DNA of 64,000 nucleotides from Mucilaginibacter gracilis (GTDB taxonomy: Bacteria > Bacteroidota > Bacteroidia > Sphingobacteriales > Sphingobacteriaceae), in NCBI RefSeq assembly GCF_003633615.1, contig NZ_RBKU01000001.1:3100001-3164000 (forward strand). Direction: 5' to 3'. Positions 1 through 64,000 of this stretch are shown here, piece by piece. The first letter of the stretch is position 1. Each line of letters begins with the position of its first letter. Below the pieces are notes generated by a model. That model did no database searches and had not been told where the DNA came from. It saw only the letters and a list, made by a program, of their open reading frames with translations. The position numbers and the translations under genes are program-made.

Positions 1-29
1 TAAAAATAATACCTTGTGTGTTAAGGGGA

Positions 30-203
30 CTATAAATTTTCGCCCGCGGGGCCTTTCCCTTTGTTAGACGAATCTTTTTTTGCGGGGCCTCCCGGCTTTC
101 CATTATCATTATCAGGTGTAACGGTAGTAACCCTTTTATTATCAGGTTTATTTTGTTCCTGCGCTTGTTTGCCTTTGGCTAAACTATCTTTATCTGCTGT
201 CAT
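30..203 (-). CDS. Small hydrophilic protein, unknown function
   Basis: A 57-codon ATG-initiated frame (MTADKDSLAK at the N-terminus, stop TAG). The product is strongly hydrophilic, rich in Lys, Asn, Gly, Pro and Asp, with no hydrophobic segment and no cysteine, so it is probably disordered and cytoplasmic. Low-complexity tracts such as GKPGGPAKKD resemble the small K/G/P-rich proteins common in Sphingobacteriaceae. The opposite strand has an overlapping TTG-started frame (61-249) whose composition looks like an antisense shadow. No ribosome binding site is visible, as expected in Bacteroidota. Family and function are not recognised, and the coding call rests on composition and frame only. Confidence 0.5.
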   Translation of the reverse strand: MTADKDSLAKGKQAQEQNKPDNKRVTTVTPDNDNGKPGGPAKKDSSNKGKGPAGENL

Positions 204-432
204 GGCTGTTTATGTTTTAGTTGTTATTATGATAACAGGCCTTGCTTAAAGTAGTTTTATTTAGTTAAAAAAATTTCTCAAAGGTTAATTGAAAATAATT
301 TGTAACGTTTTATGGAAAACGGTGCCTTATAGGCATCATGGTTATTATTAACAGTATTTAACATAAATATTAATATTCGCATTTGTTACCTAAAAAATTA
401 GTTAATATATTGCGTGCACAAACATTTACCGA

Positions 433-3255
433 ATGAAATTTACAATTACGCTTCTTTTGGCGCTTTTTTTATGTTCTTTTTCGTCGTTTTCTCAAAGTAT
501 GTATGGTGTAAAGGGAGCCGTTAGCGATAGTGCTTCTGCTTCAAAATTAGCCAATACTACCATTTGTGTACTCAATGCTAAAGATTCTACCCTGGTTAAA
601 TTTACCCGGGCCGAGGCAAACGGGCATTTCGCCATTAATAACCTGAGCAAAGGCAAGTTTCTCCTGATGGTTACCTACCCGGATTATGCCGATTATGTTG
701 AGTTTTTTACGCTCGACTCGGTTAAGCGCGAAAAAGATTTTGGCAAGCTTAACATGCAGCTAAAATCGCGCCTGTTGCACGAGATTATGGTGAAGGGCAC
801 CAAAGCCGCCATTAAAATTAAGGGCGATACCACCGAGTTTAATGCATCGAGCTTTGTGGTGCAGCCCAACGCTAAAGTTGAAGACTTGCTGAAGCAACTG
901 CCCGGCATACAGGTTGATAAAGACGGTAAAATTACCGCCCAGGGCCAAACCGTAAACAAAGTTTTGGTTGATGGAGAAGAATTTTTTGGCGACGACCCTA
1001 CACTGGTTACCAAAAATATACGTGCCGATATGGTTGATAAGGTACAGCTTTACGATAAAAAAAGCGACCAGGCCAGCTTTACCGGCATAGATGATGGTGT
1101 TAAAAATAAAACCATTAACATTAAACTGAAAGAGGATAAAAAGAACGGTTACTTTGGCAAGGTTGACGTTGGTGCCGGTACCGATAAATTTTACCAGGGC
1201 CAGGGCGCTTTCAATATTTTTAAGGCCAAGCAAAAGCTATCTGTTTACGGTACAATTGCCAATACGGGCAAAACGGGCCTTGGCTGGGACGATGCAGCTA
1301 AATACGGCGGCGGTAACGATATGCAGATGACGGACGATGGCGGTATATACTTCCAGTCGAGCAGAGACGATCTGGAATCGTACGATGGTAATTACGATGG
1401 AAAGGGCATACCCGTAGCCCGTACAGGCGGCGCGCATTACGATACCAAGTTTGGCGGCGGCGATAAAGAAAGCATTAACGCTAACTATAAAATCGGATAT
1501 TTAAGTGTAAACGGCATTAATAATAGCATTATTCAAAATAATATCCCTTTTACACCTGCAACCAGTACCACAGCTGCGATACCGGCAAGTATATTAAACA
1601 ACACTTCCGATCAAACTTATAATAACTCCATCTTCAGGCAAAAATTCAATACCACCTATCAATGGAAGATCGATTCGCTGTCAAACCTCAAGGTATCTGC
1701 CGATGGTACTTTAAAGCATAGCGAAGCGCACAGCAATTACCTATCGGCAGGCTATCGCAACTTTGATACTTTGCTCAACAAAAGTAACCGTACCATTAAT
1801 AATAACCTGGACGGCAGGGTTTTAAACGCGAGCGTTTTTTATAACAAAAAGTTTATGAAAAAGGGTCGCTCGTTTTCGTGGAACGTGGCCGAAGCTTATA
1901 ACGATAACACAACAGCAGGTTATTTAAACCAAAGCACCGAGTTCCATAACTATAAAACCGGGGCTTTAGATAGCACCCAGGTTACCGACCAGTACAAAAC
2001 CGGCAAAACCATAGGCTCAAACTTAACCAGTAATATCACCTATTCCGAACCATTCAGTAAAACGCTTTCGCTTATCATGAACTATGGTACGGGTTATAAC
2101 CGCAGCACATCCGACAGGAAATCGTTTAACAAGGGCGTTACCGGTGTTTACAACAAAATTGTTGACAGCCTGAGCAACGATTACGAATTTAACCAATTTA
2201 GCAACCAGGTAGGGGCAGTGTTTAACTACCGCACCAACAAAACCGTTTTAAACTTTGGCTCAAAGGCTACCAATGTACAGTTCGATCAAATTAATCAGCT
2301 CACTAACACCAATTTTAAACGTACCTTTTTAAACTGGAACCCACAGGCCAATTACCAGTATAAATTTTCGCAATACCGGTCGTTTTACGCGGGCTACACG
2401 GGTAGCACAACACAACCCACTATCGATCAGATACAACCTGTTGCTAACAACAACGTGTTAGGTAACCCCGATTTAAAACCATCGTTCCGTAATAACTTTG
2501 AATTACGTTACAACTCGTACAAGGTTTTAAGCGGGCAGTCGGTATATTTTAACGCAAGCTACTCGGTTACCAATAACCCTATAGTAAATAATTCTTTTAT
2601 TGATACCAAAACAGGCCGCACCGTTAGCGAGGCTTCCAACTTAACCACCAAAAGCCCGTTCTCGTTTTACTTTTACTCGGGTTACAACCAAAAAATAAAA
2701 AATATTAACTACAGCGTTGGTCTTAACGGCGATGCCAACCAAACCTACAATTACTCTAACGGGTTTTTAAACACAACAAAATCATACAATTACGCTTCAA
2801 GATTTGGTGTATCGCGCTATATCGAAAAAAAGTTTGATGTTTATTTCTCGGTGAACCCGGGTTATTCTATCAGTCAAACAACTTCCGAAAATAGTACCAT
2901 TAACAACAACGGTTTTAAAATGACGGGTTACTCGTACGTAAACGTTTATTTACCAGGCAAATTTCAAATAAGTTACGATGCCGATTACGAGTACCGCGCC
3001 AAAACGGCATCGTTTGACGACGATTTCTCGAAACTGATATTTAACTCCACCCTAAGTAAAAAGTTTTTGAAAGACGAGGGCTTAAAATTATCGTTAACAG
3101 TTAACGATTTATTTAACCAAAACGTGGGCTTTAGCCGCACCGCCAATGGCGGTTACATTAGCCAAAATACTTATACCAGTATAAAACGCTATTTTATGTT
3201 TTCAATTAGTTACGATTTTAGCCACATGGGAGGTGGCGCGCCAGCAGCAAAATAA
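433..3255 (+). CDS. Outer-membrane beta-barrel protein, TonB-receptor-like (PF14905 type)
   Basis: A 940-residue secreted protein. Residues 1-20 form a signal peptide ending in SFSQ. About residues 24-115 look like a carboxypeptidase-regulatory-like beta-sandwich (transthyretin fold). A plug-like segment follows, with the typical VLVDGEEFFGDDP motif near residue 176 and ADMVDKVQLYDKKSDQ just after. The rest is a long Asn/Tyr/Ser-rich barrel ending in a Phe-containing beta strand (MFSISYDFSHMGGG). This architecture matches the Bacteroidota 'outer membrane beta-barrel family 3' proteins rather than a classical SusC. No substrate can be inferred. The next gene, a GLPGLI protein, starts 2 bases after the stop, so the two are almost certainly co-transcribed. 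A homologue with no GLPGLI partner lies at 12729-15515. Confidence 0.9.
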   Translation: MKFTITLLLALFLCSFSSFSQSMYGVKGAVSDSASASKLANTTICVLNAKDSTLVKFTRAEANGHFAINNLSKGKFLLMVTYPDYADYVEFFTLDSVKREKDFGKLNMQLKSRLLHEIMVKGTKAAIKIKGDTTEFNASSFVVQPNAKVEDLLKQLPGIQVDKDGKITAQGQTVNKVLVDGEEFFGDDPTLVTKNIRADMVDKVQLYDKKSDQASFTGIDDGVKNKTINIKLKEDKKNGYFGKVDVGAGTDKFYQGQGAFNIFKAKQKLSVYGTIANTGKTGLGWDDAAKYGGGNDMQMTDDGGIYFQSSRDDLESYDGNYDGKGIPVARTGGAHYDTKFGGGDKESINANYKIGYLSVNGINNSIIQNNIPFTPATSTTAAIPASILNNTSDQTYNNSIFRQKFNTTYQWKIDSLSNLKVSADGTLKHSEAHSNYLSAGYRNFDTLLNKSNRTINNNLDGRVLNASVFYNKKFMKKGRSFSWNVAEAYNDNTTAGYLNQSTEFHNYKTGALDSTQVTDQYKTGKTIGSNLTSNITYSEPFSKTLSLIMNYGTGYNRSTSDRKSFNKGVTGVYNKIVDSLSNDYEFNQFSNQVGAVFNYRTNKTVLNFGSKATNVQFDQINQLTNTNFKRTFLNWNPQANYQYKFSQYRSFYAGYTGSTTQPTIDQIQPVANNNVLGNPDLKPSFRNNFELRYNSYKVLSGQSVYFNASYSVTNNPIVNNSFIDTKTGRTVSEASNLTTKSPFSFYFYSGYNQKIKNINYSVGLNGDANQTYNYSNGFLNTTKSYNYASRFGVSRYIEKKFDVYFSVNPGYSISQTTSENSTINNNGFKMTGYSYVNVYLPGKFQISYDADYEYRAKTASFDDDFSKLIFNSTLSKKFLKDEGLKLSLTVNDLFNQNVGFSRTANGGYISQNTYTSIKRYFMFSISYDFSHMGGGAPAAK

Positions 3256-3256
3256 A

Positions 3257-4036
3257 ATGATGAAAGCTACTACTACCATATTTTTATGTTTTTTAATGTT
3301 AGCAGGCAAGCTAACATTAGGCCAAAACACACACTTTGCAACCGATGGTGTTGTTGAGTATGATAAAACCATTAACATGTATGCACTTATTAAAAAAAAT
3401 ATTGATAAGGATAACGAAAGCTGGTATGCCCCGCTATTTGAGCAGTACAAAAAAACGCAGCCGCAGTTTAAAACCTATAAAAGCACCTTAACTTTTTCGA
3501 AAGACAAAACGCTGTTTACACCCATTGAGCCCGACCCGGCGCCAAACTCGTTTTATAGTAACGACCCGATGGCTGTGCAAAACAACACCATTTTTACCGA
3601 CCTGGCCAGCCAAAGCGTTATTATGCAGAAAAAGGTTTTTGACGAATTGTTTTTGGTGAGGGATACCACCCGCAAAATTAAGTGGAAAATTACTACCGAA
3701 ACCCGCGATGTTGCAGGCTACAAATGCCGCCGTGCCAATGCCATAGTAATGGATAGCATTTATGTGGTAGCCTTTTATACCGACGAGATTGCTGTTACCG
3801 GTGGGCCGGAATCTTTCAGTGGGCTGCCCGGTATGATATTGGGCGTTGCCCTGCCGCACGAAAACGTAACCTGGTTTGCCAGCAAAGTAACCGAAAGCGT
3901 AGTTACGGCTAAAGCATTGGCGCCGCCAACAAAGGGTAAAGCCACCAATAACAAGGGCTTGATGGATATACTAAAAGGCGCCACCAAAGATTGGGGCGAT
4001 TATGCAAAATCGTACCTCAAAGCGTTCTCTCTGTAG
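3257..4036 (+). CDS. GLPGLI family protein
   Basis: A 259-residue secreted protein. I start it at the ATG-ATG pair right after the upstream stop, because MMKATTTIFLCFLMLAGKL gives a clean signal peptide ending before GQ; an in-frame start at 3233 would overlap the previous gene and add charged residues before the signal. The diagnostic motif appears near residue 188 as GLPGMILGVAL, preceded by FYTDEIAVTGGPESFS, and a Cys-containing VAGYKCRRA lies before it. The family (PF09697, Porph_ging) is Bacteroidota-specific, of unknown function, and often encoded beside PF14905 barrels, as here. It is probably periplasmic or outer-membrane-associated. Confidence 0.88.
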   Translation: MMKATTTIFLCFLMLAGKLTLGQNTHFATDGVVEYDKTINMYALIKKNIDKDNESWYAPLFEQYKKTQPQFKTYKSTLTFSKDKTLFTPIEPDPAPNSFYSNDPMAVQNNTIFTDLASQSVIMQKKVFDELFLVRDTTRKIKWKITTETRDVAGYKCRRANAIVMDSIYVVAFYTDEIAVTGGPESFSGLPGMILGVALPHENVTWFASKVTESVVTAKALAPPTKGKATNNKGLMDILKGATKDWGDYAKSYLKAFSL

Positions 4037-4091
4037 AGAAATTAATATGCATATTTTGACGCCGGATATATTATTGCTTAAACAGTTGTAA

Positions 4092-4099
4092 TATATTTG
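4092..4099 (+). promoter_or_regulatory. Putative -7 promoter element (TATATTTG)
   Basis: Matches the Bacteroidota -7 consensus TAnnTTTG exactly and lies 10 bases before the ATG of the VIT1-like gene, which implies a very short leader. No clear -33 TTTG is seen. Confidence 0.5.
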
Positions 4100-4109
4100 G
4101 TGTTACAAT

Positions 4110-4616
4110 ATGGAACAACCTAAGCAAACACAAAGCGAGGCTGCTGCACAATATGTATTGCAAAAAGTTCAGCCTGCATTATTAGGGCTTATGGATGGCT
4201 CGGTATCAACCCTGGCGCCGCTGTTTGCCGCCGCAGGTTTAACCCACCAAACACATAAAGCATTTTTTGTTGGCCTGGCGGCATCGTTAGGCGCCGGCAT
4301 TAGCATGGGCCTGGCCGAAGCCTTATCAGACGATGGCCTGGTTACCGGGCGCGGCACACCCTTATCGCGCGGATTGATAACCGGTTTTGCCACAGCCCTG
4401 GGCGGTATGCTGCATACCCTGCCGTTTTTGATAGATAATTTGCAGGCAGCCCTGCATATGGCCTATGCTGTGGTAGTGGTTGAGCTTTTTGCTATTGCCT
4501 ACATCCGTTTTAAATTCATGAAATCGGCCCTGTGGTCAACCATTTTCCAGGTTATTGTGGGTGGCGGTATTGTGTTTTTGTTGGGGATATGGTTGGGAAC
4601 TTTGGGAGTGAGTTAA
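4110..4616 (+). CDS. Stand-alone VIT1/CCC1-type membrane protein (MbfA C-terminal-like)
   Basis: A 168-residue integral membrane protein with roughly five hydrophobic segments. It carries the family signature [18 protein letters not shown] near residues 25-42, then [16 protein letters not shown] near residues 61-76, then [11 protein letters not shown]. These match, from recall, the C-terminal VIT1-like domain of the membrane-bound ferritin MbfA (erythrin-vacuolar iron transport family), which exports iron or manganese. The N-terminal ferritin-like domain is missing: only about 23 residues precede the first signature. It could therefore be a metal transporter without its own ferroxidase, or a partner of a ferritin encoded elsewhere. 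Metal specificity is an inference from the family. Confidence 0.75.
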
Positions 4617-4689
4617 GAATATCGCCAATGGTTGAATGGCAATTCACCAACCGTTCGGTCGCAATAATTTAGAACATTATAAGCTATCA

Positions 4690-5058
4690 ATGAAAACCTT
4701 ATTCATATTATTATTTTCTGCATTTTACTCAGTTGCTTTTGCCCAGGAACCACCCAAAAACCCGGCAGAAAAGAAAGCGGTATATATAATTAGTCACCTG
4801 CCCGAAGTTGTGGCGGCAGATCAATATATGAGTACCCACGGGCCAGATAAACGCCATTTAGAAACTTATATCGATGGCTATCCCACACCTCAGGATAATA
4901 ATTATTTGATAAGGGTTTGCGAGTTTAACGGGATGCTGTGCCATGTGCATTTCTTTTTTTACGTAAATGCAAAAACATTCGCCATAAGGTATCTGGATGT
5001 TGTTAGCGGCAAGAGCATGCCGTTAAAAATGTGGCGTAAACAAGGGGCAAAGCGTTAA
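4690..5058 (+). CDS. Small secreted protein, unknown function
   Basis: A 122-residue protein starting with a clear signal peptide (MKTLFILLFSAFYSVAFAQ, cleavage after AQ). I chose the internal ATG because the 18 upstream in-frame residues are polar and would bury the signal sequence. The mature part is about 100 residues, rich in His, Tyr and Lys, with IISHLPEVVAADQYMS and the Cys-containing VCEFNGMLCHVHFFFYVNAKTF; the two cysteines about six residues apart could form a disulfide. No family is recognised. It is followed by a GC-rich structured repeat. Confidence 0.65.
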   Translation: MKTLFILLFSAFYSVAFAQEPPKNPAEKKAVYIISHLPEVVAADQYMSTHGPDKRHLETYIDGYPTPQDNNYLIRVCEFNGMLCHVHFFFYVNAKTFAIRYLDVVSGKSMPLKMWRKQGAKR

Positions 5059-5084
5059 AGCTATTTACATTATTTATGAACTGA

Positions 5085-5133
5085 AGCCCCCGTTAGGGAT
5101 TGCAGCGAAAAGCCCGGGCCGAAGGCAACGTCC
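5085..5133 (+). repeat. GC-rich dispersed structured element, short copy
   Basis: Lies just after a gene end and reads ...GTTAGGGATTGCAGCG, AAAAGCCCGGGCCG, AAGGCAACGTC. The same start (GTTAG-GAT) and the same end (GGGCCGAAGGCAACGTC) occur in a longer copy at about 37991-38074, which carries an extra hairpin in the middle. Both copies are in the same orientation after a stop codon. It is distinctly GC-richer than the flanking DNA. It is probably a REP-like mobile or structured RNA element; the function is unknown. Confidence 0.6.
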
Positions 5134-5164
5134 TCAAAAAAAATACCTTTCAATATCCATTTAT

Positions 5165-5357
5165 TAAAAGTACGTGATCTTTAATAAAAATTGGTTAAAT
5201 CATCCAAAAAAATCAGTGCAATCATCCCCAATAATCGGTGAAATCCACGTACCTTTGCACCACAAAATTAAGATCGCCTTGTAAGCGATTGTTAAAAAGT
5301 AATATTATTAACCCGCTGACCGATCAAATAGAAAGGCGGCAAAAATCATGTTTGTAG
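5165..5357 (+). promoter_or_regulatory. thrS upstream region: word repeats, -7 element and about 100-base leader
   Basis: The first part contains imperfect repeats of ATCA-type words (AATCAGTGCAATCATCCCC, AATAATCGGTGAAATCC), like those at 49510-49638. At 5250-5257 TACCTTTG matches the Bacteroidota -7 consensus. The following leader of about 100 bases has a small stem (ATCGC/GCGAT near 5273-5290). A five-codon ATG frame (5348-5365, MFVDD) overlaps the thrS start codon out of frame. No T-box or known riboswitch is recognised. Whether the leader regulates the operon is unknown. Confidence 0.4.
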
Positions 5358-7283
5358 ATGATTAACATTACACTTCCTGATGGCTCCGTTCGTGAGTACG
5401 ACAAGGGCATCAGTTCGGCGCAAATTGCGCTTTCAATTTCCGAGGGCCTGGCCCGTAACGTTTTAGCGGCCGAAGTGAATGGCCAGGTTTGGGATTCCAG
5501 CCGCCCCATTGAAACAGATTCGACAGTAAAATTACTAACCTGGAATGATACCCAGGGTAAGGCTACTTACTGGCACTCAAGCGCCCACATTATGGCCGAG
5601 GCCTTAGAGGCACTTTACCCAGGTACCAAGTTTGGTATTGGCCCGGCTATTGAAACCGGTTTTTATTATGATGTTGATTTTGGCGACAGGGAATTCTCGT
5701 CGGACGAGTTTAAGAAGATTGAGGATAAGATTATCGAACTGGCAAAGGCGAAGTCGGAGTTTATCCGCAAGCCTGTTAGCAAGGCCGATGCAATTGAATA
5801 CTTTACCAAAAAGGATGATGAATACAAGCTGGACCTGATAAAGGACCTGCCCGATGGTGCCATCACTTTTTATACCCAGGGCAACTTTACCGATTTATGC
5901 CGCGGACCGCATATCCCCAACACGGGTTTCATTAAAGCTGTTAAGCTAATGAGCGTTGCCGGTGCATACTGGCGAGGCGACGAGAGCCGCAAGCAGTTAA
6001 CCCGTATTTATGCTGTAACTTTCCCTAAAGCCAGCGAGTTAACCGAATACCTGCATTTGCTGGAGGAAGCAAAAAAACGCGATCACCGTAAGTTAGGTAA
6101 AGAGTTGGAGTTGTTTGCCTTTAGCGAAAAGGTGGGCATGGGCTTGCCATTGTGGTTGCCAAAGGGTGCCGCTTTGCGCGAACGCCTGGTTCAGTTTTTA
6201 ACAAAGGCACAGGTTAAGGCCGGCTATGAGCAGGTTATTACACCGCATATTGGCCATAAAAATTTATATGTAACAAGCGGACACTACGAAAAATATGGTG
6301 CCGATTCGTTCCAACCGATAAAAACACCGCAGGAAGGGGAGGAGTTTTTTTTAAAACCCATGAACTGCCCGCACCACTGCGAAATTTATAAAACCAAACC
6401 ACGCAGTTATAAAGATTTGCCGGTGCGTTTTGCCGAGTTTGGTACCGTTTACCGTTACGAGCAAAGCGGCGAGCTGCACGGCTTAACCCGCGTGCGTGGC
6501 TTTACGCAAGATGATGCTCACTTATTTTGCCGCCCAGACCAGGTGAAAGAGGAGTTTAAAAAAGTTATCGACCTGGTGTTATATGTTTTTAATGCCTTGG
6601 GTTTTGATAATTTTACCGCCCAGGTTTCCCTTCGCGACCCGGAAAACAAAGCCAAATACATTGGTACCGACGAAAATTGGGCCATTGCCGAATCGGCCAT
6701 CATCGAATCGGCAGCCGAAAAAGGTTTGCCAACCGTACAGGTAACAGGGGAGGCGGCTTTTTACGGCCCCAAGCTTGATTTTATGGTAAAGGACGCCCTG
6801 GGCCGCAAATGGCAGTTAGGTACTATACAGGTTGATTATAATTTGCCAGAACGTTTTGAGTTGGAATACACTGGGAGCGATAATTTAAAGCACCGCCCGG
6901 TAATGATACACCGTGCGCCTTTTGGCTCAATGGAGCGCTTTATTGCGGTTTTAATTGAGCATTGCGCAGGTAATTTCCCGCTGTGGTTATCGCCCGAGCA
7001 ATTCATCGTCTTGCCGATCTCAGAGAAATATGAAGATTATGCAAAAAAACTTTCAGAATCGCTAAAAGATTCGGATATTTGCGGGCTTATTGATTTCAGG
7101 GATGAGAAGATTGGTCGTAAGATCAGGGATGCCGAAGTCAAAAAAATACCATACATGCTTATTGTTGGTGAAAAAGAGGCCGCCGAAGGGATGGTTTCTG
7201 TACGCAGGCATGGCGAAGGTGATTTAGGCAGTATGAGTATTGAAGAATTTACACAAAGAATAAAAAAAGAAATAACAGTATAA
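5358..7283 (+). CDS. thrS: Threonine--tRNA ligase
   Basis: A 641-residue class II aminoacyl-tRNA synthetase that charges tRNA-Thr in the cytoplasm. An N-terminal TGS domain spans about residues 1-60. The editing domain follows, with the HSSAH motif at residues 73-77 and a later [12 protein letters not shown] segment that supplies the editing-site Cys and His. The catalytic core contains [12 protein letters not shown] (zinc-binding Cys), [23 protein letters not shown] (motif 2) and APFGSMERF (motif 3). A C-terminal anticodon-binding domain ends the protein. Length is normal for bacterial ThrRS. It is the first gene of the conserved thrS-infC-rpmI-rplT operon, with infC one base downstream. Confidence 0.97.
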
Positions 7284-7284
7284 C

Positions 7285-7854
7285 TTGGCATTAAGTAAAC
7301 CCAATTTTAACAGAGGTCCAAGGCTGCCTTTCAAAAAGAAAGAAGCCGAACATAACATTAACCAGTATATCCGCGCGCAAGAGGTTCGTCTTGTGGGTGA
7401 TAACGTTGAGGTTGGTGTTTATTCATTAAGAGATGCTTTGGCGATAGCCGAACAACAGGAACTTGACCTGGTTGAAATATCTCCAAACGCAGTACCACCT
7501 GTTTGCAAGGTAATTGATTATAACAAATTCATTTACGAGCAAAAGAAAAAGCTGAAGGAGATAAAAAGTAATGCAAAACAAACCGTTATCAAAGAGATAC
7601 GCTTTGGGCCAAATACCGATGACCACGACTTTGATTTTAAATTAAAGCATGCCATTAAGTTTTTGGAAGCCGGCGAAAAGGTAAGGGCTTATGTACACTT
7701 TAAAGGCCGTGCAATTGTTTACAAAGAGCAAGGCGAAATATTGCTTTTGCGTTTTGCACAAGCTTTAGAAGAAGTAGGCAAGGTTGAGCAATTACCAAAA
7801 CTGGAAGGTAAACGTATGTTTTTAACGGTTACACCAAAGGGCGGGAAGAAATAG
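7285..7854 (+). CDS. infC: Translation initiation factor IF-3
   Basis: A 189-residue IF-3. The N-terminal domain contains [20 protein letters not shown] and the [21 protein letters not shown]-type signature (here [16 protein letters not shown]); the C-terminal domain contains [20 protein letters not shown] and a terminal basic tail. IF-3 keeps 30S subunits free and proofreads the initiator tRNA and start codon. The start is a TTG one base after the thrS stop, and no in-frame ATG precedes the conserved domain. Rare start codons on infC are the classical basis of IF-3 self-regulation (AUU in E. coli), so the TTG is probably functional. The C-terminal extension beyond the usual family end is short and Lys/Gly-rich. 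Confidence 0.96.
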
Positions 7855-7855
7855 G

Positions 7856-7955
7856 ATTAGATGTGCAGATGTGCGGATGAAAAGAATTTTTTTAATTTAT
7901 AAATAGAACAATCAATCAATTTGCACATCTGCACATTGCACATTTGCACATTAAA
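7856..7955. repeat. Inverted word-repeat array between infC and rpmI
   Basis: Begins at the infC stop. The left arm repeats GATGTGCAGATGTGC and the right arm GCACATCTGCACATT, matching as an inverted repeat over 14 of 15 bases, with further GCACATT and GCACATTT words. An AT-rich loop of about 45 bases separates the arms. The left end shares ATTAGATGTGCAGAT with the array after the SDR gene (18664). It could attenuate transcription or set the 3' end of a thrS-infC mRNA. Confidence 0.7.
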
Positions 7956-7972
7956 ACAACAAAAACAGAGTT

Positions 7973-8173
7973 ATGCCAAAAATGAAAACCAATTCCAGTG
8001 CAAAAAAGCGTTTTAAGCTTACTGGAACCGGTAAAATTACCAGAAAGAACGCATACAAGAGCCACATCTTAACCAAGATGTCAACAAAACGTAAGCGCGC
8101 CTTAGGTCACACCAGCTTAGTGTCTGATGCTGATTTAGGAAACGTTAAACGTATGCTTTGTATCGGTAAGTAA
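7973..8173 (+). CDS. rpmI: 50S ribosomal protein L35
   Basis: A 66-residue, highly basic protein with the L35 signature ([20 protein letters not shown] at the N-terminus, then [22 protein letters not shown]). It binds 23S rRNA in the large subunit. Size is typical. It is placed between infC and rplT as in most bacteria, but separated from infC by a 118-base spacer carrying an inverted word-repeat array, so it may be partly uncoupled from the upstream genes. Confidence 0.97.
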
Positions 8174-8250
8174 TTAATTTTTTAACCAGGTATTAGAGTA
8201 TTACAAGTCCGTCATTAAGTTGAGGCACTCACTACCAAAAACGCAAAAAA

Positions 8251-8595
8251 ATGCCACGTTCAGTTAACGCAGTCGCGTCGAGAAGACGCCGGAAAAAAAT
8301 CATGAACCTAGCCAAAGGCTATTGGGGTTCACGTAGCAAGGTTTACACCGTTGCTAAAAACACAGTTGAAAAAGGTTTACAGTACGCTTACCGCGACCGT
8401 AAAGCCAAAAAACGCGAATTTAGAGGCTTATGGATACAACGTATCAACGCCGGTGCCCGTCAGCACGGTTTATCTTACTCACAATTAATGGGTAAATTAA
8501 CCAAAGCTAACAATGGCTTAAACCGCAAGGTATTAGCCGATTTAGCCATGAACCACCCGGATGCTTTTAAAGCAGTAGTTGATTCGGTAAAGTAA
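8251..8595 (+). CDS. rplT: 50S ribosomal protein L20
   Basis: A 114-residue basic ribosomal protein: N-terminal [18 protein letters not shown], then [31 protein letters not shown] and the globular C-terminal domain with [17 protein letters not shown] and [17 protein letters not shown]20 is an early 23S rRNA assembly protein and in many bacteria represses the rpmI-rplT unit through an mRNA site; the 77-base rpmI-rplT spacer shows no obvious rRNA mimic by eye. It is the last gene of the operon and is followed by a strong stem-loop terminator. Confidence 0.97.
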
Positions 8596-8617
8596 GCTAA
8601 GCTTATATGTGATTTTG

Positions 8618-8648
8618 AAAAGCCTTTCCAAGTTGGAGAGGCTTTTTT
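8618..8648 (+). terminator. Rho-independent terminator after rplT
   Basis: AAGCCTTTCC pairs with GGAGAGGCTT across the loop AAGTT (one G-U pair), followed directly by a run of T residues. It closes the thrS-infC-rpmI-rplT operon. Confidence 0.85.
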
Positions 8649-8714
8649 GTTTAATGAAGTATTGTTATTTCAAACATATCTTAGCATTTATATCTAAACT
8701 TGTATTTTTATTAA

Positions 8715-9167
8715 ATGGATCATACATTAAAATACAGTTTTAAGGTTTGGGTTACCTCAGCAATCCTTGCTTCAATTCTTTCATGGCTAATTGTTTTTGT
8801 TCAGGTAAACAGTATCCATGATTTTATTTTGGGGCTCGAACTACTTCTTGGTATGCCGGTTATGATTGTACTTACCGGGATGTTCACTTTTCCGAGTGCT
8901 ATAATTTTGTATTTCTCTGTTCGATATTTAACAAGATATTATATAGGGTTTGTATGTACGAAAATGATTTTAACGTTACTTGGGCTGCTGCTAACTTCTG
9001 TATATGTATATATGTTGAATGACTTTAGTTTTCATTCGAACATTTTTACATTAGATTATCTACTTGTTGTGGCGCCTTACTACTTTGCAATAATTATCAG
9101 CATTTGGATCTATAAACTGAAAAACTTTAGCGTTGATTACCGAATATCTAACCTGAAAACTAATTAG
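8715..9167 (+). CDS. Hypothetical four-helix membrane protein
   Basis: A 150-residue protein with four strongly hydrophobic segments (about residues 12-30, 38-62, 75-98 and 112-132) and short polar ends. No catalytic or family motif is recognised. It is a monocistronic unit, convergent with prfC, with lower GC than the neighbouring ribosomal genes. It could be a small orphan integral membrane protein of the inner membrane. Confidence 0.6.
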   Translation: MDHTLKYSFKVWVTSAILASILSWLIVFVQVNSIHDFILGLELLLGMPVMIVLTGMFTFPSAIILYFSVRYLTRYYIGFVCTKMILTLLGLLLTSVYVYMLNDFSFHSNIFTLDYLLVVAPYYFAIIISIWIYKLKNFSVDYRISNLKTN

Positions 9168-9175
9168 CCATTGTT

Positions 9176-9225
9176 AATGTACAAAGGAAGTTATTTACCT
9201 TAATTTCCTCTTCCTTGTACTACCT
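9176..9225. terminator. Stem-loop between convergent genes
   Basis: TACAAAGGAAG on the left pairs with CTTCCTTGTA on the right across a loop of about 20 bases in the gap between the hypothetical membrane protein and prfC. It is a plausible bidirectional terminator, but no long T-run follows. Confidence 0.4.
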
Positions 9226-9303
9226 CCTTACCTATAATAGCTCGCAACCTAGTTCGACTGAAACTAACTCAGGCTTTAATTATTTGAATTAATTAAAATC
9301 CCT

Positions 9304-10893
9304 TTACTTCTCCTTCTTATGTTCCGAAGTGGTGTGAAACTCAACTTCCGGGAAATCGCGTTTGGCCAGGTTTATCATAAAATCATTATCGGCCAAAAAT
9401 ACGGGGTTGCCTTCTTTGTCGGTGGCTATGTTGTGGGCGCGGCGTTGCATTATTTCGCCCAGTTTCTTTTTATCTGTGCTGGTTATCCAGCTTGAGCGTT
9501 TAAAGGTTAACATTCTGAAAGCAGCTTTAGCACCATACTCGTGCTCTAAGCGGAAGCTGATTACCTCAAATTGCAGTTCGCCAACGGTGCCTATAATTTT
9601 ACGGTTACCGGGTTGTTGTACAAATAATTGGGCAACACCTTCTTCGGTAAGCTGCTGTATGCCTTTTTCAAGTTGCTTGCTTTTAAGTGGATCGCGGTTT
9701 TCAACCTCCTTAAATATTTCGGGCGAAAAACTTGGGATGCCTTTAAATTGTAGTTGCTCGCCTTCGGTTAAGGTATCGCCAATTTTAAAGTTGCCGCTAT
9801 CGTAAAGGCCAACCACGTCGCCGGGCCAGGCTTCTTCAACCAGGCTCTTTTCGTTAGCCATAAAGTCCATTGGGTTGCTAAACTTTAGCTTTTTGCCCAG
9901 GCGGGTATGGTAGTAAAACTTATTACGTTCAAACTTGCCGGAGCATATCCTCAAAAATGCAATACGGTCGCGGTGGTTAGGGTCTAAATTGGCATGTATC
10001 TTAAAAACAAAACCGGTAAAAGGTTTTTCGGTAGCCAATACCTCGCGGGTTTCGGCGTCGCGGCTTTTTGGGCTCGGTGCTATGTTTACAAAGGTATCCA
10101 GCAACTCGCGTATGCCAAAGTTGTTTATCGCACTGCCAAAAAATACGGGTGCCAGTAAACCTTCCAAATACATGTCCTTGTCCAGTTCGCCGTAAACACC
10201 GCCTATCAATTCCAGGTCGTCTTTAAGTCCGCTTACTTCTTTTGGGTTGAGATGCTTGGTTAATTCTTCATCGTCAAGGTCTTTCACCTTAACCAAAGCC
10301 TCGGTAACCTTGTTTTTATCGGGGTTAAACAGGTTGAGTTGTTTTTCGTAAATGTTATAAACACCCTTAAACAAGTAACCCTGCCCAATTGGCCACGATA
10401 GCGGGCAAAGGCTAATGCTCAATTGCTTTTCTATCTCGTCAAGCAAATCGAAGGTGTCTTTACCCTCGCGGTCCATTTTGTTAATGAAAATGATAACAGG
10501 TGTGTTACGCATCCGGCAAACGGCCATCAGCTTTTGGGTTTGCTCTTCAACACCTTTCACGCTGTCAACCACCAAAATAACGCTGTCAACGGCACTCAGG
10601 GTGCGGTAGGTATCCTCGGCAAAATCTTTGTGGCCGGGGGTATCTAATATATTAATACGCTTATCCTTATACTCAAAACCCATTACCGATGTAGCTACCG
10701 ATATGCCACGCTGCTTTTCGATTTCCATAAAATCGGAAGTATTGCTTTGGTTGGCTTTGTTACGTTTAACGGCGCCTGCGGTGTTAATGGCACCGCCAAA
10801 AAGTAAAAATTTTTCGGTTAACGTAGTTTTACCGGCATCGGGGTGACTAATAATGGCAAATGTTTTTCTTTTTTCTATTTCGGGATAAACCAT
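9304..10893 (-). CDS. prfC: Peptide chain release factor 3
   Basis: A 529-residue translational GTPase that recycles RF1/RF2 after termination. P-loop HPDAGKTT at residues 17-24 (the HPDAGKTT form is typical of RF3), the [10 protein letters not shown] switch segment, DTPGHKD at 84-90 and NKMD at 138-141. Domain II and the RF3-specific C-terminal domain follow. Length is normal. It is transcribed alone; a -7 element lies about 80 bases upstream. The gene is absent from many bacteria but common in Bacteroidota. Confidence 0.97.
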
Positions 10894-10971
10894 AGTTGTA
10901 TTGTACGCTTACAGCGATTGTATTAAAGGATAACGATGGAAGCGTTTATGTGCCTATCCATTACGAGGGTG

Positions 10972-10979
10972 CAAAGATA
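10972..10979 (-). promoter_or_regulatory. Putative -7 promoter element of prfC (TATCTTTG)
   Basis: On the minus strand TATCTTTG matches TAnnTTTG and is followed by GCACCC, a common start-site context; it implies a leader of roughly 70 bases. Confidence 0.55.
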
Positions 10980-11017
10980 ATAATATTGAAATGATTTTGC
11001 TATCGGGATAATGTGTG

Positions 11018-11110
11018 GACAGAGATCGGAAGACGGAGGACAGAAATCAGCCATCCGCGATCTGTCATCAGCCTTCTGTCATCAGCCTTCTGCCATCCGA
11101 GATCTTTCAT
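11018..11110. repeat. Word-repeat array between ubiA-like gene and prfC
   Basis: Contains two direct copies of CTGTCATCAGCCTT, then CTGCCATCCGAGATC. On the left side are partly complementary words (GATCGGAAGACGGAGGACAG), so the region can fold back on itself. It starts a few bases after the stop of the minus-strand prenyltransferase gene and ends before the prfC promoter. Confidence 0.65.
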
Positions 11111-11117
11111 CCTAAAA

Positions 11118-11972
11118 TTATCTCACCCATAACCTGTCAATCAAAAAGAAAACCGCAAATACCACACTCGCAATACCATTGGTGGTCATAAAAGCAAAGT
11201 TAACCCGGCTCAGGTCGTTAGGTTTAACAAGTAAATGCTGATACGTTAACATGCAGCAAAAGAAAACAATGCCAATATAATAGGGCCACCCTACATTGGT
11301 GAAATGCACAGGTAGCATAATAAATATAGCCGATAATACATGCAAAAAGGTTGACAATCGTAAAGCATTCACTTTGCCCAGATATGCGGGAATAGAGTGC
11401 AGGTTTTCGGCACGGTCAAAGTCTTCATCCTGTAAGGCGTATATAATATCAAAACCACTCACCCAACATAAAACCGATAGCGAAAAAAATATGGGCAGTA
11501 AGGCAAACTCACCCGTAACAACTAAATAAGCACCAATAGGAGCGAGCGACAAGCCCAAACCCAACACCAAATGGCAAAGAGCCGTAAAACGTTTAGTTGC
11601 ACTGTAGCCTAAAACTACCAGTAATGCAACCGGCGAAAGGTAAAAGCATAAGCTATTAATAAACCACGTTGTAGCAATAAACAAAGCGCAATTAACCAGT
11701 GTAAATGTTAAAGCTGCTTTTGCGGTTAATCTGCCTGCAGGAATATCTCTCACTTTGGTGCGCGGGTTTTTGGCATCAATATCCCTATCCAGGTAACGGT
11801 TAAATGCCATGGCCGAATTACGGGCAAATACCATGCACATTACCATAAACAGTAATTTTTGCCACTCAAAAGCGTGTGTGGTAGTGGTAACCGCCAAAAA
11901 AAAGCCAATGAAGGCAAAAGGCATGGCAAATATGGTGTGCGAAAAGGTAACTAACGACAGGTATTTTTTCAT
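11118..11972 (-). CDS. UbiA-family prenyltransferase (4-hydroxybenzoate polyprenyltransferase-like)
   Basis: A 284-residue integral membrane protein with eight or nine helices. The first Asp-rich motif is N58-RYL-D62-RDI-D66; the second is D182-EDFD-R with YALQ before it. It transfers a prenyl chain to an aromatic acceptor in the inner membrane. The gene lies on the same chromosome stretch as menG, so a role in menaquinone synthesis (as in MqnP of the futalosine route) is likely, but the substrate cannot be read from the sequence. I start it at MKKYLSLVTF because the longer frame overlaps ysxC and adds a polar N-terminus. It lies 40 bases downstream of ysxC and probably shares its transcript. 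Confidence 0.88.
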   Translation of the reverse strand: MKKYLSLVTFSHTIFAMPFAFIGFFLAVTTTTHAFEWQKLLFMVMCMVFARNSAMAFNRYLDRDIDAKNPRTKVRDIPAGRLTAKAALTFTLVNCALFIATTWFINSLCFYLSPVALLVVLGYSATKRFTALCHLVLGLGLSLAPIGAYLVVTGEFALLPIFFSLSVLCWVSGFDIIYALQDEDFDRAENLHSIPAYLGKVNALRLSTFLHVLSAIFIMLPVHFTNVGWPYYIGIVFFCCMLTYQHLLVKPNDLSRVNFAFMTTNGIASVVFAVFFLIDRLWVR

Positions 11973-12012
11973 GTGAAGTATTGCGATATACGTATTGCTA
12001 CTGGTTGCAAAA

Positions 12013-12657
12013 TTACAACGTTTTTTTGTAAGCTTCGTAAGCTGCCGAAACTGCTTTATAATCAAACTGGTCGTTTACCGAACCTACAAAGTTTAAAACT
12101 TCTTCGCGGCCGCTTTGTAACTCGGCGGAGGTGATGAAGATGGTAGGCACATCATCAAACGTTGCCAGTAAAGCTTTTTTAAACGCACTCACAGTTTGGT
12201 CGGTCTTTACGCGCGATTGTTTGTCGGCTTTGGTGAAAATCAAACTGAACGACAAGCCTTTTTCGCCCAGCCAGTTGCAAAATTCAAGATCTATCTTTTG
12301 GGGCTCAACGCGGCTGTCTATCAATACAAAAACGCATTGCAGGCTTTCGCGCTTGTCAAGGTAAGTGCGTATAAACTTGTTCCAGTCTTCTTTTTTACTT
12401 TTTGATATACGGGCGTAGCCATAACCAGGTAAATCAACAATATACCAGTTGTCGTTTATCAAAAAATGGTTTATCAATTGCGTTTTGCCCGGCGTTTGCG
12501 ATGTTTTGGCTAAACCTTTTTTATTGGTTAGCATATTAATCAATGATGATTTGCCAACGTTCGATCGGCCAATAAATGCATACTCGGGCAAAACTGCCGG
12601 TGGTAATTTTGATACCTGGGTATTGCTGCAAATAAATTCGGCAGTTTTAATTATCAT
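12013..12657 (-). CDS. ysxC: Ribosome biogenesis GTPase YsxC/EngB
   Basis: A 214-residue small GTPase needed for 50S assembly. G1 is GRSNVGKS at residues 30-37, G2 is TPGKTQ at about 55-60, G3 is DLPGYG at 75-80, G4 is TKAD at 142-145 and G5 is in ITSAELQSG. Length and motif spacing are normal for the TrmE-Era-EngA-YihA-Septin family. The start ATG lies only about five bases after a perfect -7 element, so the mRNA is probably leaderless. The UbiA-like gene follows. Confidence 0.95.
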   Translation of the reverse strand: MIIKTAEFICSNTQVSKLPPAVLPEYAFIGRSNVGKSSLINMLTNKKGLAKTSQTPGKTQLINHFLINDNWYIVDLPGYGYARISKSKKEDWNKFIRTYLDKRESLQCVFVLIDSRVEPQKIDLEFCNWLGEKGLSFSLIFTKADKQSRVKTDQTVSAFKKALLATFDDVPTIFITSAELQSGREEVLNFVGSVNDQFDYKAVSAAYEAYKKTL

Positions 12658-12661
12658 GCCG

Positions 12662-12669
12662 CAAAGTTA
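12662..12669 (-). promoter_or_regulatory. Putative -7 promoter element of ysxC (TAACTTTG)
   Basis: The minus strand reads TAACTTTGCGGCATG, with the start codon five bases after the element. The transcription start would fall at or next to the ATG. Confidence 0.6.
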
Positions 12670-12728
12670 ATGCTTATTTACTTGTTATGGTATCATTAAA
12701 CTTTGCGGCGTATTTGCGGGTAAATGGT

Positions 12729-15515
12729 TTAATTTATAAACAACATGCCCGGCGTTTTTGTCTGTTTTTTTTCATCAGCCTTAGCAGTATTAAATTTCCA
12801 GCGTAAGGTGAGTAAAAAATAGCGGTTTATAATTTGCGACTGTGTATCGTTAATAATATTCTCGTTAACAAACCTTGTTGAGTTAATGGCTTGGTTTAAA
12901 ATATCATAACAGGCTAATTTAATTTCGGCCCTGTCTTTTTTCAAAAACTCGCGTGCAATGCTCACGTTAAGCAAATTGCTGCTTTTTTGGTAACCTGCGG
13001 GTACCAAAGGGTTATAGGTGTAGGTATACGTTCCCGAAATATTAGTGCGCTTGGGCCAGTAAATGGTATAGGGCGTATCAAAATTAAAGGTAGTTGTATG
13101 GATATTATTGTATTGCACCCCGGTGTAGCTCGAAATAGATTGGTTGAGGCCGTAGGATGGGTCGAGGGTAATAATATCTTTCCCGTTTAGTGATAGGTGC
13201 TGGCTAAAATTAACACCGTAATTGTTTTGATAACCATCCTGATGATTGATCTCGAAAAAATTATGACTTTGATTTAAGCCCACGTTTGTAGAAAGGCTCA
13301 ATTGCCAATCGTTACTCTTTTTAAATCGCTTTGATATAAAGGCATAAATATTACTGCTATACCTTCCGTTTTGATTAATGGGAGTACTGGTTTCGGCACC
13401 GGCTGCATCAAGGGTTCTGCGCCGGTAAACACCATCTTCTTCAATTGATAAATTGCCGTTTATGCTGTAGCTGGTTTGGCTTTGTTGCCTATAGGTGTTA
13501 AAGCTAATGCCAAAGTTATTGTTATGGCTGCGGTTAAGATTAGGGTTACCGGTAACAGTAAAAAGTGGGCTAAAAATTACGCTGTACGGTATTAAATCGC
13601 CAATGTTAACCTGGCCAACTGTCCGTGTGTAGCTAACCGAATAATTGCCCTTGGTATAGGTGCCAAATGAGAAGCGCGCATTAGGCAGCAAATCGAAATA
13701 GTTTTGATCCAGGTCGGCAATATTGCGGTTAAACTGGTTGTTTATTTGCTGCCATTGCGCGGCCACGCCCATAACCAGGCTCATGTGTTGGCGCAACGCG
13801 TAAGTTATGCCCGGCGAAACGTGTTCTTTCCACAAATTGCGTGTTAAATCGCTGCTGGTATTCAATAAAAATAAATCATACAAGCCGGTTGCGGGGTTAA
13901 AATCATAGGTAGAAACCCTGTTAATGCCTTTGTTATAATCCGTGCCTACGTTAACATCAGCAGTAAGCTTTTTAGTGAGCGGATAACGATAGCTGACCGC
14001 TAAATTTGCGCTGATATTGTTGTTAAGGTTATTGCTATACCTATCTAACGAGTAAGAAGGAAAGCTGCTGAGGTACGAGGTAAGCGCACTTTTATCGTAA
14101 TTGTTGCTACGATCGGGATTTACAGAAAAGTTGTGATCGATAGTTATAGAGGCACCCTCGGTTTTTAACTGGTGATTGTAATTGAAAGATTGCTGAAACT
14201 GCATGTTGTTGCCGCTGCCGTTACTGCTGCTAACCGATTGGTTTACCTGCGGAAAAAAATTACTGTAGCTGTTTGTAGTTGCCTTGCTGCCTGTTTGGTT
14301 GCTGTAATAGGTAAAAAATGGCGTATAGCTAATTTGGGTTGCGGTATTAGGTTGGGCCTTAACAGTGATGCTGAGGTTATGTTTATCATCAATCCTAAAG
14401 CGATTGGTAGTGGTGCTGGTTGTAAAGTCTGTATCTTGGGTTAGTTGGTCGCGGGTGTTTTTGCCATTATAATCGTTGTTGTCGTGGCTGTGGTAATAAG
14501 CAATGTTTAGCTTAAATTTTTTGCCATAATCGGTATTGATATTAACGCCTCCCGATGTTGTTTTTTGTATACCGCTAATGCCAGCCCGGCCAAAGCCCAT
14601 GCCGCCTCCGCCCCGGCTTATCGCATCGCCGCCGCGGTTAAGCCCACCTGAGGTGTACAAATCATTAAAATCGAAACCGGTATTGCTTAAATTATTGCTT
14701 AAACCCAGTAAGCTTATCTGCAAAGTATCTCTAAAAATATTAAACAATCCGCCCGATTCATAGCGGCCCTCTGTGCCGCCACCAGCATACACCTTGCCAA
14801 AGGTGCTTTTCCTCAGTTTCTTTTTAAACTTTAAATTAATAATTTTTTCTACCCTGGCATCTTCAATTAAATGGTTAGGGTCGTTTTCGCGGTCGTCATA
14901 TACCTGTACTTTATCTATCAATTCGGCATCCAGGTTTTTGGTGGCAATCCTAATATCGCTGGCAAAAAATTCGCGCCCATCAACCAAAACCTTGTTTACT
15001 TTTTTCCCCTGAAATACAATGTTACCATAGTTATCCACCTCAATACCGGGTAGCTTTTTTAGCAATTCTTCCACCACCGCGTTGGGGCGGGTTTTAAAGG
15101 CCTCCGCGGCAAACTCAATAGTGTCTTTTTTTACCATTATGGGCGGCCGCTCACCTGTAATTGATACCTCGTTGAGTAGTTTAGGGCTCATCATAATACC
15201 ACCCAAGTCCAAAGTTTCGCCCTTCTTCAGTGTAATCGTTTTACGGAAGGGCCTGTAAGAAACAAACGAAATTAAAATTTTAACAGGCGTGCCGGTTGGC
15301 AAATTGTGCATTAAAAAGGCACCCTTTTTGTCGCTCACCATATAAAGTATTAAAGCTGCTGTGGTGTCTTTAGCATCTAATACAGCTACGGTTGCTAATT
15401 CGAGTGGTTGCCTGGTTACCGAATCGAGCACGGTGCCTTTTACAATGGCCCGGTTTTGTGCATACGCCGATAAAATAAAAAAAGTAATAAGTGCCGTAAG
15501 TAATGTTTTATACAT
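12729..15515 (-). CDS. Outer-membrane beta-barrel protein, TonB-receptor-like (PF14905 type)
   Basis: A 928-residue secreted protein with signal peptide MYKTLLTALITFFILSAYAQ. A carboxypeptidase-regulatory-like domain spans about residues 25-115, then LNEVSITGERPPIMVKKDT, a plug-like region with VLVDGREFFASDI near residue 174, and a long Asn/Ser/Tyr-rich barrel. A Gly-rich stretch (GGLNRGGDAISRGGGGMGFG, about residues 290-310) is an extracellular-loop-like insertion. It is a paralogue of the 433-3255 protein but has no GLPGLI gene beside it. It is transcribed alone, divergent from the VOC gene. Ligand unknown. Confidence 0.9.
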   Translation of the reverse strand: MYKTLLTALITFFILSAYAQNRAIVKGTVLDSVTRQPLELATVAVLDAKDTTAALILYMVSDKKGAFLMHNLPTGTPVKILISFVSYRPFRKTITLKKGETLDLGGIMMSPKLLNEVSITGERPPIMVKKDTIEFAAEAFKTRPNAVVEELLKKLPGIEVDNYGNIVFQGKKVNKVLVDGREFFASDIRIATKNLDAELIDKVQVYDDRENDPNHLIEDARVEKIINLKFKKKLRKSTFGKVYAGGGTEGRYESGGLFNIFRDTLQISLLGLSNNLSNTGFDFNDLYTSGGLNRGGDAISRGGGGMGFGRAGISGIQKTTSGGVNINTDYGKKFKLNIAYYHSHDNNDYNGKNTRDQLTQDTDFTTSTTTNRFRIDDKHNLSITVKAQPNTATQISYTPFFTYYSNQTGSKATTNSYSNFFPQVNQSVSSSNGSGNNMQFQQSFNYNHQLKTEGASITIDHNFSVNPDRSNNYDKSALTSYLSSFPSYSLDRYSNNLNNNISANLAVSYRYPLTKKLTADVNVGTDYNKGINRVSTYDFNPATGLYDLFLLNTSSDLTRNLWKEHVSPGITYALRQHMSLVMGVAAQWQQINNQFNRNIADLDQNYFDLLPNARFSFGTYTKGNYSVSYTRTVGQVNIGDLIPYSVIFSPLFTVTGNPNLNRSHNNNFGISFNTYRQQSQTSYSINGNLSIEEDGVYRRRTLDAAGAETSTPINQNGRYSSNIYAFISKRFKKSNDWQLSLSTNVGLNQSHNFFEINHQDGYQNNYGVNFSQHLSLNGKDIITLDPSYGLNQSISSYTGVQYNNIHTTTFNFDTPYTIYWPKRTNISGTYTYTYNPLVPAGYQKSSNLLNVSIAREFLKKDRAEIKLACYDILNQAINSTRFVNENIINDTQSQIINRYFLLTLRWKFNTAKADEKKQTKTPGMLFIN

Positions 15516-15546
15516 AAAATGTGATGTGGTTACGTGATATTTCCAT

Positions 15547-15566
15547 AAAACTATATATATAGTTTT
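15547..15566. promoter_or_regulatory. Perfect 20-bp palindrome in divergent promoter region
   Basis: AAAACTATAT is followed immediately by its exact reverse complement. It lies 31 bases upstream of the barrel gene's start, in the space between divergent genes. A second nested palindrome (GATTAT-GA-ATAATC, flanked by ACGATT and AATCGT) is at about 15642-15663 just before the VOC gene. Either could be an operator for a dimeric repressor, or simply an AT-rich cruciform. Confidence 0.4.
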
Positions 15567-15688
15567 TATAATCTACATCTGTTAACATTAATTAAGTATT
15601 TTTAACAAACCTTAAACCTGATAATATTACAATCATCTAACACGATTATGAATAATCAATCGTATTTTAGATGTTTAAACATATAATA

Positions 15689-16183
15689 ATGGATAACTAT
15701 AAAATACCCGCTGCAACCCGCATAGGCCATGTGCATTTAAAGGTGAGCGATTTGCAGCGTTCGCTGGATTTTTATTGCGGCGTTTTGGGTTTCGAATTAG
15801 TGATGATGTATGGCGATCAAGCCGCTTTTATATCGGCAGGTGGTTACCATCACCACATCGGCTTAAATACCTGGCACAGCAAAGGCATGGGCCCGGCACC
15901 GGTTAGGGCGGCAGGCTTATACCACACGGCCATACTTTTCCCCGAACGAAAAGATTTGGCGGCCATACTGCAAAGGCTCATCGATGTAAAATACCCCTTA
16001 ACGGGAATGTCTGACCATGGTGTATCAGAAGCCATATACCTGAATGATCCCGACCAAAACGGCGTTGAGTTATACTGGGACAGACCCCGCGAACTATGGC
16101 CCAAAAACGAAAACGGCGAACTTACCATGTTTACAGAATACCTGGATGTTGATGGTTTGTTGGCAGAGTTAAGGAAGGCTTAA
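15689..16183 (+). CDS. VOC (glyoxalase/bleomycin-resistance) family protein, CatE-like
   Basis: A 164-residue metalloenzyme-type protein with two beta-alpha-beta-beta-beta modules. The first starts RIGHVHLKVSDLQRSLDFYCGVLGF; the second contains LYHTAILFP, and the C-terminal metal ligand is probably the Glu in NGVELYWDRP. The pattern His-...-His-...-Glu and the segment HHHIGLNTW resemble the single-module-pair relatives of catechol-2,3-dioxygenase (CatE). The substrate is not predictable. An alternative in-frame ATG is at 15671; I favour MDNYKIP because the conserved region begins right after it. The last codons read into the word-repeat array that follows. Confidence 0.82.
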   Translation: MDNYKIPAATRIGHVHLKVSDLQRSLDFYCGVLGFELVMMYGDQAAFISAGGYHHHIGLNTWHSKGMGPAPVRAAGLYHTAILFPERKDLAAILQRLIDVKYPLTGMSDHGVSEAIYLNDPDQNGVELYWDRPRELWPKNENGELTMFTEYLDVDGLLAELRKA

Positions 16184-16358
16184 GTTCGAAGTCGCTAGCC
16201 ATGAGTCAGGAATTGATCTTGAGTCAGGAGTCGTTGGTCTTGACCCGAAGTTAACCCTACCATGTGATAGTTATTATCAAGGACTTTGATTTTAGACTAA
16301 AGACTTTAGACAAAATGACGCTAATGACTTTCCATTCAAGACTCAAGACTTTAAACTA
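16178..16358. repeat. AGTC-word array between VOC gene and menG
   Basis: The VOC stop codon sits inside CTTAAGTTCGAAGTC, which differs by one base from CTTAAGTTCTAAGTC in the array at 47088. Further words are GAGTCAGGA repeated, TTAGACTAAAGACTTTAGAC (self-complementary) and AAGACTCAAGACTTTA. It ends directly before the menG -7 element. Confidence 0.7.
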
Positions 16359-16366
16359 AAAAACTC

Positions 16367-16374
16367 TACATTTG
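16367..16374 (+). promoter_or_regulatory. Putative -7 promoter element of menG (TACATTTG)
   Basis: Exact TAnnTTTG match ending nine bases before the menG ATG, which implies a leaderless or nearly leaderless mRNA. A TTG 12 bases upstream of that ATG overlaps this element and is therefore unlikely to be the start codon. Confidence 0.6.
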
Positions 16375-16383
16375 CCATCACAA

Positions 16384-17115
16384 ATGAGCAACACCGTAAC
16401 ACCTTACCAAAACGAACAGGCTACCAAAAAAGAACAGGTGGCCGATATGTTTAATAACATATCTAAAACTTACGATTTTTTAAATCACTTCATGTCGCTT
16501 GGTATTGATATTATTTGGCGAAAAAAGGCTATCAATAAATTAAAGGCCGATAAACCCCAGTTAATACTGGATGTTGCCACAGGCACCGGCGATTTTGCCT
16601 TCGAAGCGTTAAAAATATTAAAGCCAAAAAAAATAATAGGCGTTGATATTTCGCGTGGGATGTTGGATGTTGCCGATCAAAAGATAGCCAAACGCGGTTT
16701 GGGCGATCAGTTTGAGGTACACCTGGGCGATTCTGAACGGTTGTTGTTTGATGCCGATACCTTTGATGCTGTTACCGTAGCCTATGGCGTGCGTAATTTT
16801 GAAAATTTGCAAGCTGGTTTAGCCGATATTCACCGCGTGTTAAAACCTGGCGGCAGGGCAGTGGTACTTGAGTTTTCAAAGCCAAAAGCTTTCCCTATCA
16901 AACAACTTTATAATTTTTACTTTAACTACATTACGCCGGGTATAGGTAAAGTGTTTTCTAAAGACGCGCGTGCGTATTCTTACCTTCCCGAATCGGTGGC
17001 AGCCTTTCCGGATGGACAGGCATTTGTATCGTTAATGGATAAAGTAGGTTTTAAAAATACCAAACAAACGCCGCTGGCGTTTGGTATTTGTTCTATTTAC
17101 ACCGGCGTTAAATGA
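16384..17115 (+). CDS. menG: Demethylmenaquinone methyltransferase
   Basis: A 243-residue class I SAM-dependent methyltransferase (UbiE/MenG). Motif I is LDVATGTGDFAFEA, followed by IGVDISRGML, then VAYGVRNFENL and VLKPGGRAVVLEFSKP, which are the UbiE signature blocks. It carries out the last step of menaquinone synthesis at the inner membrane. The ATG chosen (MSNTVTPYQN) is preferred over an upstream TTG that falls within the promoter element. porT overlaps its stop by four bases (ATGA), so the two are translationally coupled, a pairing also known in other Bacteroidota. Confidence 0.94.
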   Translation: MSNTVTPYQNEQATKKEQVADMFNNISKTYDFLNHFMSLGIDIIWRKKAINKLKADKPQLILDVATGTGDFAFEALKILKPKKIIGVDISRGMLDVADQKIAKRGLGDQFEVHLGDSERLLFDADTFDAVTVAYGVRNFENLQAGLADIHRVLKPGGRAVVLEFSKPKAFPIKQLYNFYFNYITPGIGKVFSKDARAYSYLPESVAAFPDGQAFVSLMDKVGFKNTKQTPLAFGICSIYTGVK

Positions 17116-17846
17116 TTAAAAAGTTTTACCTTACCTTATGTTTGCTGTTAATTTTGTCTGCCAAACTATGGGCGCAGGTAGCCGCATGGGGTGGGGGAGC
17201 CGATTATACCGACTATGGTTTTGGTTTCCATTTCTCGTACATTAGCAACAGTTATACGGTGTTAAAAAAAAGCGACTGGCGCACCCCGTTTTTTGATAAT
17301 AACGCCGGCAAAATTATAACCGATTCGTTAAACAGCATCACATCAAGTTCGTCGGCGGGTTTTGGGGTTGGCTTTATAGCACGCTTGCGCATTACCGATA
17401 ACCTCGAAGTCCGCACCACGCCGTCGTTGGCTTTTTCAGATCGTACTATATCCTACCAATACAAAACGGCATCGCAAAATGTAGAAAAAACGGTGAACGC
17501 TGCTTTGGTTGAAATTCCGTTGTCGCTCAAATTAAAGTCAGACAGGTTAGGCAATGTTCGTGCATACCTGCTTGGAGGCGTTAAATATTCATATAGTATT
17601 ACGGCTCCCAAAAAGGACGACCCAAATATGTCGCCGCTTGATAAGCTGGTGGCAAACCAGCGTAGCTATGCCTCTTACGAAGCAGGCGTAGGTTGCGATA
17701 TTTATTTTAATTACTTTAAATTTTCGCCCGAGTTAAAGCTTTCCAATTCATTTAAAAGTATACTTACCAGTGGCAATAACCCTTACTCAAAACCATTGGA
17801 TAAACTTTTTCTGCAAACCCTGGTTTTTTCAATCTACTTCGAATAA
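17112..17846 (+). CDS. porT: PorT family outer-membrane protein (type IX secretion)
   Basis: A 244-residue protein with an N-terminal signal peptide (cleavage after LWAQ) and an eight-strand-like barrel pattern: GFHFSYISNSY, GFGVGFIARLRI, LEVRTTPSLAFSDRTISYQY, VEIPLSLKLKSDRLGNVRAYLLGGVKYSYSI, YEAGVGCDIYF and a terminal LVFSIYFE. This matches PorT/SprT, an outer-membrane component required for type IX secretion and gliding in Bacteroidota. The gene overlaps menG by four bases. Assignment rests on barrel pattern plus menG synteny; a generic 'porin family' member is the alternative. Confidence 0.8.
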   Translation: MIKKFYLTLCLLLILSAKLWAQVAAWGGGADYTDYGFGFHFSYISNSYTVLKKSDWRTPFFDNNAGKIITDSLNSITSSSSAGFGVGFIARLRITDNLEVRTTPSLAFSDRTISYQYKTASQNVEKTVNAALVEIPLSLKLKSDRLGNVRAYLLGGVKYSYSITAPKKDDPNMSPLDKLVANQRSYASYEAGVGCDIYFNYFKFSPELKLSNSFKSILTSGNNPYSKPLDKLFLQTLVFSIYFE

Positions 17847-17899
17847 TAGCGGCGGTTAGCCAAAAAAGCATAACTTCGTGCTTTATTGTTATAACACCT

Positions 17900-18658
17900 A
17901 TGTCTAAAATTGCTTTAATTACAGGTGCAACTTCCGGGATTGGCGAAGCCTGCGCCCATACCTTTGCCCGCGAGGGATATAACCTGATACTAACAGGCCG
18001 CCGCCAAAACAGGCTTGACGAGCTTGCTAAAACACTAAACGAGCTTTATAATATTGGCATAGCCACCTGCGCGTTTGATGTGCAAGACAAAGAAGCTGTA
18101 ACTGCCAACCTTGAAAACCTACCCGCGGGATGGAGAAAAGTTGATGTGCTTGTTAACAACGCAGGTTTAAGCCAGGGGTTGGAACCCATACAAAACGGCC
18201 TGATAAGCGATTGGGAAACTATGATAGATACCAATGTTAAAGGCTTTTTATATGTTACCAAAATAGTATCAAACTGGATGATAGCCAATGGTAGCGGCCA
18301 TATTATTAACCTGGGCTCAATTGCCGGGAAAGAAATTTACGCCAACGGCAATGTTTATTGCGCCACCAAGGCAGCGGTTGATTTTTTAAATAAAGGTATG
18401 CGGATAGATTTGCTCCCATACGGGATAAAGGTTACCGCCATACACCCGGGTGCTGTTGAAACCGAGTTTTCGGAAGTGCGTTTTCACGGAGATAAAGAAA
18501 GGGCAAAAAAAGTTTACGATGGTTTAACCCCATTAGTAGCCGCAGATGTTGCCGAAACTATATGGTTTGCCGCATCGCGCCCGGCACACGTAAACATTAA
18601 CGAAATTATAATGGTACCAACGGCCCAGGCCAACGCTACCACGTTTTTTAGGAAATAA
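17900..18658 (+). CDS. SDR family NADP-dependent oxidoreductase
   Basis: A 252-residue classical short-chain dehydrogenase. Cofactor motif TGATSGIG at residues 8-15, with LTGRRQNRL suggesting NADP preference (Arg pair after strand 2). NNAG is at 86-89, and the catalytic residues are S140, Y153 and K157 (YCATK). C-terminal HPGAVETEFSEVRFHGD and RPAHVNINEIIMVPTAQA match the YdfG/3-hydroxy-acid dehydrogenase subgroup. The natural substrate is not defined. A near-consensus -7 element (TAACTTCG) lies about 20 bases before the ATG. Confidence 0.92.
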   Translation: MSKIALITGATSGIGEACAHTFAREGYNLILTGRRQNRLDELAKTLNELYNIGIATCAFDVQDKEAVTANLENLPAGWRKVDVLVNNAGLSQGLEPIQNGLISDWETMIDTNVKGFLYVTKIVSNWMIANGSGHIINLGSIAGKEIYANGNVYCATKAAVDFLNKGMRIDLLPYGIKVTAIHPGAVETEFSEVRFHGDKERAKKVYDGLTPLVAADVAETIWFAASRPAHVNINEIIMVPTAQANATTFFRK

Positions 18659-18663
18659 TTTAT

Positions 18664-18940
18664 TAGATGTGCAGATTTGTAAATGTGCAAGTGTGCAAAT
18701 ATGTAAATGTGCAAATGATTTTTAAATGTATTATTACAACACATTCAATCCTTCAATAAATTAATGTGTAAATGTGCAAATATGTAAATGTGCAAATGAT
18801 TTTTAAATTTATTATTACAACACATTCAGTCCTTCAATGAATTAATGTGTAAATGTGCAGGTGTGCAAAATGTGCAAATGATTTTTAAATGTATTATTAC
18901 AACACATTCAGTCCTTCAATCACTCAGTCATTCAATCATT
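18664..18940. repeat. Three-copy tandem repeat, about 81-82 bases per unit, with nested GTGCAAAT words
   Basis: This 287-base gap holds no gene. The anchor GCAAATGATTTTTAAAT recurs at 18711, 18792 and 18874 (spacings 81 and 82), each followed by TATTATTACAACACATTCA, then GTCCTTCAAT. Inside each unit the short words AATGTGCAAATATGT and GTGCAAAT repeat several times. The left edge shares ATTAGATGTGCAGAT with the array behind infC. It starts within about five bases of the SDR stop and ends before the YqeY gene. Confidence 0.85.
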
Positions 18941-18945
18941 AAACA

Positions 18946-19395
18946 ATGAGCTTAATAGAAACAATCGATCAGGATATTAAAAAGGCCATGCTGGCTAAAC
19001 AAGCCGAAGCTTTGCGTGCTTTAAGGGCAATTAAGGCAGCCTTATTGGTTGCCCGTACCGAAAAAGGGGCAAGCGATGTAATAAGCGAAGAAGGCGAAAT
19101 AAAGGTTTTGCAAAAACTGGCAAAGCAACGTAAAGAATCGGTAGATATTTACCAAACTCAAAACCGCAACGATTTGTACCAGATAGAAATGGAAGAGTTA
19201 CAGGTGATAGAAACTTACCTGCCAAAGCAATTAAGTGCCGAAGAGATACAAGCAACCATTAAACAACTGATTGCAAATTTGGGTGTAACATCGGTAAAAG
19301 AAATGGGTAAAGTTATAGGCGCCGCCAATAAAGAACTTGCCGGCAAAGCCGACGGAAAAACAATATCCGAAGTGGTAAAGCAATTATTAAGTTAA
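18946..19395 (+). CDS. GatB/YqeY domain-containing protein
   Basis: A 149-residue all-helical protein of the YqeY family: MSLIETIDQDIKKAMLAK, then LRAIKAALLVARTEKGA, VLQKLAKQRKESVDIY, EMEELQVIETYLPKQLS and a C-terminal GKVIGAANKELAGKADGKTI. The fold is that of the tRNA-binding tail of the GatB amidotransferase subunit. Function as a free-standing protein is uncertain, probably tRNA- or aminoacylation-related. It is a single gene preceded by the tandem repeat. Confidence 0.93.
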   Translation: MSLIETIDQDIKKAMLAKQAEALRALRAIKAALLVARTEKGASDVISEEGEIKVLQKLAKQRKESVDIYQTQNRNDLYQIEMEELQVIETYLPKQLSAEEIQATIKQLIANLGVTSVKEMGKVIGAANKELAGKADGKTISEVVKQLLS

Positions 19396-19516
19396 ATTAT
19401 TGCTTAAATTGTTGTAACTCCATTTCAATAAACTATTTTTATGGCGGATAATTATTTTTTATAGTACCTGTGTAAAGCATTAAAATCTACATACAAAAAA
19501 AAGACTTATAGAATAT

Positions 19517-20275
19517 ATGGATTTCGTGCTTAAGGAAGAAGACGGTTTTAGTTACATTGAAAAAGGCGAAGGTGATGTTTTGCTATTGCTGCATGGCCTA
19601 ATGGGCGCGTTAAGTAATTGGGAGCAGGTTATTGAGGAGTACAGCAAAAAGTACAAGGTTATCATCCCCATGTTGCCAATTTACGATTTACCCTTGCTTA
19701 CTACAGGTGTTAAAACCTTATCTAAGTATGTACACCGTTTTGTTAAGTTTAAAGATCTCAATAATTTTGTATTAATAGGTAACTCGCTTGGTGGGCATGT
19801 AGCTTTAATATATTCCCTTTCGCATCCGGAGTATGTGCGTGCTTTGGTACTAACGGGTAGCTCGGGCTTGTACGAAAACGCTTTTGGCGGTTCTTTTCCG
19901 CGCCGCGAAAGCTATGATTTTGTTAAGGAAAAGGTTGAATACACTTTCTACGATCCTCAAACTGCTACCAAAGAACTCGTTGACGAAGTTTTTGGTATGG
20001 TTAATGATAGGCATAAGGTTATCCGTATACTGGCTATGGCAAAATCGGCCATCAGGCATAATATGGCTAAAGATGTACATAAGATAACTATCCCCGTAGC
20101 GTTAATATGGGGAAGGAACGATAAAATTACACCGCCCGACGTAGCCGAAGAGTTTAACAAACTGATACCAAACTCGGAGTTGCATTGGATTGATAAATGT
20201 GGCCATGCACCTATGATGGAACGCCCCGAAGAATTTAACAGCTTACTGAAAGGTTTTCTGGAAAAACTTAAATAA
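19517..20275 (+). CDS. Alpha/beta hydrolase
   Basis: A 252-residue alpha/beta hydrolase without signal peptide. The oxyanion region is LLLHGLMG (residues 23-30), the nucleophile elbow GNSLGGH places Ser at 90, the acid is D202 in GRNDKITPP and the base is H230 in CGHAPMMERP. It has a short helical cap around residues 115-175. The substrate is unknown. It leads a run of closely spaced genes (CBS protein 4 bases downstream, then nadK, porG) that is conserved in Bacteroidota. Confidence 0.92.
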   Translation: MDFVLKEEDGFSYIEKGEGDVLLLLHGLMGALSNWEQVIEEYSKKYKVIIPMLPIYDLPLLTTGVKTLSKYVHRFVKFKDLNNFVLIGNSLGGHVALIYSLSHPEYVRALVLTGSSGLYENAFGGSFPRRESYDFVKEKVEYTFYDPQTATKELVDEVFGMVNDRHKVIRILAMAKSAIRHNMAKDVHKITIPVALIWGRNDKITPPDVAEEFNKLIPNSELHWIDKCGHAPMMERPEEFNSLLKGFLEKLK

Positions 20276-20279
20276 CAAT

Positions 20280-20942
20280 ATGTTAGCATCCGAACTCTTG
20301 TCAAACGCAATGCCCCCTGTTCGTTCTTCCGATACGATACAGAAGGTTATTGACCGTATGACGGAGTTTAAGGTAAGCCATTTACCCATTGTTAACGACG
20401 ATGTGTTTTTAGGCCTGGTTGCCGAAGACGACCTGATAGAGCAAACCGATTACAGCACACCCGTAGGCGATTTGTTTTTGCCCCTGGTTAACCCTTATGT
20501 GGTAGAAAACCAGCATATTTACGATGTGATACGCTTGTTTAACGAGCAGCAATTAAGTGTTGTGCCTGTGTTAGACATCCGTAAAAACTACCTCGGCCTT
20601 ATCTCTATCAATACCATGAACGAGTATTTTGCCAGGCTAACTTCAGTATCCGAGCCGGGCGGCATTATTGTACTCGAAATAACAAACCGTAACAATTCGT
20701 TGGCCCACATGGCGCAAATAGTTGAGTCGGACAATGCGCAGGTGCTCAGTTCATACATCCGCTCCTTTCCCGATTCAACCCGGCTGGAAGTTACCTTAAA
20801 GGTAAACAAGCAAGATATATCGGGCATTGTAGCTTCTTTTTTGCGTTACAACTATACCGTACAAGCCACTTTCAATTTTACCCCGGTTGATGATAATTCA
20901 ATGAACCGCTACGACTCATTGATGAACTACCTTAATTTATAA
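20280..20942 (+). CDS. CBS domain pair protein with C-terminal ACT-like domain
   Basis: A 220-residue cytoplasmic protein. Two CBS motifs: MPPVRSSDTIQKVIDRMTEF to VAEDDLIEQ (about residues 11-60), and PLVNPYVVENQHIYDVIRLF to LGLISINTMNEYF (about 68-120). The C-terminal part (GGIIVLEITNRNNSLAHMAQ to VQATFNF, about 128-205) has the length and pattern of an ACT domain. CBS pairs bind adenine nucleotides, so a regulatory sensor is likely. Its partner is unknown; the neighbouring NAD kinase, 9 bases downstream, is an obvious candidate. Confidence 0.88.
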   Translation: MLASELLSNAMPPVRSSDTIQKVIDRMTEFKVSHLPIVNDDVFLGLVAEDDLIEQTDYSTPVGDLFLPLVNPYVVENQHIYDVIRLFNEQQLSVVPVLDIRKNYLGLISINTMNEYFARLTSVSEPGGIIVLEITNRNNSLAHMAQIVESDNAQVLSSYIRSFPDSTRLEVTLKVNKQDISGIVASFLRYNYTVQATFNFTPVDDNSMNRYDSLMNYLNL

Positions 20943-20951
20943 GGCCACTGC

Positions 20952-21833
20952 ATGAAGATAGGTATTTACAGCAGGCAATTTAACGACACGGTATTACCCT
21001 ATGTACAACAGGTTTTTAATGTACTGGTACAGCACGAGGTCGAAATTTACGTTTTTCAGGATCTGGATCAATTTCTTTCAGGAAAAATAAATATATCCGG
21101 CGCTTATAAAACCTTTAATAAACAGCAGCCCTTAAACGGTGTTATTGATGTTTTGCTAACCCTTGGCGGCGATGGTACCTTGCTGGATACGGTATCTTTC
21201 ATCCGCGACTCGGGCATTCCTGTTATCGGTATCAACTTTGGCAGGCTTGGTTTTTTGGCCAGCATTAATAAGGATGATATTACAGCCGCCATACACGCTG
21301 TTGTAAATAACGAATTTACGCTGGATAGCCGCGTATTGCTCACCATCGAATCGGAAAACCAGGTGTTTGATGGCGATAACTTTGCGCTTAACGATATTAC
21401 GTTTCATAAGCGCGATGATTCGGCCATGATAACCATACACGCTTACCTTGATGGCGAATTACTTAACTCGTACTGGGCCGATGGCATCATTATATCAACA
21501 CCCACAGGTTCAACAGCATATGCATTAAGTTGTGGCGGGCCAATCGTATTACCACAATCGGGCAATATCGTAATTACGCCTGTTGCGCCGCATAACCTTA
21601 ACGTGCGCCCCATTGTACTTGGCGATGATAGCGTGCTTACTTTTGAGGTAGAATGCCGCAGTGCCAATTACCTGGTATCGTGCGATTCGCGAACCGTTGT
21701 TATAGATAATTCTATTAAATTCAGCATTCGTAAGGCTGCATTCCAACTTAATTTGGTGCGCCTTAATAATGAAACCTACTTAACTACGTTACGTAACAAA
21801 CTATTGTGGGGTATTGATGCCCGTAACTATTAA
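20952..21833 (+). CDS. nadK: NAD kinase
   Basis: A 293-residue kinase that makes NADP from NAD. The GGDG motif is at residues 72-75 (catalytic Asp 74) in LTLGGDGTLLDTV; NFGRLGFLA follows, then NDITFHKRDD and the TPTGSTAYALSCGGPIV loop near residue 184, and VLGDDSVLTFEV towards the end. Length is normal. The porG-like gene starts directly after its stop codon, indicating one transcript. Confidence 0.96.
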   Translation: MKIGIYSRQFNDTVLPYVQQVFNVLVQHEVEIYVFQDLDQFLSGKINISGAYKTFNKQQPLNGVIDVLLTLGGDGTLLDTVSFIRDSGIPVIGINFGRLGFLASINKDDITAAIHAVVNNEFTLDSRVLLTIESENQVFDGDNFALNDITFHKRDDSAMITIHAYLDGELLNSYWADGIIISTPTGSTAYALSCGGPIVLPQSGNIVITPVAPHNLNVRPIVLGDDSVLTFEVECRSANYLVSCDSRTVVIDNSIKFSIRKAAFQLNLVRLNNETYLTTLRNKLLWGIDARNY

Positions 21834-22646
21834 ATGCACTTACGTTTGGCTATGTCTAAAATTTTATTGTTGCTATTTGCAGGCTTGTTTGTGCTTACTT
21901 ACACGGTAAACGCTCAAAGCTGGGAAGTAGGTGCAACCGTAGGTGCATCGGGCTACATAGGCGATTTTAACCCCAATAACCCGCTTAAATTTACCGACCC
22001 CGTTTACGGCCTATTTTTGAAACGCAATTTTGATCCCTATTTCTCCTTAAAACTTGGTGTATCTCATGGTACCATAAGCGGGTACGATAGCCAGTCGTCA
22101 AATCAGCAAATGCAAAACCGCAACCTTAGTTTTTTTACTAATCTGGACGAAACAAGCCTCATCGGCGAATTAAATTTCTTTTCATACATACCTTTGGTTG
22201 GCAAAAATATATTTACACCTTACATTTTTGCCGGCATAGGCACCGTATCATACACCCCCCAAACAACCTACAATGGTGAGGATTATGATTTGCGCGCCTT
22301 AATGACCGAGGGCCAGCAAAAGCCCTATAAAGAGTCGGCTATTGCTGTTCCGTTTGGTGTAGGGGTTAAGTACAACATTACCGGGCAGTGGAACATTATT
22401 TTGGATCTGGGTTATCGGTATACCAATACGGGCTATCTTGATGATGTTTATGGCGCATATCCAAACAAAACCGTTCTCACAACAGATATCGCACGTATAT
22501 TGTCTGATCGTTCTGGCGAAATAAATGGTAATTACATCGGTTCGGCGGGCTCACAACGTGGTAATTACCGTAACGATACTTACATGTTTTTAGGCTTTAC
22601 CGTATCCTACACTTTTTTAAGTTCAAAGTGTTATAGCTTTAGGTAA
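21834..22646 (+). CDS. porG: PorG-like outer-membrane protein (DUF6089 family; type IX secretion)
   Basis: A 270-residue protein with signal peptide ending in VNAQS and an outer-membrane barrel pattern (WEVGATVGASGYIGDFNP, GLFLKRNFDPYFSLKLGVSHG, IGELNFFSYIPL, YIFAGIGTVSYTP, FGVGVKYNITGQWNIILDLGYRYT, FLGFTVSYTFL). Position directly before uppS-bamA-ompH is the same as that of PorG (PG0189) in Porphyromonas gingivalis, a type IX secretion component. An internal ATG at 21852 (MSKILLLLFAG) could be the true start. Assignment is by synteny and barrel shape. Confidence 0.75.
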   Translation: MHLRLAMSKILLLLFAGLFVLTYTVNAQSWEVGATVGASGYIGDFNPNNPLKFTDPVYGLFLKRNFDPYFSLKLGVSHGTISGYDSQSSNQQMQNRNLSFFTNLDETSLIGELNFFSYIPLVGKNIFTPYIFAGIGTVSYTPQTTYNGEDYDLRALMTEGQQKPYKESAIAVPFGVGVKYNITGQWNIILDLGYRYTNTGYLDDVYGAYPNKTVLTTDIARILSDRSGEINGNYIGSAGSQRGNYRNDTYMFLGFTVSYTFLSSKCYSFR

Positions 22647-22677
22647 GGTATCTTTTGCTGATATGCCAACAAGCGGT

Positions 22678-23076
22678 TTAAATTATTTCATCTTTTTCAG
22701 GTATATCAATCCCGGGCTCATTAATATCTTGTGGCTTAACAGGCGGCTTTTTTACGCTTAGTTTTTTGTCCAGTTCGCGTTTATCCATAAAAAATATAAC
22801 TGTGCAAAGTATTATGGCTGCGATATCAACCACCCGTCTTGACGATTTTACGTTATCAACATCCGGATATAAGTTCATCAGTGTAAACGAAAATAAATAG
22901 AGCAAAGCAATGGCAATAATACCCGCCGGGAATATCATCAGTTTTCTTTCCAGCAACACGGTTAAAGCCGGGCCATCGTTGGTGCCTGCAGTTTTAGCAG
23001 CAATAAGTTTTCTATAATATTGTTTAAAATAAAAATAGAATGCGGCAAGGAAAAATATACTGAAAGACGATACCAT
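22678..23076 (-). CDS. Hypothetical membrane protein with charged tail
   Basis: A 132-residue protein with an N-terminal hydrophobic helix (about residues 3-18), a second (about 47-70) and a third (about 84-97), then a hydrophilic tail of about 35 residues rich in Lys, Pro, Glu and Asp. No family is recognised. It interrupts the otherwise co-directional porG-uppS block on the opposite strand and has no partner nearby. Confidence 0.6.
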   Translation of the reverse strand: MVSSFSIFFLAAFYFYFKQYYRKLIAAKTAGTNDGPALTVLLERKLMIFPAGIIAIALLYLFSFTLMNLYPDVDNVKSSRRVVDIAAIILCTVIFFMDKRELDKKLSVKKPPVKPQDINEPGIDIPEKDEII

Positions 23077-23415
23077 TGTTACTGGTTGTTATGTACACAA
23101 AATAGTAACAATTATACAAAACCGTGCTATAACAGGCAATAATTTATTGCGTTTTGCGGGCATAACTGTTAAAAACTGTTAAGTGGGTTTTTCTTTTCGG
23201 TCATATAATAAAAATATACAAACTAAGTTTTACCTTTGTCCCCTGAAATTTTTTAATATATTCAATTTAAACAGCGTGTTAGCTACGTAATTGAATAAGC
23301 AAAAAATGCAATTGATTAAGAAAAAACAATCGTTAAAACGAATTATAAAACAATAATATAACATACCAATGCGTTACCCGCTTTTTAGTTTTTATAATTC
23401 AGTATTTGCGGCCTA
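23077..23415 (+). promoter_or_regulatory. uppS upstream region with -7 element and long leader
   Basis: This 339-base gap holds no convincing gene. TACCTTTG at 23231-23238 matches the -7 consensus and would give a leader of about 170 bases. The leader contains a 16-codon ATG frame (about 23306-23356, MQLIKKKQSLKRIIKQ), very basic and without known relatives; it may be noise or a leader peptide. The left part is AT-rich and would hold the minus-strand promoter of the hypothetical membrane protein; no clear element is seen there. Confidence 0.4.
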
Positions 23416-24174
23416 ATGGCAAGTAACTTAACAATGGGATTCCTAGAGCAGATAGACAGAACCAGGTTGCCGCAGCACATAGCCGTGATTATGGATGGAA
23501 ACGGGCGTTGGGCTAAAGAGAAGGGCAAACTGCGTGTATTTGGCCATCACAATGGCGTGCTATCCGTGCGCGATGTTGTAGAAGGAGCAGGCGAGTTGGG
23601 GGTAAAGTATTTAACGCTTTACACATTCTCGTCAGAAAACTGGAATCGCCCAAAATACGAGGTTACCGCCATTATGGAGTTATTGATATCAACCATCAAT
23701 AAAGAAATAAAAAAATTAATGCAGAACAACGTTCGCCTCAACACCATAGGCGATATTGATATGCTACCAAAAAAATGTAGCGACGAATTAGAAAACGCAA
23801 TTAAAAAAACTGCCGGTAATACAGGCCTTGTGCTTACGCTGGCATTAAGTTACAGTTCGCGCCGCGAAATTATACACGCAACCCGGGCCATTGCTGCCAA
23901 GGTTGAAAGCGGGGAGCTTAAAGCGGCAGATATTACAGAAGAGTTATTTTCGCAGCACCTGCACACTTCTGATTTGCCCGACCCGGAATTATTGATCAGA
24001 ACAAGCGGCGAGTACCGGATAAGTAATTATTTGCTTTGGCAAATAGCCTACGCCGAGCTTTATTTTACCGATAAGCTATGGCCCGATTTTAGGCGTGAGG
24101 ATTTGTTTGAGGCCATACTTGATTATCAGAAACGCGAAAGGCGTTTTGGCCTCATAAGCGAGCAGATTAACTAA
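23416..24174 (+). CDS. uppS: Isoprenyl transferase (undecaprenyl diphosphate synthase)
   Basis: A 252-residue cis-prenyltransferase that makes the lipid carrier for peptidoglycan and O-antigen. The signature HIAVIMDGNGRWA is at residues 21-33 with catalytic Asp 27; FGHHNG, TLYTFSSENWNRP, ALSYSSRREI and the C-terminal DPELLIRTSGEYRISNYLLWQ follow. Length is normal. It sits between the porG-like gene and bamA, as in other Bacteroidota. Confidence 0.96.
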   Translation: MASNLTMGFLEQIDRTRLPQHIAVIMDGNGRWAKEKGKLRVFGHHNGVLSVRDVVEGAGELGVKYLTLYTFSSENWNRPKYEVTAIMELLISTINKEIKKLMQNNVRLNTIGDIDMLPKKCSDELENAIKKTAGNTGLVLTLALSYSSRREIIHATRAIAAKVESGELKAADITEELFSQHLHTSDLPDPELLIRTSGEYRISNYLLWQIAYAELYFTDKLWPDFRREDLFEAILDYQKRERRFGLISEQIN

Positions 24175-24236
24175 TATTTTTTCTTTTAACACTTTTTAAC
24201 AACTGTATAAATTATTTTAGCCACCAAAATATTCGA

Positions 24237-26789
24237 ATGAATAAATTCCTTTTTGCAATTCTTTTTTCTATGATCTGTTCAGGCGTGTGGGCTCAGGTAT
24301 CAAACCAGCCGCGGGCTGCGTTGAGCAAACAAATCCCTCCAGACAGTTTAAGCTATTTAAATCCACGAGAGTATATTATTGGTGGCATAACAGTTAGTGG
24401 CACCAAGTTTCTGGATAAGGATGTATTGATACAAATATCTAAACTTAACAAAGGCGATAAAATAACCATTCCTGGTGAAGCTTCATCAAATGTGATTAAA
24501 GCCCTTTGGGACCAGGGATTGTTTGACGATGTACAGTTAAACATCACCCGCTTAACGCTCGATTCGGTTTACTTTGATATCCAGATCACCGAGCGTCCTC
24601 GTTTATCAAGGATACACCTAACCGGTATCCGCAAAGGAGAGATAGAAGATATCCAGAAAATGCTGAACGATAAGGGTGGTAAAATTGTAAACGAAAACTT
24701 ACTTAATACCACAACCAACATCATTAAAAAGCATTTTAACGAAAAAGGTTTTTTAAACACAACCGTTATTATTAAACAACGTAAAGACCCTGCCGACGCA
24801 AACAGCGTTATTTTAGATGTTGCAATTGATAAAAAGCAGAAAGTTAAAATCAATAAAATAACCTTTGAAGGCAATGTAGCTTTTACACCTAAAAAGTTAA
24901 AAGGTTACTTAGGTAAAACACGCGAACGGAAATGGTACCATTTATTTGGTTCTAAAAAGTTTATGCGCGATAAGTACGATGAGGATAAGCAAGACTTTAC
25001 CGATAAACTGCAAGCAAAAGGTTACCGCGATGCAGAAATTGTAAGTGATTCTGTTTACCGCCACGATGATAAAACGGTTGACATTAAAATTAAAATATAC
25101 GAAGGTCCTAAATATTACTTTGGTAAGGTTACCTTTTCGGGCAACGCAAAATATCCAACTGCATTTTTAAATACATTGTTACGTATAAAAAAAGGCGATA
25201 TATTTAGCGAAGAAAACCTTAACAAACGTTTAAGCGGCCCAACCGCAAATAGTGACGATATTTCATCGTTATACCTTAACGATGGTTATTTAACTTACCA
25301 GGCAGATCCGGTTCAAACCCGCATATACAATGATACCATCGACGTAGACGTTCGGATGTACGAAGGCCCTCAATACACCATTAACCGCGTATTGATAAAA
25401 GGTAACGACGTAACTAACGATAAGGTTATTTTGCGTGGGCTGCACACTAAACCAGGTCAGCGTTTCTCAAAAGAAGCTATTGTGCGCAGTACACGGGATA
25501 TTACACAACTGGGTAACTTTGATGAGCAAAAAACAGATCCAAAGCCAACCAATATTAACCCTCAGGATGGTACTGTTGATATTGTTTACAACGTAGTTGA
25601 AAAACCTTCAGATCAGATCGAACTATCTGGTGGTTTTGGTGGTGGCCAATTGGTAGGTACATTAGGCTTAACCTTTAACAACTTCTCGTTACGTAACTTA
25701 TTTAATGGTAAGGCTTATCGCCCGTTACCAAAAGGTGATGGTCAAAAATTAAGTTTAAGGGGCCAGTCTAACGGTCAGGATTATCAAAATTATTCGTTTA
25801 CCTTCTCCGAGCCATGGCTGGGTGGTAAAAAACCAATTTATTTTGCATTAACAGCTTATACACAGTTAAGTTCAAATGTTTCTTCTTACGCCTCAACAGA
25901 TCCTAACTATTATCACCTTAAAATAAACGGAGCCGGTGTTACACTGGGTAGGCAATTAAAATGGCCTGATGATGCTTTTCAGTTAAACTATTCGTTTAAC
26001 GTAGATCATTACTCGCTGCAAAATTACCCTGGTTATTTGTTTAAGAACGGTACTTCATGGAACATCAAGTTAACGCAAGAATTTAGCCGTAACTCGCTGG
26101 ATGCGCCTATCTATCCAACATCGGGTTCAAACTTAAAATTCACGGTACAAGTTACACCGCCGTACTCGTTGTTTAACAACACTAACTATAAAATTGCAAC
26201 CGCACAAGAGCGTTACCAGTTTGTTGAATACCACAAATGGAAATTCGAATCGCAGTGGTTCCAAAAAATATATGGTAAACTGGTATTAAAAAGTCAGGCG
26301 CAGTTTGGCTTTATGGGCTACTACAATAAGGATGTGGGCCAGGCACCGTTTGAGCGCTTTAAGTTAGGTGGCGACGGTATGCAGAGCTATCAGTATTTAC
26401 AGGGTAGCGAAATTATAGGCTTAAGAGGTTACAAAAACTTCTCTATAGTGCCGGTTGGCTCAACCTATACCGATCAAAATAATCCTGGTAGCCCTATATT
26501 TAACAAGTATATGCTTGAGCTACGTCACCCGGTTATTGCCAGCCAAAGTGCCACAATATTTGTGTTGGCATTTGCCGAAGGCGGTAACGTATGGAACTCG
26601 TTCAGCGATTTTGCACCGTTTAACGTAAGGCGTTCGGCGGGTGTAGGTGCGCGTATATTTTTGCCTATATTTGGTTTGCTTGGTTTGGATTATGGTTATG
26701 GTTTTGATACTATCCCGGGTCAGCCCGATGCTAATAAAGGCCAGTTCCACTTCTCAATATCGCAAAGTTTAACCGGCGGGTTTAATTAA
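24237..26789 (+). CDS. bamA: Outer membrane protein assembly factor BamA
   Basis: An 850-residue Omp85 protein with signal peptide ending in GVWAQ. Five POTRA domains cover about residues 45-430 (recognisable turns include YIIGGITVSGTKFLDKDVL, INKITFEGNVAFTPKKLKGYLG, YYFGKVTFSGNAKYPTAFL and YTINRVLIKGNDVTNDKVI). The barrel follows, with GFGGGQLVGTLGLTFNNFSLRNLF and the lid-lock-type motif at IIGLRGYKNFS. The C-terminus ends in HFSISQSLTGGFN. It inserts outer-membrane barrels and is encoded just before its periplasmic chaperones. Confidence 0.96.
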   Translation: MNKFLFAILFSMICSGVWAQVSNQPRAALSKQIPPDSLSYLNPREYIIGGITVSGTKFLDKDVLIQISKLNKGDKITIPGEASSNVIKALWDQGLFDDVQLNITRLTLDSVYFDIQITERPRLSRIHLTGIRKGEIEDIQKMLNDKGGKIVNENLLNTTTNIIKKHFNEKGFLNTTVIIKQRKDPADANSVILDVAIDKKQKVKINKITFEGNVAFTPKKLKGYLGKTRERKWYHLFGSKKFMRDKYDEDKQDFTDKLQAKGYRDAEIVSDSVYRHDDKTVDIKIKIYEGPKYYFGKVTFSGNAKYPTAFLNTLLRIKKGDIFSEENLNKRLSGPTANSDDISSLYLNDGYLTYQADPVQTRIYNDTIDVDVRMYEGPQYTINRVLIKGNDVTNDKVILRGLHTKPGQRFSKEAIVRSTRDITQLGNFDEQKTDPKPTNINPQDGTVDIVYNVVEKPSDQIELSGGFGGGQLVGTLGLTFNNFSLRNLFNGKAYRPLPKGDGQKLSLRGQSNGQDYQNYSFTFSEPWLGGKKPIYFALTAYTQLSSNVSSYASTDPNYYHLKINGAGVTLGRQLKWPDDAFQLNYSFNVDHYSLQNYPGYLFKNGTSWNIKLTQEFSRNSLDAPIYPTSGSNLKFTVQVTPPYSLFNNTNYKIATAQERYQFVEYHKWKFESQWFQKIYGKLVLKSQAQFGFMGYYNKDVGQAPFERFKLGGDGMQSYQYLQGSEIIGLRGYKNFSIVPVGSTYTDQNNPGSPIFNKYMLELRHPVIASQSATIFVLAFAEGGNVWNSFSDFAPFNVRRSAGVGARIFLPIFGLLGLDYGYGFDTIPGQPDANKGQFHFSISQSLTGGFN

Positions 26790-26896
26790 TACGCTTAGTG
26801 GTGCTTTTACTAATGTTTAATTTGCTTGGTAAATAAGTAATAAAAGCAATATATTGCGTTTGTTAACGGCACAGCACACTAATAGATAATAGAGCA

Positions 26897-27427
26897 ATGA
26901 GAAAGATATTTTTGACCTTTGGTTTTGTATTTTTAACGAGCGTTTGTGCATTTGCACAGCGCTTTGCTTACATTGATTCGGATTATATTTTAAAACATAT
27001 ACCCGATTATGTGTCGTCTCAAAAAGAACTTAACTCGCTTTCGGCCCAGTGGCAAAAAGAAGTTGATGCCCGTTTCCAGGAGATTGACCGTATGTATAAA
27101 GCCTACCAGGCCGACCAGGTATTGATGACCGCTGATATGAAAAAGCGCAGGGAAAACGAAATTGTTGATAAGGAAAAAGCCGCTAAAGATTTTCAGCGCC
27201 AAAAGTTTGGCCCGGACGGCGAGCTTACCCAACGCAGCAATACCCTGGTTAAACCCATACAGGATAGAATTGCCAAAGCAGTACAAGGTTTAGCCGAAAG
27301 CGAAAATATTGATATGATATTTGATAAGAACAGCGAAGTTGTAATGCTGTATGCAAACCCACGTTACGATAAAAGCGCCGATGTAATTACGCGCCTTGGG
27401 CTTAAACCCGGAGTTTTTGCCAAGTAA
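26897..27427 (+). CDS. OmpH/Skp family periplasmic chaperone (first copy)
   Basis: A 176-residue secreted protein. Signal peptide to AFAQ, then RFAYIDSDYILKHIPDY, a long charged coiled-coil hairpin (about residues 45-125) and the C-terminal beta segment ENIDMIFDKNSEVVMLYANP, which is the OmpH/Skp pattern. Skp trimers hold unfolded outer-membrane proteins for BamA. It lies 107 bases after bamA and is the most divergent of the three copies; it ends in a distinct RLGLKPGVFAK tail. Confidence 0.92.
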   Translation: MRKIFLTFGFVFLTSVCAFAQRFAYIDSDYILKHIPDYVSSQKELNSLSAQWQKEVDARFQEIDRMYKAYQADQVLMTADMKKRRENEIVDKEKAAKDFQRQKFGPDGELTQRSNTLVKPIQDRIAKAVQGLAESENIDMIFDKNSEVVMLYANPRYDKSADVITRLGLKPGVFAK

Positions 27428-27547
27428 TAATAAATTATGTTTAGTAAGTTAAATACATATTAAACTTTGCCGAAGCGTTAAAATAGTGCCGCTCAAATCA
27501 AATAATTTGTTTAAAATAGCACCATAAAAAATCAGGAAAAAGTTCAG

Positions 27548-28063
27548 ATGAAAAAATTATTAAAAGTTGTATTAGTTGCGGGGTGTATGTTGTTTACGGG
27601 GAACATGATAGCTAATGCACAATCAAAAATTGGCCATGTTAACTTTAACGCTATAATTGACCAAATGCCCGATACCAAGGTAATTTCGGCCCAGTTACAA
27701 GCTTATCAAAAAACGTTTATCGATCAGTTAACTGTTATGCAATCGGAGCTTCAAGTTAAAGCTAATGCTTACGATACTCAAAAAGCTACCATGACTGATG
27801 CTGTGCGCCAGTTAAAAGAAGGTGAATTGCAAGACATTCAAAAACGTATGCAGGATTATCAAACAACTGCAGGCCAAAAAGTTGATGCCAAAAAAGAAGA
27901 ACTTGGTAAACCACTTTTTGACAAAGTTAGATTGGCAATATCGGCAGTAGCTAAAGAAAAAGGTTACGGTTACGTTATCGATTCGTCGCAAAATGAGCTT
28001 TTGGTAGCTCCGGATGGCGACGATTTAATGGCAGCCGTGAAATTGAAATTGGGTTTAAAATAA
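27548..28063 (+). CDS. OmpH/Skp family periplasmic chaperone (second copy)
   Basis: A 171-residue secreted protein: signal peptide to NAQ, SKIGHVNFNAIIDQMPDTK, a coiled-coil hairpin (about residues 50-125), then VAKEKGYGYVIDSS and a C-terminal AAVKLKLGLK. It is the same length as the next gene, and the blocks YQKTF-DQ, ATMTDAVR, KPLFDKV-LA and AVAKEKGYG are shared, so the pair arose by a fairly recent duplication. A stem-loop terminator lies right after it, so the third copy is probably transcribed separately. Confidence 0.92.
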   Translation: MKKLLKVVLVAGCMLFTGNMIANAQSKIGHVNFNAIIDQMPDTKVISAQLQAYQKTFIDQLTVMQSELQVKANAYDTQKATMTDAVRQLKEGELQDIQKRMQDYQTTAGQKVDAKKEELGKPLFDKVRLAISAVAKEKGYGYVIDSSQNELLVAPDGDDLMAAVKLKLGLK

Positions 28064-28087
28064 CCTCAAAAGGTAACAAGTAAAAGG

Positions 28088-28114
28088 AGGGAAGGCTTAC
28101 GCTTTCCTTTTTTA
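28088..28114 (+). terminator. Rho-independent terminator after second ompH copy
   Basis: GGAAGGC pairs with GCTTTCC across TTAC with one G-U pair, followed by six T residues. Confidence 0.75.
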
Positions 28115-28187
28115 TTGTAACGCTATAAAGTAGTAAAAACAAAAAACGTCTTAATATAATACTCTAAAAACAACCCCAAAAACAGGA

Positions 28188-28703
28188 ATGAAAAAGTTAT
28201 TTAAAGTTGCCCTGCTTGCCGCATGTATATCATTTACAGCAAGTTTTGTTGCTAAAGCGCAAAGTAAACAAGGCTATGTTTATTTTAGTGCCATAATTGA
28301 TGTTATGCCCGAGAAAGCAACATTGCAAAAAACATTACAGGATTATCAAAAAACATTTGCCGATCAATATCAGTTAATGCAAACCGAATATCAAACTAAA
28401 GGTGCCGATTACGAAAAAAACCGCGCTACCATGACTGATGCCGTGCGTGCTGTAAAAGAAAGCGAGTTGACCGATATTCAAGGCCGTATACAAAAATTTT
28501 CTGCCGATGCCCAACAAAAAATGGAAGCTAAACAAAGCGAATTGGCAAAACCATTGTTTGATAAAGTAAAACTGGCAGTAAACGCAGTAGCTAAAGAAAA
28601 AGGTTATGGTTTTGTATTAGATGCAACATCACAAATATTAGTAGTTGCTCCTGATGCTGACGATTTAACCCCTGCCGTGAAATTGAAATTAGGCATCAAG
28701 TAA
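28188..28703 (+). CDS. OmpH/Skp family periplasmic chaperone (third copy)
   Basis: A 171-residue secreted protein: signal peptide to VAKAQ, SKQGYVYFSAIIDVMPEKA, a coiled-coil hairpin with YQKTFADQYQLMQTEYQTKG, then VAKEKGYGFVLDATSQILVV and the C-terminal AVKLKLGIK. It is a close paralogue of the gene before it. Three Skp-type genes in a row suggest either dosage or divided client specificity. It has its own spacer (124 bases) and ends at a very strong terminator. Confidence 0.92.
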   Translation: MKKLFKVALLAACISFTASFVAKAQSKQGYVYFSAIIDVMPEKATLQKTLQDYQKTFADQYQLMQTEYQTKGADYEKNRATMTDAVRAVKESELTDIQGRIQKFSADAQQKMEAKQSELAKPLFDKVKLAVNAVAKEKGYGFVLDATSQILVVAPDADDLTPAVKLKLGIK

Positions 28704-28723
28704 AATTTTCAATAATTGAGATT

Positions 28724-28753
28724 AAAGGGAAAACTTCGGTTTTCCCTTTTTAG
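28724..28753 (+). terminator. Rho-independent terminator with UUCG tetraloop
   Basis: A perfect 11-bp stem (AAAGGGAAAAC with its complement) is closed by C-UUCG-G, the most stable tetraloop, followed by T residues. It ends the bamA-ompH region before murI. Confidence 0.92.
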
Positions 28754-28788
28754 TTTTACAGGTTTTTTTATTTGTTACTTTAGTACCC

Positions 28789-29619
28789 ATGTTATCAACC
28801 CAACCCATCGGTGTTTTTGATTCTGGTTATGGCGGTTTAACCGTTTTTAAATCGATAGCCCGGTTGCTTCCGCAATACGATTATGTGTACCTGGGCGATA
28901 ACATGCGCGCACCATATGGCAACCGCTCGTTTAAAACCATCCACCAATATACCTGGGAATGTGTGCAGTTAATGTTTGATATGGGTTGCCCCTTGGTAAT
29001 ACTGGCTTGTAATACAGCTTCCGCCAAAGCACTGCGCACTATTCAACAGCAAGATTTACAGCATCAGCATCCGGGTAAACGGGTATTAGGTGTTATCCGG
29101 CCCACTGCCGAGGTTATAGGTAACTGTACCCAAACCAAACAAATAGGCGTTTTAGGTACCAAAGGCACAGTACAATCCGGATCATACCTGCTCGAAATTG
29201 AAAAGTTTTTTCCTGATGTAAAAGTGTACCAGCAGGCTTGTCCGCTTTGGGTTCCGCTTATCGAGAACGGCGAATATGATAAACCCGGTGCCGATTATTT
29301 TGTAAAACAATACCTGGACCAGGTAATGGCGCAATGTGCCGGTATTGATACCCTTTTACTGGCCTGTACCCATTACCCGGTGTTAGAGCAAAAAATAAAG
29401 GCTTATCTTCCCGCTAGCATCAAGGTGGTTGCTCAAGGCGATATAGTTGCCCAAAGCCTTGCCGATTACCTGCACCGGCATCCCGAAATGGAGCAACGCC
29501 TCACCAAAAACGGCCAGCAACAATTTTTTACCACTACCGATGATACGAGTGATTTTGACCATCATGCCTCCATATTTTATTCCGAACCGGTAAAATCATC
29601 TTATCTACAGGTTAAATAA
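28789..29619 (+). CDS. murI: Glutamate racemase
   Basis: A 276-residue cofactor-independent racemase that supplies D-glutamate for peptidoglycan. The first catalytic half is DSGYGGLTV (Asp 11, Ser 12) with ACNTASA (Cys 74); the second is LACTHYPVLE (Cys 193). LGDNMRAPYG and IGVLGTKGTV are also characteristic. Length is normal. It has its own promoter region; a near-consensus TACTTTAG lies five bases before the ATG, so it may also be leaderless. Confidence 0.96.
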   Translation: MLSTQPIGVFDSGYGGLTVFKSIARLLPQYDYVYLGDNMRAPYGNRSFKTIHQYTWECVQLMFDMGCPLVILACNTASAKALRTIQQQDLQHQHPGKRVLGVIRPTAEVIGNCTQTKQIGVLGTKGTVQSGSYLLEIEKFFPDVKVYQQACPLWVPLIENGEYDKPGADYFVKQYLDQVMAQCAGIDTLLLACTHYPVLEQKIKAYLPASIKVVAQGDIVAQSLADYLHRHPEMEQRLTKNGQQQFFTTTDDTSDFDHHASIFYSEPVKSSYLQVK

Positions 29620-29723
29620 GTGCCAGACAAAGTATCCTATTAACATGGGATAGCAATATTTACAATTGGGACATCCAATTAATGTATACTAAAAAGCTAT
29701 ATTTTATTTACAATTAAGTAAGT

Positions 29724-30818
29724 TTGCAGCCCAAAGGCAATTTCAATTTGAACTTTATTATTACATATATTATTATTGCTTTAGGGCTATTCGCTTTCGC
29801 AGGGTTGTTTACCCTTATTGGCGTGTATGCCGAGCGTAAAGTGTCGGCTTTTATACAAGATAGGCTGGGCCCTGTTGAGGTAGGCAAGTTTGGCTCGCTC
29901 CAAACCCTGGCCGATATGCTTAAACTCATCCAAAAAGAGTTTATTACCCCCGCCGCCGCCGATCCGCTTTTGTTTGTGTTGGCTCCGGCCATCATATTTG
30001 TTTCGGTTTTTTTGGGTTTTGCAGCCATGCCCTGGGGGCCGGGCATTGTTCCCGTAAGCCTTAATATTGGGTTGTTTTACGTTTTTGCCATTGTTTCGGT
30101 AGAAACACTTGGCATATTAATGGCAGGCTGGGGTTCAAACAACAAATATTCGCTGTTGGGGGCCATGCGTTCGGTATCGCAAATTATCTCGTATGAAATA
30201 CCTGCCGGCTTCGCCATTATATCTGTAGTGATGATTGCCCAGACTTTAGACCTGCAAGAAATTGCCGCGCAACAAGGTATTTTGTCAACCGTACAGACCA
30301 AGTTTTTTGGTTTTTGGGATGTGAGCCATATAGGTGGTATATTGTCGTGGAATATATTTCGCGCACCGCATCTCATCATAGCATTCGTAATTTACTTTAT
30401 TGCATCGTTGGCCGAATCAAACCGGGCACCTTTTGATATTCCGGAAGCTGAATCGGAACTGGTGGCAGGTTTCCATACCGAATATACGGGTATGGGTTTC
30501 GCCTTTGTTTTTTTGGCCGAATATGCCATGATGTTTTTGGTATCTATGATAGCAGTGATGTTGTTTTTAGGGGCCTGGAACACACCATTTCCTAACTTTG
30601 ATGCCTTACGTTTGGCCGACTGGACTACAGGTTTAGGCTTTGGCATTTTATGGGTAACCTTAAAAACGCTGGCCCTTGTTTTTATACAAATGTGGATAAG
30701 GTGGACATTGCCACGTTTCCGCATAGATCAATTGATGAATTTGTGCTGGAAAGTGCTAACACCACTGGCCTTTATATGTATGCTCATATCGGGCATTTGG
30801 CGTATATTGTTGATGTAA
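29724..30818 (+). CDS. nuoH: NADH-quinone oxidoreductase subunit H
   Basis: A 364-residue membrane subunit with eight or so helices, forming the quinone-binding chamber of complex I. YAERKVSAFIQDRLGP near residues 34-49, the acidic loop RAPFDIPEAESELVAGFHTEY and the C-terminal WIRWTLPRFRIDQLM are diagnostic. The start is a TTG (QPKGNFNLNF follows), since no ATG lies before the first helix. TAAGTTTG overlaps that TTG and resembles a promoter element, so the exact start needs caution. It is the first gene of nuoHIJKLMN; nuoA-G are not in this window, where murI lies upstream instead. Confidence 0.95.
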   Translation: MQPKGNFNLNFIITYIIIALGLFAFAGLFTLIGVYAERKVSAFIQDRLGPVEVGKFGSLQTLADMLKLIQKEFITPAAADPLLFVLAPAIIFVSVFLGFAAMPWGPGIVPVSLNIGLFYVFAIVSVETLGILMAGWGSNNKYSLLGAMRSVSQIISYEIPAGFAIISVVMIAQTLDLQEIAAQQGILSTVQTKFFGFWDVSHIGGILSWNIFRAPHLIIAFVIYFIASLAESNRAPFDIPEAESELVAGFHTEYTGMGFAFVFLAEYAMMFLVSMIAVMLFLGAWNTPFPNFDALRLADWTTGLGFGILWVTLKTLALVFIQMWIRWTLPRFRIDQLMNLCWKVLTPLAFICMLISGIWRILLM

Positions 30819-30820
30819 AT

Positions 30821-31459
30821 ATGTTAAGAGGTGTAATAAACGGATTTAAAACTGCATGGGTAGGCTTGTTCCTCACCATAAAACACATGTTTGCTTCTAA
30901 TAAGCAAAGGGTGGTGGAGTCTGTAAAATCCGATAATTACTTTGAGCAGCAAAACGGCCACGGCACCAACACTATTCAATACCCTTCGCAACAGTTACCA
31001 GTACCCGAAGTTGGCCGTTACCAGTTGGATGTTGAAATTGACGACTGTATTGTTTGCGATTTGTGTGCCAAAATTTGTCCGGTGGATTGTATTACCATTG
31101 AATCTATCAAAGCTACCGAACTGATTGGTTTAACATCCGACGGTAGCCCCAAACGCATCCATGCAGCTAAGTTTGATATTGACATGGCGAAATGTATGTA
31201 TTGCGGCCTTTGTACCGTGGTTTGCCCAACGGAGTGCATTGTGATGACTAATGAATACGACGTAAGTGTGCCAAGTATTGATTTGTTGAATTACAAATTC
31301 TCGGACATGTCGCCCGAGTTTGCCCGCGAAAAGCAACGGGAATTAGATGCCCAACTGGCCGAAAAGCAAGCCGCAAAACTGGCGGCACAAAAAAAGAAAG
31401 AAGACGATGATAAAAGAAAAAAAGATAACGAAGGCGGGGAGGCCGGCGTTGTACTATGA
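30821..31459 (+). CDS. nuoI: NADH-quinone oxidoreductase subunit I
   Basis: A 212-residue iron-sulfur subunit. Two 4Fe-4S ferredoxin motifs, CIVCDLCAKICPVDC and CMYCGLCTVVCPTEC, carry clusters N6a and N6b of complex I. I start it at MLRGVINGFK, two bases after the nuoH stop; the longer frame beginning at 30650 only overlaps nuoH. The last 45 residues form a Lys/Glu/Ala-rich charged tail (AEKQAAKLAAQKKKEDDD and onward), longer than in many NuoI proteins. It overlaps nuoJ by four bases. Confidence 0.96.
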   Translation: MLRGVINGFKTAWVGLFLTIKHMFASNKQRVVESVKSDNYFEQQNGHGTNTIQYPSQQLPVPEVGRYQLDVEIDDCIVCDLCAKICPVDCITIESIKATELIGLTSDGSPKRIHAAKFDIDMAKCMYCGLCTVVCPTECIVMTNEYDVSVPSIDLLNYKFSDMSPEFAREKQRELDAQLAEKQAAKLAAQKKKEDDDKRKKDNEGGEAGVVL

Positions 31460-32007
31460 ACATAGGTGATGTTTTATTTGGCGTAATGGGTTTTGTTGCA
31501 TTGGCATCGGCGTTGCTGGTGGCGGCAAGCAATAACCTGGTGCGCTCATTATTTATGTTTTTTGTGACACTGTTTGCCATAGCCGGCCTATATGTTTTTG
31601 CCCTTGCAGATTTTGTTGCTGTTACCCAAATTGTAATTTACGTTGGCGGCGTTTTAGTACTCATGCTTTTTGCGTTTATGCTTTCGGGAAAAGAAACCCT
31701 CAATAACCTGAAGCAAAGCAATAGCCGTTTTATTTCGCTTGGTAAGGTGCCCGCAGTTTTAGTGGCTTTGCTGTTTTTAATTGTACTGGCAAACGCCATT
31801 TTAAAAGTGCAGCCTGATAGCTTACCCTGGATAAAGGCATCTGCGCAAAGCAACAACATTATAAAACCTACTGATAACATGGTAAATAATATAGGCATTA
31901 ACCTGATGACGCGCTATTTACTGCCGTTTGAAGTAGTATCTGTTTTATTAATGATGACTTTAATTGGTGCTGCCCACCTGGCCCGCAAGGAGGAGCATAA
32001 ATTATGA
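31456..32007 (+). CDS. nuoJ: NADH-quinone oxidoreductase subunit J
   Basis: A 183-residue membrane subunit with five helices. The conserved region FVAVTQIVIYVGGVLVLMLF, including the pi-bulge helix of ND6, is near residues 52-73; LLPFEVVSVLLMMTLIGA is the last helix. Overlapping ATGA junctions with nuoI and nuoK show tight coupling. Confidence 0.95.
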   Translation: MNIGDVLFGVMGFVALASALLVAASNNLVRSLFMFFVTLFAIAGLYVFALADFVAVTQIVIYVGGVLVLMLFAFMLSGKETLNNLKQSNSRFISLGKVPAVLVALLFLIVLANAILKVQPDSLPWIKASAQSNNIIKPTDNMVNNIGINLMTRYLLPFEVVSVLLMMTLIGAAHLARKEEHKL

Positions 32008-32309
32008 TAACGTTAAGCAATTTTTTGCTCATAGGTGCAGGCTTATTTTGCATAGGTATTTACATGGTGCTATCCAAACGTAACGCAATACAGGTATTGA
32101 TAGGGATTGAGCTTATTATCAATTCGGCCATATTAAATTTGGTAGCTTTTGGCAGGTATGATAAGGTTAACAATGCAGGGCAATCATTTGCGCTGTTTGC
32201 GATAGTATTAGCGGCGGCGGCAGTAGCTGTGGCACTTGCTATTATATTAAACGTGTACCGCCAGTACAAAACCATTAACCCGGCTGAAGTAGAGAGTTTA
32301 AAAGGATGA
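32004..32309 (+). CDS. nuoK: NADH-quinone oxidoreductase subunit K
   Basis: A 101-residue, three-helix antiporter-like subunit (ND4L). GIYMVLSKRNAIQVLIGIELIINSAILNLVAF contains the conserved Glu of helix 2, and FALFAIVLAAAAVAVALAIILNVYR the second Glu-equivalent region. It overlaps nuoJ and the next small gene by four bases each. Confidence 0.95.
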   Translation: MITLSNFLLIGAGLFCIGIYMVLSKRNAIQVLIGIELIINSAILNLVAFGRYDKVNNAGQSFALFAIVLAAAAVAVALAIILNVYRQYKTINPAEVESLKG

Positions 32310-32827
32310 AAAAAACACTGTTTATACTGCTTTTCGTACTAACCGGTATTACATCGGTTTCGGCACAAACAAAAAAGAATGCATACGAAGATAGTGTGTT
32401 GTGTGTTGTTGACGGTGTAAAGCATAGGGGTGTGCCTAAAATAGACACTAATTTTATTGCCGAAATAATGGTTTACAAAGACCACGACGAAGCCCTTAAA
32501 CAATTTGGCAACGAAGCCCGTAATGGGGTTGTTATAATTAACACGCTTAGCTTTGAAATTAGCGAATATCAAAAAAGGTTAAGCTTGTTTTCAAACAGCT
32601 ACAAGTAATATTTAGCAGCATACAACAATAACGACGAGTATATAACTTATTATATCAATAAAAAAATTCACCTATCGGCAGATAGGGAAACTATAAACAA
32701 ACTTTACAGCCTTAAATCGGAGAATATAGAAAGTGTTACCACTCAGTTTGTCGCCATCGGAAAAAAAGATCCAAAGAATGGGTTAAAAAAGGCAATAGGA
32801 TCTGTTCACGTCACAACAAAAAATTAA
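32306..32827 (+). pseudogene. Secreted protein with two plug-like repeats, broken by an in-frame TAA
   Basis: A 173-codon frame beginning on an ATGA overlap with nuoK, with a signal peptide (MKKTLFILLFVLTGITSVSAQ). Codon 101 (32606-32608) is TAA, but the same frame stays open for 72 more codons and ends with TAA three bases before the nuoL TTG. The first half contains VLCVVDGVKHRG ... FIAEIMVYKDHDEAL ... ARNGVVIINT, which resembles the TonB plug pattern 'VVDG...IESIEVLKDA...GVVIITT'. The second half repeats the pattern (SENIESVTTQFVAIG ... IGSVHVTTK). The stop falls between the two halves. A recent nonsense mutation is the simplest reading; a functional 100-residue product from the first half, or stop readthrough, is possible. 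A gene of this type is not part of complex I. Confidence 0.8.
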
Positions 32828-32830
32828 AAT

Positions 32831-34849
32831 TTGGAACTAACTCAACATCAGGCTCTTGTTACCCAGCTCGCAATTTTAGCGGTTGTGTTGCCTTTTGTTG
32901 CATTTTTGGTTAACTATTTGTTTGTTCCAAAACAAAGCAAACTATCGGGCGGAGTGTCTGCTGTGGCCATATTGCTAACGTTTGCACTTTCGGCCTATGT
33001 GTTTTTCCAGATATGGGATCAGTCGCCAATACATGTTAGGCATCTTTGGTTTTCCATTGGCGATAGCCAGGTTTATGTTGGCGTTTGGCTCAATAATTTA
33101 TCTGTTTTAATGCTGTTACTGGTTTCGGCAATAGCCCTGCCGGTACATATATACAGCATGGCCTACATGGATGGCGACGAACGTTACAGTACTTACTTTG
33201 CCTACCTTAGCTTTTTCTGTTTTGCCATGTTGGCTCTGGTTATTATGGATAACCTGCTTTTGTTATATGCCTTTTGGGAACTGGTAGGCTTTGCATCGTA
33301 CCTGCTCATCGGCTTTTGGTTTACCCGGGAAAAAGCAGTACAGGCCAACAAAAAAGCATTCATTATGAACCGCATTGGCGATGTTGGGCTTCTTATCGGC
33401 ATCCTCATTATCTATTCGCACTATCACACGTTTGATATGGTTACCTTGTTTGATGGCGGTAACCCCCTTGTGGCTGGCGCAAGTATTGGTACGCCATGGA
33501 TAACCCTTGCAGGCCTATGCCTGTTATGCGGTGCTATAGCCAAATCAGCACAGTTCCCGCTGCATACCTGGCTGCCTGATGCTATGGAAGGGCCAACCTC
33601 GGTTTCTGCATTAATTCATGCCGCAACAATGGTTGCCGCAGGTATATTTTTATTAGGGCGCGTTTACCCGGTATTTAACCAGCATGTTTTAATTATTATA
33701 GCCATTATTGGATGCTTTACGGCTTTTATGGCCGCCACCATAGCACTTACTCAAACCGATTTAAAGCGCATTTTGGCTTATTCTACCATATCGCAATTAG
33801 GTTTTATGATGCTAGGTATGGGTGTTGGGGCTTACTCATCATCATTGTTTCATTTAGCCACACATGCATTTTTTAAATGCTTGCTTTTTTTGGGCGCAGG
33901 GGTTATCATTCACCAAATGAATCACCTCAAGCATGAGCATCATTTAGATATTGACCCTCAAAATATACTGCACATGGGTGGCCTGCGTAAGTTGATGCCC
34001 GTAACCTTTATTACGTGTTGCATAGCCTCGTTAGCACTAATAGGTTTCCCGTTAACATCCGGCTATTTATCAAAAGACGGCATCCTTATCCAATCCTTCA
34101 ACTGGGCGCAGGATAAAGGCTGGGCATATTATATTATCCCGATAGGGGCCATGCTTACCAGTTTGCTAACTACGTTTTATATTGCGAGGCTCATATTCAA
34201 AGTGTTTTTTGGCGAATCGCGCTTAAAACAAATTGATCCGGAAATTGAACCAAAAGCTCATGAAGGCAACTGGCTGTTATCGGTACCCATGATGTTGCTG
34301 GCGGCTTGCAGTTTGTTTCCATTGTTCTCGTTTAACCCGTTCGGTTTAAAACAAGCATGGTTGCTGCATGGCTTTGCTGCCACCGCCGAAGCCGAAAATA
34401 GCTTCCGTTTATGGGTTCCGGTTATGATAAACGTAGCGGGTTTAGCAATTATATATATGGCCTACCTCATTTACGCAAAGCAAAGTATACATTGGTTTAA
34501 ACAAAAAGGCGTGCTTTTTAACCTATCATACAACCAATGGTACATTGATAGTTTTTATAACCAGGTAATAGTTAAACTGGTGTTGGGCTTAGGCAAAACG
34601 CTGTACTGGTTTGATAAGCACGTTTTAGATGGCTTTATCAATTTGCTGGCCGCAACGGGTATACTGCTCGGCAAAATTTCGGCTCTGTTTGATCAATATA
34701 TTATTGATGGACTGCTGCATTTAATAGCTTACGTAGTAAAACAAACGGGTAACTTTATCCGTGGCTTTCAAACAGGCAGGGTACAAAATTATTTGCTAAC
34801 TATGCTGCTCATCATTTTGGTTGTATATGTTTTAAAGACGTTTATTTAA
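32831..34849 (+). CDS. nuoL: NADH-quinone oxidoreductase subunit L
   Basis: A 672-residue proton-pumping antiporter-like subunit (ND5). The helices contain the conserved Glu in LLYAFWELVGFASYLLIGFWF, the Lys and His in PLHTWLPDAMEGPTSVSALIHAATMVAAG, and the broken-helix segment near ITCCIASLALIGFPLTSGYLSKD. The C-terminal long lateral helix follows with a long hydrophobic tail. The start is TTG, three bases after the end of the small disrupted frame; no ATG is suitably placed. Confidence 0.95.
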   Translation: MELTQHQALVTQLAILAVVLPFVAFLVNYLFVPKQSKLSGGVSAVAILLTFALSAYVFFQIWDQSPIHVRHLWFSIGDSQVYVGVWLNNLSVLMLLLVSAIALPVHIYSMAYMDGDERYSTYFAYLSFFCFAMLALVIMDNLLLLYAFWELVGFASYLLIGFWFTREKAVQANKKAFIMNRIGDVGLLIGILIIYSHYHTFDMVTLFDGGNPLVAGASIGTPWITLAGLCLLCGAIAKSAQFPLHTWLPDAMEGPTSVSALIHAATMVAAGIFLLGRVYPVFNQHVLIIIAIIGCFTAFMAATIALTQTDLKRILAYSTISQLGFMMLGMGVGAYSSSLFHLATHAFFKCLLFLGAGVIIHQMNHLKHEHHLDIDPQNILHMGGLRKLMPVTFITCCIASLALIGFPLTSGYLSKDGILIQSFNWAQDKGWAYYIIPIGAMLTSLLTTFYIARLIFKVFFGESRLKQIDPEIEPKAHEGNWLLSVPMMLLAACSLFPLFSFNPFGLKQAWLLHGFAATAEAENSFRLWVPVMINVAGLAIIYMAYLIYAKQSIHWFKQKGVLFNLSYNQWYIDSFYNQVIVKLVLGLGKTLYWFDKHVLDGFINLLAATGILLGKISALFDQYIIDGLLHLIAYVVKQTGNFIRGFQTGRVQNYLLTMLLIILVVYVLKTFI

Positions 34850-34852
34850 ATA

Positions 34853-36445
34853 ATGAATATATTAACGCTCCTTATTTTTTCACCTTTACTCTTTGGGTTC
34901 ATCATTTTACTTATCCCAACCGAGTATCGTAACATATTTAGGTACTTAACTTTGCTGGCTACATTGGTACAGTTGGGCATTAGCATATGGCTGTATTTTA
35001 ACTTTAAAACAGGTGCGGCTTTCGCCGGAATAGCCAACGAAGGGCAATACCAGTTTGTTGAAAAACTGCACTGGATAGGCCTTAACCTTGGCGGCATGGG
35101 CCGTATGCAGATAGATTATTTTGTTGGCATTGATGGCATTTCTGTTTTGCTGCTCGTTATGTCGTCGGTTGTGATGGTAATTGCGGCTCTGTCTTCGTGG
35201 GAGATCAATAAAAATCATAAAGGTTATTTTGCGTTGTTTTTATTGTTGGATGTTGCCATAACAGGCGTATTCTGCTCGCTTGATTTCTTCCTGTTTTATA
35301 TCTTTTACGAACTGATGCTTTTGCCCCTGTATTTCCTTATCGGGATATGGGGCGGCGTTCGGCGCGAATATGCGGCCATCAAATTCTTTTTATATACGCT
35401 GTTCGGTTCGGTTTTTATGCTGTTGGTTATGGTAGGGTTGTACTTTTCGGTAAAAGATCCGGCAACGGGCAACCACACCTTTAACATGATACAAATGATG
35501 AACCCTGCAAATTACGATGCGGGGTCGGTATTTAGTGTACTTGGTAAGCACCTGTTATTTGGCTTGCCGGCACGCACTGTTGGCTTTATTGTATTGTTTG
35601 TAGCCTTTGCTATTAAGGTGCCGGTTGTACCCTTCCACACCTGGCTGCCGGATGCGCACGTGGAAGCACCTACGCCTGTATCAATTATATTGGCCGGCGT
35701 GTTGCTCAAGGTAGGTGGCTATGGTATTATACGCATCTGCTTAGGTATCTTCCCGGAAGTTGCCCTGAACGGGGCTTTTTGGCTCGGACTTTTAGGTGTA
35801 GTATCTATATTATACGGCGCGTTAAATGCCCTTGCCCAGCGCGATTTAAAACGCCTCATTGCTTTTTCGTCCATCTCGCACATGGGTTTTGTACTCCTCG
35901 GTATCGCCTCAAATACTGCCGAAGGTGTAAGCGGTGCCGTTATGCAAATGATAAGTCACGGCTTTTTATCAACCATGCTGTTTTATTTGGTGGGTGTTAT
36001 TTATATCCGCGTACACGACAGGGATATTTACAGTTTCCGCGGACTAGGCACCCTATTGCCGCGCTATACGGTGTTTATCATGATAGCCTTTTTTGCTTCT
36101 CTCGGCTTGCCAGGTTTTTCGGCTTTTATTGCCGAAGCATTTAGCTTGGTTGGTGCTTTTAACTCCACAACCATACCTAACTGGATGGCCGTTTGCGGCT
36201 CGTTGGGTATATTATTAAGTGCTGCTTATTTTTTATGGACGCTACAGCGGATGTTTTTTGGCGAAACCCGGCTAAAAGGAGGCGAAATTTGGAAACTTGC
36301 CTTAACCGACCTGGGCAAACGCGAACTACTGGCATTGGTGCCGCTTTCGCTGCTTACCCTGGCTTTGGGTATTATGCCATCGCTGGTTTTCGATAAAATT
36401 AACGATTCGGTATTGGCATTAATACAATTGATTCAACCCCGGTAA
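34853..36445 (+). CDS. nuoM: NADH-quinone oxidoreductase subunit M
   Basis: A 530-residue antiporter-like subunit (ND4) with 14 helices. Diagnostic segments are FYIFYELMLLPLYFLIGIWGG (conserved Glu), VPFHTWLPDAHVEAPTPVSIILAGVLLKVGGYG (conserved Lys) and DLKRLIAFSSISHMGFVLLG. Four bases after nuoL. Length is normal. Confidence 0.95.
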   Translation: MNILTLLIFSPLLFGFIILLIPTEYRNIFRYLTLLATLVQLGISIWLYFNFKTGAAFAGIANEGQYQFVEKLHWIGLNLGGMGRMQIDYFVGIDGISVLLLVMSSVVMVIAALSSWEINKNHKGYFALFLLLDVAITGVFCSLDFFLFYIFYELMLLPLYFLIGIWGGVRREYAAIKFFLYTLFGSVFMLLVMVGLYFSVKDPATGNHTFNMIQMMNPANYDAGSVFSVLGKHLLFGLPARTVGFIVLFVAFAIKVPVVPFHTWLPDAHVEAPTPVSIILAGVLLKVGGYGIIRICLGIFPEVALNGAFWLGLLGVVSILYGALNALAQRDLKRLIAFSSISHMGFVLLGIASNTAEGVSGAVMQMISHGFLSTMLFYLVGVIYIRVHDRDIYSFRGLGTLLPRYTVFIMIAFFASLGLPGFSAFIAEAFSLVGAFNSTTIPNWMAVCGSLGILLSAAYFLWTLQRMFFGETRLKGGEIWKLALTDLGKRELLALVPLSLLTLALGIMPSLVFDKINDSVLALIQLIQPR

Positions 36446-36446
36446 A

Positions 36447-37964
36447 ATGCACGATTTGTTACCCTATATACCGCAACAGTTAAGCAACATCCGTGCAGGC
36501 TTACCCTATTTTATGCCCGAACTATGCCTGGGCGCACTTTTCATCCTGGTATTGGTAACCGATCTGTTTTCGGGCAAAACATCAACCTGGCTTTGCCGTG
36601 CCCTTAGCGTGGCAGGTTTACTGGTTGTAATATACCAGTGTCTTTGGCAGTTTGTATTACTTGTAAGTGCCAAACAATCAACCGTGTTTATTTTTGATGG
36701 TATGCTGATGCTGCATCACACAGCTATTCTTTTTAAGCTGGTTATTGATGTTGTAGCCATTTTAATACTGCTTTATATCCCGTGGGATAAGGCCCTTCGA
36801 GCTCATTTTAAAGGCCTTAACGATTTGTATTCCATTATCATAGCATCGGTTTTGGGCCTGCATTTAATGGTAATGGCGGTAAACCTGCTCAGTATCTACA
36901 TTTCTATCGAGATGGTGTCCATAGCATCATACCTCATGGTAGCCTACCGGTCGGATACCTCAATAAGTACCGAGGCAGGCCTTAAATATGTTTTGTTTGG
37001 CGCAGTATCATCTGCAATTATGCTTTATGGCATATCATTGCTTTACGGTTTCAGCGGTTCGCTCGATCTTTTTAGCGCCATGTTCATTAACGGATTAAGC
37101 GCCGCCAACCCTACCGCAGTCGGCTTGGCTATAACGTTGGTTATGGTAGGTATAGGTTTTAAACTATCGTTTGTGCCCATGCATTTTTGGGTGCCCGATG
37201 TTTACCAGGGTGCGGCCACACCCGTTACGGCGTATTTATCAACTTTGCCCAAAATTGCAGGCTTTGCACTCTTTTGCAATTTCCTTACCCCTTTCATCTT
37301 CTTCTCCGCAAAATGGGCGGCCTTTGATTTTCGCTTGTTCTTATCCATAGCAGGAATTGTTACTATGATAGTTGGTAACCTGGCTGCCATATGGCAAACC
37401 AACATAAAAAGGTTACTGGCATATTCAAGCATAGGGCATACAGGGTTCGCATTGATGGCACTTGCCACTTTTTCGGCACAGGGCATTTCTTCGTTGTTGT
37501 TTTACCTAACTGTTTACGCCATAGCAAACATAGGTGCGCTTATGCTTACAACGCACTACGTAAATAAAATTGGTGCTCACGATCTGGATAGTTATAAAGG
37601 AGTGGGTCTTCGTTATCCATTACCTTCGGTTTGTTTTGTTATCATCCTGGTGTCGTTGGCTGGCTTGCCTGTGTCGGTGGGGTTTAACGGAAAGCTGATG
37701 GTGTTTTCATCGGTTTACCAGGTTTACCAGCAAAGCCATAACGTTTGGCTTTTAGCCTTGATGATAACAGGTGCTGCTACCACTGTTGTATCTCTGTTTT
37801 ATTATATTAAGATACCCCTGTACCTCTTCCTCAAAAAAAACGAGCATCACGTGGAAGACCAATTGGCTACCCATCAATACCTGCTGATTTTTATCTGCAT
37901 CATCAGTGCGTTTGTATTGTCGGTAGGGGTATTTCCGCAATTGTTAGGTATTTTGCAGAGTTAG
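36447..37964 (+). CDS. nuoN: NADH-quinone oxidoreductase subunit N
   Basis: A 505-residue antiporter-like subunit (ND2) with 14 helices. It contains LLSIYISIEMVSIASYLMVAYRS (conserved Glu), FVPMHFWVPDVYQGAATPVTAYLSTLPKIAGF and IKRLLAYSSIGHTGFALMAL. It starts two bases after nuoM and is the last gene of the operon; a GC-rich structured repeat follows. Confidence 0.95.
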   Translation: MHDLLPYIPQQLSNIRAGLPYFMPELCLGALFILVLVTDLFSGKTSTWLCRALSVAGLLVVIYQCLWQFVLLVSAKQSTVFIFDGMLMLHHTAILFKLVIDVVAILILLYIPWDKALRAHFKGLNDLYSIIIASVLGLHLMVMAVNLLSIYISIEMVSIASYLMVAYRSDTSISTEAGLKYVLFGAVSSAIMLYGISLLYGFSGSLDLFSAMFINGLSAANPTAVGLAITLVMVGIGFKLSFVPMHFWVPDVYQGAATPVTAYLSTLPKIAGFALFCNFLTPFIFFSAKWAAFDFRLFLSIAGIVTMIVGNLAAIWQTNIKRLLAYSSIGHTGFALMALATFSAQGISSLLFYLTVYAIANIGALMLTTHYVNKIGAHDLDSYKGVGLRYPLPSVCFVIILVSLAGLPVSVGFNGKLMVFSSVYQVYQQSHNVWLLALMITGAATTVVSLFYYIKIPLYLFLKKNEHHVEDQLATHQYLLIFICIISAFVLSVGVFPQLLGILQS

Positions 37965-37990
37965 GTATTTAACAATGCGCTATGGTTTTG

Positions 37991-38074
37991 CGTTAGCGAT
38001 AGTAGTGGAGAGCCCGGAGCCGCTTCTATCAGCGGCGAGGACTTGTAACGGATAGCGCGGGCCGAAGGCAACGT
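37991..38074 (+). repeat. GC-rich dispersed structured element, long copy
   Basis: Starts with GTTAGCGATAGTAGTGG and AGAGCCC, ends with GGGCCGAAGGCAACGTC; both ends match the short copy at about 5085-5133. The middle holds an extra perfect hairpin GCCGCT-TCTATC-AGCGGC followed by GAGGACTTGTAACGG. It lies behind the nuo operon, in the place of a terminator, convergent with a small membrane protein gene. Confidence 0.65.
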
Positions 38075-38105
38075 CTAAAGCTAATGTAACTATCCAATTA
38101 CGAAT

Positions 38106-38318
38106 TTATAGCACATTACTTTTTTTTAATATGCCAAACAATGTTATGCCAATACCGAGCAAGATAATAGGCAACCAAAATAAAAAAGAATACATACCAA
38201 GTTTACTCACAAGTGGATTAAGTTCAGAACCTTGATAGCTAAACATGGTTGCTACAAAAATAAGCATTCCTATACCGAGTAAAATAGTTAAGATTCCGAG
38301 TATTATTGTTTTATTCAT
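38106..38318 (-). CDS. Small hypothetical two-helix membrane protein
   Basis: A 70-residue protein starting MNKTIILGILTILLG. It has two hydrophobic helices (about residues 4-26 and 41-64) separated by a short polar stretch, and a basic C-terminal KKSNVL. I chose the internal ATG because the 35 upstream in-frame residues are Cys/Tyr-rich and unlike a membrane-protein N-terminus. No family is recognised. Confidence 0.55.
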   Translation of the reverse strand: MNKTIILGILTILLGIGMLIFVATMFSYQGSELNPLVSKLGMYSFLFWLPIILLGIGITLFGILKKSNVL

Positions 38319-38460
38319 TAGCTTGCGGGTAAAGTAGTACTTGTAGTAAAGATAGCATATCTCTCCACAACAGATACAGGTTGTTTTTTTCACTGTACCG
38401 TCATCTCTCCACAAAACATCCAAATTCCGGCAAAGCTTTTCTAACTTTCATATAAAACCG

Positions 38461-38468
38461 TATCTTTG
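38461..38468 (+). promoter_or_regulatory. Putative -7 promoter element of the PurF-like gene (TATCTTTG)
   Basis: Exact TAnnTTTG match 17 bases before the ATG, followed by CGCGC. The gene is preceded by no recognisable purine riboswitch. Confidence 0.55.
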
Positions 38469-38485
38469 CGCGCTTATTAGATACC

Positions 38486-40393
38486 ATGAGCGAATCGATA
38501 AAACATGAATGCGGAATAGCATTTATCAGATTACTAAAGCCGCTGTCATTCTACCAAAAAAAGTACGGTACGGCACTTTATGGTTTAAATAAGCTCTACC
38601 TCCTGATGGAGAAGCAGCATAACCGCGGCCAGGACGGCGCAGGGGTTGCAACCATAAAACTGGACATTGCTCCCGGGCAACGCTACATTAGCAGGCACCG
38701 ATCGTTAGCCACAAATGCCGTGGCAGATATATTTGAATATATCCAGAAAAAATTTGCAGAGATACAGAAGGAACAGCCCGAAAAAATGGCTGATACCGAA
38801 TGGCTCAAAAGTAACGTAAGCTTTACCGGCGAAGTACTTTTGGGCCATTTGCGCTATGGCACACATGGTAAAAATAGTGTGGAGAACTGCCACCCTTTTC
38901 TGCGCCAAAATAACTGGATGACACGTAACCTGGTAATTGCGGGTAACTTTAACATGACTAATGTTGACGAGCTTTTACAGCAATTGTACGAACTCGGCCA
39001 GCATCCTAAAGAACAGGCCGACACCGTAACGGTACTCGAAAAAATAGGTCATTTTTTGGATAGCGAAGTACAGGGATTATTTGACCAATACAAACGCGAA
39101 GGTTTGGACGATAACGTGGAGATAACCAAGCTGATAGCAAAGGACCTTGACGTAGCAAAGATATTAAAAAAATCGGCCAAGAACTGGGATGGTGGCTATA
39201 CCATATCGGGTATATTTGGACATGGTGATGCATTTGTAATGCGCGACCCCGCCGGTATACGCCCCGCATTTTATTACTATAATGATGAAATTGTTGTTGC
39301 CGCTTCGGAACGCCCTGCTATTCAAACAGCTTTCAATATCCATATCGACGATATTCGCGAAGTAAGACCCGGCTATGCGCTCATCATTAAAAAAGATGGC
39401 AAGATAAGCGAGGAAATGTTTAGCGAACCGAAAGAAAAGAAGGCATGCTCGTTTGAGCGTATTTATTTTTCGCGCGGAAGCGATGCCTCTATTTACCGCG
39501 AGCGTAAGCAATTAGGCAGGTTGTTATGCCCGCAAATACTAAATGCCATTGATAATGACATCAAGAATACTGTATTTTCGTATATCCCTAACACAGCCGA
39601 AGTAGCATTTTATGGTTTGGTTGAGGGTATGCACAAACATATTAAACAGCGCCAGCGCGAAATACTGCTAAACCGCGAAGATAAAATAACCGACGAAGAG
39701 CTAACTGAAGTTTTGGCGATGGCTCCACGTGTGGAAAAGATTGCCATTAAAGATGTTAAGCTGCGCACATTTATTACCCAGGATGCCGATCGTAGCGAAA
39801 TGGTGGCACACGTTTACGATACTACCTATGGCATTGTAAAAAATGGAGTAGATACGCTGGTGGCCTTAGACGATTCTATTGTGCGCGGCACTACGCTTAA
39901 ACAAAGCATCCTTAAAATACTCGACAGGTTAAAACCCAAACAAATCATTGTAGTATCATCTGCTCCGCAAATACGCTACCCGGATTGTTACGGTATTGAT
40001 ATGAGTCGCATGGGCGAGTTTGTGGCCTTTGAGGCTGCTGTTAGCTTGCTTAAAGAAAGCGGCCAATACCAAATAATAGCCGATGTTTATCAGTTATGTA
40101 AAGAAAGCTCTAAGCTGCCGAAAGAAGAAGTACAAAATTACGTAAAGGCTATTTACGCGCCCTTTACCGATCAGCAAATATCCGACAGGATAGCTAAAAT
40201 AATTACACCTAAAGATACCGTTGCCGAGATAAAAGTAATTTACCAAACCCTGGATAACCTGCATGTAGCCTGCCCCGACCATTTAGGCGATTGGTACTTC
40301 AGCGGCGATTATCCAACCCCAGGCGGTAACAAAGTAGTTAACCGTGCCTATGTAAACTGGATGGAAGGAAAGAACCAGAGAGCTTATATGTAA
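38486..40393 (+). CDS. purF: Amidophosphoribosyltransferase (PurF family, long form)
   Basis: A 635-residue class II glutamine amidotransferase fused to a phosphoribosyltransferase domain. The catalytic Cys is C9 (KHECGIAFI), so a short propeptide would be removed. LLGHLRYGTHGKNSVENCHPF is the glutaminase substrate-binding loop. The PRPP-binding motif VALDDSIVRGTTLK lies near residue 457. It is longer than the about 470-residue canonical PurF, with insertions after the glutaminase domain and a C-terminal extension; this long form is widespread in Bacteroidota and may not be the only PurF of the cell. It catalyses the first committed purine step if it is the true enzyme. Confidence 0.83.
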   Translation: MSESIKHECGIAFIRLLKPLSFYQKKYGTALYGLNKLYLLMEKQHNRGQDGAGVATIKLDIAPGQRYISRHRSLATNAVADIFEYIQKKFAEIQKEQPEKMADTEWLKSNVSFTGEVLLGHLRYGTHGKNSVENCHPFLRQNNWMTRNLVIAGNFNMTNVDELLQQLYELGQHPKEQADTVTVLEKIGHFLDSEVQGLFDQYKREGLDDNVEITKLIAKDLDVAKILKKSAKNWDGGYTISGIFGHGDAFVMRDPAGIRPAFYYYNDEIVVAASERPAIQTAFNIHIDDIREVRPGYALIIKKDGKISEEMFSEPKEKKACSFERIYFSRGSDASIYRERKQLGRLLCPQILNAIDNDIKNTVFSYIPNTAEVAFYGLVEGMHKHIKQRQREILLNREDKITDEELTEVLAMAPRVEKIAIKDVKLRTFITQDADRSEMVAHVYDTTYGIVKNGVDTLVALDDSIVRGTTLKQSILKILDRLKPKQIIVVSSAPQIRYPDCYGIDMSRMGEFVAFEAAVSLLKESGQYQIIADVYQLCKESSKLPKEEVQNYVKAIYAPFTDQQISDRIAKIITPKDTVAEIKVIYQTLDNLHVACPDHLGDWYFSGDYPTPGGNKVVNRAYVNWMEGKNQRAYM

Positions 40394-40395
40394 TT

Positions 40396-40503
40396 GAAGG
40401 TGAAAGGATAAAGGTGGGAGGTAGAAAGGTGAAAGGGTATTAGGTGTTTGCTTACAAATGATGTGCAAACCTTTATCCTTTCTACCTTTTAGCTTTATCC
40501 TTT
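40396..40503. repeat. Inverted word-repeat array between purF and lysE-type genes
   Basis: Left arm words GGTGAAAGGATAAAGGT and GGTAGAAAGGTGAAAGG; right arm words CCTTTATCCTTTCTACC and AGCTTTATCCTTTCCC; GTTTGC and GCAAAC flank the centre. It starts about three bases after the purF stop and ends at the stop of the convergent LysE gene, so it would serve as a bidirectional 3' end. Confidence 0.75.
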
Positions 40504-40507
40504 CCCA

Positions 40508-41149
40508 CTACTGCGGCGAAAAGATAAAGTGGGTAATAAGCCTGTCTATAATAACAAATGCGGCTATGATTAGCGCGAGGCCGGCTACCTGGTTAAGGCG
40601 GTGTACCATTTTTTCGGAAATGCGATCTCTGAGTTTGTTAGCATAAAAGGCTTTTGTTACATCTAAGCCAAACTGTACTATCAATATGGTTAAAAACATA
40701 ACCGCTGTTTTGCCAACGCTGCCCGGTACGCCCCGGTGAAATAAGGTGCTGGCAGCACCAATAACGGTTATCCAATGGAATAGGAGCGAAGGGTTAAAAA
40801 TGCACATCAAAAAACCTTTGAAGAAGAAGCCCGCGCGCTTTATTTTTTTTGGACTGTTTTTGTACTTGATGTCGGCCTTTTTAAAAATGTAGTACAGGCC
40901 AATGGTAACCAAAATACCACTACCTACATAACCTAATATGCGCGGGTCGATAGTGAAATCGAAAAACTGCGAACCAAACAAAATTGCACCCACAAAAACT
41001 ACATCGCTGGTTACCACACCTAAGGCCATAGCTACGCCTGCGTGGAAACCTTTTTCGATACTGGTTTTTATCAAAGCAAAAAAAACGGGCCCGGTTAATA
41101 AAGCCAAAACCAGCCCGGCTCCAATTCCTGCAATAATGGCTTCTATCAT
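40508..41149 (-). CDS. LysE family translocator
   Basis: A 213-residue inner-membrane protein with six helices. The N-terminal signature is IAGIGAGLVLALLTGPVFFALIKTSIEKGFHAGVAMALGVVTSDVVFVG, and FLMCIFNPSLLFHWITVIG is the conserved Asn-Pro helix. LysE proteins export amino acids or related small compounds; the substrate is not predictable. It is transcribed alone, convergent with purF and divergent from the sugar transporter. Confidence 0.9.
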   Translation of the reverse strand: MIEAIIAGIGAGLVLALLTGPVFFALIKTSIEKGFHAGVAMALGVVTSDVVFVGAILFGSQFFDFTIDPRILGYVGSGILVTIGLYYIFKKADIKYKNSPKKIKRAGFFFKGFLMCIFNPSLLFHWITVIGAASTLFHRGVPGSVGKTAVMFLTILIVQFGLDVTKAFYANKLRDRISEKMVHRLNQVAGLALIIAAFVIIDRLITHFIFSPQ

Positions 41150-41313
41150 TAATTTATAGCCTTTTGTAAATCAAGTAATGCGAATATGCAACTTTATATC
41201 AAACTACAACGAAAAATTGCATTAAAGGATTTAAATTTAAAGTTAGATTTTATTAAAAAATAAATTTATGTTTATAGCCTATAAAGCACACAAACCTACA
41301 CAACATTAAATTC

Positions 41314-42786
41314 ATGGAGCAAAATAATTCTAAAAATTACGGAGGTGCCTTGCTAACCCTGGTAACAGTTTTTTTCTTTTGGGGCTTTGTTGCAGCAAGC
41401 AACGATATTTTGATTCCCGTTTTTAAAGAAAAACTAAACCTTGAGCAATGGCAATCACAAATGATCTCGTTTGCATTTTACGTAGCCTATACCGTAGGTT
41501 CAATTATTTACTTTTTTGTATCCAAAGCAGGTGGCGGCGATATATTAAATAAATACGGTTATAAAAACGGTATTGCGGCAGGTTTAATTCTTTCGGCATT
41601 AGGAACCTTATTGTTTTACCCGGCAGCCGAAACAGCTTCCTTTTATTTAATGATAACCGGCTTGTTTGTGGTAGGCCTAGGCTTCTCATTACAACAAATA
41701 GCAGCCAACGCCTTAGTTGTTGCCTTGGGCGACCCTAAAACGGGTGCGCAGCGTTTAAGTTTAACCGGTGGTGTAAATAACTTTGGTACAACAATAGGCC
41801 CATTGCTGGTAAGTTTAGCCATTTTTGGTTCGGTATCAGCCAATACGCAACAAGCAAGTATCAGCGCGGTAAAATTTCCCTACTTAATATTAGGAGCATT
41901 GTTTTTAATAGTAGCGGTAGTATTCAAGTTTTCATCAGTACCCGATAAAATCCACTCTGTAACAGACGACGTAGTAGAGTCGGAAAACGAATCGACAACA
42001 GTAAGTTTAGCTAAAGAAAGAAAAAGTGCTTTAAGCTATACCCAATTGGCTTTGGGTATGATAGCGATATTTGTGTATGTAGGTGTAGAAGTATCAACCG
42101 CAAGTAACTTACCTGCATTTATGAAAGAGAAGTTAAATACCCCAACTGCCAATATAGCACCTTTTATATCCCTATATTGGGCAAGCTTAATGATAGGCCG
42201 CTGGACAGCCTCAGTAGGTGCCTTTAACCTATCTGCAAGTGCTAAAAAAATATTAGGTGTTGTTACTCCTTATATCGCATTTGCTGTGTTTTTAGCCGTT
42301 AACCGGATAGCCCAGCATGATGTTACCCCTTTTTATATTTACGCATTTGTAATTGTTGTATTAATTATAGCCGATTACCTAAGTAAAGGTAACCCCGCAC
42401 GCCAGTTGTTAATTTTCTCTGGCTGCGCTATCACCGCTTTATTTATTGGTATGTTATCAAGCGGAATGGTCAGCGTATTTGCATTCATCAGTGTGGGCTT
42501 GTTCTGTTCAACTTTGTGGCCATGTATTTATACCCTGGCGGTAACCGGCTTAGGCAAACATACCAACGAAGGCTCAAGTTTCCTTATTATGATGATTATG
42601 GGTGGCGGTTTCATTAGCTTATTGCAAGGTTACCTTGGTGATCCGGGTCGTTTAGGTATACAATGGTCGTACCTTGTAGGTGTAGGCTGCTTTGTTTATT
42701 TGGCATTTTATGCTATAAAAGCTAAAAGCGCGCTTAAGGCTCAGGGTATTGATTTTGATAGCGTTGCCCTTAAAGGCGGTCATTAA
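41314..42786 (+). CDS. Sugar MFS transporter, FucP/GluP (FHS) family
   Basis: A 490-residue transporter with 12 helices and a long central loop (about residues 205-240). The first helix is LLTLVTVFFFWGFVAASNDILIPVFKEKLNL, typical of the fucose/glucose/galactose:H+ symporter group; GLGFSLQQIAANALVVALGDPKTGAQRLSLTGGVNNFGTTIGP is the conserved helix 4-5 region. The sugar is unknown. The dCMP deaminase gene lies nine bases downstream and may be co-transcribed, although their functions are unrelated. Confidence 0.9.
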   Translation: MEQNNSKNYGGALLTLVTVFFFWGFVAASNDILIPVFKEKLNLEQWQSQMISFAFYVAYTVGSIIYFFVSKAGGGDILNKYGYKNGIAAGLILSALGTLLFYPAAETASFYLMITGLFVVGLGFSLQQIAANALVVALGDPKTGAQRLSLTGGVNNFGTTIGPLLVSLAIFGSVSANTQQASISAVKFPYLILGALFLIVAVVFKFSSVPDKIHSVTDDVVESENESTTVSLAKERKSALSYTQLALGMIAIFVYVGVEVSTASNLPAFMKEKLNTPTANIAPFISLYWASLMIGRWTASVGAFNLSASAKKILGVVTPYIAFAVFLAVNRIAQHDVTPFYIYAFVIVVLIIADYLSKGNPARQLLIFSGCAITALFIGMLSSGMVSVFAFISVGLFCSTLWPCIYTLAVTGLGKHTNEGSSFLIMMIMGGGFISLLQGYLGDPGRLGIQWSYLVGVGCFVYLAFYAIKAKSALKAQGIDFDSVALKGGH

Positions 42787-42795
42787 TCCCAATGC

Positions 42796-43269
42796 ATGAG
42801 ACCCAGTTTCAATAGTATATTTATGAATTTAGCCCTCGACCTGGCACAACGCTCACATTGCGTTAAGGCCCAGGTTGGGGCTGTTTTAGCTAAAGACACC
42901 CGCATTATTTCCATCGGTTATAACGGGCCGCCATCCGGCACGCATAATTGCGACGAGGAATGGGCCGAAACAGGTTGCGCCCGCGATGCCAAAGGCAGTT
43001 GCTCGCTTGCCCTGCACGCTGAGGAAAATGCCATATTGTTCGCCGTAAAAAACGGGGCCCGTTTAGAAGGTGCTACTTTATATACCACCTTATCTCCATG
43101 CCTGGCTTGTGCGCGGCTAATTTATTCGGCAGGTATCAAACAGGTTTACTTCCAAAAATCATACGCTGCCTATAAAGGGTTACCGTTTGACGAAGGCGTT
43201 GAGTTTCTTAATCGCTTTGGAGTACCCACCGTGAAGTTAGAATCAGAATTTTCAGGATTAGAGGATTAA
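42796..43269 (+). CDS. dCMP deaminase family protein
   Basis: A 157-residue zinc-dependent deaminase. Zinc ligands and proton shuttle: H74-A-E76 in LHAEENAI and C102/C105 in PCLACA. GYNGPPSGTHNC and YFQKSYAAYKGLPFDEGVEFL are typical of deoxycytidylate deaminases, which supply dUMP for dTMP synthesis. The last codons, encoding FSGLED, lie in AT-rich words (GGATTAGAGGATTAAC) that belong to the repeat array behind the gene, so the C-terminus may have been altered by the array. Confidence 0.92.
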   Translation: MRPSFNSIFMNLALDLAQRSHCVKAQVGAVLAKDTRIISIGYNGPPSGTHNCDEEWAETGCARDAKGSCSLALHAEENAILFAVKNGARLEGATLYTTLSPCLACARLIYSAGIKQVYFQKSYAAYKGLPFDEGVEFLNRFGVPTVKLESEFSGLED

Positions 43270-43520
43270 CAGAATTGTCTGAACCGGAATTTATAGAATT
43301 TAGGAATTAGCAGAATTATTGTCCACACCGAAATTATGATGATTATAAGTTACCATAATTCTTAAAATTTGGCGCATTCTGGTAATTCTTAAATTCTATA
43401 AATTCCGGTTTCAGACAACTAGCGATTTTGGTCTATTCAAATTCATAAAATTTCTTTTCAAACAACCATCCTGTTAATTCTCTAACCCTGTAAATTCTGA
43501 TCCGGTTTTGTTTTCTTCAC
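43262..43520. repeat. Long inverted repeat between dCMP deaminase and eat genes
   Basis: The gap of about 296 bases holds no gene. A 35-base left arm (43275-43309, beginning TTGTCTGAACCGGAATTTAT) and a 36-base right arm (43383-43418, ending AATTCCGGTTTCAGACAA) are complementary except for one mismatch and one extra base, with a loop of about 73 bases that itself contains related GAATT and TAATTCTTAAA words. Further TGTTAATTCTCTAACCCTGT words continue to about 43500. It starts inside the end of the deaminase gene. Confidence 0.88.
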
Positions 43521-43565
43521 CCTTTTCAGTATCTTAACCCATATCAAAAAAAAAGGACGCAGCAA

Positions 43566-44915
43566 ATGGTTGCCAAGCAAGCACAACAATTAAAAAAGGT
43601 TTTACGCCCTGTGCATTTGTGGGCCATAGCGGTTGGCCTGGTCATATCCGGCGAATATTTTGGTTGGAACTACGGCTGGGGAGTAGCCGGTACCATTGGC
43701 TTTTTAATAGCCACCGTTATTATCACGCTCATGTACGTTACCTTTGTGTTTAGTTATACCGAGCTAACTACATCTATACCCCACGCCGGTGGTGCTTTTG
43801 CCTATGCATACCGCGCTATGGGGCCAATAGCGGGGCTTATTGCAGGCTACGCTACCCTGGTCGATTTTATATTTGTTACTCCTGCTATAGCCTCTGGTTT
43901 GGGTAGTTATATGCATTTTTTATATCCATCGGTTGGTATATTGCCATCGGCAATGGTTTTCTATGTGCTGTTTATGTGCATCAATATTGCGGGAGTTAAA
44001 GAATCGGCTATATTTTCGTTAATCATATCAATTTTAGCCGTAGCCGAATTATTGCTCTTTATGGGCATCATAGCACCATCATTTAAAACAGAAAACTTCG
44101 TTCACGATGGTATGCCCTTCGGTTGGAATGGCATATTTGCAGCGTTACCTTTTGCAATATGGTTTTATTTAGCCATCGAGGGTGTTGCTATGGTTGCCGA
44201 AGAGGTTAAAGATCCTAAAAAAGACATCCCGAAAGGCTACATATCGGGCATAGCCACATTGGTTTTACTGGCCTTCGGCATTATGATATTAACGGGAGGC
44301 ATTACCAACTGGCATAAACTTAGCAATATTGATTATCCTCTACCCGAAGCAATAGGCACCGTATTGGGCAAAACAAACGGACTAACCAAAATTTTTGCGG
44401 GCATTGGTCTGTTCGGCTTAATAGCATCTTTCCACGGTACAATATTGGCTTACTCCAGGCAGGTATTTGCAATGGCGCGTAGCGGGTATTTGCCCGGGTT
44501 TTTGGCAGTAGTTAGCCCCAAATTTAAAACACCACATTGGGCCATTATTGCTGGTACTATTATTGGCAGCGTAGCCCTGTACTACTGTAAAACCGATCAA
44601 ATTATCATCATATCGGCCTTAGGTGCTATTGTAATGTATGTGATGAGTATGGTAAGCCTGTTTGTTTTACGGGTTAAAGAACCCCTGCTTGAACGACCCT
44701 TTAAGGCACCGTTTTATCCGGTTTTCCCGGCAATTGCATTAATAATAACTTTGGTGTGCATGTATGCAATAGTTGTTAATAACCCAATACTAAGTTTAGT
44801 GTTTTTTGCCGGTATGCTTGTTGTAGTAGCTATATTCGTAGTGATGGGTAAGCACAAGGTAAAAATAACCGGCGAACACCTATTGCAAAAGTCCGAATTA
44901 TTAACGGAGGACTGA
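43566..44915 (+). CDS. eat: Ethanolamine permease
   Basis: A 449-residue APC-superfamily transporter with 12 helices. The N-terminus LRPVHLWAIAVGLVISGEYFGWNYGWG and the segments PHAGGAFAYAYRAMGPIAGLIAGYATLVDFIFVTPAIA and EGVAMVAEEVKDPKKDIPKGYISG match the ethanolamine permease group. Six bases upstream of eutB, so the three genes form one catabolic operon for uptake and cleavage of ethanolamine. Confidence 0.9.
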   Translation: MVAKQAQQLKKVLRPVHLWAIAVGLVISGEYFGWNYGWGVAGTIGFLIATVIITLMYVTFVFSYTELTTSIPHAGGAFAYAYRAMGPIAGLIAGYATLVDFIFVTPAIASGLGSYMHFLYPSVGILPSAMVFYVLFMCINIAGVKESAIFSLIISILAVAELLLFMGIIAPSFKTENFVHDGMPFGWNGIFAALPFAIWFYLAIEGVAMVAEEVKDPKKDIPKGYISGIATLVLLAFGIMILTGGITNWHKLSNIDYPLPEAIGTVLGKTNGLTKIFAGIGLFGLIASFHGTILAYSRQVFAMARSGYLPGFLAVVSPKFKTPHWAIIAGTIIGSVALYYCKTDQIIIISALGAIVMYVMSMVSLFVLRVKEPLLERPFKAPFYPVFPAIALIITLVCMYAIVVNNPILSLVFFAGMLVVVAIFVVMGKHKVKITGEHLLQKSELLTED

Positions 44916-44921
44916 TTAACT

Positions 44922-46310
44922 ATGGCTTATCAGCACACCATAAAAAATAGGGTTTATAAGTTTCAAAACCTTAAAACCTTATTAGCAAAAGCATCGCCAT
45001 ATCGCTCCGGCGATGCACTGGCGGGAGTGAATGCTGATAGCTATGAGGAGCGGGTTGCGGCCCAGATTACGTTGGCCGATGTACCGCTCAAAGTTTTTTT
45101 AAATGAGGTTATTATTCCCTACGAAACCGACGAAGTTACGCGGCTCATCATAGATACCCACAGTTTACCTTCGTTTACCCCGATAAGCCATTTAACAGTG
45201 GGCCAATTGCGCGATTGGCTTTTGGCCGAAGAAACTACTACCCAGGTTTTACATAGCCTTGCGCCAGGCATTACGCCCGAAATGGCCGCCGCCGTATCTA
45301 AGCTAATGCGCAATCAGGATTTAATTGCTGTTGCCAAAAAGTGCGAGGTGGTTACCAGATTTCGCAATACTATAGGTTTGCACGGGCATTTTTCAACCCG
45401 CCTGCAACCAAATCACCCTACCGATGATGTTAAGGGCATTGCAGCCAGTATGATAGACGGTTTGCTGTATGGCAGTGGTGATGCCGTAATAGGCATTAAC
45501 CCGGCTACCGATAGCCCCAGCGCGGTTATAAGGCTGCTTAATTTAATTGATACGTTAAGGCAGCAGTTTAGTATCCCAACACAATCATGCGTGTTGTGCC
45601 ACCTTACTACTACTTTGCAAATTATTAATCAGGGTGCGCCGGTTGATCTTACTTTTCAATCTATTGGCGGTACCGAAAAAACCAATACCAGTTTTGGCAT
45701 TAGCTTGTCGCTGATTGAGGAGGCTTACCAGGCAACTTTATCCCTGCAAAGGGGAACAGTTGGCCATAATGTAATGTATTTTGAAACCGGACAAGGTAGT
45801 TCGCTTTCCGCGAATGCACATCACGGGGCCGACCAGCAAACCTGCGAAACGCGCGCTTATGCCGTGGCCCGTAAATTTAACCCGCTATTGGTAAATACCG
45901 TTGTTGGTTTTATTGGCCCCGAATATTTGTACGATGGTAAGCAAATTATCCGCGCCGCGCTCGAAGATCATTTTTGTGGTAAACTGATGGGCCTGCCTAT
46001 GGGTGTTGATGTGTGTTATACCAACCACGCCGAGGCCGACCAGGATGATATGGATAACCTGCTCACCTTATTAGGTGTTGCGGGTTGCAATTTTGTAATG
46101 GGCATTCCCGGGTCGGATGATATTATGCTTAATTACCAGTCAACCTCGTTTCACGATGCTTTGTACCTGCGCAAGGTATTGGGTTTAAGGCCAGCACCCG
46201 AGTTTGAAGATTGGCTTATTGGCCAGGGTATTTTTGATAAAGACGGATTGCTGCATCAGCACACTTCGTTAAAAAATTTGCTTCACAATAGTTCGTCATG
46301 GCTGAAATAG
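44922..46310 (+). CDS. eutB: Ethanolamine ammonia-lyase large subunit
   Basis: A 462-residue catalytic subunit of the adenosylcobalamin-dependent lyase that splits ethanolamine to acetaldehyde and ammonia. The barrel segments GLHGHFSTRLQPNHPTDDVKGIAAS, FQSIGGTEKTNTSFGISL, VGHNVMYFETGQGSSLSANAHHGADQQTCETRAYA and GLPMGVDVCYTNHAEADQDDM hold the substrate- and B12-facing residues. Length is normal. eutC overlaps its end by 13 bases. No microcompartment gene is nearby. Confidence 0.95.
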   Translation: MAYQHTIKNRVYKFQNLKTLLAKASPYRSGDALAGVNADSYEERVAAQITLADVPLKVFLNEVIIPYETDEVTRLIIDTHSLPSFTPISHLTVGQLRDWLLAEETTTQVLHSLAPGITPEMAAAVSKLMRNQDLIAVAKKCEVVTRFRNTIGLHGHFSTRLQPNHPTDDVKGIAASMIDGLLYGSGDAVIGINPATDSPSAVIRLLNLIDTLRQQFSIPTQSCVLCHLTTTLQIINQGAPVDLTFQSIGGTEKTNTSFGISLSLIEEAYQATLSLQRGTVGHNVMYFETGQGSSLSANAHHGADQQTCETRAYAVARKFNPLLVNTVVGFIGPEYLYDGKQIIRAALEDHFCGKLMGLPMGVDVCYTNHAEADQDDMDNLLTLLGVAGCNFVMGIPGSDDIMLNYQSTSFHDALYLRKVLGLRPAPEFEDWLIGQGIFDKDGLLHQHTSLKNLLHNSSSWLK

Positions 46311-47068
46311 AAAAACCGGACAGAGCAGGTAACGACGATATGTGGTTTTCGTTACGCGAGTTTACCGCTGCGCGAATTGCCATTGGCCGTACCGGGAACA
46401 GCATCCCCTTGAGCGAACTGCTCGATTTTAAACTGGCTCATGCCCACGCCCGCGATGCCGTATATTCTACTTTAGATGTGGAGGGAATTGCAAAAAATAT
46501 TCAGCAATTTAAGTTGCCTGTATTTACGCTGCATAGCAGGGCAGCAAGCCGCGCTAAGTATTTAACACGGCCCGATTATGGCCGCACGCTTAATGATGAA
46601 TCGATTGAAGAGCTAACCACTTACAACGGTCTTGAAACAGATGTAGCAATAGTTATTGCCGATGGCTTATCGGCTATGGCGGTTAACCAGTTTGCGGTTG
46701 AGCTACTACAATACCTTGTACCCAAATTAACTGGTGCAGGGCTTAAACTTGCCCCCATAAGCCTGGTTGAGCAAGGCCGTGTAGCCATAGCCGACGAGAT
46801 TGGCTTTGCGTTTAACACCAACCTATCGTTGATATTGATAGGGGAGCGCCCCGGCCTGAGTTCGCCGGATAGCATGGGTGCTTACCTAACCTACAAACCT
46901 CAGCATGGACTAACCGATGAGAGCCGAAATTGCATCTCTAACATCCGGCCCGACGGACTGGCTCCCGCAGCAGCGGCAGATAAAATATTTTACCTGATTA
47001 ACGAAGCACTGAAAAGGAAGCTAACCGGTGTCGACCTGAAAGATAATCACGGTTTGCTTGGCGAGTAA
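46298..47068 (+). CDS. eutC: Ethanolamine ammonia-lyase small subunit
   Basis: A 256-residue partner of EutB that completes the B12-binding site. It contains FTAARIAIGRTGNSIPLSELLDFKLAHAHARDAVY, YLTRPDYGRTLNDES and IADEIGFAFNTNLSLILIGERPGLSSPDSMGAYLTYKP. The start is the ATG that overlaps eutB by 13 bases. Neither EutA (reactivating factor) nor an acetaldehyde dehydrogenase follows, so both must be elsewhere or absent. Confidence 0.95.
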   Translation: MAEIEKPDRAGNDDMWFSLREFTAARIAIGRTGNSIPLSELLDFKLAHAHARDAVYSTLDVEGIAKNIQQFKLPVFTLHSRAASRAKYLTRPDYGRTLNDESIEELTTYNGLETDVAIVIADGLSAMAVNQFAVELLQYLVPKLTGAGLKLAPISLVEQGRVAIADEIGFAFNTNLSLILIGERPGLSSPDSMGAYLTYKPQHGLTDESRNCISNIRPDGLAPAAAADKIFYLINEALKRKLTGVDLKDNHGLLGE

Positions 47069-47071
47069 TAA

Positions 47072-47190
47072 CTACTGTCATGTTAATGGTCTTTAGCCCC
47101 AAGTCTTAAGTTCTAAGTCAAAAAAGAATGTCTGAAAAAGACCATAATCTAACTTTTGACTCAAGGCTCAAGACTTCTGGCTCAAGACTA
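47072..47190. repeat. AGTC-word array between eutC and Dabb gene
   Basis: Begins four bases after the eutC stop with AACTACTGTCATGTTAAT. The core (47088-47125) is nearly identical, in reverse orientation, to 58234-58271. Words CCCAAGTCTTAAGTTC, TAAGTCAAAAAA and, farther on, GACTCAAGGCTCAAGACT make a loose inverted repeat. It ends directly before the -7 element of the Dabb gene. Confidence 0.85.
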
Positions 47191-47191
47191 C

Positions 47192-47199
47192 TATATTTG
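47192..47199 (+). promoter_or_regulatory. Putative -7 promoter element of Dabb gene (TATATTTG)
   Basis: Exact TAnnTTTG match ending five bases before the ATG, so the transcript is probably leaderless. Confidence 0.6.
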
Positions 47200-47203
47200 C
47201 CGA

Positions 47204-47500
47204 ATGATAGCACACCACGTATTATTTTGGCTTAAAGCCGATACCACCGACGAACAAAAAGCAGCATTCCGCAGCAGCTTAGAAACTTTAAAAGGCGTAG
47301 AAACTGTTAAAAATATTCACATTGGCACACCTGCACCTATTGAGCGGTCTGTTGTAGATACTACATATACCTTTAGTTTGATCTTGTTTTTTGAAGATTT
47401 AGCCGAGCACGATGTTTACCAGGTACATCCCTTACACAAAGCATTTTTAGATGAGTTCAGGGTGTTTTTTGATAAGGTTGTTATTTATGATGCGGAGTAG
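47204..47500 (+). CDS. Dabb (stress-responsive A/B barrel) domain protein
   Basis: A 98-residue single-domain protein: MIAHHVLFWLKADTT, then GVETVKNIHIGTPAP and a C-terminal HPLHKAFLDEFRVFFDKVVIYD, the dimeric ferredoxin-like alpha/beta barrel pattern. Family members range from plant stress proteins to small enzymes, and the activity here is unknown. I start it at the ATG after the promoter element rather than at an upstream TTG inside the repeat. Its last 20 bases overlap the convergent MORN-type gene. Confidence 0.9.
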   Translation: MIAHHVLFWLKADTTDEQKAAFRSSLETLKGVETVKNIHIGTPAPIERSVVDTTYTFSLILFFEDLAEHDVYQVHPLHKAFLDEFRVFFDKVVIYDAE

Positions 47501-48344
47501 GTTCGTTACCCGTTTTTAGTTCGGTAGCAATTAGCTTATCGTGTTTCCAGGTTTCTATTTTGATGATCTTGCCCTGCTCGTTGCAATAGTAATGCTTGCC
47601 TTCTGCATAATCATTTTTGAACACGCCTTCAAATTTAAAGTTGCCGTTTTCATAGTAATCATGAAACATGCCATCTTTTCTGTTAACCTTATATTCGCCT
47701 ACATATTTGAAAAAGCCGTTGGGCCAATATTCTATGTAAGAGCCATCTAAGTCGTTATGGTTATTAAGGTGTTTAACGCATTTTAATTCGCCGGTTTTGT
47801 AATATTCGTGAACAACATCGGCATAAATAAGACCGGCCGACCCATCCTTGTCTTTAATGGTGATGTAAGTGCGCATCAAAAACGACTCTAAAATTCCATT
47901 ATTGTATTCCTGTCTTTGTATCAGGTTACCCGCGTTATAAAATTTGTTTTCCTCGATTTTGCCGGTAGTGTCGTATGAAAGATATTGACCTACTTGAATG
48001 TTGCCAAAATAGTTTGCAGTTTCACTAAGTTTGCCGTTCTTGTCATACCACTTCCACAAACCATTCATAATTCCAGCAGATGGTTTGCTGGTATCTGCTC
48101 GAAAACCACAAGTGCTTTTAATAATATAAACTGAACTTGTTTTGTAGTACTGTTTTTTATAGGTACCCTCCATCCATTTATTACCGTTTTCGTAATATTC
48201 GATATAGGTGCTATCTAAAACACCATCTTTTACAAAACCTTCATATTTAACCTTACCACTTGGATAATATTTAACTATCTTTTGCTGCGCGTGGATTGCA
48301 AAGCAGGTTGTTAGTAAGCATATTATAAATGCCGTGGTTTTCAT
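47481..48344 (-). CDS. Secreted MORN-repeat variant protein (YwqK-like)
   Basis: A 287-residue protein with a signal peptide ending in IHAQ. It consists of about seven MORN_2-type repeats: YYPSGKVKYEG, YYENGNKWMEG, YDKNGKLSET, YYKTGELKCV, YWPNGFFKYVG, YYENGNFKFEG and YCNEQGKIIKIET. Between repeats 2 and 3 sits an insert with a Cys. Databases often label such proteins 'YwqK antitoxin', but no toxin gene is nearby and this copy is exported, so that label should not be taken over. Probably periplasmic or surface-bound; role unknown. Confidence 0.83.
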   Translation of the reverse strand: MKTTAFIICLLTTCFAIHAQQKIVKYYPSGKVKYEGFVKDGVLDSTYIEYYENGNKWMEGTYKKQYYKTSSVYIIKSTCGFRADTSKPSAGIMNGLWKWYDKNGKLSETANYFGNIQVGQYLSYDTTGKIEENKFYNAGNLIQRQEYNNGILESFLMRTYITIKDKDGSAGLIYADVVHEYYKTGELKCVKHLNNHNDLDGSYIEYWPNGFFKYVGEYKVNRKDGMFHDYYENGNFKFEGVFKNDYAEGKHYYCNEQGKIIKIETWKHDKLIATELKTGNEPTPHHK

Positions 48345-48362
48345 AACATGACTATAAGTTAA

Positions 48363-49040
48363 TCAGGCCGACAAAAAAGGCTCCAACCGTTTCACGGCAA
48401 AAGTCAGTTGCTCCTCAGGTGTCAGATCGGTATTATCTAAAATGATAGCATCATGGGCGCGGGTTAGTGGGCTTTCGGCGCGGGTAGTATCCTGGTAATC
48501 GCGGTGGGCAAGGTTATCAAAAACGTCTTCTAAACTTAAGCCGGGGTTTTTGGCTGTGAGTTCTTTAAAGCGGCGCTGGGCGCGAACGAGTGGGTCGGCA
48601 GTCATAAATAGTTTGAGTTGGGCATCGGGGAAAACCACGGTGCCTATGTCGCGGCCATCCATTACAATGTTTTTTGATTTGGCCATGCGTTGCTGCTGTT
48701 TTACCATTTCAACACGAACGGCGTGAATGGCGGCTACTGCACTCACCTTATCGGCCACATGCATCTGGCGTATCTCGTCAGATACTTCTTCGTCGTTAAG
48801 CATAATATGGGTTTCGTAATCGCGCGAGTGAAAGTTAAGGTGTATAGCCTGCAAAGCTGTGGTTATTTGGCTTTCATCTTTTAAATCAATATCATTGCGC
48901 AAAAAATACAAAGTAACTGCACGGTACATTGCACCGCTATCAATATAAATAAAGTGAAGTTTTTTGGCTAATGCTTTAGCTAAAGTGCTTTTTCCGCAAC
49001 TTGAATATCCGTCAATGGCAACAACAATGTTTTTACTCAT
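48363..49040 (-). CDS. cmk: Cytidylate kinase
   Basis: A 225-residue nucleoside monophosphate kinase that phosphorylates CMP and dCMP. P-loop GYSSCGKSTLAKALAKKL near residues 10-27, YIDSGAMYRAVTLYFL, the CMP-binding insert and VMDGRDIGTVVFPDAQLKLFMTADP with ARAQRRFKEL. I chose MSKNIVVAIDG as the start: the longer frame reads through the divergent arfB start region, and a -7 element lies nine bases before this ATG. It is divergent from arfB with a 27-base gap. Confidence 0.95.
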   Translation of the reverse strand: MSKNIVVAIDGYSSCGKSTLAKALAKKLHFIYIDSGAMYRAVTLYFLRNDIDLKDESQITTALQAIHLNFHSRDYETHIMLNDEEVSDEIRQMHVADKVSAVAAIHAVRVEMVKQQQRMAKSKNIVMDGRDIGTVVFPDAQLKLFMTADPLVRAQRRFKELTAKNPGLSLEDVFDNLAHRDYQDTTRAESPLTRAHDAIILDNTDLTPEEQLTFAVKRLEPFLSA

Positions 49041-49048
49041 ACAGGAAA

Positions 49049-49056
49049 CAAATTTA
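49049..49056 (-). promoter_or_regulatory. Putative -7 promoter element of cmk (TAAATTTG)
   Basis: Exact TAnnTTTG match on the minus strand, nine bases before the cmk ATG. The 27-base gap to the divergent arfB start means the two promoters must overlap each other's coding regions. Confidence 0.55.
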
Positions 49057-49067
49057 CAATTTTTGAG

Positions 49068-49481
49068 ATGACTTTCACTAAAACCGACCTGCAAACTAAC
49101 GTTCATTATAAAACTTCGCGCAGTGGAGGTAAGGGCGGCCAAAATGTAAACAAGGTTTCGAGCAAGGTAGAATTGCTGTTCTCCATTGCCGATTCGCAGC
49201 TTTTTAACGATGATGAAAAGCTATTACTCAACACCCGCCTACAATCGCGCTTAAACAAGGATGGCTTTTTGCAAGTAGTTTGCGACGAGGAACGCAGCCA
49301 ATACCTTAACAAAGAAATAGCCCTGGATAAACTGGTGGATATATTAGTAAAGGCCCTGCATCAGCCCAAAAAGCGCAAAGCCAGCAAGCCTTCAAAAGCC
49401 TCAAAACTTGCCCGGTTAGACGATAAAAGGCGCGCAGCATTGAAGAAGATAAACCGAGGTAAAAGAGACTTTAATGATTGA
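49068..49481 (+). CDS. arfB: Peptidyl-tRNA hydrolase ArfB (ribosome rescue)
   Basis: A 137-residue release-factor-like protein. The GGQ motif lies in SRSGGKGGQNVNKVSSKVEL at about residues 18-37, without the codon-recognition domain of RF1/RF2. The C-terminal tail is strongly basic (KKRKASKPSKASKLARLDDKRR), as needed to enter the empty mRNA channel of stalled ribosomes. It rescues non-stop complexes. It is a single gene, divergent from cmk. Confidence 0.93.
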   Translation: MTFTKTDLQTNVHYKTSRSGGKGGQNVNKVSSKVELLFSIADSQLFNDDEKLLLNTRLQSRLNKDGFLQVVCDEERSQYLNKEIALDKLVDILVKALHQPKKRKASKPSKASKLARLDDKRRAALKKINRGKRDFND

Positions 49482-49509
49482 AGCTCATAATTGGTTATTA
49501 TCAGTAACC

Positions 49510-49638
49510 AATCAGCGAAATCAAACCAATCAATAAAAAATCAACGGTCAAAATAAACCAAAGTAAAAGAGCCCTTACCGCTTAAAATAAACGTAATCAG
49601 CGAAATCAAACCAATCAATAAAAAAATCAACGGTCAAA
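49510..49638. repeat. Direct repeat of about 43 bases between convergent arfB and lpxR-type genes
   Basis: AATCAGCGAAATCAAACC-AATCAATAAAAAA-TCAACGGTCAAAA occurs at about 49510-49552 and again, with one added A, at about 49595-49638. The stop codon of the minus-strand LpxR-like gene (49634-49636) lies inside the second copy. Similar ATCA words precede thrS. Confidence 0.8.
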
Positions 49639-50599
49639 AACGGTACATGCCACTTACTGACCCCCACTGGTGGCCCGAATGTTTTTCCACCATCTCTTTA
49701 TCTTCCCGTGTTTCAAATATCACCGAAAGGTCAAACACCCAATGTTTTTTTACAAACGAACCGCCAACCTGCTGGCTAAATACTACGGGGTTAGGTGTTA
49801 GTGTTACCTCTTCGTCGCCATGCGTTTTTTCAAACAGGCCGCCTTGTATGGTTGCATCATAAGCTACCAGGTTAAGCATTGGTTTATAATAAAAAAATAA
49901 TTCGCTGTTGTGTAAAGGTTTTATGTTGGTGTTTTGGGTTACTGTGCTTGTTGTGCTGATAGAATTAAAAAGCTGATTAAACCTACCTAAACGGGCCGTA
50001 AACCCAAGCCCTGCGCCCGTTATGCCTGTGCCTGCATTAAGGTAACTGTTAAACAAAAGGTCGGCACTGGTGCCACGGGTTAAAAGGCGGTTGTATTCGG
50101 CGGCCAAATTTAACTGAACAGCATTTTGTATTTGGTACTCCCAACCCGTAGGGTGGTAAAAGCCGAATGTGTTGTGTATTAAATTTTGTATTTGCTCGGC
50201 ATAAGCGTTGGGGCCAATAATGCCAGCACGTACCTGTAGTTTAAGGTTACTTTCGTTTTTGTAAAGCAAATTTAAGTTTGTGCCAATATAAAGATAGCCG
50301 GCAAAAGGCCTGTCGACAAATATGGCTGCCGGGATGGCTCCGGTTTGAGGGGTATAAATTTTTTGCCCTAGTTCAAAACCCAGTACCTTATTTTGCAATG
50401 ATGAGCTATCGGCAACTTTTAGCGCATGGCGAAAGTAGCCAAAGTTACCCGCCGTATAATACCTGTCGGATCGTTGCGCCAAAAAGCCATCATTATCGCT
50501 TTGGATGCCAACCTCATTTTTATAAAAGTTGCTTTGTGCAAAAGTTGTGCTTAACAGCACAAAAGGAGATATAACCAGGAAAAGTATAAATTTCATCAT
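49634..50599 (-). CDS. Lipid A deacylase LpxR family protein
   Basis: A 321-residue outer-membrane protein. Signal peptide to TTFAQ, then EVGIQSDNDGFLAQRSDRYYTAG (Asn36-Asp37 and DRYYTAG at 45-51), the N-terminal signature of LpxR, which removes the 3'-acyloxyacyl chain of lipid A. Barrel strands follow; PFAGYLYIGTNLNLLYKN and the conserved GxxxP region IGPNAYAEQIQNLIHNTFGF contain the likely catalytic His (HNTFG). It ends in a Phe (SGMYRF), normal for barrels. I start at MMKFILFLVIS. Activity is an inference from the family; in Bacteroidota it would remodel lipid A. Confidence 0.85.
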   Translation of the reverse strand: MMKFILFLVISPFVLLSTTFAQSNFYKNEVGIQSDNDGFLAQRSDRYYTAGNFGYFRHALKVADSSSLQNKVLGFELGQKIYTPQTGAIPAAIFVDRPFAGYLYIGTNLNLLYKNESNLKLQVRAGIIGPNAYAEQIQNLIHNTFGFYHPTGWEYQIQNAVQLNLAAEYNRLLTRGTSADLLFNSYLNAGTGITGAGLGFTARLGRFNQLFNSISTTSTVTQNTNIKPLHNSELFFYYKPMLNLVAYDATIQGGLFEKTHGDEEVTLTPNPVVFSQQVGGSFVKKHWVFDLSVIFETREDKEMVEKHSGHQWGSVSGMYRF

Positions 50600-50618
50600 T
50601 ATAATTGGTGTACAAAAG

Positions 50619-50650
50619 TACAAAAGCCGGTTAATTATCCGGCTTTTGTA
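50619..50650 (-). terminator. Stem-loop terminator after lon
   Basis: A perfect 12-bp stem (TACAAAAGCCGG with its complement) across an 8-base AT loop, with T-rich sequence at the end of the stem. It lies between the lon stop and the LpxR-like gene start. Confidence 0.8.
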
Positions 50651-50682
50651 TGGTTTTTGAAAAAAAAAATGATAAAACGGTG

Positions 50683-53157
50683 TTAATTTAAAACCGGCTT
50701 CAAATCTTCTTTTACGGTTAAATCTAAAGGGTCTTTCACCTGTTGTTTTAGCAGGGCCATGTCAATCACCTCGCGCATTTCTCTTACGTAGTAAAACTGG
50801 AGGTCTTTAATGTAATCTTCTTTGATCTCTAAAATGTCTTTTTCGTTTGCTTTGCACAGTATAATCTCTTTAATATTTGCACGTTTAGCAGCCAGTATTT
50901 TTTCTTTAATACCACCTACGGGTAAAACCTTCCCGCGTAAGGTAATTTCGCCGGTCATGGCCAGGTGCGATTTTACTTTGCGTTGCGTAAATGCCGAAGT
51001 TAAGGCCGTAAGCATAGTAATACCAGCCGAAGGCCCGTCTTTAGGTGTAGCGCCTGCCGGTACGTGTACATGCACATCCCATTGCTCAAATAACTTAGGG
51101 TCAATTTTAAAGTAGCTAGCATGTGCCCTTAAATAAGCCAAAGCAATAACTGCCGATTCCTTCATTACATCGCCCAAGCTACCTGTTAAGGTTAGTTTTC
51201 CTCTGCCGGGGCTTAGGCTTGCTTCAATAAATAAAATATCGCCGCCAACCTGTGTCCAGGCCAGGCCGGTTACTACGCCGGCAACTTCATTGTTTTCGTA
51301 CTGATCTTTATCAAAAATAGGAGCCCCTAATATCCGCTCAACATCATCTTTGCTCACGGTTGGGTTATAAGCTTCTTCCATGGCAATGTTTTTGGCAATG
51401 CCACGTACTAACGAGCCAATTTTTTTCTCTAACGCCCTCACGCCCGATTCGCGCGTGTACTCTTCCACAACCTTTTCCAGTACATTGTTTTTCAAGGTAA
51501 CGTCTTTCAGCTTTAAGCCGTGCGCTTCGCGTTGTTTGGGTACCAAGTGTTGTTTGGCTATTTCAATTTTTTCTTCAATGGTATAGCCGTTAACTTCAAT
51601 AATCTCCATCCTATCAAGCAAGGCCGGCTGAATGTTGCTTAACGAGTTTGCTGTAGCGATAAACATTACGTTGGATAGGTCGAAATCCATCTCTACATAA
51701 TGATCGTAAAAAGTGCTGTTTTGCTCAGGATCAAGCACTTCTAACAATGCCGACGATGGGTCGCCGCGGAAATCGTTACCAACTTTGTCTATCTCATCTA
51801 AAATGAATACCGGGTTTGCAGCGCCCGCCTTTTTAAGCGACGATATAATACGGCCCGGCATAGCGCCGATGTAAGTTTTACGGTGGCCGCGTATCTCAGC
51901 TTCATCGCGGATGCCGCCCAACGCCATACGCACATATTTGCGCCCCAAAGCTTTGGCGATAGATTTACCTAACGATGTTTTACCAACACCCGGAGGGCCA
52001 ACCAAACATAATATTGGTGCCTTCATATCATGCTTTAACTTTAATACCGCAAGGTATTCTATAATGCGTTGTTTAACCTTATCAAGGCCAAAATGGTCTT
52101 TATCTAATACTTTTTGGGCGCGTTTTAAATCAAAGTTATCTTTGGTAAACTCGTTCCAGGGGAGGTCGAGCAGTAATTCAAGATAATTGATCTGTACCGA
52201 ATAATCTGCCGCCGCAGGATTGGTACGGGCCAGTTTTTCGAGTTCTTTTTTAAAATGGTCGCCAACCTCTTTTGCCCATTTCTTTTTGGTTGCCCGCTTA
52301 CGCAGATCCTCAATTTCCAGATCGGGAGAGTTACCGCCCAATTCTTCCTGAATGGTTTTTAATTGCTGGTTTAAAAAATAATCGCGTTGTTGCTTATCCA
52401 AATCGGTGCGTACCTTACTTTGTATCTGGTTTTTTAGTTCCAGCATTTGTATTTCAACGGTAAGGTGCTCCAAAATTACGCGGGCGCGGTCGCGCACGTT
52501 ATTTATCTCCAACAATTTTTGCTTGGCACCCATATCAGCATTCATATTTGACGATATGAAGTTGATTAAAAACGTTGTGCTTTCAATATTGCGGATAGCA
52601 ATGCCGGCCTCGCTTGGTATGTTTGGCGAAAGCTGAACAATGCTCATGGCCATATCTTTTATTGATGATATGGTAGCCTTAAACTCTTTATCTTCTTTTG
52701 ATTTTGCTTCCTGGAAAGGTTGAACGGTGGCCTTTATATACGGCTCGCTCTGTATTTCTTCATTCAGCATAAAGCGTTTTTTGCCTTGCAAAATTACGGT
52801 GGTGTTACCATCGGGCATTTGCAGCATTTTTATTATTAGTGCTATAGTACCAACCTGGTTAAGCTGACTAAAAGTGGGGTCTTCAATACCCACATCTTGT
52901 TGCGCAACTACCCCAATCATGCGGTCGCCTTTGTTGGCATCGCGTATCAGTTTAATTGATTTATCGCGGCCAACGGTAATAGGTATTACAACACCCGGAA
53001 ATAAAACTGTATTACGCAACGGCAATATTGGCAGTACCTCGGGCAGTTGCTCATTATTCATTTCTTCCTCATCTTCACTGGACATGAGGGGGAAAAACTC
53101 AGAATCTTCGTTTATAATTGGTAAGGTATTCTTAAAATCAAATGGATCAAAACTCAT
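50683..53157 (-). CDS. lon: Endopeptidase La (Lon protease)
   Basis: An 824-residue ATP-dependent serine protease. LON N-terminal domain at about residues 38-235 ([21 protein letters not shown]), AAA+ module with Walker [19 protein letters not shown] and Walker [13 protein letters not shown], and the C-terminal protease domain with the catalytic Ser in [10 protein letters not shown] and Lys in [13 protein letters not shown]. An acidic stretch of about 35 residues precedes the LON domain, slightly longer than in E. coli. Degrades misfolded and regulatory proteins in the cytoplasm. Transcribed alone. Confidence 0.97.
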
Positions 53158-53390
53158 GGAGTGTCCTTTATAAATGTAAATAACGTCAAGTTGTCAGCCT
53201 GTTTTACAAAAACAGGTTAATATAAGCAGTTTTTAATTAATCAATGCTTAGTTGCCTTATGTTTCAAGAGCTATGCCAAGCTTTTCACAAAGGTGCAATT
53301 AAATTGTAATTAATTATTTATGGTGTTTGTATAATAAAATGTTACAATTGTAGTTTATAATATTAATCTCAAAATGTATTTTCGTTTCTA

Positions 53391-54020
53391 ATGAAACTTT
53401 CAGTTATACTGTCTTTCCTAATTGTTGCTTCTGTTGAAGTTGTACAGGCACAAAATGCATACGTGAAACTTGGGCAGCAAGCGTTGATGGACGGCGACTT
53501 TAAGCAAGCTGTATCACACCTTGAAAAAGCTTGTGTGGTTGATTCTACCAATGCCAATGCGTTGTGGATGCTGGGCTATTCGTACTACCACAGCGAAAAC
53601 TATAAAAAAGCAATTGCTACTTACTGCAAGGTTATCGAAATAAAACCAACTGATTGCTCTGCTTACTATTACCGCGCTATGGCTAAAAGCTATTACGCGC
53701 GCGATGTGCAAACCTCGGCTGCTGATAAAGAAAAAAACTTGCTGGGTGCTATTTTAGACCTCAGTAAAGCCATCAACATAAACCCCAACGATATTAAGTT
53801 TTACCAAAACAGGGGTATTTTTTACAGGGAATATGCAGCTTTTAAATTGCAGAAAGCCAATAAATTTTACGACCGTACCCGCGGCTTAAATTCATTAAAG
53901 GCCTCGGTTACCGATTTGGAAAAAGTACTGGCCGACAACCCCGACCGCAAAGATATCAGCACACAGCTTGATATGTCAAAACAACAACTAACCGTTGCCA
54001 CGGCGGCGGTGCACAATTAA
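53391..54020 (+). CDS. Secreted tetratricopeptide-repeat protein
   Basis: A 209-residue protein with signal peptide (cleavage after VVQAQ). TPR units: KLGQQALMDGDFKQAVSHLEKACVVD, NALWMLGYSYYHSENYKKAIATYCKVIEI and LGAILDLSKAININPNDIKFYQNRGIFYREYAAF. It probably acts as a periplasmic scaffold; no partner can be named. TATTTTCG, one base off the -7 consensus, ends a few bases before the ATG. The gene is convergent with the lipoprotein gene. Confidence 0.85.
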   Translation: MKLSVILSFLIVASVEVVQAQNAYVKLGQQALMDGDFKQAVSHLEKACVVDSTNANALWMLGYSYYHSENYKKAIATYCKVIEIKPTDCSAYYYRAMAKSYYARDVQTSAADKEKNLLGAILDLSKAININPNDIKFYQNRGIFYREYAAFKLQKANKFYDRTRGLNSLKASVTDLEKVLADNPDRKDISTQLDMSKQQLTVATAAVHN

Positions 54021-54031
54021 AAAATTTAATT

Positions 54032-54568
54032 TTATTTAAACCTCCCGGTTATTTGGTAATTATTTGCCCCAAGTATTTTAACCGATTGGCGTTTCTCTAT
54101 CCGGTAAACCGAATCGGGATAATAGCTTAAATTATCAGTAGTTTGATAGAGTGAATTTTTGGTGAAATTAGTTATGGCAATTAATTTTATTTTGTGTGCC
54201 CGGTTTACAATAACAATACTGCGCGTGCGTAAATTGGTATCAATGGCGTTGTAAAATACCGAATCGGCCTTAACGGTAACCTTATAATCATTTCGCCAAG
54301 CCGGTTTATTAATGTCCGACTCGATGAATAAGCCCAGTTCCTGCTTCCAGTTTTTAATGGCTACCAGTTTTGTTTCGGCGTGGCTATTATAAATAACCGA
54401 TTTATTAATGGTAGGATGCAGCTTATTGAGCCTCTCGGCTTCGGCCTTGAAATATGGTTCAAGGCCGAAGTACTGAGGCGTGGTTTGTTGCTCATCGGGC
54501 CTGCAGGCTACAAAAAACAGCAGGCAAAAACTAATTGCAAAAATTGGTTTTTGTTTACACCAATACAT
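54032..54568 (-). CDS. Predicted lipoprotein, LPS-export LptC-like size, unknown function
   Basis: A 178-residue protein whose N-terminus has a lipoprotein signal: ISFCLLFFVAC with the lipobox Cys at about residue 22. The mature part is beta-rich (KVTVKADSVFYNAID, RSIVIVNRAHKIKLIAITNF, VYRIEKRQSVKILGANNYQITGRF) and carries no known motif. Its start overlaps the end of gpmI by 14 bases, so it is probably read from the gpmI transcript. No family is recognised; the size resemblance to LptC is not evidence of function. Confidence 0.7.
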   Translation of the reverse strand: MYWCKQKPIFAISFCLLFFVACRPDEQQTTPQYFGLEPYFKAEAERLNKLHPTINKSVIYNSHAETKLVAIKNWKQELGLFIESDINKPAWRNDYKVTVKADSVFYNAIDTNLRTRSIVIVNRAHKIKLIAITNFTKNSLYQTTDNLSYYPDSVYRIEKRQSVKILGANNYQITGRFK

Positions 54569-56081
54569 TTTCGCTCATTTCTTTGGGGATAGGTACGCCC
54601 AATAGTTTTAAAACAGTAGGGGCAATATCGCCAAGTTTACCGTCTTTAACCTCTTTATAATCTTTATCAATTAAAATGCAGGGTACAAGGTTGGTAGTAT
54701 GTGCAGTGTTTGGAGTGCCATCATCGTTTATCATAAACTCGGCATTACCGTGGTCGGCAATAATAATAAACGAATAACCGTTTGCAATACCTGTTTCAAC
54801 AACTTCTTTGGTACAGGCATCAACAGTTTCGGCAGCTTTAACAACGGCTTCAAAAACACCTGTATGGCCAACCATATCGGTATTGGCAAAGTTTAGGCAA
54901 ATAAAATCGGCCCAGCGGCTTTTCAGTTCCGGCAAAATGGCATCGCGTATGCCTTCGGCACTCATTTCGGGTTGCAAATCATAAGTGGCAACTTTTGGCG
55001 ATGGTATTAATAAACGTTTTTCGTTATCAAATTCCTTTTCGCGGCCACCAGAAAAGAAGAAAGTTACGTGCGGATATTTTTCTGTTTCGGCAATACGTAT
55101 CTGGGTTTTGCCGGCGTTCTGCAAAGTTTCGCCCAGGGTATGTGTAAGGTCGTCTTTAGTAAAAATCACCTGTACCTTTTTAAAGGTTTCGTCGTAGGTG
55201 GTCATGGTAATATAATGCAAATCAAGCGGATGCATGTTTTGCTCCGGGAACGGTTTTTGCGTAAGTGCCTGGGTAATTTCGCGGCCACGGTCGGTACGGA
55301 AATTAAAGCATATCACCACATCGCCGTTTTTAATAACGGCAATTGGTTTACCTTCGTCATCGGTTTTTACTATCGGTAATATAAATTCGTCGCTAACCCC
55401 ATCGGCGTATGATTGTGCTATCGATTTTAAAATATCATGTGTAGCAGCACCTTCGCCGTTCACCATCACATCATAAGCTTTTCTAACACGTTCCCAGCGG
55501 TTATCCCTATCCATGGCATAATACCTGCCAATGGCCGATGCCAGTTTAACATTGGTGTTTTGAATGTGGTTTTCCAGGTCGGTAATGTATTTGATACCAC
55601 CATTGGGGTCGGTATCGCGGCCATCTAAAAACGCGTGGATGTAAACGTGCGGTAACTGATACCTGCCTGCAACATCGCATAAACCCTTTAAATGTTTAAT
55701 ATGTGAGTGTACGCCACCATCGGATACTAAACCAATAAAGTGAACGTCCTTGTTGTTTTCTTTAGCGTAATTAAAGGCTTGCTTAACAACCGGGTTCTCG
55801 TCAAACTCCTGCTCTTCAACGGCCTTGTGTATGCGGCCAAGTTCCTGGTAAACCACGCGGCCCGCGCCAAGGTTCATGTGGCCAACTTCGCTGTTGCCCA
55901 TTTGCCCGGCAGGTAAACCTACCGATGTACCCGAAGCCTGAAGCTTTGAGTGTGGATAATGCTCCAGTAACGAATCAAAGTACGGAGTTTTAGCTGCTAA
56001 AATAGCATTCGATTTATCGTTTCGGCCATAACCCCATCCATCCAGGATAATTAAGGCAACTTTTTTATTTGAATTTTCCAC
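54555..56081 (-). CDS. gpmI: 2,3-bisphosphoglycerate-independent phosphoglycerate mutase
   Basis: A 508-residue two-metal (Mn) alkaline-phosphatase-fold enzyme of glycolysis and gluconeogenesis. Metal and phosphate site: IILDGWGYG with Asp 14, then MGNSEVGHMNLGAGRVVYQ with phospho-Ser 64. HIHAFLDGRDTDPN and NFANTDMVGHTGVFEA with IIADHGNAEFM complete the metal ligands. Start is a GTG (ENSNKKVALI follows), with a perfect -7 element five bases upstream, so the mRNA should be leaderless. Confidence 0.96.
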   Translation of the reverse strand: MENSNKKVALIILDGWGYGRNDKSNAILAAKTPYFDSLLEHYPHSKLQASGTSVGLPAGQMGNSEVGHMNLGAGRVVYQELGRIHKAVEEQEFDENPVVKQAFNYAKENNKDVHFIGLVSDGGVHSHIKHLKGLCDVAGRYQLPHVYIHAFLDGRDTDPNGGIKYITDLENHIQNTNVKLASAIGRYYAMDRDNRWERVRKAYDVMVNGEGAATHDILKSIAQSYADGVSDEFILPIVKTDDEGKPIAVIKNGDVVICFNFRTDRGREITQALTQKPFPEQNMHPLDLHYITMTTYDETFKKVQVIFTKDDLTHTLGETLQNAGKTQIRIAETEKYPHVTFFFSGGREKEFDNEKRLLIPSPKVATYDLQPEMSAEGIRDAILPELKSRWADFICLNFANTDMVGHTGVFEAVVKAAETVDACTKEVVETGIANGYSFIIIADHGNAEFMINDDGTPNTAHTTNLVPCILIDKDYKEVKDGKLGDIAPTVLKLLGVPIPKEMSENVLV

Positions 56082-56085
56082 GCCG

Positions 56086-56093
56086 CAAATATA
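56086..56093 (-). promoter_or_regulatory. Putative -7 promoter element of gpmI (TATATTTG)
   Basis: Exact TAnnTTTG match on the minus strand (TATATTTGCGGCGTG), five bases before the GTG start. Confidence 0.6.
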
Positions 56094-56197
56094 ATTGATT
56101 TGTTAATTTTTGTATATTTAAATAAGTTTAACAGCCGTTAATTTGTCAACTAATTTTATTGCCACTGCGGCAATTTTCAACCTGATATTATATTCTA

Positions 56198-56590
56198 ATG
56201 AAATTATTTTGCTTTTTGTTTGTATTTTCATCGGTAATAGTCCAGCCCAAGTCTGCTGATCCGGTTGACCGCACCATGCTTTTACTAAAACAAAGCAACT
56301 GGACGGAATTATATAAAACTTTTGCACCAAGTATTGACCTTGCTATTTTAGACGTGAGCGATATTTACGCCAAAGACCAGGCCGAAACCATGCTGAATAA
56401 TTTTTTTGGCAAAAATCAGCCTTTTACGGTAAAGCTGGTACATCAGGTAAACTCCAACGCTGATTTAAAGTTTGCTGTTTTTACCCTCAGCGGCAAAAGC
56501 GGCAGTTATAGAACATCAATATCCTTACGAAATAATAACGGCACCTTCCAAATCAACGAGTTACACATTGAGGCCGAAAAAATAAAATAG
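56198..56590 (+). CDS. DUF4783 domain-containing secreted protein
   Basis: A 130-residue protein with a signal peptide (MKLFCFLFVFSSVIVQ). The mature part has the cystatin/NTF2-like pattern of DUF4783: LLLKQSNWTELYKTFAPSIDLAI, YAKDQAETMLNNFFGKNQPFTVKLVHQ, FAVFTLSGKSGSYRTSISLR and FQINELHIE. Family function unknown. Its position directly before nadC is common in Bacteroidota. A separate promoter for nadC lies just after its stop. Confidence 0.85.
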   Translation: MKLFCFLFVFSSVIVQPKSADPVDRTMLLLKQSNWTELYKTFAPSIDLAILDVSDIYAKDQAETMLNNFFGKNQPFTVKLVHQVNSNADLKFAVFTLSGKSGSYRTSISLRNNNGTFQINELHIEAEKIK

Positions 56591-56606
56591 CTTGAAAGTA
56601 TTTTTT

Positions 56607-56614
56607 TACTTTTG
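56607..56614 (+). promoter_or_regulatory. Putative -7 promoter element of nadC (TACTTTTG)
   Basis: Exact TAnnTTTG match 19 bases before the TTG start of nadC, indicating transcription independent of the DUF4783 gene. Confidence 0.55.
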
Positions 56615-56633
56615 AGCCTCTAAATAAACTAAA

Positions 56634-57482
56634 TTGGATATACCTGCAATCCGCAAATTTATTGCCGACTACCTAAATGAAGACGTTGGCGACGGCGACC
56701 ATACCTCATTAGCCACTATACCGGCCGGTACCCAGGGTAAAGCAAAACTATTGGTTAAAGAAAACGGTATTTTAGCCGGTGTTGATATAGCCCTCCAGGT
56801 ATTTGATGTGGTAGATAGCAACCTTATGGTTGACGTTTTTTTACACGATGGGGCAGCCATTAAAAAAGGCGATGTTGCCTTAAATGTAACCGGTAGCGTA
56901 CACAGTATTTTAAAAGCCGAGCGGCTGGTACTTAATATAATGCAACGGATGTCGGCCATAGCAACGCAAACTCATAGCATTGTTGAGCTTATAAAAGGCA
57001 CCGGTACCAAAATACTGGATACCCGCAAAACAACGCCGGGCTTTAGGTATTTTGAAAAACTTGCAGTTAAAATTGGTGGTGGCGTTAACCACAGGTTTGG
57101 CTTGTATGATATGGTGTTGATTAAAGATAACCACGTTGATTATTCGGGTGGAATTAGCAATGCCATCAACAATGCGAAGCAATATTTGTTAACAAACAAC
57201 AAATGCCTGGATATTGAAATTGAAGTAAGAAATTTTGACGAACTTAACGAAGCCATAAAAACCGGTGGCGTGCTGCGTATTATGCTCGACAATTTTTCGA
57301 CAACAGATTTAAAGAAGGCAGTTGAAATTATTGGCGACCAGTTTGAAACAGAAGCTTCGGGCGGTATAACTATTGATAATGTGCGTGCTTATGCCGAGTG
57401 TGGTGTAAATTATATTTCGATAGGAGCCTTAACGCATTCGGTTAAAAGTTTGGATTTGAGTTTGAAAGCTGTTAATGAATAA
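56634..57482 (+). CDS. nadC: Nicotinate-nucleotide pyrophosphorylase (carboxylating)
   Basis: A 282-residue quinolinate phosphoribosyltransferase of NAD synthesis. EDVGDGDHTSLATIPAG near the N-terminus, LNIMQRMSAIATQT, LDTRKTTPGFRYFEKLAVKIGGGVNHRFGLYDMVLIKDNH and EASGGITIDNVRAYAECGVNYISIGALTHS are the family blocks with the PRPP/quinolinate contacts. Start is TTG (DIPAIRKFIA follows), with no suitable ATG. It works on quinolinate made by NadA/NadB, not in this window. Confidence 0.95.
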   Translation: MDIPAIRKFIADYLNEDVGDGDHTSLATIPAGTQGKAKLLVKENGILAGVDIALQVFDVVDSNLMVDVFLHDGAAIKKGDVALNVTGSVHSILKAERLVLNIMQRMSAIATQTHSIVELIKGTGTKILDTRKTTPGFRYFEKLAVKIGGGVNHRFGLYDMVLIKDNHVDYSGGISNAINNAKQYLLTNNKCLDIEIEVRNFDELNEAIKTGGVLRIMLDNFSTTDLKKAVEIIGDQFETEASGGITIDNVRAYAECGVNYISIGALTHSVKSLDLSLKAVNE

Positions 57483-57527
57483 AAATAATATGAATAGTAC
57501 ACCCGCAATTAGTATCATTGTAGTGAG

Positions 57528-58175
57528 ATGATTTCAATATACTCGATTTCAGCGCTCATACTGGCCTACTTATTTGGATCAATACCCACGGCTGTATGGA
57601 TTGGGCAAGCTTTTTATAATGTTGACGTACGCGAGTACGGTAGCGGTAATGCCGGCGCAACCAATACTTTTAGGGTATTAGGCAAAAAAGCCGGCGTACC
57701 CGTAATGCTAATTGATATTTTAAAAGGGTGGACGGCTACCAACCTGGCTTATTTTATAGGCATATCAACAACCGGGGCGGTACACTCTAACGCTTTTGTT
57801 AATTATCAGTTAGCACTGGGCATAACGGCTGTTATGGGCCACCTGTTCCCTGTTTTTGCAGGGTTTAGGGGTGGTAAGGGTGTTGCAACCTTATTCGGGA
57901 TGGTTTTGGCGGTTCACTTGCAAGCATCGCTGCTTTGTGTTTGCGTGTTTATTGCCGTGTTGTTAATTACAAAATACGTGTCGTTAAGTTCTATCGTGGC
58001 AAGCTTTACCTATTTAATTGGGGTAACGTTTATCTTTCCCACTTATAAAACTTCGGTTATCATTTATGGGATGTGTATTTGCGTGCTCATTATGGTTACC
58101 CATCAAAAAAACATAGAACGTTTGCTAAAAGGGAAAGAATCGAAAGTTAATTTGTTTAAGCGTAAGGCAACCTAA
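57528..58175 (+). CDS. plsY: Glycerol-3-phosphate acyltransferase PlsY
   Basis: A 215-residue inner-membrane acyltransferase using acyl-phosphate for the first step of phospholipid synthesis. The three PlsY motifs are visible: LFGSIPTAVWIGQ with VDVREYGSGNAGATNTFRVLGKKAG, GHLFPVFAGFRGGKGVATLFG, and the C-terminal THQKNIERLLKGKE. Length is normal. It lies 45 bases after nadC. Confidence 0.95.
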   Translation: MISIYSISALILAYLFGSIPTAVWIGQAFYNVDVREYGSGNAGATNTFRVLGKKAGVPVMLIDILKGWTATNLAYFIGISTTGAVHSNAFVNYQLALGITAVMGHLFPVFAGFRGGKGVATLFGMVLAVHLQASLLCVCVFIAVLLITKYVSLSSIVASFTYLIGVTFIFPTYKTSVIIYGMCICVLIMVTHQKNIERLLKGKESKVNLFKRKAT

Positions 58176-58184
58176 AGTAAACTA

Positions 58185-58271
58185 CTGTTAAGTTAATAGT
58201 ATTAAGTCATGAGTCGAAAGTTAGATTTGATTATTTTTTGACTTAGAACTTAAGACTTGTGGCTAAAGACT
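58185..58271. repeat. AGTC-word array between plsY and DUF2071 gene
   Basis: Begins about 10 bases after the plsY stop with AACTACTGTTAAGTTAAT, close to the start of the array at 47072. The right part (58234-58271, TTTTTTGACTTAGAAC then TTAAGACTTGTGGC) is the reverse complement of 47088-47125 apart from about two bases. AAGTCATGAGTC and GACTTAGAACTT pair as a loose inverted repeat. Confidence 0.85.
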
Positions 58272-58359
58272 ATCCGTCATCACACGATTAACAGACACTA
58301 CATCTCTTAAAATTAAGGCTCAAATCATTCGGACTCGGGGCATACACTAATCAGTTATT

Positions 58360-59103
58360 ATGGCGAAAATTAAATTCCTTACGGCGCAATGGAAAAGCCT
58401 GTTAATGCTCAATTATGAGGTTAACCCCGAAATACTAAAGCCCTATTTGCCCTCAGCCACCGTGCTCGACCTTTGGGAAGGTAAAGCTTTAGTAAGTATG
58501 GTTGGGTTTTTATTTAAAAACACCCGCGTTTTAGGCGTTAAGTGGCCATTCCATATTAACTTTGAAGAAGTTAACCTGCGTTTTTACGTTAAATATTTTG
58601 ATGGCAAGGAGTGGAAGCGCGGAGCTGTATTTATTAGCGAGCTGGTGCCTAAACCAGTAATAAGCGTTATTGCCAACACATTGTATAACGAGCCTTACCG
58701 TGCTTTACCAATGCGCCACAGCATTAACACGGTTGATATTGAACACACTGAATATAATTACGAGTGGAAATTAAAAGGCAAATGGAATAAACTGGGCGCG
58801 GTTATCAACAATATCAAATTGCCAATTAAACCCGGTAGTGCCGAAGAGTTTATATTTGAGCATTATTGGGGCTATAACAAACTGCGCAATGGTGATACGT
58901 TGGAGTACGCGGTAGAGCATGTTTCGTGGCAAATAAATGAGGTTAAGAGTGCCGTTTTTGATGCCGATATTGCGGAACTATACGGCGAAGCCTTCTTACC
59001 TTATCTAAGCGTTAAACCTTATTCGGCTTTTTTTGCCGATGGGTCGGATGTAGCGGTTCGGGTTGCGGGTAAGGTTAGTGCTGACCCAGTACCTGCAAAA
59101 TAG
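58360..59103 (+). CDS. DUF2071 (YqjF-like) family protein
   Basis: A 247-residue cytoplasmic protein with the DUF2071 pattern: FLTAQWKSLLMLNYEVNPEILKPYLPSATVLDLWEGKALVSMVGF, NFEEVNLRFYVKY and RGAVFISELVPKPVISVIANTLYNEPYRALPM. The fold is acetoacetate-decarboxylase-like; function unknown. Its last 29 bases overlap the end of the convergent pabB gene. Confidence 0.88.
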   Translation: MAKIKFLTAQWKSLLMLNYEVNPEILKPYLPSATVLDLWEGKALVSMVGFLFKNTRVLGVKWPFHINFEEVNLRFYVKYFDGKEWKRGAVFISELVPKPVISVIANTLYNEPYRALPMRHSINTVDIEHTEYNYEWKLKGKWNKLGAVINNIKLPIKPGSAEEFIFEHYWGYNKLRNGDTLEYAVEHVSWQINEVKSAVFDADIAELYGEAFLPYLSVKPYSAFFADGSDVAVRVAGKVSADPVPAK

Positions 59104-60340
59104 CTTTTGCCTTCAACAAACATTCCTCATACTCATATTCAGCATCCGCATTATGCGTTATCGCGCTGCCAACTTCAAACGATAGGTATTGGTTTGCCAA
59201 ATTATAAAGTATCGTCCGTATTACCACATTAAAATCAAAATCCCCATCGGGGCTAAAGTAACCTATCGCGCCCGAATATAGGCCGCGTTTGGTACGTTCG
59301 TAATTTTCCATCAGTTGCATGGCACTAAACTTGGGTGCGCCCGTCATACTCCCCATCGGGAAGGTGTTTTTGATAACTTGCACGTCGCTCAATGCTTCAT
59401 CCTTTTGGCAAACTACGGTTGATATCATTTGATGCACTTGTTTAAAAGTGTAAATACCAAACAGCTCGTCAACCTTAACGGTGCCCGGCTTTGCCGACCG
59501 GGTTAAATCGTTACGTACCAAGTCAACTATCATTACGTTTTCCTGCTGCTCTTTGGGGTGCTCCTTTAGGCTTTGTTTTAGCACTTCGTCTTCAATTTTA
59601 TTGCTGCTGCGTTTGGCCGTTCCTTTTATGGGTTGCGATATAAGTTTATCGTTACGCTTGGCTAAAAATCTTTCGGGCGATGCTGAGATAATATATTTAT
59701 CGTAAAGTTTAAAATAGCAGCCAAAAGGCGCTGGCGAAATTTTATTGAGGTGGTTAAACAAGGCTAAAGGCTCAAGTGTCACCTCTTCGGCATAAAATTC
59801 CTGACAAAAGTTTGTTTCGTAAATATCGCCACGGATGATATGCTGTTGGATAGTTTTAACAGTTTCTATATACTCATCCCGGCTAAAACGCGATTGCAGC
59901 TTTAAGTTAATTTCGGCAATATCGTAGCTAATTATTTGCCCGTTTATTACATTAAGTATGTATTGGTCGTCAGAAACGACTTCGATCTCATCCCCCCGCA
60001 CAATTATAATATGCTGTGGGACAAAAAAATACAAGCCAGGGAATAGTATTTTATCGGTATTAGCCGAACTCAAATTTTCGATCTCATTTTTCAGATCATA
60101 AGTTAAAGCACCCAAAACCCAGTCCTTATGCTTTTCGCGAAAAGCATCTAATTGCTCAAAGGCACTTCCCTCATCGCACTTTAACTCGTGCTTTGCACCA
60201 GCCGCTATCAGGATTTCAAATTTGGAGTATCTATCAGTAAAATTATTGGAATTAAGACATATTGCAACATCAAAACCATTGGCCCATTGCAATGCTTTTT
60301 GCTTAAACAGGTTTATATCGGTTTGATGTTTTAAAGTCAT
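59075..60340 (-). CDS. pabB: Aminodeoxychorismate synthase component I / chorismate-binding family
   Basis: A 421-residue chorismate-utilising enzyme. The conserved C-terminal domain contains YFKLYDKYIISASPERFLAK, QPIKGTAKRS, VMIVDLVRNDLTRSAKPGTVKVDELF, FPMGSMTGAPKFSAMQLMENYE and RGLYSGAIGYFSPDGDFDFNVVIRTI. The PIKGT form (Lys at the catalytic position) indicates aminodeoxychorismate synthase rather than anthranilate synthase, so it makes the folate precursor with a PabA partner not seen here. I start at the ATG after the terminator; an upstream TTG lies next to that terminator. Confidence 0.9.
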   Translation of the reverse strand: MTLKHQTDINLFKQKALQWANGFDVAICLNSNNFTDRYSKFEILIAAGAKHELKCDEGSAFEQLDAFREKHKDWVLGALTYDLKNEIENLSSANTDKILFPGLYFFVPQHIIIVRGDEIEVVSDDQYILNVINGQIISYDIAEINLKLQSRFSRDEYIETVKTIQQHIIRGDIYETNFCQEFYAEEVTLEPLALFNHLNKISPAPFGCYFKLYDKYIISASPERFLAKRNDKLISQPIKGTAKRSSNKIEDEVLKQSLKEHPKEQQENVMIVDLVRNDLTRSAKPGTVKVDELFGIYTFKQVHQMISTVVCQKDEALSDVQVIKNTFPMGSMTGAPKFSAMQLMENYERTKRGLYSGAIGYFSPDGDFDFNVVIRTILYNLANQYLSFEVGSAITHNADAEYEYEECLLKAKAILQVLGQH

Positions 60341-60360
60341 TGCTAAATTTGCTACAATCA

Positions 60361-60385
60361 AAAAAGGCCGAAATTTCGGCCTTTT
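60361..60385 (-). terminator. Rho-independent terminator after purA
   Basis: AAAAAGGCCGAAATTTCGGCC followed by TTTT is a perfect palindrome (stem AAAAGGCCGAAA) with T-runs on both strands. It lies between the purA stop and the pabB start, about 20 bases before the pabB ATG, so pabB needs its own promoter or some readthrough. Confidence 0.85.
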
Positions 60386-60429
60386 ACTATTCTTTTAAAG
60401 CCCTCTCCTTTGGGGAGGGTTGGGTGGGG

Positions 60430-61725
<1,296 letters not shown>

Positions 61726-61775
61726 TTATATTAATTGTTAAGTAATGATGACATCTTCAACACATTGAAGCTGTG

Positions 61776-61783
61776 CAAAGGTA
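61776..61783 (-). promoter_or_regulatory. Putative -7 promoter element of purA (TACCTTTG)
   Basis: Exact TAnnTTTG match on the minus strand, followed by CACAGC and a leader of about 65 bases before the purA ATG. Confidence 0.55.
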
Positions 61784-61855
61784 TCATCATTAACCAAACT
61801 GCATATGCAAAATTTAAAAAGATTTAAACAGGAACCGGATTATTTGTGGTTCAAA

Positions 61856-62323
61856 TCAATTCCTCCTATCGCAAACACCCTCTTTTAATTTAGCGCAATT
61901 GCCATAAAGGTTTAATGAGTGGTGCTTAATTTCAAATTTAAGTAATTCGCCCATCATGGATTGTATTTGCTGAATGCGCGGGTCGCAAAATTCAACTACT
62001 TTACCGCAATCGATACAAATAATATGGTCGTGCTGCTTGTATCCGTATGATTTTTCGAACTGGGCCATGTTTTTACCAAACTGGTGTTTGGTAACCAAAT
62101 CGCACGAAACCAGTAACTCCAGTGTATTATACACCGTTGCCCGGCTAACGCGGTATTTTTTGTTTTTCATGTGGATGTATAACGATTCCACATCAAAATG
62201 ATCGCTGCGTGAGTATATCTCTTCGAGTATGGCAAAACGCTCGGGAGTTTTTCTGAGACTTTTGTTTTCGAGATAGGCTTCGAAAATCTTCTTAACCATC
62301 GCTATGGTTTCCTGTACAGCCAT
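61856..62323 (-). CDS. fur: Fur family transcriptional regulator
   Basis: A 155-residue metal-responsive repressor. The N-terminal winged helix contains [30 protein letters not shown] and [19 protein letters not shown]; the dimerisation domain has [18 protein letters not shown] (CxxC zinc site) and [14 protein letters not shown] (second Cys pair). It resembles Fur rather than Zur or PerR, but metal specificity cannot be settled by eye. A -7 element lies 18 bases upstream of the ATG. It could regulate genes of iron handling; no Fur box was identified in this window. Confidence 0.9.
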
Positions 62324-62341
62324 TGATTATTAATTACAATT

Positions 62342-62349
62342 CAAAGTTA
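62342..62349 (-). promoter_or_regulatory. Putative -7 promoter element of fur (TAACTTTG)
   Basis: Exact TAnnTTTG match on the minus strand 18 bases before the fur ATG. The word-repeat array begins about 20 bases farther upstream. Confidence 0.55.
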
Positions 62350-62371
62350 ACTATTTTACTTGAATTTGGAG

Positions 62372-62505
62372 AGTGTTCATAGTTGATGGATCATAGTTGA
62401 TAGATCATGGGTCATAGTTTATTGTGTTGATAGTTGGCACTGAATTGAAAAATCAAAATTTACTACGAACCATAATCTATGAACCATTAACCATGATCTA
62501 CGATG
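62372..62505. repeat. Inverted word-repeat array between rel and fur
   Basis: Left arm words TCATAGTTGATGGATCATAG and TTGATAGATCATGGGTCATAG; right arm words ACCATAATCTATGAACCA and TTAACCATGATCTACGATG. The rel stop codon (TAG on the minus strand) lies within the last word. Arms are complementary only in patches (for example GTAGATCATGG-like to CCATGATCTAC). Confidence 0.7.
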
Positions 62506-64000
62506 CTTTCTCCACAGCCGAATCAAACCTGGTTACCGATGTGATGCCTTTAACCGTGTTTAGTTTTTTAATTAAATTATCTAAATGGTTAGTATCATTA
62601 ACATAAACCATTATTGATCCCTCAAAAATGCCATTATCGCTATCAACAGTTATCGACCGGATATTTACCTTAAAATCATTTGATATTACTGTAGTTAGCT
62701 TATTTATCAGGCCAACATCATCAATGCCGGTAATGCGCAGGCCGGTTAAAAAGGCAAGTTCTTGCTGGTTTGTCCAGCGGGCCTTTACAATTCGGTACCC
62801 ATAATTACTCATTAGCTTGGTTGCATTTGGGCAACTGGTGCGGTGTATTTTAATGCCCTCGCTTACGGTAATAAAGCCAAACACGTCGTCGCCAGGTATG
62901 GGGTTGCAGCAGTTAGATAGCTTGTAATCTATCTTTTGCAGGTCTTCGCCGATGAGCAAAATGTCGCTGTCTTTAGCCTTAATGCTGCGCAGCATACTTT
63001 GCACCTGCTCGGTTTCAATTTTTTCCGGCGATTTAATCTCAATTATCTTTTCCGAAGCCACAAACTCCTTTAAATCCTTCATATCAATGAGGCCCTTTGC
63101 CACATTGTAAAACAAATCCTGGGTTGATGTTAGTTTGAAAAAGTAACTCAGCTTGTAAATATTATCGGAGTTGTAAGTTATTTTAAGCGATTTGAGTTTA
63201 CGCTCCAATATTTCCTTACCATCTTCGGCAATTTTGCGCTTTTCTTCTTTTAATGCCGATTTTATTTTGGCCTTTGCTTTGGCCGTAACCACAATATTCA
63301 GCCAGTCTTCTTTAGGCACCTGCTTGCCCGATGTGATAACTTCCACCTGGTCGCCGTTTTGCAGCTTGTGGCCAAGCGGTACCAATTTGTGGTTCACTTT
63401 GGCACCAATACAACTTGCACCCACGTCGGAGTGTATTTCGAAGGCAAAATCAAGCGCGGTAGCGTTTGATGGTAGTTGAATGAGGGCACCTTTTGGGGTG
63501 AAAATAAAAATCTCGTCGCTAAACAAGTTCATTTTAAAATCATCCAAAAAGTCAAGCGCGTTCGAGTCTGGGTTTTTAAGCAGGTCGCGTACTTTTTGTA
63601 CCCATTGGTCAAGGCCGCTGTCTGTTGATGATTCTTTGTATTTCCAATGTGCGGCAAAACCCTTTTCGGCAATTTCGTTCATGCGTTTGGTGCGTATCTG
63701 CACTTCAACCCATTGGCCGCGCGGCCCCATTACCGTGGTATGTAACGATTCGTATCCGTTTGCTTTTGGCGACGAGATCCAGTCGCGCAAGCGATCAGGA
63801 TTTGGCCTGTATAAATCAGTAATAATAGAGTAAGCCTTCCAGCAGTCTGATTTTTCGTGCTCGGCAGCACTATCCAAAATAATACGGATGGCAAATAAAT
63901 CGTAAACCTCCTCAAAAGGTATCGACTTTTTTTTCATCTTATTCCAAATGGAATGTATTGATTTTGGCCTGCCCAAAATATCGCCGTGAATATCCTGCGC
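62498..64000 (-). CDS. RelA/SpoT-type (p)ppGpp synthetase/hydrolase, N-terminus outside window
   Basis: The 5' part lies beyond the right edge; 500 codons are visible, in frame to the last base. The synthetase domain comes first (GDILGRPKSIHSIWNKM, YDLFAIRIIL, NGYESLHTTVMGPRGQWVEVQIRT), then the TGS domain (DEIFIFTPKGALIQLPSNATALDFAFEIHSDVG), a helical region, the CCNPIPGDDVFGFIT zinc-finger-like segment and a C-terminal ACT domain (RITGIDDVGLINKLTTVIS). The HD hydrolase domain would be in the missing part, so it cannot be said whether the enzyme is bifunctional, as is usual in Bacteroidota. It governs the stringent response. Confidence 0.93.
   Translation of the reverse strand, partial: AQDIHGDILGRPKSIHSIWNKMKKKSIPFEEVYDLFAIRIILDSAAEHEKSDCWKAYSIITDLYRPNPDRLRDWISSPKANGYESLHTTVMGPRGQWVEVQIRTKRMNEIAEKGFAAHWKYKESSTDSGLDQWVQKVRDLLKNPDSNALDFLDDFKMNLFSDEIFIFTPKGALIQLPSNATALDFAFEIHSDVGASCIGAKVNHKLVPLGHKLQNGDQVEVITSGKQVPKEDWLNIVVTAKAKAKIKSALKEEKRKIAEDGKEILERKLKSLKITYNSDNIYKLSYFFKLTSTQDLFYNVAKGLIDMKDLKEFVASEKIIEIKSPEKIETEQVQSMLRSIKAKDSDILLIGEDLQKIDYKLSNCCNPIPGDDVFGFITVSEGIKIHRTSCPNATKLMSNYGYRIVKARWTNQQELAFLTGLRITGIDDVGLINKLTTVISNDFKVNIRSITVDSDNGIFEGSIMVYVNDTNHLDNLIKKLNTVKGITSVTRFDSAVEKAS

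Follow-up and report, generated by a model that had tools for sequence, protein, structure and literature searches.

The frame between nuoK and nuoL in the window, the 64,000-nucleotide stretch of the Mucilaginibacter gracilis genome analysed here, is very likely a normal member of a family of genes found at this junction across the genus; in one lineage, a recent nonsense mutation would have inactivated or shortened it. Its members, called slot genes after the interval they occupy, form a probably genus-specific family, at least for the most part, and encode half-plug proteins related to the plug of SusC receptors that are probably exported. As a lesion the stop codon is ordinary; what is noteworthy is the variable slot.

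The interrupted frame between nuoK and nuoL

The slot frame starts with an ATG at 32306 and overlaps the end of nuoK at 32309 by four bases (ATGA). In full it comprises 174 codons, with a TAA at codon 101, 72 further sense codons and a final TAA at 32825–32827. Three bases lie between this end and the nuoL frame, which has its putative start, a TTG, at 32831. The original prediction had described the overlap, the early stop, the open codons and the distance to nuoL in the same way, and all four were confirmed. The features are, by position and strand:

29724..37964, + strand: nuoH–nuoN cluster hosting the slot, by eye without adjoining nuoA–G; genes named by resemblance
32004..32309, + strand: nuoK (101 aa), upstream flank of the slot, aligned with the nuoK of relatives; named by resemblance
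32306..32608, + strand: truncated slot gene, 100 aa to the in-frame TAA
32306..32368, + strand: putative signal peptide (residues 1–21), by eye; a lower-confidence helix at residues 4–13 in the model
32398..32545, + strand: SusC-type half-plug domain (PLUG profile E 2e-8; TIGR04056 E 9e-5, below cut-off; predicted fold)
32558..32740, + strand: C-terminal module (CTM), interrupted at model position 19 by the TAA; relatives-only profile
32606..32608, + strand: in-frame TAA at codon 101, in a column that is variable among relatives
32609..32827, + strand: 72 codons of former coding sequence (from homology and openness) plus the original stop
32831..34849, + strand: nuoL, TTG at the frame start, downstream flank of the slot

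A CTM profile built from relatives only matched the read-through frame (with X at the stop) at 57.5 bits and without a gap, against 33.2 bits for the downstream half alone and 13.3 bits for residues 85–100, with which the upstream half ends. Since this profile runs gapless through the stop, it shows that the 72 downstream codons are former coding sequence and that the gene was once full length. An open stretch of this length was retained in a fraction of 0.0028 of 5,000 composition-preserving shuffles and is unlikely by chance. That the second half is translated on its own was considered and rejected, as the 72 codons contain no in-frame ATG, GTG or TTG. In a stop-tolerant scan the window stretch matched the PLUG profile at E 2e-8 and the CTM profile at E 3e-17 with one stop inside. 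When CTM scores were calculated by leave-one-out, 17 of the 81 member copies scored below the window copy, which hence lies inside the range of intact members and displays little visible decay.

The stop replaces a variable residue inside the conserved Y-K-x-Y-L motif of the CTM; this column holds an ordinary residue, of 13 kinds, in 79 of the 81 CTM copies of relatives and a gap in the other two. These copies derive by construction from stop-bounded frames, and some genomes were fetched twice, so the real test of brokenness was the stop-tolerant scan of the junctions. Only two of 75 occupied junctions were broken: the window, which has the only in-frame stop, and L077 (G027), which is frameshifted at seven consecutive A between plug and CTM, perhaps through an assembly error. 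The case that all relatives end at the same stop with unconserved sequence behind it, named in the original prediction as the outcome against it, does not describe the family: the downstream codons belong to a gapless 57.5-bit match and the stop occurs in the window only.

Slot genes in Mucilaginibacter and beyond

A search for nuoL covered 149 genomes of the genus and led to 139 nuoK–nuoL junctions in 138 of them (two in one genome); 11 genomes were omitted because their best nuoL match was weak and probably paralogous, or because they had none. The gap was below 30 bases at 33 junctions, 30–60 bases at two, 60–250 bases at 29 and above 250 bases at 74; at one further junction nuoK fell outside the stretch and slot genes were present. 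As the original prediction had proposed, relatives were thus searched for a gene in this position, and 75 of the 139 junctions proved occupied, all encoding half-plug repeats and/or the CTM and all unbroken except the two named above. With two profiles, neither a half-plug nor a CTM was found at E 0.01 in the 64 shorter gaps, and no remnant of a lost gene reached this value in the gaps of 60–250 bases. The same kinds of slot gene occurred at the junctions of 80 named records kept from 163 relatives, most of them Mucilaginibacter.

A junction holds zero to three slot genes (three in tandem at L141). Their products, of 100–440 aa, consist of up to four half-plug repeats, usually followed by the CTM. 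Plugs without CTM were present at seven of the 75 occupied junctions; the plug-only proteins of L050 and L095 have 105 aa each and end 7 and 3 bases before nuoL. L126 has a CTM and no plug match. The last slot frame ended a median of 7 bases from nuoL, with 71 of the 75 distances between −28 and +11 and the remaining four at 30, 74, 96 and 167 bases; the full frame of the window and the shifted frame of L077 were used for this count. The earlier claim that the tight spacing in the window fits the full-length frame only is borne out by these ends at nuoL; the truncated frame would end 222 bases short of it. The window copy hence lies where the family lies, between nuoK and nuoL and abutting both, and has half-plug and CTM, but its frame is broken. 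Residues 1–21 of the window frame form a putative Sec-like signal by eye, and slot proteins are probably exported via such a signal peptide. In L042, L049 and L055 a translated short repeat (ARNEAISK..CQS), which looks like an inserted repeat element, precedes the signal-like stretch. The slot genes of L033 and L059 encode 434 and 440 aa; MORN and TPR repeats precede plug and CTM in L033, and L059 appears alike by eye.

Outside the genus, 17 other genera of this family contributed 37 measured junctions (L190, L219–L221, L231–L263), all without a slot gene and with gaps of −13 to 68 bases. The nuoK–nuoL junction, tight in these genera, has been opened in Mucilaginibacter to modular, barrel-less SusC half-plugs. 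The CTM profile was also searched against 251 genomes of the family and 295 of the class, a search that scores limited candidates per genome and whose absences are no proof. Matches were found in 42 of the 251 family genomes, 25 in Mucilaginibacter and 17 in other genera. Among the 25, the CTM lay at the nuoK–nuoL slot in 24 (window included) and elsewhere in one, the near relative G057. The frame concerned (L184, G057:C2) encodes 349 aa with plug, CTM-like part and an extra C-terminal region, lies outside the nuo cluster next to a thioredoxin reductase-like frame, and belongs to a genome with an empty slot. In 14 of the 17 other-genus matches only columns 32/34–86 of the profile aligned, with SusC-like plugs in frames longer than 1,000 aa, and the second half of slot proteins is hence plug-like in the family at large. 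The other three were frames of 186–189 aa (L181, L182 and L185) with a similar plug and linker. The class sample added two weak matches, in frames of 707 and 1077 aa. In G393, from another family of the class, a gap of 857 bases between nuoK-like and nuoL-like frames (L209) holds a 113-aa frame that is unlike the plug family by eye. No account of nuoK–nuoL slot genes was found among the titles and abstract openings covered in an open-access library, where searches naming Mucilaginibacter returned no paper.

Plug resemblance, host complex and possible roles

The first half of the window frame matched TIGR04056 at E = 9e-5 (21 bits against a cut-off of 368) and TIGR04057 at 13.6 bits (cut-off 46.2), neither half matched the Pfam Plug model, and a 1164-aa frame of its own genome, SusC-like by length, was matched at E = 1.4e-5. 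The two plug-like halves with the stop between them, as first described, are real but weak in the window copy. Relatives are clearer: four of seven passed the Pfam Plug cut-off of 23.9 bits (115.4, 43.3, 41.3 and 24.3 bits), L050 stayed below it at 17.5 bits, and L026 and L012 had no match. L129, with four half-plug copies, reached E 2.2e-33 for Pfam Plug, the SusC signature was matched at E 1.8e-55, and the family sequence profile matched SusC structures, down to E 2.3e-14.

The structure was predicted for L301, a protein of 178 aa with window-like architecture, from an alignment of 24 sequences (mean pLDDT 84). In the model, a linker of two helices joins a half-plug to a second sheet, which is degenerate. 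The model has no beta-barrel, and the window frame has only 174 codons. The half-plug was overlaid on plugs of SusC and other TonB-dependent receptors, on one SusC plug with 1.4 A over 51 residues (Z 4.8) and best on YncD (Z 5.5), Z values of 2 to 5.5 in this comparison being modest. Foldseek returned no match for the whole model up to E 0.001. For the CTM, a known fold was sought and dropped, as only weak NTF2-like or designed-protein matches were returned, which do not thereby make it a new fold.

The genome of M. gracilis contains two complex I gene sets. A full-looking 14-gene operon, nuoA–N, is located at 1.58–1.60 Mb and has a nuoK–nuoL gap of 59 bases. The second set is scattered and lacks a nuoF of its own: the window cluster comprises only nuoH–N by eye, nuoB has a further copy at 3.55 Mb, and nuoC and nuoD are found again as a pair at 5.14 Mb, both nuoD matches being just below the family cut-off, while the single nuoF match of the genome lies in the full operon. 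Subunits outside the families tested are named by resemblance. The slot hence appears to sit in the gene set of a complex I without NuoEFG, as judged from the search for nuoF. The original description of the gene as lying inside the nuo operon holds for its place between nuoK and nuoL; the host set is not the 14-gene operon of the genome.

What an exported plug does beside complex I genes is the question raised by these findings. One reading with a realistic chance, if short of an even one, is that slot proteins are unrelated to complex I and act in outer-membrane uptake, where TonB-dependent receptors or SusD-like lids would have them as decoys or partners, while borrowing the expression of the operon. 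Relatives strongly resemble SusC plugs in sequence and predicted fold; this, together with similar architectures found away from nuo loci both in other genera and in G057, and the 64 of 139 junctions with no detectable slot gene, is in line with such a role; against it stand the abutting spacing and the presence of the module at nuoK–nuoL in 24 of 25 matched Mucilaginibacter genomes, and no tie to Ton components was found. The role that we ourselves propose for the intact protein, tentatively and with considerable doubt, is that of a periplasmic partner or assembly aid of the complex I without NuoEFG. Start and stop codons that overlap or abut would tie its synthesis to that of the membrane arm, and the SusC plug fold would serve it for binding; closing a pore would not be its task, since there is no barrel. 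To our knowledge, the slot protein corresponds to no known complex I subunit. A wider scheme, rather unlikely in its entirety, would have half-plug proteins built from SusC-derived modules that are swapped by recombination, produced in lockstep with NuoK and NuoL, and active on the periplasmic face of the NuoEFG-less complex or as a link between complex I and TonB-dependent uptake, with the window protein being pared to a single plug.

Turnover of the slot, origin of the stop and known systems

dN/dS was estimated on 28 close pairs of intact slot genes, of which 23 gave an estimate and five did not; many dS values were near saturation, and the window copy, without a close homologue, was outside this set. 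The ratio was 0.04–0.13 in 19 of the 23 pairs and 0.17, 0.19, 0.32 (L283/L293) and 0.35 (L318/L325) in the others. For nuoL of the same genomes it was 0.02–0.13 and lower than for the slot genes in nearly every pair. These pairs of intact relatives indicate purifying selection on the family where it is present. In L283/L293 the slot dS of 0.18 is well below the nuoL dS of 0.73, which hints at exchange. Between L318 and L325, identity per 100 columns is 84–100% in the flanks but drops to 0.29–0.76 in the plug part, which suggests that a cassette was replaced between similar flanks; fast divergence of the plug part is the alternative. On a tree of nuoK and nuoL, occupancy of the slot required at least 27 changes, against a mean of 46 and a minimum of 38 after shuffling; 27 is a rough count, as the tree was built from about 180 residues and placed two members of another genus, L219 and L221, inside Mucilaginibacter. 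The slot is empty in the four nearest neighbours of the window on this tree (L003, L004, L005 and L007), which makes the gene dispensable, and holds a three-part gene in the fifth (L006). Together these data indicate that slot genes have been gained and lost repeatedly, and the family combines signs of recombination with many pairs of presence and absence within one genus.

The nonsense mutation, one of four options in the original prediction, is the best supported by the gapless profile and the single in-frame stop among 75 occupied junctions. A recent mutation would have cut the gene in the window lineage and left a 100-aa precursor, the mature part of which would be one self-contained half-plug and one helix. 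The model of this product contains a complete strand–strand–strand–helix–strand half-plug followed by one helix; from residue 31 onwards, every block of ten residues averages more than 90 in pLDDT. Loss of function may accordingly be partial, given this self-contained domain, and truncation need not abolish function, given the seven junctions with plugs only. A loss of the gene would fit a slot that is repeatedly emptied and refilled. Dating of the lesion by new stops was dropped as too weak: at 0.1 substitutions per site the probability that 216 bases acquire no new stop is still 0.44, and the absence of further lesions dates the stop poorly.

That the shortening was selected, so that the 100-aa form is a working protein, a single exported half-plug, is unlikely, even though a full half-plug is predicted for the product, intact plug-only relatives exist and the broken L077 likewise keeps its plug and loses the CTM; L050 and L095 end next to nuoL, whereas the window leaves 222 bases of old coding sequence, and one genome provides no selection signal for a short form. 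A sequencing or assembly error at 32606–32608, with the gene intact in the cell, is still less probable. A lone stop in an otherwise undamaged gene would be compatible with it, and L077, with a frameshift resembling a typical assembly error, implies that errors of some kind enter the genome collection. In the window, however, the frame is kept on both sides of the change, which does not lie in a homopolymer, the neighbouring nuo frames are intact, and the genome is a single contig of 6.66 Mb with 99.99% completeness. Lastly, programmed readthrough of the TAA into a short and a long form, also raised originally, is hardly credible in spite of the open and well conserved downstream codons: no other occupied junction has a stop there, positions 32000–33200 have no Rfam match, the TAA precedes a T, a combination that terminates efficiently in E. 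coli, and a young nonsense mutation accounts for the same facts.

Three known or comparable systems can be set beside the slot genes. An 11-subunit complex I lacking NuoEFG is known, and the host set resembles it in its nuoHIJKLMN cluster, its scattered nuoB and nuoC/nuoD, and the single nuoF located in the other operon; in the titles and abstract openings covered by the literature search, no extra gene between nuoK and nuoL was found for this complex. The plug-plus-linker proteins L181, L182 and L185 are like the window frame in their signal-like start (by eye), one plug, a linker and a degenerate second plug, with weak matches (E 3e-7 to 8e-5); by eye, their stretches of 3.2 kb showed neither nuoK nor nuoL. 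The third system is that of the SusC/RagA receptors (TIGR04056, TIGR04057; Plug PF07715). Slot repeats match the C-terminal half of the plug (about positions 55–107 of PF07715), with the window copy below all model cut-offs, and slot proteins merit an annotation other than that of the TonB-dependent receptors whose models their repeats match. In contrast to these receptors, slot proteins are only 100–440 aa long and have no beta-barrel; they carry the C-terminal half of the plug alone, often in tandem, add a further C-terminal module and are encoded within a nuo cluster.
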